Below are positions 1-20,281 of a stretch of 20,281 nt of DNA, one piece after another. The translations under genes and the position numbers were made by a program. The DNA is from a virus: positions 1 through 20,281 of the IMG/VR virus record IMGVR_UViG_3300047557_002428. One strand, given 5' to 3'. The number at the start of each line of letters is the position of its first letter. Positions within the stretch are counted from its first letter, which is position 1. Under the pieces are notes generated by a model that saw only the letters and a program-made list of their open reading frames with translations, made no database searches and was not told the origin of the DNA.

Positions 1-1722
1 GAATATAGTTTCAACCAAAGGACCCATATTAAGATAAATGGAATCAGTGTCTGAAGCAATAACATAATCAACATTCTTTGATTTGAGAAGTTTATTAATA
101 TAGTTATTCATTTTACTCTCAATCCAACGAATTGCAACCTGACCACTCAGAGTGATTGCTTCAGCATTTTCGAGTTTGTAATAACGAAAATACTGATTAC
201 CAATCGCACCATAAGCAGAGTTTAGAGAAATCTTTTTTGCCATCTGAATATTATTACAGCGAGCAATCTCTTTTACAAGTTCTTTGTTCTTAGTCTTCTC
301 ATATTCTTTCTTTGCTTCGATCATTTTCTTTTTGAAAATGACACGATCCTGATACATTTTATCCATCAATTCTGGAAGAAATCCGCGAACATCTTTACGG
401 AACATTGCGCCGTTTGCACAAACTGCATAGTCCTTATACATTTCAAATGTAATTTCTTTATTCAGAATCTTATCCACTGTTACTGTTGGATGCTTTTCAT
501 CTACAAGTGTTTCTGGACTTACATTGAATTGCATAATCAAGTGTGGATACAGACTATTCAAGTCAAAATTAACAACCCAATCATACATTCCTGGTTTTGG
601 TTCTTTTACATATGCACCAGCATACTTTTCATTCTTTTGAGTTTTACTCCTTGGAGGAATAACGATGTTTCTTTTTTTAAGATAATTGTAGATGATATTA
701 TCCCACATACGAACTTGATAAAACACGTCAGCATAATTTACTTTCGCGTCATATGCCATCGTAAGTGCAAGTTCAATCAACTTCATCTTATCTTCCAGAC
801 GGTCAACAAGTTCTACGTCAACAATGTTATATTCAATAAACTTTTGCCATCCTTGAGTATAGAAGTCTTTAAATGTATCAAACTCAGAGTGATCCAGTTT
901 CTTCTGACCCAGTTCTACTTCTGCAATATAATCTAGGCGATATGATTCCTGTGCTTTATAAGTAAACTTCTTATAAAGATCAAGATAATCGAGTTGAGTC
1001 AATCCACCAACATCAAATGTCGTGTGCTTACGTCCATTGATATAGATTTCTCCTTCAGTTACAAGTCCCCAGTTGGAGAAACGTTTCATTAGTTTCTCAC
1101 CAAGAACACGATTCAATCTCTTACAGATATAAGGAATATCGTACAACTGAATATTCCAACCAGTTACCACATCAGGAACATCAACCATCCAATAGTTAAT
1201 AAAATTGTTAAGAAGTTCGTACTCACTTGGACAGTAATGATAAGTCACATTACTTTGATTATTTTTAAATGGTTTAACTCCCCAAGTAACAATTTCTTTC
1301 GTTGTATAGTCCTGAATAGTAATTGCAAGGATTTCTTCAGAACAAGATTCTACATCAGGGAATCCTTGCTCTGATGCAACCTCAATATCCAACGTTACAA
1401 GTTTAATTTTACTAATGTCAAACTTGATTTCATCTTCTGGATATTTTTCTGAGATGTATTGATAGATATACCGATCATTTCCATAGATTTCAAATCCATC
1501 AATTTCATCATATTTTTTATAGAACTCACGACAATCCTTAACTGTTCCCGGATTAATAGGTTCTACTGCTTCTCCACTTAATGTCCTATACTTAGAATCT
1601 TTTTTAGTTTTTACATAAAGAGTTGGGAAAAACTCATCTCTTGTTTCAAATCTTTTACCATTTTCTACTCCACGAACCAAAAATTGATTTCCAATCAACT
1701 GAACATTAGTGTAAAATCTCAT
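1..1722 (-). CDS. 43: DNA polymerase gp43, family B, 5' part (C-terminal end outside window)
   Basis: Replicative family B DNA polymerase with 3'-5' proofreading. I translated the minus strand from ATG at 1722; the frame stays open to base 1, giving 574 residues, so the thumb domain and clamp-binding tail lie outside the window. Exo I motif is D112-I-E114, the same residue numbers I recall for T4 gp43. The exonuclease region continues with a PDVVTGWN...YDIPYI stretch near residue 200. Polymerase motif A is D387-LNSLYP, motif B is near residues 520-530 (KKISLNSAYGA), and motif C is D558-T-D-S561. All expected catalytic acids are present, so the enzyme looks active. Its ATG overlaps the TGA of the 89-aa Sm-like gene (ATGA), suggesting translational coupling. 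Clamp, clamp loader and RegA genes lie just upstream, the usual T4-like order. Confidence 0.97.
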   Translation of the reverse strand, partial: MRFYTNVQLIGNQFLVRGVENGKRFETRDEFFPTLYVKTKKDSKYRTLSGEAVEPINPGTVKDCREFYKKYDEIDGFEIYGNDRYIYQYISEKYPEDEIKFDISKIKLVTLDIEVASEQGFPDVESCSEEILAITIQDYTTKEIVTWGVKPFKNNQSNVTYHYCPSEYELLNNFINYWMVDVPDVVTGWNIQLYDIPYICKRLNRVLGEKLMKRFSNWGLVTEGEIYINGRKHTTFDVGGLTQLDYLDLYKKFTYKAQESYRLDYIAEVELGQKKLDHSEFDTFKDFYTQGWQKFIEYNIVDVELVDRLEDKMKLIELALTMAYDAKVNYADVFYQVRMWDNIIYNYLKKRNIVIPPRSKTQKNEKYAGAYVKEPKPGMYDWVVNFDLNSLYPHLIMQFNVSPETLVDEKHPTVTVDKILNKEITFEMYKDYAVCANGAMFRKDVRGFLPELMDKMYQDRVIFKKKMIEAKKEYEKTKNKELVKEIARCNNIQMAKKISLNSAYGAIGNQYFRYYKLENAEAITLSGQVAIRWIESKMNNYINKLLKSKNVDYVIASDTDSIYLNMGPLVETIF

Positions 1723-1988
1723 TCTTTAGTAAGGTCCTCGTATTTTTCAAGAAGTGTTGGAGTTGGATCTACTAATGTAAGAATCTTATCCGAACTCATC
1801 ATAAATGTAGTTTGTTTTGTAAACCCGGAAAGAAATGGTTCTAAAACTTTCTGTTGTTCTAAAATTGGATTATCTTTAACAAGATATGGATTTGTTAGTT
1901 TACAATCAGGTTCTCCAAGTTCCGAAGTAACTTCTTCAATCTTACTAATCAAAATAAGATTATTTAATAGTGCTAATACTTTGATCAT
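1719..1988 (-). CDS. small Sm-like (LSm-fold) protein, 89 aa, coupled to gp43
   Basis: Short protein that ends in an ATGA overlap with the DNA polymerase start. It reads as a string of short beta strands (KVLALLNNLILISKIEEV, then a TNPYLV element, then EPFL...TTFMMSSDKILTLVDP), as in Sm/LSm barrels. The same landmarks in the same order appear in the 130-aa protein at 15374-15766: SNPITV for TNPYLV, EPWL for EPFL, and a hydrophobic strand ending in VLTL for ILTL. I infer that the two are paralogues. A novel Sm-like protein of putative cyanophage origin has, as I recall, been solved structurally; this is probably that family. Sm proteins usually form rings that bind RNA, but the function here is unknown. 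A ribosome-binding stretch (GGTGAGAGG) lies about 13-20 bases before the ATG at 1988. A terminator lies just upstream, so its own promoter or read-through must drive it. Confidence 0.8.
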   Translation of the reverse strand: MIKVLALLNNLILISKIEEVTSELGEPDCKLTNPYLVKDNPILEQQKVLEPFLSGFTKQTTFMMSSDKILTLVDPTPTLLEKYEDLTKE

Positions 1989-2009
1989 TTTAATCTCATA
2001 CCTCTCACC

Positions 2010-2015
2010 ATTCTA
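2010..2015 (-). promoter_or_regulatory. possible -10 element for the Sm-like/gp43 operon
   Basis: The minus strand reads TGG TAGAAT here, an extended -10-like sequence. It sits directly after the T-tract of the terminator at 2021-2062 and about 20 bases before the ATG at 1988. No good -35 is seen. It is offered because the upstream terminator would otherwise cut the polymerase gene off from transcription. Weak evidence. Confidence 0.3.
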
Positions 2016-2020
2016 CCAAC

Positions 2021-2062
2021 AAAAAAAGGAGGAGTCAACCTGGATTTTGCCAGGTGCTCCTC
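2021..2062 (-). terminator. rho-independent terminator downstream of the 56-aa gene
   Basis: On the minus strand a GAGGAG/CTCCTC stem (2057-2062 with 2029-2034) and an inner CCTGG/CCAGG stem (2050-2054 with 2039-2043), separated by a small internal loop, enclose a 6-base loop. Seven T residues follow (2021-2027). It lies between the 56-aa gene and the Sm-like/gp43 pair and so separates hsp20-side transcription from the polymerase. Confidence 0.8.
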
Positions 2063-2082
2063 GCGCCGACGATATTCAAATC

Positions 2083-2090
2083 TATTTATT
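2083..2090 (-). promoter_or_regulatory. late-promoter-like AATAAATA overlapping a stop codon
   Basis: AATAAATA on the minus strand matches 7 of 8 positions of the T4 late consensus TATAAATA. Its TAA is the stop codon of the 56-aa gene. It points at a terminator only 20 bases away, so it would yield either a very short RNA or read-through into the Sm-like/gp43 pair. Sequence match only. Confidence 0.35.
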
Positions 2091-2256
2091 CTCCACCATT
2101 GCCACCGTCACCATCTCCATTACCACCAGCACTTGAACGACTTCTTACAGGAACTGCTTTTCCTTTTAGAATATTTTTTTGTTTTCCTTGAGAATGAACA
2201 GTATGCGGAACTGCTCCTTTATATGCAATTGTTTTGAACTCGTCGAAAGATTTCAT
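2086..2256 (-). CDS. 56-aa protein with capsid-targeting-like N-terminus and Gly-rich tail
   Basis: Start ATG at 2256 and stop TAA at 2086-2088 were read directly; the gene is too short for many ORF callers. The N-terminus MKSFDEFK resembles the MKTYQEF-type capsid-targeting sequence of T4 internal head proteins. A basic middle (QGKQKNILKGK and VRSRS) and a glycine/aspartate-rich tail (GGNGDGDGGNGG) follow. It has no cysteine and no membrane segment. No (I/L)xE site for the gp21 protease is present, which argues against a processed internal protein. There is no Shine-Dalgarno; a CTAAATA motif lies 10 bases before the ATG. Function unknown. A strong terminator follows it. Confidence 0.6.
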   Translation of the reverse strand: MKSFDEFKTIAYKGAVPHTVHSQGKQKNILKGKAVPVRSRSSAGGNGDGDGGNGGE

Positions 2257-2266
2257 TTTTTATTTT

Positions 2267-2273
2267 TATTTAG
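2267..2273 (-). promoter_or_regulatory. late-promoter-like CTAAATA upstream of the 56-aa gene
   Basis: CTAAATA on the minus strand, with its TAA being the stop codon of hsp20. Only 10 bases separate the motif from the ATG at 2256. If used, the transcript would start within a few bases of the ATG and be almost leaderless. Confidence 0.45.
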
Positions 2274-2704
2274 AGATAATCCTTTCTCTTATGGTGCTCA
2301 GGAACAATCTTTTTCAAGTTGACAGAGAGGAGTCCATCTTCAAAGGATACATCTGCGACTTCTGTATCGTCTGCCAGTGTCCATGCTCTCTTGAAAGATC
2401 GTTGAGCCAATCCCTTATGGACGTAGTTGGTGTCGGATTCCTTATCTTCTTTTTGTCCTTCGACAAATAGTTTCCCATCTTGTGTATAGACATAAACCTC
2501 CTTCTTCTTAAATCCAGCAAGTGCAAGTTCAAGTCGTGATTCTACGTTGCTTATTTGAACTAAGTTATATGGCGGATAATTGGAAGTTGTTTCGTGAATT
2601 TTAAAAATACGATCAAAGTATTCATCCATACCAATCGTATTGCGATTAATTCTTTCCAGCAAAGCAGGAAGATCCGCAGCCTGATACTTCATCAGATTAG
2701 TCAT
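2270..2704 (-). CDS. hsp20: Hsp20 / small heat shock protein (alpha-crystallin family), 144 aa
   Basis: Small heat shock chaperone of the IbpA type, a common cyanophage core gene. The alpha-crystallin domain spans roughly residues 45-134. It carries the IbpA-like hallmark GLAQRSFKRAWTL (98-110) and the closing strand FEDGLLSVNLKK, equivalent to the A-x-x-x-G-x-L motif. I chose ATG at 2704 because AAAGGAG lies at the right distance before it and the N-terminus TNLMKYQAADLP then resembles IbpA. An in-frame ATG at 2755 would add 17 residues but lies at or before the transcription start predicted from the TATAAT at 2765-2770. The gene sits alone between a terminator on its 5' side and the 56-aa gene on its 3' side, so it appears to have its own promoter. 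It probably protects phage or host proteins or assists virion assembly; the target is unknown. Confidence 0.93.
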   Translation of the reverse strand: MTNLMKYQAADLPALLERINRNTIGMDEYFDRIFKIHETTSNYPPYNLVQISNVESRLELALAGFKKKEVYVYTQDGKLFVEGQKEDKESDTNYVHKGLAQRSFKRAWTLADDTEVADVSFEDGLLSVNLKKIVPEHHKRKDYL

Positions 2705-2764
2705 TATGGTAGCTCCTTTAAAAGCGAGTTTATGTTTTGTGGACCCTTTCGGCATCCATTACTA

Positions 2765-2770
2765 ATTATA
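2765..2770 (-). promoter_or_regulatory. sigma70-type -10 (TATAAT) for hsp20
   Basis: A perfect TATAAT on the minus strand, about 60 bases before the chosen hsp20 ATG and 11 bases after the T-tract of the upstream terminator. No good -35 is seen at 17 bases, since that region is the terminator stem. Confidence 0.55.
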
Positions 2771-2780
2771 CAAGAGACGA

Positions 2781-2815
2781 AAAAAAGAGGTATCGGTAAA
2801 ACCGAACCTCTTTTT
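2781..2815. terminator. bidirectional terminator between regA and hsp20
   Basis: An AGAGGT-TCGGT / ACCGA-T-ACCTCT stem with one bulged base and a TTT loop (2787-2812). It is flanked by A6 at 2781-2786, which is the T-tract for minus-strand transcription, and T5 at 2811-2815 for the plus strand. It ends the gp45-regA transcripts and insulates hsp20. Confidence 0.85.
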
Positions 2816-2837
2816 AGGGTGTTCCGACTTTTGTAGA

Positions 2838-2855
2838 GTGCCGCACGAATGGCAC
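2838..2855 (-). other. small hairpin in the regA-hsp20 gap
   Basis: GTGCC (2838-2842) and GGCAC (2851-2855) form a 5-bp stem with an 8-base loop and no T-tract. It lies between a TAAATA motif and the terminator, in a gap with no ORF of its own. The role is unknown. Confidence 0.35.
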
Positions 2856-2860
2856 ATCAT

Positions 2861-2868
2861 TATTTATT
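2861..2868 (-). promoter_or_regulatory. late-promoter-like AATAAATA overlapping the regA stop
   Basis: AATAAATA on the minus strand; its TAA is the regA stop codon. It is followed by a small hairpin and then the terminator at 2781-2815, so it would produce a non-coding RNA of roughly 70 bases unless terminated transcripts read through into hsp20. Confidence 0.35.
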
Positions 2869-3310
2869 CGGTTTCTACTGTTTTTCCTTTCTTACCAATA
2901 TTATACTTTTGCTCCAAAATCCAATCACCCTTATCCTTATATGAAAGAACTTTAATTTGATTTAATGGAGCAATATCAGCAACCTTATCCTGATTAACAA
3001 CAGTAATAAGTCCCCAGTCAGCGAGAAGTCTAGCAATACGATTGCGACGTTGAACATCATTCACAGTAAGATTAGCGTGTTTACCATCAAGAGCAAATAA
3101 CTCCTTAAAATGAACGATGTAGTATCTACCTTGCTTATGAAGAATATGACAAGATTGATAAAGTTTTTTCTCTTTACGGGATGCAACTCCGATGCGGGTC
3201 AAAGTCTCACGAACTTTTAAGAAGTCATCTGGTTCATTAAGAATAACCTCTACCATTTGGTCTGAAGACCAATGGACTTCAGGTTCTACTGTTTGATGAG
3301 CAGTAGTCAT
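2864..3310 (-). CDS. regA: RegA translational repressor, 148 aa
   Basis: RNA-binding protein that represses translation of early phage mRNAs by binding around their start codons. The block from residue 19 closely follows T4 RegA: EPDDFLKVRETLTRIG, LYQSCHILHKQGRYYIVHFKELF, RLLADWGLI and a C-terminal KYNIG. It is about 25 residues longer than T4 RegA, with a 17-residue N-terminal extension and a KKGKTVETE tail. I keep ATG at 3310 because GGAGGAAC lies just before it and the ATG overlaps the gp62 TGA (ATGA). An internal ATG at residue 19 would match the T4 start but has no ribosome-binding site. It is the last gene of the clamp/clamp-loader run, followed by a terminator. Confidence 0.95.
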   Translation of the reverse strand: MTTAHQTVEPEVHWSSDQMVEVILNEPDDFLKVRETLTRIGVASRKEKKLYQSCHILHKQGRYYIVHFKELFALDGKHANLTVNDVQRRNRIARLLADWGLITVVNQDKVADIAPLNQIKVLSYKDKGDWILEQKYNIGKKGKTVETE

Positions 3311-3675
3311 TTTGTTCCTCCAATTTCAAGTCGTTGTTTAATAAAATTAAGTTGTTCTTTATTTAGAATCTTCAAAGCTTGAGATGCCTTTTCATTACTA
3401 TAACCATAGTATTTTTTAACGCATTCTAAATCTTTGACTTTATCCTTACGGAGCCAGGGAGAAAATCTCTTCTTTTTCCTTAGACTATTTAGATAAAATG
3501 AATATTGCATATCCTTATCTAGTTGATGGTAGATATTCATTTCATTGGCAAAAAGTATACAATCAATGTGTCCAGATAAACATTTATTAACAATAAAGGG
3601 GGGATATGAACTAATGTCTTCCGATAGATCTTCCTTTGTAAAATTAATTGAGTTTAACCAATCCTTAAGTTCCAT
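3307..3675 (-). CDS. 62: clamp loader small subunit gp62, 122 aa
   Basis: Small, non-ATPase subunit of the T4-type clamp loader, which with gp44 opens and loads the gp45 ring. Recognised from position and from SSYPPFIVNKCLSGHIDC (residues 22-39) and the following region with YHQLDKDMQYSFY. It is shorter than T4 gp62 (187 aa as I recall); the C-terminus ends in a basic helix (LNKEQLNFIKQRLE). The start overlaps the previous stop as TAATG, and its own stop overlaps regA as ATGA. One oddity is that gp44 and gp62 are not adjacent: the DruA-like gene separates them. Confidence 0.88.
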   Translation of the reverse strand: MELKDWLNSINFTKEDLSEDISSYPPFIVNKCLSGHIDCILFANEMNIYHQLDKDMQYSFYLNSLRKKKRFSPWLRKDKVKDLECVKKYYGYSNEKASQALKILNKEQLNFIKQRLEIGGTK

Positions 3676-4790
3676 TATCTAATAATTTGAATTTCTTCTT
3701 CATCTGTCCAGAGTTCGACCTTTGTTTTGAATCTATTTTCGTCTTTAAGTTTTTCATATCTCTTTGTCGCTTTTTTCTTCCACCAAGAGATTATATTTTC
3801 CAAATAAAACTTATCCCAGTTTTGACCACGAATAAGTTCCTTCTGTTCACCAAGAATTACTTCACGTACATTTGAATAACCATAATCAGAGATATAAAAT
3901 CTTTTCTTCTGAGTAAGATTAAAAGCCGTATTAATGACCGTATTAAACTCATCTAGTTTTTGTTTATCTTGAAGAGAATTCCTGATAATGGAAATCATTT
4001 TAGTCTGTCTCTTCATCTTTTTTGATGATGCTTTATTATCAGTCAGTGGGGTGTTATTGTTTAGATATGTGAATCTATCATGCAATTTGTGAAATACATC
4101 ATCGTGAAGTAATGGGAGAAACTTACTTTCGGTAAGACCTTTATATCTAATGAAGGGTTTAAGACCGTCATACTGAGATGCATCTGTAGTTGAACCATAA
4201 AGAGAAGTTGTTTCAAAAAGAGCAATGTCTTTCTCAAAGACTTCGTTGAGAGTCTCGCGGGCAAAGTGTGAACAACACATCAAAGCAAGTAATTTTCCAC
4301 CAAGATAGTTGTATCCAAAAGGTTGAGACGGGACAATCACAAATCCCATAGCTGCATGGCGATTAAAGATGGAAAGATTAGGAACTTTACCCAACCATTC
4401 ATTTCTTGGTTTTGAATTGATAGTAGGGGAACCAAATCTAATAAAACCAAGAACCTTCTTAGTATTCCTCTCAAAAATAATCCAACGCAATTCTCTTCCA
4501 GGAATATTCGACTCATTATTATGAGAAGATACTACTTGTAAAAGACTGTTGTAATAGTCTTGAGGAAGTGCTTGTTGAAAGCGATCTCCAATGAATTTAA
4601 TATCAAACTCCATATCTTCTGGATAAATATCATCATTGAAGAACTCATCATGAAGGGGGACCAATGTGTTTGTAGTTTTGATAACTTCTTTCTTTACAAA
4701 ACGCAGATAGTCTTCAATATTTCTCATCTGAGAGAAATATTTAATAAACTCATCTGCTGCCCATTGAGCATCTTGTTCAGAAACTATCAT
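3675..4790 (-). CDS. DruA-like (DUF4338-like) protein, 371 aa, inside the clamp-loader operon
   Basis: No function can be assigned with certainty. The middle third resembles DUF4338/DruA proteins: VLGFIRFGSP (113-122), RNEWLG (129-134), NRHAAMGFVIVP (143-154), GGKLLALM (164-171) and LFETTSLYG (191-199) follow the family's order of a LLGxxxFxS strand, a xNRxxxNSRFLIxP-like strand, a helix and a LxET strand. The C-terminal third is rich in lysine and tryptophan (WWKKKATKRYEK), suggesting nucleic-acid contact. DruA is known from the Druantia anti-phage system, but here the gene is single and overlaps both clamp-loader genes (ATGA with gp44, TAATG with gp62). That argues for a replication-linked role rather than defence. 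There is no clear Shine-Dalgarno, so coupling to gp44 translation is likely. The DUF4338 assignment is by eye. Confidence 0.7.
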   Translation of the reverse strand: MIVSEQDAQWAADEFIKYFSQMRNIEDYLRFVKKEVIKTTNTLVPLHDEFFNDDIYPEDMEFDIKFIGDRFQQALPQDYYNSLLQVVSSHNNESNIPGRELRWIIFERNTKKVLGFIRFGSPTINSKPRNEWLGKVPNLSIFNRHAAMGFVIVPSQPFGYNYLGGKLLALMCCSHFARETLNEVFEKDIALFETTSLYGSTTDASQYDGLKPFIRYKGLTESKFLPLLHDDVFHKLHDRFTYLNNNTPLTDNKASSKKMKRQTKMISIIRNSLQDKQKLDEFNTVINTAFNLTQKKRFYISDYGYSNVREVILGEQKELIRGQNWDKFYLENIISWWKKKATKRYEKLKDENRFKTKVELWTDEEEIQIIR

Positions 4791-5731
4791 TTAAATTCAC
4801 ACTCACACATAATTTCTGTAAGGGCTGCAAGAAGGTTCACTTCTTGATCAGCCACGAACGCACATTGGTATTGATACTTAGCAATAATAAGAACGGCAGC
4901 AGGGATAGACTGTGGTGAAAGGCAATCAAAAGTGGAGTCATAAATCCTGCGAAGTAGACTACTAGCATCGTTGTCCAAGTTAGAGACCACCCACTTTCGG
5001 ACTTCGGTAAAGTTTTTATCTTTGAGGTTTTTGATAAGTTCATTTACAGAGATGTCTGAGAAAGATGCAAGAATGCCCGAGTCGATTTTTCCTCCTGTAG
5101 AATACCTCTGACATTCGTTGAGGACCCTACGAAAATCTGGGAAGTGTTTTGTAACAAGTTCTGCAACGACTTTTTCATCGTACTCAATCTTTTCCGCATC
5201 CAGGATTGATTGAAGTCGTTGAAAGAAACTTCCTGCAAGTTGAACTCTTTGCTTTCCTTTGATGGTAAAGTCGATGACGGCACATCGGGAGTGAAGAGGT
5301 TCAATAATTTTGTTCTTGTAATTGCAGGTGAAGATGAATCGGCAGTTGCTATAAAATGCCTCAATATTCGCCCGTAGTAGGAGTTGAACGTCGTTTCCCG
5401 TGTTATCTGCTTCGTCGATAATGATGACTTTGTGTTTAGAAGATCCCGTAAGTGAGACGGTCGAAGCAAAGTTCTTCGCTTGGTTTCGTACAGTATCCAA
5501 GAAACGTCCTTCGTCGGATCCGTTGATGACATAATAATCTGCTCCCAGTTCATTACATAATGCTTTTGCGATTGTAGTTTTACCAATACCAGGAGGTCCT
5601 GCAAGAAGGAGATTTGGGATCTCACCCTTTTCTACAAACTCCTTAAATGTTTTTTTAGTTTCGTCAGGAAGAATACAATCATCAATTACTTGAGGACGGT
5701 ATTTTTCGGTCAGAAGAAATTCACTTGCCAT
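4787..5731 (-). CDS. 44: clamp loader ATPase gp44, 314 aa
   Basis: AAA+ ATPase subunit of the clamp loader (RFC/DnaX-like), which loads gp45 at primer-template junctions. Walker A is GPPGIGKT (45-52), Walker B is IIIDEAD (103-109), sensor 1 lies in FIFTCN (132-137) and the arginine finger is the SRC motif (148-150). The N-terminal LTEKYRP is the usual family opening. Length is close to T4 gp44 (319 aa). The last bases overlap the DruA-like gene as ATGA. Only three bases separate it from the stop of the upstream 171-aa gene, so it belongs to the same operon. Confidence 0.97.
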   Translation of the reverse strand: MASEFLLTEKYRPQVIDDCILPDETKKTFKEFVEKGEIPNLLLAGPPGIGKTTIAKALCNELGADYYVINGSDEGRFLDTVRNQAKNFASTVSLTGSSKHKVIIIDEADNTGNDVQLLLRANIEAFYSNCRFIFTCNYKNKIIEPLHSRCAVIDFTIKGKQRVQLAGSFFQRLQSILDAEKIEYDEKVVAELVTKHFPDFRRVLNECQRYSTGGKIDSGILASFSDISVNELIKNLKDKNFTEVRKWVVSNLDNDASSLLRRIYDSTFDCLSPQSIPAAVLIIAKYQYQCAFVADQEVNLLAALTEIMCECEFK

Positions 5732-5734
5732 AAT

Positions 5735-6250
5735 TTAATTTATCCACGAAGGTTTTCTTTCAGGCATTTTGAGGTAATTATCAGACACCCAAGGTTTGGA
5801 TGCAATGTACCTCTTGTATGCTTCAAATGTATTAATAGTGTCATCAAATTTCCATTCCTCAGGCATAGCACGAGCAAATGGAGTTACTTCTGTAATCTTA
5901 CCTTTCGGAAACAAATAATATGCATCCACAAGAGTTTTATAACAGGAGTGAGTTTTATTATACCGCAGGCAGTATTCATCAGACAAGTTCAATCCCCACT
6001 TGATTAACCAGTAGGCATTGTGGATACTCTCCAGTGCCCACTTGGTACAAGGATGATTGCGGAATGCTCCTTTATCGGTTTTGTAAGGGGTTCCATCTGC
6101 CTTAGGAAGAGTGCCGTAATTGTGTCCCCATTTTTCTGATGCGACGATAGAAAGCATTTGACAGCATTCAAGTGGCATCTTGACAATATGTTTGTCGGGA
6201 AGGCAAATGGCACTTTCAGCAGGCCAAGGAGAAGTGACAAAGATGTTCAT
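5735..6250 (-). CDS. conserved phage protein with endonuclease V (DenV)-like pattern, 171 aa
   Basis: Starts at ATG 6250, sharing one base with the gp45 stop (TGATG). The N-terminus MNIFVTSPWPAESAICLPDKHIVKM, with LECCQML after it, belongs to a phage family that I know only as conserved hypothetical. It resembles T4 pyrimidine-dimer glycosylase DenV: LPDKH matches LADQH, and a glutamate (E28) follows the histidine (H21) at the same seven-residue spacing as H16 to catalytic E23 in T4. Later NHPCTKWA and a helix with EYCLRY, and a C-terminal KRYIASKPW...KPSW, recall the rest of that fold. The T4 nucleophile is the N-terminal threonine amine; here Asn follows Met, so the Met is probably retained and that chemistry may be absent. 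A UV-repair role is a guess supported by its position between clamp and clamp loader. Confidence 0.65.
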   Translation of the reverse strand: MNIFVTSPWPAESAICLPDKHIVKMPLECCQMLSIVASEKWGHNYGTLPKADGTPYKTDKGAFRNHPCTKWALESIHNAYWLIKWGLNLSDEYCLRYNKTHSCYKTLVDAYYLFPKGKITEVTPFARAMPEEWKFDDTINTFEAYKRYIASKPWVSDNYLKMPERKPSWIN

Positions 6251-6915
6251 CAACCAAAAGTAGAATCAGGCTCCAGAGCAATATAATAAGTCACATCAAA
6301 TCCAGTATTCTTGAATCGTGACAAAAGTTTAGATGAGATGACTACCTCATAGTTGCCAGGAATAATCTTGATATTTTCAACCTTAAAGTTGAAAGTGAAT
6401 ACCTCATCAGTTTCACCAACAATCACAGAGAAATCGTTGGAAGTATCGTTTTTCTTATCACGAACAACCAGTTTTACAACGCCTGCTTCACCAACCACAG
6501 ACAAGTCAGGAAGTTGATACACAGCAGCAGCCTTAAGGAGTTTATCAAGTTCCTTGGTATCAAGAATGAAACAAACATCTTCGGAAGGAAGTGTAATAGA
6601 TTTATCTGGAGGAGTGACAATTACATTGGGATCAGCAAAGAAATACTTTGAACGAGATCGACCTTCTTTAATAACCACATATCCATCGTTCTGAAAATCA
6701 AGTTCTGCATTCTGATGCAAATTAAGTCCATTCAGAAACTGGTTCAAATCATAGATGCCAAAATCTTTGGGCAGTTCTTCTTCAATTGTTGCTTCTGCAA
6801 GAATGTTCTTCATCACCGAAATTGTGCGAAGATTATTTCCTTCTTTAAACAGAATCGACTGATTGATAGAAGAAAAGTTCTTGAGAAGTGTAAGAGTTTT
6901 ATCAGAGAGTTTCAT
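6250..6915 (-). CDS. 45: sliding clamp gp45, 221 aa
   Basis: Trimeric DNA sliding clamp. It tethers gp43 to DNA and, in T4, also activates late transcription with gp55. Recognised from the opening MKLSDKTLTLLKNFSSIN, the IYDLNQFL stretch (residues 54-61) and the overall T4 gp45-like length (T4 is 228 aa). It sits directly upstream of the endonuclease-V-like gene and gp44, as expected in this phage group. Its stop shares one base with the next ATG. There is no strong Shine-Dalgarno, and only five bases separate it from the upstream stop, so translation is probably coupled. Confidence 0.95.
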   Translation of the reverse strand: MKLSDKTLTLLKNFSSINQSILFKEGNNLRTISVMKNILAEATIEEELPKDFGIYDLNQFLNGLNLHQNAELDFQNDGYVVIKEGRSRSKYFFADPNVIVTPPDKSITLPSEDVCFILDTKELDKLLKAAAVYQLPDLSVVGEAGVVKLVVRDKKNDTSNDFSVIVGETDEVFTFNFKVENIKIIPGNYEVVISSKLLSRFKNTGFDVTYYIALEPDSTFG

Positions 6916-6920
6916 AATAA

Positions 6921-7331
6921 TCAGCGAAATTCAGAGAGTCCGTTTTCTTGACGAGAATAATGTTTGTCAAAGTGAAGCAGTAGCATAGCATAGTGAATGA
7001 CTTTCATCAAATCACGCTTATTACGTCCATCCTTGTCACCATAACGAGAACCATACTTTAGGATGTTTGCTTGACAGAAACCAGCAGCAAGTTTTTTAGC
7101 TGCCATCAGATCAATTGTTTGAATGTCATCATAACCAGATTCATCACCACAATAATGACCGCGATAAGTGCTGGTCACATAATCTTCAACATCCTTGAGA
7201 ATTTTATCTTCGTTGTATTTCCAAAGGTGATTTTTTTTATCAGTCATACTTACAGGTTTTTTTTCAATTTCAATCATATCATTAGAATTAATTGAGAACA
7301 CATATTCGGTTCCGTAAGGGTGCTCATCCAT
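6921..7331 (-). CDS. DUF3310-like protein, 136 aa
   Basis: The C-terminal half carries the pattern of DUF3310 phage proteins (called nucleotide kinase-like in some phages, function unproven): a helix with AAKKLAAGFCQANILKYGSRYG (residues 77-98), then a charged loop and RDLMKVIHYAMLLL (106-119), matching GNAIKY...AGxKxG...DLxKAxxYL. The N-terminal 30 residues are a separate short stretch, with an in-frame ATG at residue 29 that could be the true start. ATG at 7331 is kept, although a hairpin lies directly before it and no Shine-Dalgarno is seen. It is the first gene of the gp45-gp44-gp62-regA run. Confidence 0.65.
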   Translation of the reverse strand: MDEHPYGTEYVFSINSNDMIEIEKKPVSMTDKKNHLWKYNEDKILKDVEDYVTSTYRGHYCGDESGYDDIQTIDLMAAKKLAAGFCQANILKYGSRYGDKDGRNKRDLMKVIHYAMLLLHFDKHYSRQENGLSEFR

Positions 7332-7334
7332 AAT

Positions 7335-7360
7335 AAAAGAGGAGATAGTTTTACCTCCTC
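7335..7360 (-). terminator. weak terminator or leader hairpin between cobS and the DUF3310-like gene
   Basis: GAGGAG/CTCCTC (7339-7344 with 7355-7360), extended by a G-T and two A-T pairs around a 4-base loop. On the minus strand it is followed by TTTTATTATGG, the ATG being the start at 7331. The T-tract is short. The same hairpin may end cobS transcription partly, or fold over the 5' leader of the replisome operon. Confidence 0.55.
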
Positions 7361-7368
7361 ATATTCTA

Positions 7369-8487
7369 TCAAATTTGAGCAGGATAGTCAACGTATTCTA
7401 CGGTCAGTTCAGGTTGTGACGGCATTTTGAAATCAGCATCCACCTTGTCATACAGTTCAAGGAATGCTTGCTTGGTTTCGTCATCAAAACGATTAACACA
7501 AACTTGAATTGCCTTTGCCTTATCACCAAAGATACTGAAAGCACGAATAATATGAACCAAGCGGCGGGTGCTGATGATTTCCTCAATACCACCATCGTAG
7601 AAGGTCTTGCGGATGATGTCTGCCCAGTCAACCAGACGCTTACAGAAGTCACGGTCTTCCACGCCAAGATCCAGAGCAACGCTTTCAAGGATCTTCTGCT
7701 CGGTTGCGGGAGCAGGATAGGACTGCTCAAAGGTAACAGGGAACCGCTCTAGGAACGCTTCATTGAGCACGTTGGTGCCAATGAACCTACCGTCATCAGA
7801 ACCCTTGCCCTTGGTGTTTGCGGTGGCAATCACGTTGAATCCAACAGCGGGTTTGACCCAACGACCAATCTTTTTCAGGAAAACGCCCTTTCCTTCAAGG
7901 ATGGATTGTAGGCACAGAATTTTGTTGCTAGCGAGGTCGATTTCGTCAAGAAGCAGGATTGCTCCTCGCTCCAATGCCTCAATGACGGGACCGTTGTGCC
8001 AAGCAGTACTTCCATCAATAAGACGGAAACCACCAATCAAATCATCCTCGTCAGTTTCAATCGTGATATTGACGCGGATCAGTTCACGCTTAAGTTGAGC
8101 ACATGCTTGCTCCACACTGAACGTTTTACCATTACCCGAAAGACCCGTAATGAACGTAGGATAAAAGAGACGGGACTGAATAATTTTTTTAACATCAGCA
8201 AAGTTACCAAACTTGACGAAGGTATCATCTTTATCAGGAATAAGGTTTTGCTCTACAGGAGGAACCACAGCAGGTGCTTGGAAAGTACGTTCGATTTCTT
8301 CTACCTTTTGTTGGGTTACTTCAAGATTCCACTTACCACGACCAACTTTAAACTGATCAAGTTTTTTAGTAACGGTTTGGTAGTTGGAGTCATTCAGAAC
8401 ACACCAAGCACGGATATCAGCACCGGTCACGCTGTTGCCATAGAGTGCCTGGAGAGAAGTGCGGATGTAGTCAGAAGAGAGTGTCAT
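7369..8487 (-). CDS. cobS: CobS-like MoxR-family AAA+ ATPase, 372 aa
   Basis: AAA+ ATPase of the MoxR/CobS type, usually annotated in cyanophages as cobaltochelatase subunit CobS. Walker A is GLSGNGKT (115-122), Walker B is LLLDEID (178-184), and a sensor 1 Asn lies in VIATANT near residue 220. The N-terminal third includes a helical segment (TGADIRAWCVLNDSNYQTV) and a Pro/Val-rich linker (APAVVPPVEQ). MoxR ATPases normally work with a VWA-domain partner; the VWA metallopeptidase two genes upstream fits. Whether it really takes part in cobalamin synthesis is not shown by the sequence, and a protein-remodelling role is equally possible. A terminator and a TATAAT element lie directly upstream. 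Confidence 0.9.
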   Translation of the reverse strand: MTLSSDYIRTSLQALYGNSVTGADIRAWCVLNDSNYQTVTKKLDQFKVGRGKWNLEVTQQKVEEIERTFQAPAVVPPVEQNLIPDKDDTFVKFGNFADVKKIIQSRLFYPTFITGLSGNGKTFSVEQACAQLKRELIRVNITIETDEDDLIGGFRLIDGSTAWHNGPVIEALERGAILLLDEIDLASNKILCLQSILEGKGVFLKKIGRWVKPAVGFNVIATANTKGKGSDDGRFIGTNVLNEAFLERFPVTFEQSYPAPATEQKILESVALDLGVEDRDFCKRLVDWADIIRKTFYDGGIEEIISTRRLVHIIRAFSIFGDKAKAIQVCVNRFDDETKQAFLELYDKVDADFKMPSQPELTVEYVDYPAQI

Positions 8488-8510
8488 GTGTGTTTCGTTT
8501 CAACATAGTC

Positions 8511-8516
8511 ATTATA
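8511..8516 (-). promoter_or_regulatory. sigma70-type -10 (TATAAT) for cobS
   Basis: Perfect TATAAT on the minus strand, four bases after the T-tract of the terminator at 8521-8544 and 23 bases before the cobS ATG. The -35 region falls in the terminator stem and is poor. Confidence 0.5.
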
Positions 8517-8520
8517 AACG

Positions 8521-8544
8521 AAAAAGGTGGTCACAAGGACCACC
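8521..8544 (-). terminator. rho-independent terminator after the peptidase and 61-aa genes
   Basis: Perfect 7-bp stem GGTGGTC/GACCACC (8538-8544 with 8526-8532) with a 5-base loop, followed by TTTTT on the minus strand (8521-8525). It begins 6 bases after the stop of the 61-aa gene. Confidence 0.9.
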
Positions 8545-8549
8545 AGTGG

Positions 8550-8735
8550 TCAGTTTGCCAACTGGTTCCTGAGTTTCTCAAGGTAGTTGGAACTAGCAAT
8601 ATGTCCTGTATACCCAGGATAATACTTTTCTACAAGTGTTGGAATACCTACAGCAGTGATGCTACTATCACATTTAATCCATACTTCTTTGGTGTCATAT
8701 TTAATAATATGTTCAAGTGGAAATTTTTGTTTCAT
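8550..8735 (-). CDS. 61-aa protein of unknown function coupled to the metallopeptidase
   Basis: I do not recognise a family. The ATG at 8735 overlaps the TGA of the 737-aa metallopeptidase (ATGA), and the stop lies just before a strong terminator, so the frame is probably real and co-translated. The protein is soluble, with a short beta-like segment (KEVWIKCDSSITAVG) followed by an aromatic-rich region (EKYYPGYTGHIASSNYLEKLRNQLAN). It sits between the VWA/protease and the AAA+ partner and could be an adaptor, but this is inferred from position alone. Confidence 0.65.
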   Translation of the reverse strand: MKQKFPLEHIIKYDTKEVWIKCDSSITAVGIPTLVEKYYPGYTGHIASSNYLEKLRNQLAN

Positions 8736-10945
8736 GCTACTAAGGAAATAAACTCACCAAGAACTTTTTTATTTAGTTTTTTGGTCTTAAGAGACTTGAC
8801 GAAAGCAGATTTAATTTGAGATTTAGTTGCATCTTCAGAAACTTCAAACTCAGTTTCTTGAGAAAGTGCCGATGCAGACATTCCAAAGTAAGCATCATAA
8901 CCAGAGTTGGTGATAGTGAAACTCCTCAGTTTCCTCCAGTCATTCTGAATTTTTTCATACTGTTTATCAATTTGAGCATGATACATTTGAACAAACCGAT
9001 TAAAAGTACGTCCTTCAAGAACACGAATACCAATAAAGTTCATGCAAGAAAACTTATCCTTCAAATTCCTAAGAAGAACATCAGTGAACTCATGATATGC
9101 GTAACCAATTTTGTAAGTGGTTCCTAGTTTACGATCACGAATAAATGTAGTATGTGGGTTAATATACCCTGTTCCAATGTAAGGTTCTTTATCCCAACGA
9201 AGTTGAACCTCTTTATGATGAACAAGTTGATTTGCTTCACCATCAGTCAGAACAATACACTGAACTTTTTGAAGCTTGTTTTCTTTCTGAAACTTAGGAA
9301 GAATCTGGTGAAGAGTAATCAATGCTTCATTCAAAGGAGTTCCAGAAAGAGAAAGACGATTTGAGTAAGTGTAAGGAGAACTATAAGACCTACCAAAACA
9401 ATAAGCAAGACGCCAAATATTCAACATCTGATGTTCAAGAACCTTACCAGAAACTTTACTGGTAAGAATATTCATCATAGAAAAAGTTTCGTCAACAACT
9501 AGAAGACCATCTTTCTTTTGATAATGAGGAGTACGATCTGCAGAGAAGTAGCGATCATTCTCATAATCATACTCACCGCGACGCCATTCATTTGTGAAAG
9601 CATATACTTCAAAAGGAATTGAAACTTTTTTGCAGAACCAAACAAGATTGAAAAGTTGTTTACAAGTATCAAGCATCACATCACACATAGATCCGCTCCA
9701 ATCTAATACAAACACCAATCCATGATTTTTACCATCAGGAATCACAGAAACCTTCTTAAAAAGATCTTCATTGTACTTGTAGGTATGAAGACGAGAAGTA
9801 TCGAGAACACCAGTACGTGCAGTTGATGCGCGAGCATACTGATCTGCTGCTTTACGGCACTCAAACTCTTTTACAAGGTAATTAACTTCTTTTTGAGCAG
9901 AAGATTTGAACTTCTTAAACTCAAGATCAGATTCCTTATAAAGATTTTCTGGAGTAAAATTTTGTCTTTCACCATGCTCATTGTGAAGTTTTTGTTGATG
10001 AGAAAAAGAGTCGTCAATATCTTTATGAACATCAGAGTTCTTACCAATAATTGTATCAAGATTTACTTGAGGAACTTCAAGATAAACATTCTCATAACCA
10101 TCATTTCCTACAAGATCACGAATATTATCTTCCAGAGACTCTGCTGTGCGAATTTCAAGTTCTTCTTGACTTTCTGAAGATTTTATTGTAGTTTGCTCGC
10201 CTTGAGCGGTTCCGCCATAAGAATTATCAGAATCTTTTTCGGAAGAGTTATCGCTCTCACCTTCTTGTTCAGAAGAGGAGTTATTAGTCTCTACAAAATC
10301 ACTTGCAGGAGACTGCGAATTTCCTTGAGTCTCGTTAGAATCAAAATCAGAAATTTTTTGTTGTTCTTCTTTTTCCTTCTTGCAATATTTGTAAAGTTCC
10401 TCTGCAGCAATTAAAACATCTGCAAAAGTTTCAGTTGCAGAAATAAGATCGATGATTTCTTTTTCTTCTGAGTTGAAGTCTAAGGTAATGAAATTACCAA
10501 TCTTAAAGTAAAGGTTTGCACGGTCAGCAAAATTTAAAGTGGAAATATTATCATCAGCAATCTGAAAGAAATCTTGTTGGTTCAGTTCTTTATATCCATT
10601 AAAAAAAGTTTTAGCAAGTCCAGCATACTTGCGTTTCATCAGTTTCTCAACGCGAGCATCCTCAACCACATTCACAAACTGAGGAGGAACTTTTACTTGA
10701 TTAGTCCAATCTTCATCAGGTGTAAAGAGGGCATGACCAACTTCATGACCCACCAGAAGATCATAAACAAGATTGCTTGCTTTTTCCCACAAAGGAAGAG
10801 TCAGAACACGAGTGTGAACATTAAAGCAAGCAGTAGAGACATTCTTGTGCTCTACCACCAGATCTTCAGTAGCAAGTAGTTTGGCAAGTTGAGACTTAAT
10901 TTCGTGGCGGATAGGCATGATGTTGGTTGCGTATGCAGTTATCAT
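8732..10945 (-). CDS. HEXXH metallopeptidase with VWA domain (CobT-like partner of CobS), 737 aa
   Basis: Two-domain protein usually annotated as peptidase in cyanophages. The N-terminal zinc protease motif is HEVGH (67-71), followed by VEDARVEK near residues 93-100, whose glutamate is a candidate third zinc ligand. A low-complexity acidic, serine-rich linker covers roughly residues 200-260. The C-terminal VWA domain has a MIDAS motif D415-WSGS419 and a second acidic loop TDGE (D568). The layout of acidic linker plus VWA resembles CobT, the partner of CobS, but with a protease-like front domain. I used ATG at 10945; ATG at residue 10 is an alternative, and neither has a Shine-Dalgarno. A small hairpin ends at the base before the first ATG. 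The substrate is unknown. Confidence 0.88.
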   Translation of the reverse strand: MITAYATNIMPIRHEIKSQLAKLLATEDLVVEHKNVSTACFNVHTRVLTLPLWEKASNLVYDLLVGHEVGHALFTPDEDWTNQVKVPPQFVNVVEDARVEKLMKRKYAGLAKTFFNGYKELNQQDFFQIADDNISTLNFADRANLYFKIGNFITLDFNSEEKEIIDLISATETFADVLIAAEELYKYCKKEKEEQQKISDFDSNETQGNSQSPASDFVETNNSSSEQEGESDNSSEKDSDNSYGGTAQGEQTTIKSSESQEELEIRTAESLEDNIRDLVGNDGYENVYLEVPQVNLDTIIGKNSDVHKDIDDSFSHQQKLHNEHGERQNFTPENLYKESDLEFKKFKSSAQKEVNYLVKEFECRKAADQYARASTARTGVLDTSRLHTYKYNEDLFKKVSVIPDGKNHGLVFVLDWSGSMCDVMLDTCKQLFNLVWFCKKVSIPFEVYAFTNEWRRGEYDYENDRYFSADRTPHYQKKDGLLVVDETFSMMNILTSKVSGKVLEHQMLNIWRLAYCFGRSYSSPYTYSNRLSLSGTPLNEALITLHQILPKFQKENKLQKVQCIVLTDGEANQLVHHKEVQLRWDKEPYIGTGYINPHTTFIRDRKLGTTYKIGYAYHEFTDVLLRNLKDKFSCMNFIGIRVLEGRTFNRFVQMYHAQIDKQYEKIQNDWRKLRSFTITNSGYDAYFGMSASALSQETEFEVSEDATKSQIKSAFVKSLKTKKLNKKVLGEFISLVA

Positions 10946-10961
10946 AGGGCACGGAAGCCCT
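10946..10961 (-). other. hairpin abutting the metallopeptidase start codon
   Basis: AGGGC/GCCCT stem (10957-10961 with 10946-10950) with a 6-base loop, ending at the base before the ATG at 10945. There is no T-tract. It could influence ribosome access or be chance. Confidence 0.35.
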
Positions 10962-10979
10962 CAAAGTTTGTGTGGTGGG

Positions 10980-11543
10980 TCAGTTTATCAAGTGTCCTGG
11001 TCTCCCCAAGACCCAACCATCACCAGGACATTCATAACATAACTTCGTTTTCTCACCATCATTCCACCACCTTCTTCCTTTTCTAGATAAACTCATTTTA
11101 CTACAAGTTTCTTTACTAAATTTCATACACATTCTACCTTCACTAATCTTTCTTTTTGCAATTTCACTATGCATAGGATTTTCATAATTTATCCTACCTC
11201 TAACCCAACCATCACCAGGACATTCAATTGCTTGAGTATTTCTTTCACCATTATTCCACCAGACATATTTTCTACCTTTACCACCACATCCACCAGAAGT
11301 TAAATTCACTAATATCCCACCATTACATTTTAAACCAAATAAAAAAATCATATATTCTTCGTGCAAAAATGCTTCTTCTTCCGTGATATTTCTTTTTAGG
11401 AAAATAATTCTGTCCTTCGGTGGAGGAGTTAGTCCATTATTTTCTGCACGATAATGACTTTTATATGCTCTTCTACCAGTTCCTTTTCCAATATAATATG
11501 GTGTTCTATCCTCTCTCAACCAAGCATAGGTATAATATTTCAT
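10980..11543 (-). CDS. free-standing GIY-YIG homing endonuclease, 187 aa
   Basis: GIY-YIG nuclease: YTYAWLR (4-10) and TPYYIGKG (14-21) form the signature strands, RRAYKSH follows, and E62/E63 in AFLHEEYMIFLFG are candidates for the catalytic metal-binding Glu. LVNLTSGGCGG (78-88) is the usual closing loop. Two short DNA-binding NUMOD3-like elements follow (NPMHSEIAKRKISEGR at 122-137, FSKETCSKMSLSRKGR at 142-157). They are flanked by two copies of a WWN(N/D)GE...ECPGDGW(V)xGR module (95-117 and 159-181). The gene is AT-rich and sits as an insertion between gp46 and the peptidase, as selfish intergenic nucleases do. A perfect late promoter lies upstream. It appears intact. Confidence 0.9.
   Translation of the reverse strand: MKYYTYAWLREDRTPYYIGKGTGRRAYKSHYRAENNGLTPPPKDRIIFLKRNITEEEAFLHEEYMIFLFGLKCNGGILVNLTSGGCGGKGRKYVWWNNGERNTQAIECPGDGWVRGRINYENPMHSEIAKRKISEGRMCMKFSKETCSKMSLSRKGRRWWNDGEKTKLCYECPGDGWVLGRPGHLIN
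11011..11034. repeat. 24-bp direct repeat, copy 1 (within the homing endonuclease)
   Basis: Identical to 11203-11226, 192 bp (64 codons) away. It encodes the repeated ECPGDGWV core of the two WWN-type modules. Identity at the DNA level suggests recent duplication or gene conversion. Confidence 0.85.
11203..11226. repeat. 24-bp direct repeat, copy 2 (within the homing endonuclease)
   Basis: Identical to 11011-11034; together they bracket the NUMOD3-like DNA-binding elements of the endonuclease. Confidence 0.85.
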
Positions 11544-11566
11544 AGACGCTTTATTAACTCAATAAT

Positions 11567-11574
11567 TATTTATA
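11567..11574 (-). promoter_or_regulatory. late promoter TATAAATA for the homing endonuclease
   Basis: Exact match on the minus strand to the T4 late consensus TATAAATA. It abuts the T-tract of the terminator at 11575-11608 and lies 23 bases before the ATG at 11543. gp55, encoded upstream, is the expected recognition factor. Confidence 0.75.
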
Positions 11575-11707
11575 AAAAAGAAGCGTCTCGTTGATTGAGA
11601 CGCTTCTTGAGTGCTTGTCTTCGTGCTTTTGCTTGCCTCAGTGCTTGCGGTTTAAGTTTTCGTTTCTGTTCTTTCTTAGAGTGATGCTTCCAGTTTGGGA
11701 CTTGCAT
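11570..11707 (-). CDS. 45-aa very basic protein downstream of gp46
   Basis: Read directly from ATG at 11707 to TAA at 11570-11572. Sequence features: MQVPNWKHHSKKEQKRKLK, then an Ala/Gln/Arg-rich helix (QALRQAKARRQALKKRLNQR) and a short DASFL tail. About 15 of 45 residues are Lys or Arg plus two His, so it is likely a nucleic-acid-binding helix. It starts 14 bases after the gp46 stop, with a weak AAAGAAC ribosome site. The terminator hairpin forms the last third of the reading frame, and the stop codon lies inside the TATAAATA late promoter, so coding and control sequences overlap completely here. The composition and the gp46 spacing support a real gene, but I know no family. Confidence 0.55.
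   Translation of the reverse strand: MQVPNWKHHSKKEQKRKLKPQALRQAKARRQALKKRLNQRDASFL
11575..11608 (-). terminator. strong 12-bp terminator after gp46 and the basic 45-aa gene
   Basis: Perfect 12-bp stem AAGAAGCGTCTC/GAGACGCTTCTT (11597-11608 with 11578-11589) with a 7-base loop, followed by T residues on the minus strand. It lies inside the 3' end of the 45-aa reading frame and directly before the late promoter. Confidence 0.92.
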
Positions 11708-11721
11708 TGTTCTTTGGTGAT

Positions 11722-13434
11722 TCAGACCACCATACGTGAAAAACCTTTGACTTTCTCAAATCGGATGACACTTTCGAATCTGTCCTCTAATCCAGTCTTA
11801 TGAGAGATAACGAAAATATTAGCATCTTTAATCACATAACGGATAATCTTAAGGAACTCTTCTGTTCCAAATCCATCAAGTGAAGAATCGAACACCTCAT
11901 CCATAATCAGAAGATTTGTATTAACTGAGTTCTTCATTCTTGCAACTTCTCTCCAAGTGAAGAGAAGTGCTAGGTCAATTCTCATCTTTTCTCCTTCACT
12001 AAAGGAAGCATAGGAGAAATCTTCGTGGATGGGAGACTGGACGGTTTCGTTAAATTCCTCATCAAGCGTAAAGTTAATGTAGAAATCCATCATTTGCAAG
12101 TAACGATTGACTTGCTGATTGATGAGAGGCAAATACTTTTTGATGATTTTGGATTTTACTCCACCGTCTTTGAGTAAACTATACGAAAAATCGTAATAGT
12201 TGATTGTGTCTTTTTTAGAAGCGAGTTCGTCGTATGTAGTTTTTAAGTTGTCTTTGAAGGATTCTAACTTCTCATGTTCAGAATTTCGGTTTGCAAGGTT
12301 CTCGGCAAAAGTTTGAATTTCAGATTCAAGATTTTGGATTTGTCTCCGTAATCCATTAATCTTAATATTGTTTTGAGAAATGCCATTCGTTAATTTTGAA
12401 ATCTCCTTCGTTAGAGTATTGAATTGACGCTCTCGCTCCTCTTCCTCTTTAATTGCCTCCTCCAGTTCTTTATAACCAGATTGCAACTCTTTTGCTTTAT
12501 TTTGAGCGTCATTAATTCTATTTATTCTGAACCTCTCATCGATGGGTTGAGTGCAAGTAGGGCATACCGTATTCTCAGTAAAGAACTTATGTTCTTTGGT
12601 AATAGTAGATACTTTCTGAGAGATTTTACCCTTAAGATTTCCCAACTTACGGAGTTTTTCAGCATATCCAGTAATAGCATCCTGCTCACAAATAAGTGCT
12701 TTAAGTGGATCTTCTACAGATTCATTTTCTTTCATATAATTGCCGATTTCTTTATCTAGATTAGCAATCTTTTTCTTATTGGCATTTATATTATCTTTTC
12801 CACGGTTTTCAAGTTCTTCAATAAAACTCTGTTGCATATTAACTTTATCAAGAAGAGATTCTTTCTTCAACTCAAGAACTTTAATATCTTCTTTTGCTTG
12901 ACGAATTTTTTCTTTAATCACCATATTCATCGAAGAAAAAATCTTAATGTCAAGAAGATCTTCTATTACTTCTCTACGATGAGCAGCAGAAAGTTGCATA
13001 AAAGGAACAAAAGTACTTGACCCCAAAATTACAATCTGAGTGAAAGACTTATAATTCATTTTAAGAACATTTTGCTCCAACCATTTTTGTTGATCAAGAG
13101 CTGCTGCAGACTGATCAAGTGCAGCATCATTTCTCCAGATTTCAAATAGTGCTGGTTTAATTCCTCTTACAACTTTCCATTCAGTATTTCCAATTGAAAA
13201 CTCAACTTCAACTCTACAGTCCTTTTCATTTACTGAATTGATAAGTTGTGGTTTATTGATTTTGCGAAATGGTTTTCCAAACAAGGCAAATGTAAGTGCA
13301 TCTAGAACAGTACTTTTTCCTGCACCATTTGTTCCGACAATAAGATTAGTTTTATTTTTTGTGAAATCAACTTCAGTGTACTGTGTTCCCGTACTTAAGA
13401 AGTTTTTCCAACGAATAGTCTTAAATAAAATCAT
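11722..13434 (-). CDS. 46: gp46 recombination endonuclease subunit (Rad50/SbcC-like), 570 aa
   Basis: ATPase subunit of the gp46/gp47 complex (Rad50-Mre11 type), which resects DNA ends for recombination-dependent replication. Walker A is GTNGAGKST (34-42). The two long coiled-coil arms flank a zinc hook CPTC (291-294). The ABC signature is FSEGEK (S479), and Walker B is LLIMDEVFD with D512 and E513. Length matches T4 gp46 (560 aa). The start overlaps the DUF3110 gene by 14 bases. It is cotranscribed with gp47 and appears complete. Confidence 0.97.
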   Translation of the reverse strand: MILFKTIRWKNFLSTGTQYTEVDFTKNKTNLIVGTNGAGKSTVLDALTFALFGKPFRKINKPQLINSVNEKDCRVEVEFSIGNTEWKVVRGIKPALFEIWRNDAALDQSAAALDQQKWLEQNVLKMNYKSFTQIVILGSSTFVPFMQLSAAHRREVIEDLLDIKIFSSMNMVIKEKIRQAKEDIKVLELKKESLLDKVNMQQSFIEELENRGKDNINANKKKIANLDKEIGNYMKENESVEDPLKALICEQDAITGYAEKLRKLGNLKGKISQKVSTITKEHKFFTENTVCPTCTQPIDERFRINRINDAQNKAKELQSGYKELEEAIKEEEERERQFNTLTKEISKLTNGISQNNIKINGLRRQIQNLESEIQTFAENLANRNSEHEKLESFKDNLKTTYDELASKKDTINYYDFSYSLLKDGGVKSKIIKKYLPLINQQVNRYLQMMDFYINFTLDEEFNETVQSPIHEDFSYASFSEGEKMRIDLALLFTWREVARMKNSVNTNLLIMDEVFDSSLDGFGTEEFLKIIRYVIKDANIFVISHKTGLEDRFESVIRFEKVKGFSRMVV

Positions 13435-13693
13435 GTTCAGTGCTTGGAGGAATTACGATATCATCAGGTGTAATAACTGTATATTGGTATCCATGCATCT
13501 CGCATGTCTTAACCATTACTTGATCTTCAATTTCTATCACATGCATTTCAGGATATCCATCTTCTTCTAACATCATAGCATACCGAACAGCATCATCCTC
13601 TTCCTGAAAAAGATACAAAATATGTTCTCCTTCATCGTCAATTACAGAATACGCTCCTTCAGTTTCTCTACCATTGATTGTTAGAATAAACAT
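13421..13693 (-). CDS. DUF3110 protein, 90 aa, between gp47 and gp46
   Basis: Recognised as DUF3110, a small domain common in cyanobacteria: MFILTINGRETEGAYSV (1-17), LYLFQEEDDAVRYAMMLEEDGYPE (26-49) and a tail with DDIVIPP. The eEDDAxRYAxxLEexgyP core is the family signature. Function is unknown in both hosts and phages. It starts directly after the gp47 stop (TAAATG) and overlaps gp46 by 14 bases, so it is translated with the Mre11/Rad50-like pair. The host-type domain points to acquisition from a cyanobacterium. Confidence 0.85.
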   Translation of the reverse strand: MFILTINGRETEGAYSVIDDEGEHILYLFQEEDDAVRYAMMLEEDGYPEMHVIEIEDQVMVKTCEMHGYQYTVITPDDIVIPPSTEHDFI

Positions 13694-14728
13694 TTAAACT
13701 AATTCACACGCTTCTTGATAAATTTCTTGCATCATTTTTTGAATAATTGATTTGTCAAGATCAATTTCTGCCTCCTTAATATATCTATTGAGGATAGAAA
13801 TAGTATCTTCACTTTCAAATGCTTCAAACTCTTGTGGTTCTTGAATGTCAAAATTTTCAATAATCTTGAGTTCTGCAATATTAGAGGCGTAAAGTTTATC
13901 AATAAATTTTTCAAACTTTTTAGTATCTGACTTCTTACGAACAATAACTTTTACAATTTTGTTTTCATATTTACGAGTATCAAATGTTTGATAATTTGTA
14001 TCTTCATAATATATGTTGTGAAACATTTTATAAGGATTGTCAATATAAGTATGTTCTAATGTTTCGGTATCAAAAATTACAAATCCACGAGTGTCATTTA
14101 CATCTGTCCAAAACATCTGGTAAGGATTGCCAAGATAGAATATAGTTCCATTATTAGAACGAGTGTGGTAATGACCAGAAAATACCTTAGAGAAGTCTTT
14201 AAAAATATTTGCTTCCAGTCCATGTTCCATAATAATTTGACTATTTACACGAAAACCTTGAAGTTCAAGATGACCCATAGCAACTTTTGCTTTGGTTTTC
14301 TTAATCATTTTGAGTGACTGTTCTTCGTTCTCTATACAAATCCAAGGAATAAGAAGGATGTCTAAATTTCCAACTTTAATTTCTGTTGGAGAAGAATATG
14401 TTTTAATATTCGGGTAATCCTTCAAAAGAAGTTGAGGTGAATTTGTGTTATTAGTATTTTTATAATAACTATCATGATTACCAACAATCATTTGAACCTC
14501 ATAGTTTTTAAGAGGTTCAAATACAACTCGTTTTGCCCACTCTAAACTTTGATAGTCAATCGATTTACGACTATCAAAAGCATCACCCATATGAATGACT
14601 GTAGTAATCCCTTGCTCTTCGAGTGTAGGGAAAAATACATTCTTATAAAAAAGTTCAAAATAATCATGAAAAAGTTTTGAACCTTTTCTTGCACCATAAT
14701 GGGTATCTGTAATGATAGCGACTTTCAT
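13694..14728 (-). CDS. 47: gp47 recombination nuclease subunit (Mre11/SbcD-like), 344 aa
   Basis: Metallophosphoesterase nuclease that works with gp46. The motifs are in order: DTH (8-10), GD (48-49) in HMGDAFDSR, GNHD (83-86), and later MGHLELQG and SGHYHTRS, which supply the remaining metal ligands. Length is near T4 gp47 (339 aa). The start follows the gp55 stop directly (TGAATG), and its own stop is followed by the DUF3110 ATG. Confidence 0.97.
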   Translation of the reverse strand: MKVAIITDTHYGARKGSKLFHDYFELFYKNVFFPTLEEQGITTVIHMGDAFDSRKSIDYQSLEWAKRVVFEPLKNYEVQMIVGNHDSYYKNTNNTNSPQLLLKDYPNIKTYSSPTEIKVGNLDILLIPWICIENEEQSLKMIKKTKAKVAMGHLELQGFRVNSQIIMEHGLEANIFKDFSKVFSGHYHTRSNNGTIFYLGNPYQMFWTDVNDTRGFVIFDTETLEHTYIDNPYKMFHNIYYEDTNYQTFDTRKYENKIVKVIVRKKSDTKKFEKFIDKLYASNIAELKIIENFDIQEPQEFEAFESEDTISILNRYIKEAEIDLDKSIIQKMMQEIYQEACELV

Positions 14729-15268
14729 TCAATAACGAAGTTTAGAGTGTACACCGTCTTTAATACTATTATAGTCGGAATAGTTTCCACCGTCAACTGA
14801 ATTATCATCTGAGAAAACTTCAGAAAATCCAGAACGCTCAAGGATTTTGTTCTTGATTTCTAACTGACGCTTTTCTCTTTGGATTCTACGGAGGAAAGCA
14901 TAGTGAATGATTTGAGTGAAGTAAGCAAAAGGATTTTGTGACTTCTCTGGATTGAAGTTATGAATATACTGAACGCAGTTTTCAATACCATCAGAAATCA
15001 TATCTTCCTTAAACATATAGTTTACGAAGTTTGGTTTGAAAGAGAGGTGATTTGCGATCTTCAGAAAACACTCTCCAATGTAGCGAGGAATAGGAGGTTT
15101 TGTGTCCCAAGTTTTTGCACGATCTTCTTTCGTTAATTCTCTGCCAAACTTTTTAATAAAAGTTATCTCAACATCTTCACGATACTTAATGATAGCGGCA
15201 AGAAACTCTTTGTTATTGACATAGTGCTCTGACCTTTTTCTCTTGGTCATAACTGCTGTAGTAATCAT
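14729..15268 (-). CDS. 55: late-transcription sigma factor gp55, 179 aa
   Basis: Phage sigma factor that redirects host RNA polymerase to late promoters. The opening region (HYVNNKEFLAAIIKY, 15-29) matches the YNYVNNKELLQAII of T4 gp55. Residues 66-135 form the sigma region 2 core, with EDMISDGIENCVQYIHNFNPEKS and NPFAYFTQIIHYAFLRRIQREKRQ. I use ATG at 15268, about 19 bases after the start predicted from the TATAAT at 15294-15299; ATG at residue 7 is an alternative, and neither has a Shine-Dalgarno. It has the best early-type promoter in the window, as expected for a factor needed before late genes. Confidence 0.95.
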   Translation of the reverse strand: MITTAVMTKRKRSEHYVNNKEFLAAIIKYREDVEITFIKKFGRELTKEDRAKTWDTKPPIPRYIGECFLKIANHLSFKPNFVNYMFKEDMISDGIENCVQYIHNFNPEKSQNPFAYFTQIIHYAFLRRIQREKRQLEIKNKILERSGFSEVFSDDNSVDGGNYSDYNSIKDGVHSKLRY

Positions 15269-15293
15269 AAGTTTTTATCATTATTATGTATAA

Positions 15294-15322
15294 ATTATAC
15301 CATCTAAACAAATGCTTGACAA
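15294..15322 (-). promoter_or_regulatory. sigma70 promoter for gp55 (TTGTCA-17-TATAAT, extended -10)
   Basis: On the minus strand TTGTCA (15317-15322), a 17-base spacer and TATAAT (15294-15299), preceded by TGG as an extended -10. The predicted start is near 15287, giving a leader of about 19 bases. Confidence 0.85.
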
Positions 15323-15344
15323 GGTATTCGAAAGTTGATACAAT
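15316..15344 (+). promoter_or_regulatory. divergent plus-strand sigma70-like promoter (TTGACA-17-TACAAT)
   Basis: On the plus strand a perfect TTGACA (15316-15321), a 17-base spacer and TACAAT (15339-15344). The -35 overlaps the gp55 -35 on the other strand. The predicted start near 15351 leads into the 3' end of the Sm-like gene on its antisense strand. No plus-strand gene follows. Confidence 0.55.
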
Positions 15345-15373
15345 TACCTTTGTCGAGGTTGATAAGATTAACT

Positions 15374-15766
15374 TTAGCTATTCTTATAAAGCTTCTCTAA
15401 GAGCTCTTTAGCATCATTAACATTAGCAATATATCCCATTCTACGATTTAACTTTGGTTCATTATTCTTTTCTCTACTTGATTGTCTGACATAAGACTGG
15501 TACATCATGATCATTTCAATGTCAGAAGATTCTGAGAGAGTTAAGACATCTTCAAGATTAATAATAAACATATCCTCTTTGGTTGTTTTTAACCATGGTT
15601 CTATTTTGTATCCAGAAATTCCTGTTCTGCTTTTTACTTCATTAACAGTGATAGGATTAGAGACAATTAGAATAGTTTTATCCTCTTCTTCTGAAGCTGC
15701 CACTTTAGCGAAGATCTCTTCGCCTGTTTTCAATTTAATAGTACAGTAAAAATCTTCTTCAATCAT
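15374..15766 (-). CDS. Sm-like (LSm-fold) protein with C-terminal extension, 130 aa
   Basis: The N-terminal 80 residues look like an Sm barrel: YCTIKLKTGEEIFAKVAA (7-24), ILIVSNPITV (32-41), GYKIEPWL then MFIINLEDVLTLSE. The LxxGxxIxAKV opening with an acidic tail strand is Sm1-like. The order SNPITV, EPWL, VLTL matches the 89-aa protein beside gp43, so I infer common origin. A polar C-terminal tail of about 45 residues (with RRMGYIANVNDAKELLEKLY) is unique to this copy. The start overlaps the uvsW stop (ATGA), so it is coupled to the helicase. A function in RNA binding is suggested by the fold only. A plus-strand promoter at its 3' end may make antisense RNA against it. Confidence 0.78.
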   Translation of the reverse strand: MIEEDFYCTIKLKTGEEIFAKVAASEEEDKTILIVSNPITVNEVKSRTGISGYKIEPWLKTTKEDMFIINLEDVLTLSESSDIEMIMMYQSYVRQSSREKNNEPKLNRRMGYIANVNDAKELLEKLYKNS

Positions 15767-17229
15767 TTTTTCTTAAGTTGTATGGTGATTATTTCATAGT
15801 TAAAGTTTTCTTCGTTATAAATTTTAATTCTTTCTATTAAGTGATTTAGAGTATAATTTTTTCTTGAATTATAAGTACAGTCATCAGCAATATCATAAAG
15901 AACTGCTTTTACTTTGTTTTTTCCTTTTCTAAGCACTCTTCCAATTGATTGGAGATTTCTGACTCTTGACTTACTAGGGGAAGCAAAGATAACATTATGT
16001 AGATTTCTAATGTTAATACCAGTAGAAAAAGTACCGTAAGAAGCGACGATGATAGCATTGTTTTCTCTTTCTGCAATTTCTCTAACTAATTCTCTTTCTT
16101 CAGTATCAACTCCACCATGAATAAAAAATACTTTACGATCACCTCGCTTGGTATTATTTATCTTTTCGTAAAGTATTGCTCCGTGTGATTCAACTCTTGA
16201 AAATAAAACAAGTGTATTTCCTTTTAAATCAAGAGAAAGATTTGTAATAAATTTATTCCTTTGTTCCTGTGAAATTAAATATTGTATCTCATCTTCATAA
16301 GTCTCAAACTTTTGAGGAGGATGTTTAAGAACAAGACACTGAATATCCAACTGAGAGATATGTCCCTGCTCCATCAGTTCATAAGTTCTAGTAACTTTAT
16401 ATGATGGTCCAAATAATCCTTCAAGAACCCATTTATGAGTTTGTGTTCCGTCAAGTGTTCCAGTAAATCCAAACCTATACTTCGCATGATGAAGTTTTGT
16501 CATAATTTCAATTAATGACTTACTTTTAAAAAGATGTGCTTCATCACCTATAATCACACCATAGTCTTCAAAAAAAGAACGTTCTAACTTATAAATCGAT
16601 TGCCACGTAGTAATAGTTACTGAATGTTCATTTGTTTTCTCTCTTCCAGAATAAATCTTGTGACAATATGACTCAGCATTCCAACCATAATCTTCAAAAT
16701 CCTTGTACATCTGCTCTACCAAAGATGTCGTTGGAACAACTAAGAGAATTTTTTGTCCTTTATCTACATAATACCTTACAAGGGAATAAATCATCAAGGA
16801 TTTTCCTGAGGCTGTGGGTGATATCAATAATTTTCGGTTATGTCGTAGAGCATCGTATACTCCCTCTATTTGATACTGACGTGGAGAATGTGTACAAATA
16901 GAGGACATATAATCCTTCACTCCTTCAAAGGATATATGTTCATTTACCTCAAAAGGTAAACCATAAAATTTATTTTCTTTAAACTCATACGTATAATTGT
17001 GGAGTTTGAGTTTGTCGATAACTTTATCTAACAAACCCGCATAAATTTCTCCAGTATGAGAACTTAACAGGCGAATCTTTCCGTCCCAATGTCTGCTTCT
17101 ATACTGAGACATAAATTTTGCGGACTCAACCTCAAACGTAAAGTATGGTTGAAGTTCATATAAAATATGAGGTTCACACTGCAGTTTAATATAAACCTCA
17201 TTTTTCTTTTCAATAATTACATCATTCAT
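15763..17229 (-). CDS. uvsW: UvsW helicase, 488 aa
   Basis: Superfamily 2 ATPase that unwinds R-loops and branched DNA, in T4 shutting off origin replication late in infection. An N-terminal UvsW-type domain is followed by Q-motif-like SPRQYQ (115-120), Walker A PTASGKS (138-144), DEAH (229-232), a FTGT motif III near 265 and motif VI SIGRVLRKG. Length is close to T4 UvsW (503 aa as I recall). There is no Shine-Dalgarno: the ATG at 17229 lies inside the 3' arm of a perfect 10-bp inverted repeat, with a late-promoter motif directly upstream. Its stop overlaps the Sm-like gene. Confidence 0.97.
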   Translation of the reverse strand: MNDVIIEKKNEVYIKLQCEPHILYELQPYFTFEVESAKFMSQYRSRHWDGKIRLLSSHTGEIYAGLLDKVIDKLKLHNYTYEFKENKFYGLPFEVNEHISFEGVKDYMSSICTHSPRQYQIEGVYDALRHNRKLLISPTASGKSLMIYSLVRYYVDKGQKILLVVPTTSLVEQMYKDFEDYGWNAESYCHKIYSGREKTNEHSVTITTWQSIYKLERSFFEDYGVIIGDEAHLFKSKSLIEIMTKLHHAKYRFGFTGTLDGTQTHKWVLEGLFGPSYKVTRTYELMEQGHISQLDIQCLVLKHPPQKFETYEDEIQYLISQEQRNKFITNLSLDLKGNTLVLFSRVESHGAILYEKINNTKRGDRKVFFIHGGVDTEERELVREIAERENNAIIVASYGTFSTGINIRNLHNVIFASPSKSRVRNLQSIGRVLRKGKNKVKAVLYDIADDCTYNSRKNYTLNHLIERIKIYNEENFNYEIITIQLKKK

Positions 17230-17250
17230 AGCATCATAATTGCTATGAAT
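17224..17250 (-). promoter_or_regulatory. inverted repeat enclosing the uvsW start codon
   Basis: ATTCATAGCA (17224-17233) and TGCTATGAAT (17241-17250) are perfect inverted copies with a 7-base loop. The uvsW ATG (17227-17229) is in the second arm as transcribed. In read-through mRNA from uvsY the start codon would be paired. Confidence 0.75.
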
Positions 17251-17257
17251 ATTTATT
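17250..17257 (-). promoter_or_regulatory. late promoter AATAAATA for uvsW
   Basis: AATAAATA on the minus strand matches 7 of 8 late-consensus positions, inside a longer TAAATAAATA run that includes the uvsY stop codon. Expected initiation is about 6 bases further, inside the first arm of the inverted repeat. Confidence 0.65.
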
Positions 17258-17694
17258 TACCCTAGTCCAGACTGAAAACGTAGAAAATCTATAGAATTTT
17301 TAATTTGATAAGTTCGATTTGAAATCATCTTAAGAATACTATCAATATAACTTAACATAGTTTCGTAGTATTCTATTTTTAAAGCCACTTGTGATAACTT
17401 TTCATCAGAATCTAGATATCCTTGAAGTGTTTCTTTATCACGAATCTTTTTTGGAAAAGGATTTTCTAAATAAACTTCTGGATCTGCTTTACCTGTAAAA
17501 TATTCGTACCTTTCATGCCTTATTTTTTTCTTCTGCTGCTCTGCTTTCTTTTTTAGCAGATTAATTGTATTATATAAATCAAAATATTTTGAATGTAAAA
17601 TTGGAATATTTAAAGATTCTGTGTGTAGATTATCAATATCTATTTTAGAATCTGCCTCCCACATTTTTTGGATGGTATCCAAATCAATACTCAT
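17257..17694 (-). CDS. uvsY: UvsY recombination mediator, 145 aa
   Basis: Mediator that loads the UvsX recombinase on single-stranded DNA covered by gp32. Recognised from a basic helix NLLKKKAEQQKKKIRHERYEYFTGKADPEVY (45-75), which parallels IEAQKKVALKARLDYYSGRGDGDEF of T4 UvsY, and a C-terminal helix pair with MISNRTYQIKNSIDFLRFQSG. Length is close to T4 UvsY (137 aa). The start overlaps the stop of the tail gene (ATGA). It sits directly upstream of uvsW, as in T4. Confidence 0.88.
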   Translation of the reverse strand: MSIDLDTIQKMWEADSKIDIDNLHTESLNIPILHSKYFDLYNTINLLKKKAEQQKKKIRHERYEYFTGKADPEVYLENPFPKKIRDKETLQGYLDSDEKLSQVALKIEYYETMLSYIDSILKMISNRTYQIKNSIDFLRFQSGLG

Positions 17695-18239
17695 AATTTA
17701 TTTCCTTGCAGATCATAAATGCCGTATATAGTATACTTGAAACTCACGTCCGCCGTAAAGTACTGAATGTCAGTATCAGTGGCATCAAAGGTCATTGTCG
17801 ATAAAGAATATGGAAATAGGTCTTGAAATCTTATTTGAAAATTTGGTATTTGACTACTAGTTAAAACCTGTAGAGTTCCATCGGAGTATATGTTTTGACG
17901 ATCTTTTGCATAGTTACCCTTAACTAATCCAGAATTTTCTAAATCGGCAAATTCTTGAATCTCTTCTGGAAATCCTAAACCACGTATCCAGTTTTGAATT
18001 TCCATATAATTTTCAAGATTTTCGTCAACTAAAAATCTCAAACTTAAATCACCAAATTCAATAATGTCACCTGGAGTTGGTAACATTTTGGTGTAAGAAG
18101 GTTGAACAGCAACACCAAGAGTTATATCTGGAATATTTGCTTGATTGCAGAAAAAAGCAACTTTGGGAGTTCTTGTTAACGTAAACTTAAATCCTGTTGG
18201 AGATAAAAAGTTTCTATTATCTATTTGTCCTCTAGTCAT
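17691..18239 (-). CDS. tail-tube-fold virion protein, probable gp3-like tail completion protein, 182 aa
   Basis: Structural protein with the look of the phage tail-tube family: an N-terminal SPTGFKFTLTRTPKVAFFCNQANIPD (13-38), a central GDLSLRFLVDENLENYMEIQNWIRGLGFP and a C-terminal strand set (IRFQDLFPYSLSTMTFDATDT, then FTADVSFKYTIYGI). The order of a beta sandwich, a helix with xxNWIRGL and a final ADVSFKY strand is that of T4 gp19 and related tube proteins. By position between gp23 and uvsY it is what cyanophage annotations call gp3, the tail completion and sheath stabiliser; I cannot confirm homology to T4 gp3. The ATG at 18239 lies 11 bases after a CTAAATA late motif and has no Shine-Dalgarno. 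Confidence 0.72.
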   Translation of the reverse strand: MTRGQIDNRNFLSPTGFKFTLTRTPKVAFFCNQANIPDITLGVAVQPSYTKMLPTPGDIIEFGDLSLRFLVDENLENYMEIQNWIRGLGFPEEIQEFADLENSGLVKGNYAKDRQNIYSDGTLQVLTSSQIPNFQIRFQDLFPYSLSTMTFDATDTDIQYFTADVSFKYTIYGIYDLQGNKL

Positions 18240-18250
18240 CGTTTTCTAAG

Positions 18251-18257
18251 TATTTAG
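18251..18257 (-). promoter_or_regulatory. late promoter CTAAATA upstream of the tail protein
   Basis: CTAAATA on the minus strand, directly after the gp23 terminator and 11 bases before the ATG at 18239; the transcript would have a leader of only a few bases. Confidence 0.6.
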
Positions 18258-18259
18258 AT

Positions 18260-18287
18260 AAAAAAAGAGGGTCCTTTTGGACCCTCT
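18260..18287 (-). terminator. gp23 terminator
   Basis: Perfect 9-bp stem AGAGGGTCC/GGACCCTCT (18279-18287 with 18266-18274), a 4-base loop and a run of T on the minus strand. It lies about 20 bases after the gp23 stop. Confidence 0.93.
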
Positions 18288-18308
18288 GAGAATCTTATGT
18301 AAGATGAC

Positions 18309-19736
18309 TCACATGAGATTTTTAACAGCAACTCTTCTGTAGTAACGGTTAGAGTTGGTCTTAAGTGCTCCGAGACCCTGAGTAAGACCTTCTGCAAATG
18401 GGTTTGCAACAAGACCATAACGGGTCTTAAAGCCGATCTTGGGTTGGAAGCTGTTCTCACCAACGGCACGAACCATTTGGAGAGGAACATAAGGACAATA
18501 GAAGAGTCCAGCGTCATAAGGTGAAGAACCCTTATAACCAACAACGTAGTACTGGTTACCACCTGTTGGAGCAGCATTACCTGCAGTCAGGTTAGCAGCA
18601 TATGGGTCAATGTAGACGCGGAACTTGCCCATCAGAGTACCAGCAAAGGTGTTGCCAGTATCATCAACGGTTAGGTTAGCGTTAAGTGCAGGGGTGTAGT
18701 CAAGAACGCCAGCCATGGTTAGAGCGGAAGCAACGTCTGCAGAGCAGAGGATGATGTTGCCCTTTCCACGACGAGTTCTCTGAGCGATAGCATTAGCATC
18801 ACGCTCAATCTGGAACAGAAGACCCTTGAACTTCTCAACCGACCAACGACCGTTGGAGTCAACATCGAGGTCGAATACACCAGCGGTAGCGACGTTCTGA
18901 GAAGCACCCTTCTCAGCGGTCATATAGATGGTACGGATAACTTCGCGGTTGATTTCAGCAAGAATCTCAGTTGACAGAATGTTTGCCAACTCAGCTTCTG
19001 CATTCAGACCGTGAATTGCCTTGAGGTCTTGAGCAAGCTCAAGTGAGTACTCAGCCTTCAGAGCGCGTGACTTTGCAGTAACGGTGACTTTCTCGATCGA
19101 GAATGCCATCTGGTTGAAATCGTGACCAGTTTCGCCAAGATTTTCTGAGTCACCAGTGACCATACCCTGACCGACGTTATAGTCAGTAGCAGCAACTGAA
19201 GAAGCGTTCAGAACTGAAGGGTTGGATCCTTGCTGAGTGGTTGTACCAATACCAGCGGCAGTGCTACCAAATCCAGCAAGTGCGAAGGAAGAATCCTGAC
19301 CTGAGAACGCTGAATCTACTTCGTTATAGAAGGTTTCCGTGCCACTCTGGTTGGTGTAGCGTGAGCGCATTGCAAAGATTAGTCCAGTAGGACCGCTCAT
19401 TGGTTGAACGCCTGCAACGTCATAGGCGATCAGGTTAGGCATCGAACGACGGATCAATGAGATCAGTACGGGATCGAAACCTGCGGTAGGACCACCAGCA
19501 GCGGCACTACCACTAAAACCACCAAATGCACCAGCAGCATTACCGCTGTTGGTTGGGGTCTCCATGAGCATACTCATGGAACCGTTATCGAAAGCAGATT
19601 GCTCTCTTAAAAATTTTTCTTGGTTTTCGAGCAGGACAGCGGTTACAGCTCTACGATGAGAATCTTTGATCGAATCTAGACCTTGATAGTCTAGTAGAGG
19701 TGCCCACTTTTCCTGCAGATGCTCGGAATGGAACAT
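18309..19736 (-). CDS. 23: major capsid protein gp23, 475 aa
   Basis: Main shell protein of the T4-type head. Recognised from the N-terminal EKWAPLLDYQGLDSIKDSHRRAVTAVLLENQ (9-39), the RSMPNLIAYDVAGVQPMSGPTGLIFAMRSRY block near residues 90-125 used in T4-like phage typing, and the C-terminal GxKTRYGLVANPFAEGL. A likely prohead-protease site is L57-M-E59, matching the (I/L)xE rule of gp21, which would remove a 59-residue propeptide. The ATG at 19736 has AAAAAGG upstream. The GC content looks higher than its neighbours, as is usual for a very highly expressed gene. It is followed by its own strong terminator. Confidence 0.97.
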   Translation of the reverse strand: MFHSEHLQEKWAPLLDYQGLDSIKDSHRRAVTAVLLENQEKFLREQSAFDNGSMSMLMETPTNSGNAAGAFGGFSGSAAAGGPTAGFDPVLISLIRRSMPNLIAYDVAGVQPMSGPTGLIFAMRSRYTNQSGTETFYNEVDSAFSGQDSSFALAGFGSTAAGIGTTTQQGSNPSVLNASSVAATDYNVGQGMVTGDSENLGETGHDFNQMAFSIEKVTVTAKSRALKAEYSLELAQDLKAIHGLNAEAELANILSTEILAEINREVIRTIYMTAEKGASQNVATAGVFDLDVDSNGRWSVEKFKGLLFQIERDANAIAQRTRRGKGNIILCSADVASALTMAGVLDYTPALNANLTVDDTGNTFAGTLMGKFRVYIDPYAANLTAGNAAPTGGNQYYVVGYKGSSPYDAGLFYCPYVPLQMVRAVGENSFQPKIGFKTRYGLVANPFAEGLTQGLGALKTNSNRYYRRVAVKNLM

Positions 19737-19793
19737 TTGCTTTTACCTTTTTCTAAGTGTTTGTTTTTTGGGTTTGAATTATATTAAATTCAA

Positions 19794-20281
19794 TTATTTA
19801 CTAAATGCTGACATACTTTTAAGATAGGCAGCCATTGCAGGTGAGTGTGACTCATATGCAACACTTACTCCCTCAGAGAGAGTATCAGATTTAGTCGAAG
19901 GAGAAACTCCTCTTGAAGGAAAATATGATTCCTTCAATGTCTCCAGTTTTTCACGATATTCTTCTTCACTTTCAAACTCAACACTTTCGGCAAGTGAAGC
20001 GAGCTTGTCTTTCTGAGTGTCTGCAAGACCTTCAGCGACTTGTTCAAAGATTCCATCAGCAACCGACTCTGCGAGACGCTTGTTAAGGGAAACGTTTTTC
20101 TCAATTTGCTCGTTGAGTTTTGTCTCCATTTCATCAAGTTTTTCTACCATGCTCTCAAGCACATCATATTTATCTTCAGGGATTGATACATAATGTTCTT
20201 CAAAAAGACCTCTCATTCCTTGGAGGAATGATTCGGTCATTTCGGTCTTAAGACCTTGCTCAATAACGAGTGCATTTTCTT
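19794..20281 (-). CDS. 22: prohead core scaffold protein gp22, 3' part
   Basis: Internal scaffold of the prohead, degraded by gp21 during maturation. The frame is open upstream of the ATG at 20240: the residues before it read ENALVIEQGLKTE and continue smoothly into MTESFLQGMRGLFEEHYV, so the true start is outside the window and this is a 5'-truncated view. The protein is highly charged and helical, with SIPEDKYDVLESMVEKLDEME, a coiled-coil KLNEQIEKNVSLNKRLAE, and SLAESVEFESEEEYREKLETLKESYFP. It lies directly upstream of gp23 as in all T4-like phages. Confidence 0.93.
   Translation of the reverse strand, partial: ENALVIEQGLKTEMTESFLQGMRGLFEEHYVSIPEDKYDVLESMVEKLDEMETKLNEQIEKNVSLNKRLAESVADGIFEQVAEGLADTQKDKLASLAESVEFESEEEYREKLETLKESYFPSRGVSPSTKSDTLSEGVSVAYESHSPAMAAYLKSMSAFSK
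19795..19801 (-). promoter_or_regulatory. late promoter GTAAATA for gp23
   Basis: GTAAATA on the minus strand, overlapping the last codons and stop of gp22 and about 59 bases before the gp23 ATG. A TATAAT (19778-19783) lies a little further downstream and is an alternative -10, without a visible -35. Confidence 0.5.

What the first reader, a model, noticed from the sequence alone, without database searches (positions are those of the whole stretch)
3675..4790. DruA/DUF4338-like protein embedded between the two clamp-loader genes
The motif order LGFxxFGSP, NRHxxMGFVIVP, GGKLLAL, LFETTSLYG resembles DUF4338, the fold of DruA from the Druantia defence system. It is locked by start/stop overlaps on both sides into gp44-X-gp62, separating two subunits that must assemble together. 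A phage core-replication use of this fold would suggest that DruA-type proteins act on replication or DNA-processing intermediates, and could point to the ancestry of the defence component. Alternatively it might be a decoy or inhibitor of host Druantia.
Basis: partly seen in the sequence, partly recalled or inferred. Interest (0 to 1): 0.65.

Follow-up and report, generated by a model that had tools for sequence, protein, structure and literature searches.

The report
DruA-like gene replacing phage DNA methylase
A gene in marine bacteria-infecting viruses, related to a bacterial anti-virus protein of unknown chemistry (DruA), sits exactly where relatives keep a DNA-methylating enzyme and almost never coexists with it, which suggests that it chemically marks the virus's own DNA.

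Summary
The ORF is real (3675-4790, minus strand, 371 aa), under strong purifying selection, and belongs to Pfam DruA (PF14236, 36.7 bits, cut-off 27). Profile comparison with bacterial DruA (E 5.8e-12) and predicted structures of both confirm this. DruA-like proteins in Synechococcus phages were already reported (Phold, NAR 2026). The "replication subunit" reading is not supported. The gene is a minority accessory: present in about 26 of some 460 cyanophage records with gp62. It lies between gp43 and uvsX in HTVC008M-type pelagiphages and upstream of gp47/46 in S-B68. The new observation concerns what it replaces. The gp44-gp62 slot normally holds a D12-class adenine methylase (Dam). Dam occurs in 14/16 phages without the gene, 13 of them in the slot, but in 1/21 with it (p about 3e-7). 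The two genes swap at least 7 times on a gp44+gp62 tree. The fold is GNAT-like, and transposase-linked DruA proteins align with Mom, the Mu DNA-modification enzyme (E 7.5e-6). Phages with the gene also tolerate CCGG and GGCC sites that Dam-type phages avoid. Best explanation: a DruA-family enzyme that modifies phage DNA for self-protection. The chemistry is inferred, not shown.

The parts
3675..4790 (-). DruA-family (PF14236) GNAT-like protein X, 371 aa, phrog_19197
4787..5731 (-). gp44-type clamp-loader large subunit; upstream border of the slot, ATGA overlap with X
   Evidence: PF21328/PF00004, phrog_168
3307..3675 (-). gp62-type clamp-loader small subunit; downstream border of the slot, TAATG overlap with X
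   Evidence: PF16790, phrog_225
4320..4355 (-). codons of residues 146-157, AAMGFVIVPSQP: predicted strand beta-4 (146-154) leading into the conserved QPxGxN loop
   Evidence: alignments and model
4290..4325 (-). codons of residues 156-167, QPFGYNYLGGKL: candidate cofactor loop; Q156 P157 G159 N161 G164 G165 K166 L167 invariant in X and paralogs
4167..4214 (-). codons of residues 193-208, ETTSLYGSTTDASQYD: invariant T194 T195 L197 Y198 S205 Y207; position of the ETFVD...GTcYrAANW motif of other DruA proteins and of SFAD...GVVYQASNF in Mom
2864..3310 (-). regA translational repressor, next in the same overlapping gene string
   Evidence: PF01818

Best explanation
X is a DruA-family, GNAT-like enzyme that most likely modifies nucleobases of the phage's own DNA, protecting it from host restriction. 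It occupies the early, replication-coupled slot gp44-X-gp62 in which most cyanophages carry the adenine methylase Dam, and it stands in for Dam. Shown here: family membership, the predicted fold, purifying selection, and repeated slot exchange with near-absence of Dam elsewhere in the genome. Inferred: that X acts on DNA, that it transfers a group from an acyl-CoA-like donor through the QPxGxNxxGGKLL loop in the manner of Mom, and that the gain is restriction resistance.
For: (1) Replacement: Dam PF02086 in 14/16 X- genomes (13 in the slot) against 1/21 X+ (Fisher 2.7e-7). Five X- phages fetched after the idea was formed all had slot Dam, and four further X+ phages had none. (2) By organism name in the phage collection: gp62 in 376 Synechococcus, 61 Cyanophage and 24 Prochlorococcus records; slot-type Dam in 330, 60 and 24; X in 25, 1 and 0. 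(3) At least 7 X/Dam switches on a gp44+gp62 tree, 4 changes forced by well-supported branches; sister pairs Bellamy(Dam)/S-SM2(X) and P-SSM2(Dam)/S-SRM01(X). (4) The three X- phages without slot Dam keep another DNA-modification gene: two other Dam genes (ACG-2014f), a C5 methylase (S-B05), a Mom (DSL-LC03; internal stop). (5) Fold: model pLDDT 88, pTM 0.85; PDB neighbours are GNATs; a phage Mom among viral matches, prob 0.95. (6) Mom and DruA HMMs hit the same ORFs in three bacterial genomes; transposase-linked DruA aligns with Mom, E 7.5e-6, while unrelated control profiles score under 2%. (7) CCGG and GGCC avoidance is weaker in X+ phages.
Against: No chemistry was tested. X against Mom directly is not significant by profile, and the structural match has E 0.025. 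The Asp of the Mom/transposase-DruA motif (ETFVD/SFAD) is not kept in X (TTSLY). Four X+ genomes also encode a true Mom and one a Dam, so the functions are not fully redundant. Host and lineage confound the restriction-site statistics, which come from an exploratory test with 16 sites.
Confidence: 0.58

Rival explanations
1. X is a counter-defence protein that protects phage DNA without covalent modification, for instance by binding DNA or a restriction enzyme, and so relieves the need for Dam.
For: It would explain the exchange with Dam and relaxed site avoidance equally well; the Mom-type Asp is not conserved in X.
Against: The deeply conserved enzyme-like loops and GNAT-like fold favour catalysis.
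Confidence: 0.17
2. X is an accessory subunit or regulator of the clamp loader or replisome.
For: Overlapping start/stop codons with gp44 and gp62; in HTVC008M-type phages X lies between gp43 and uvsX, still among replication genes.
Against: Absent from most relatives with the same replisome; up to three ORFs between gp44 and X; away from all clamp-loader genes in S-B68; in other phages Dam, endonuclease genes or glutaredoxin fill the same slot.
Confidence: 0.1
3. The gp44-gp62 interval is only a recombination-prone cargo slot, and X and Dam alternate there by chance without shared function.
For: The slot also holds other genes: PurS-like, denV, HNH endonuclease, NrdC, 2OG-Fe(II) oxygenase.
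Against: The slot often holds several genes, so it is not limited to one (P-SSM2 has nine), yet X and Dam never share it in 21 X+ records; Dam is also nearly absent elsewhere in X+ genomes.
Confidence: 0.11
4. X is a decoy or inhibitor of host Druantia.
For: Shared family with DruA.
Against: Host Druantia could not be tested; catalytic-looking residues are invariant; X takes the place of Dam rather than appearing beside it.
Confidence: 0.04

Closest known systems
DruA (PF14236/DUF4338), Druantia type I component and its many homologs outside Druantia
   Same: Same family by Pfam, PADLOC (weak) and profile-profile search; same order of predicted secondary-structure elements; shared LGGKL and TTsS...Y motifs; identical top four viral structure matches.
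   Different: No DruB-E partners found; part of a phage early-gene string; carries the QPxGxNY loop and TTSLYG motif, which the bacterial set compared here lacks.
Mom of phage Mu (PF25680; adenine carbamoylmethylation, from general knowledge)
   Same: GNAT-like fold; linked to DruA through transposase-linked DruA proteins; fold match of X to a phage Mom.
   Different: No direct sequence match of X; the Asp motif differs; X carries a long C-terminal helical part.
Dam-type D12 adenine methylase of cyanophages (PF02086)
   Same: Same genomic slot and near-exclusive distribution; presumably the same protective role.
   Different: Unrelated protein: no profile match to X.
DUF4338 paralog of pelagiphages (EXVC030M gene 22; second copy in HTVC008M)
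   Same: About 28% identical, shares the invariant loop residues.
   Different: Different place (next to peptide deformylase/MazG genes), stronger DruA score (80 bits).
Phold report of a DruA-like protein in S-PRM1 (PMC12774648)
   Same: Same family: six Synechococcus phages with a fold match to DruA.
   Different: In the passages read, no genomic context, Dam replacement, Mom link or function is given.

Membership tests
DruA / DUF4338 (PF14236) | Score above Pfam's curated cut-off | tested here: met
   36.7 bits against 27; relatives 35-45 bits, paralogs 66-80
DruA / DUF4338 (PF14236) | Profile and fold similarity to bacterial DruA over the core domain | tested here: met
   hhalign E 5.8e-12, prob 97.5, 182 columns; control profiles about 1% or less; matching secondary-structure order and the same top viral structure hits
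Druantia defence system | DruA encoded beside the other Druantia genes (DruB-DruE, YprA-type helicase) | tested here: not met
   Ten window proteins show no DruB-DruE hits in PADLOC; the flanking genes are replication genes
Mom (PF25680) | Match to the Mom model or profile | tested here: not met
   Not among Pfam hits of X at E <= 1; hhalign X/Mom prob 0.2
Mom-like nucleobase-modifying enzymes (functional class) | Distant relationship to Mom | tested here: inconclusive
   Transitive through transposase-linked DruA (E 7.5e-6 and 1.2e-7); fold match prob 0.95, E 0.025
Mom-like nucleobase-modifying enzymes (functional class) | A modified base in DNA that depends on the gene | not testable with these tools
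   Needs nucleoside mass spectrometry
GNAT superfamily | beta-alpha-beta-beta-...-beta-alpha-beta core and acyl-CoA loop between beta-4 and alpha-3 | tested here: inconclusive
   Predicted topology fits; nearest PDB folds are GNATs but E >= 0.01; generic GNAT profile does not match
T4-type replisome core | Conserved presence with gp44-gp62 in relatives | tested here: not met
   31 records with X against 376 Synechococcus and 85 other cyanophage records with gp62

The most novel reading that the evidence does not exclude
The DruA/DUF4338 family as a whole consists of Mom-related GNAT-type nucleobase-modification enzymes. Cyanophages use a branch of it instead of Dam to hypermodify their DNA, and Druantia type I would use the same chemistry to mark self or invading DNA.
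Probability: 0.38. Interest if true: 0.85.

Novelty: new variant of a known kind. Interest (0 to 1): 0.62.

Why it matters
No activity for DruA turned up in the papers searched here. A natural exchange of a DruA-family gene with a DNA adenine methylase in culturable phages gives a concrete, cheap test: the nucleosides of S-PRM1, S-SM2 or S-T4 DNA. If positive it would assign chemistry to a large orphan family, tie it to Mom, and add a modification route in abundant marine viruses.

Tried and rejected
Solved-structure search by sequence: nothing meaningful. Direct X-Mom profile comparison, and a broad DruA superfamily profile against Mom: not significant; only the transposase-linked DruA subset reaches Mom. 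A first hhalign run was in global mode by mistake and was repeated locally. An iterative search from Mu Mom also pulled in DruA proteins, but on a small set with a loose threshold, so I do not rely on it. Genome-contig scan with the paralog alignment found no bacterial relative; a bacterial DruA query then worked. GATC avoidance does not differ between Dam and X phages, so there is no sign that X protects that site in particular. Promoter scan at chance level, terminator scan close to it. Papers: none found that links DruA with Mom or with cyanophage Dam. The Mu Mom paper of 2020 is not held, so published catalytic residues were not used.

Full report
The observation. The window is a piece of a T4-like (Kyanoviridae-type) marine phage: scaffold, major head protein, UvsY, helicase, late sigma factor, SbcC/D-type recombination proteins, CobS, gp45, denV, gp44, X, gp62, regA, Hsp20, all on the minus strand. 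X (3675-4790, 371 aa) overlaps gp44 by ATGA and gp62 by TAATG. It matches Pfam DruA at 36.7 bits (cut-off 27) and fills PHROG 19197 end to end. Relatives occur in 31 phage records and in hundreds of IMG/VR contigs. Median dN/dS is 0.056.

Is it DruA? Yes as a protein family, no as a Druantia component. A profile of 46 X orthologs aligned with 60 bacterial DruA proteins gives E 5.8e-12 over 182 columns, whereas gp44, gp62, regA, Dam, Hsp20, gp43, uvsX, denV and generic GNAT profiles stay near or under 1% probability. AlphaFold models of X (pLDDT 88, pTM 0.85) and of a bacterial DruA (pLDDT 81) have the same order of core strands and helices and find the same four best viral relatives, three of them in giant viruses. 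No DruB-DruE homolog showed up among ten other window proteins. The Phold paper (PMC12774648) had already noted DruA-like folds in six Synechococcus phages, so the resemblance itself is not new.

Where the gene sits. In nearly all loci of the window-like and S-SM2-like groups X lies directly before gp62, with or without small ORFs between gp44 and X. HTVC008M-type phages carry it between gp43 and uvsX, and S-B68 carries it upstream of gp47/gp46. It is therefore not bound to the clamp loader. A paralog lies beside peptide deformylase and MazG genes in pelagiphages.

What the slot holds without X. In P-SSM2, P-HM2, P-TIM68, Bellamy, S-SCSM1, ACG-2014d, S-RIM4 and S-RIM44 the gp44-gp62 interval contains an adenine methylase of family PF02086. 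Five more X- phages, fetched after the hypothesis was formed, all had it. Genome-wide, Dam is found in 14/16 X- records but in only 1/21 X+ records (S-SCSM2R, a distant Dam elsewhere). Three X- phages were picked because their annotation showed a methylase; without them the slot comparison is 10/13 against 0/21, p 2e-6. Some IMG/VR X+ records are partial, and G002 and G003 are near-duplicates, so absence there is weaker evidence. In the whole collection, counts by organism name nearly add up: Cyanophage 60 Dam + 1 X = 61 with gp62, Prochlorococcus 24 + 0 = 24, Synechococcus 330 + 25 = 355 of 376; the overlap was checked record by record only for the X+ phages named above. On a gp44+gp62 tree the label changes at least 7 times between X and Dam, with Bellamy/S-SM2 and P-SSM2/S-SRM01 as strongly supported sister pairs. 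The X- phages without slot Dam have other DNA-modifying genes: two Dam genes elsewhere, a C5 methylase, or a Mom gene with one stop inside the match. Of the first 17 X+ records, 13 have none of Dam, C5 methylase or Mom.

Link to DNA modification by fold. The strand-helix order fits a GNAT, and the nearest solved folds are GNATs, though with weak E-values. A phage Mom is among the viral fold matches (prob 0.95, E 0.025). The Mom Pfam model and the DruA Pfam model independently mark the same three bacterial ORFs. Transposase-linked DruA proteins align with Mom over 121 columns at E 7.5e-6: HYLG with HYS, ETFVD...GTcYrAANW with SFAD...GVVYQASNF. X plus paralogs align with that DruA subset at E 1.2e-7. 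Direct X-Mom alignment fails, so the link is transitive. X keeps the conserved Tyr (Y207) of the second motif but not the Asp of the first; instead it has invariant TTSLY and a QPxGxNxxGGKLL loop placed like the acyl-CoA loop of GNATs. That placement is my inference.

Restriction sites. In about 100 kb from each of 20 phages, CCGG is wholly absent in 10 of 11 Dam phages (9 of 10 if P-TIM68, with an expectation near 1, is left out) but in only 1 of 9 X phages. GGCC is depleted to a median 0.22 in Dam phages and 0.46 in X phages (p 0.002 each, 16 sites tested). GATC shows no difference. This is what broader protection by X would produce, but lineage and host differ too, so I treat it as a hint.

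Verdict. The gene is a DruA-family member; the evidence that it stands in for Dam is good; that it modifies DNA is the most economical explanation; the chemistry is open.

Noticed in passing
L732-L736 (S-SM2), L812-L816 (S-RIM8), L797-L801 (ACG-2014d), L807-L811 (S-RIM44), L822-L826 (S-BM3): Individual cyanophages almost or wholly lack one particular 4-base palindrome in about 100 kb: CTAG in S-SM2, GATC (0.16) in S-RIM8 despite two Dam genes, TCGA in ACG-2014d, GTAC in S-RIM44, TTAA (0.14) in S-BM3. This may mark a host or phage-encoded restriction enzyme.
   Followed up: no
L001:6001-7125 and L086:1231-2370 (HTVC008M); L002:5602-6900 (EXVC030M): Pelagiphages carry a second DUF4338 paralog beside peptide deformylase and MazG genes; HTVC008M has both copies and keeps a 2OG-Fe(II) oxygenase gene in the gp44-gp62 slot.
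   Followed up: partly
G004:C1:229061-229621, G008:C1:7990-8580, G009:C1:16580-17185, W25:C1:216832-217392: Bona fide Mom-family genes (PF25680) in four X-carrying cyanophage genomes or contigs, among them close relatives of the window.
   Followed up: partly
BFVD A0A3G4ZXG3, A0A5K0UAJ3, A0A3G4ZRA1: The closest viral structure matches of both X and bacterial DruA are uncharacterised proteins of giant viruses (Faunusvirus, Yasminevirus, Dasosvirus), two of them over 1100 aa.
   Followed up: no
L678, L680, L681 and neighbours (L676-L691): Several DruA-like proteins in bacteria run on into transposase-like sequence, so the name 'Druantia anti-phage system protein DruA' is applied well beyond Druantia.
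   Followed up: no
W13:C1:68899-69483: DSL-LC03 has a Mom gene with an internal stop inside the matched stretch and an HNH homing endonuclease gene in the gp44-gp62 slot.
   Followed up: no
window 5735-6253 (-): denV-type pyrimidine dimer glycosylase between gp45 and gp44; the mechanical ORF starts at TTG.
   Followed up: no
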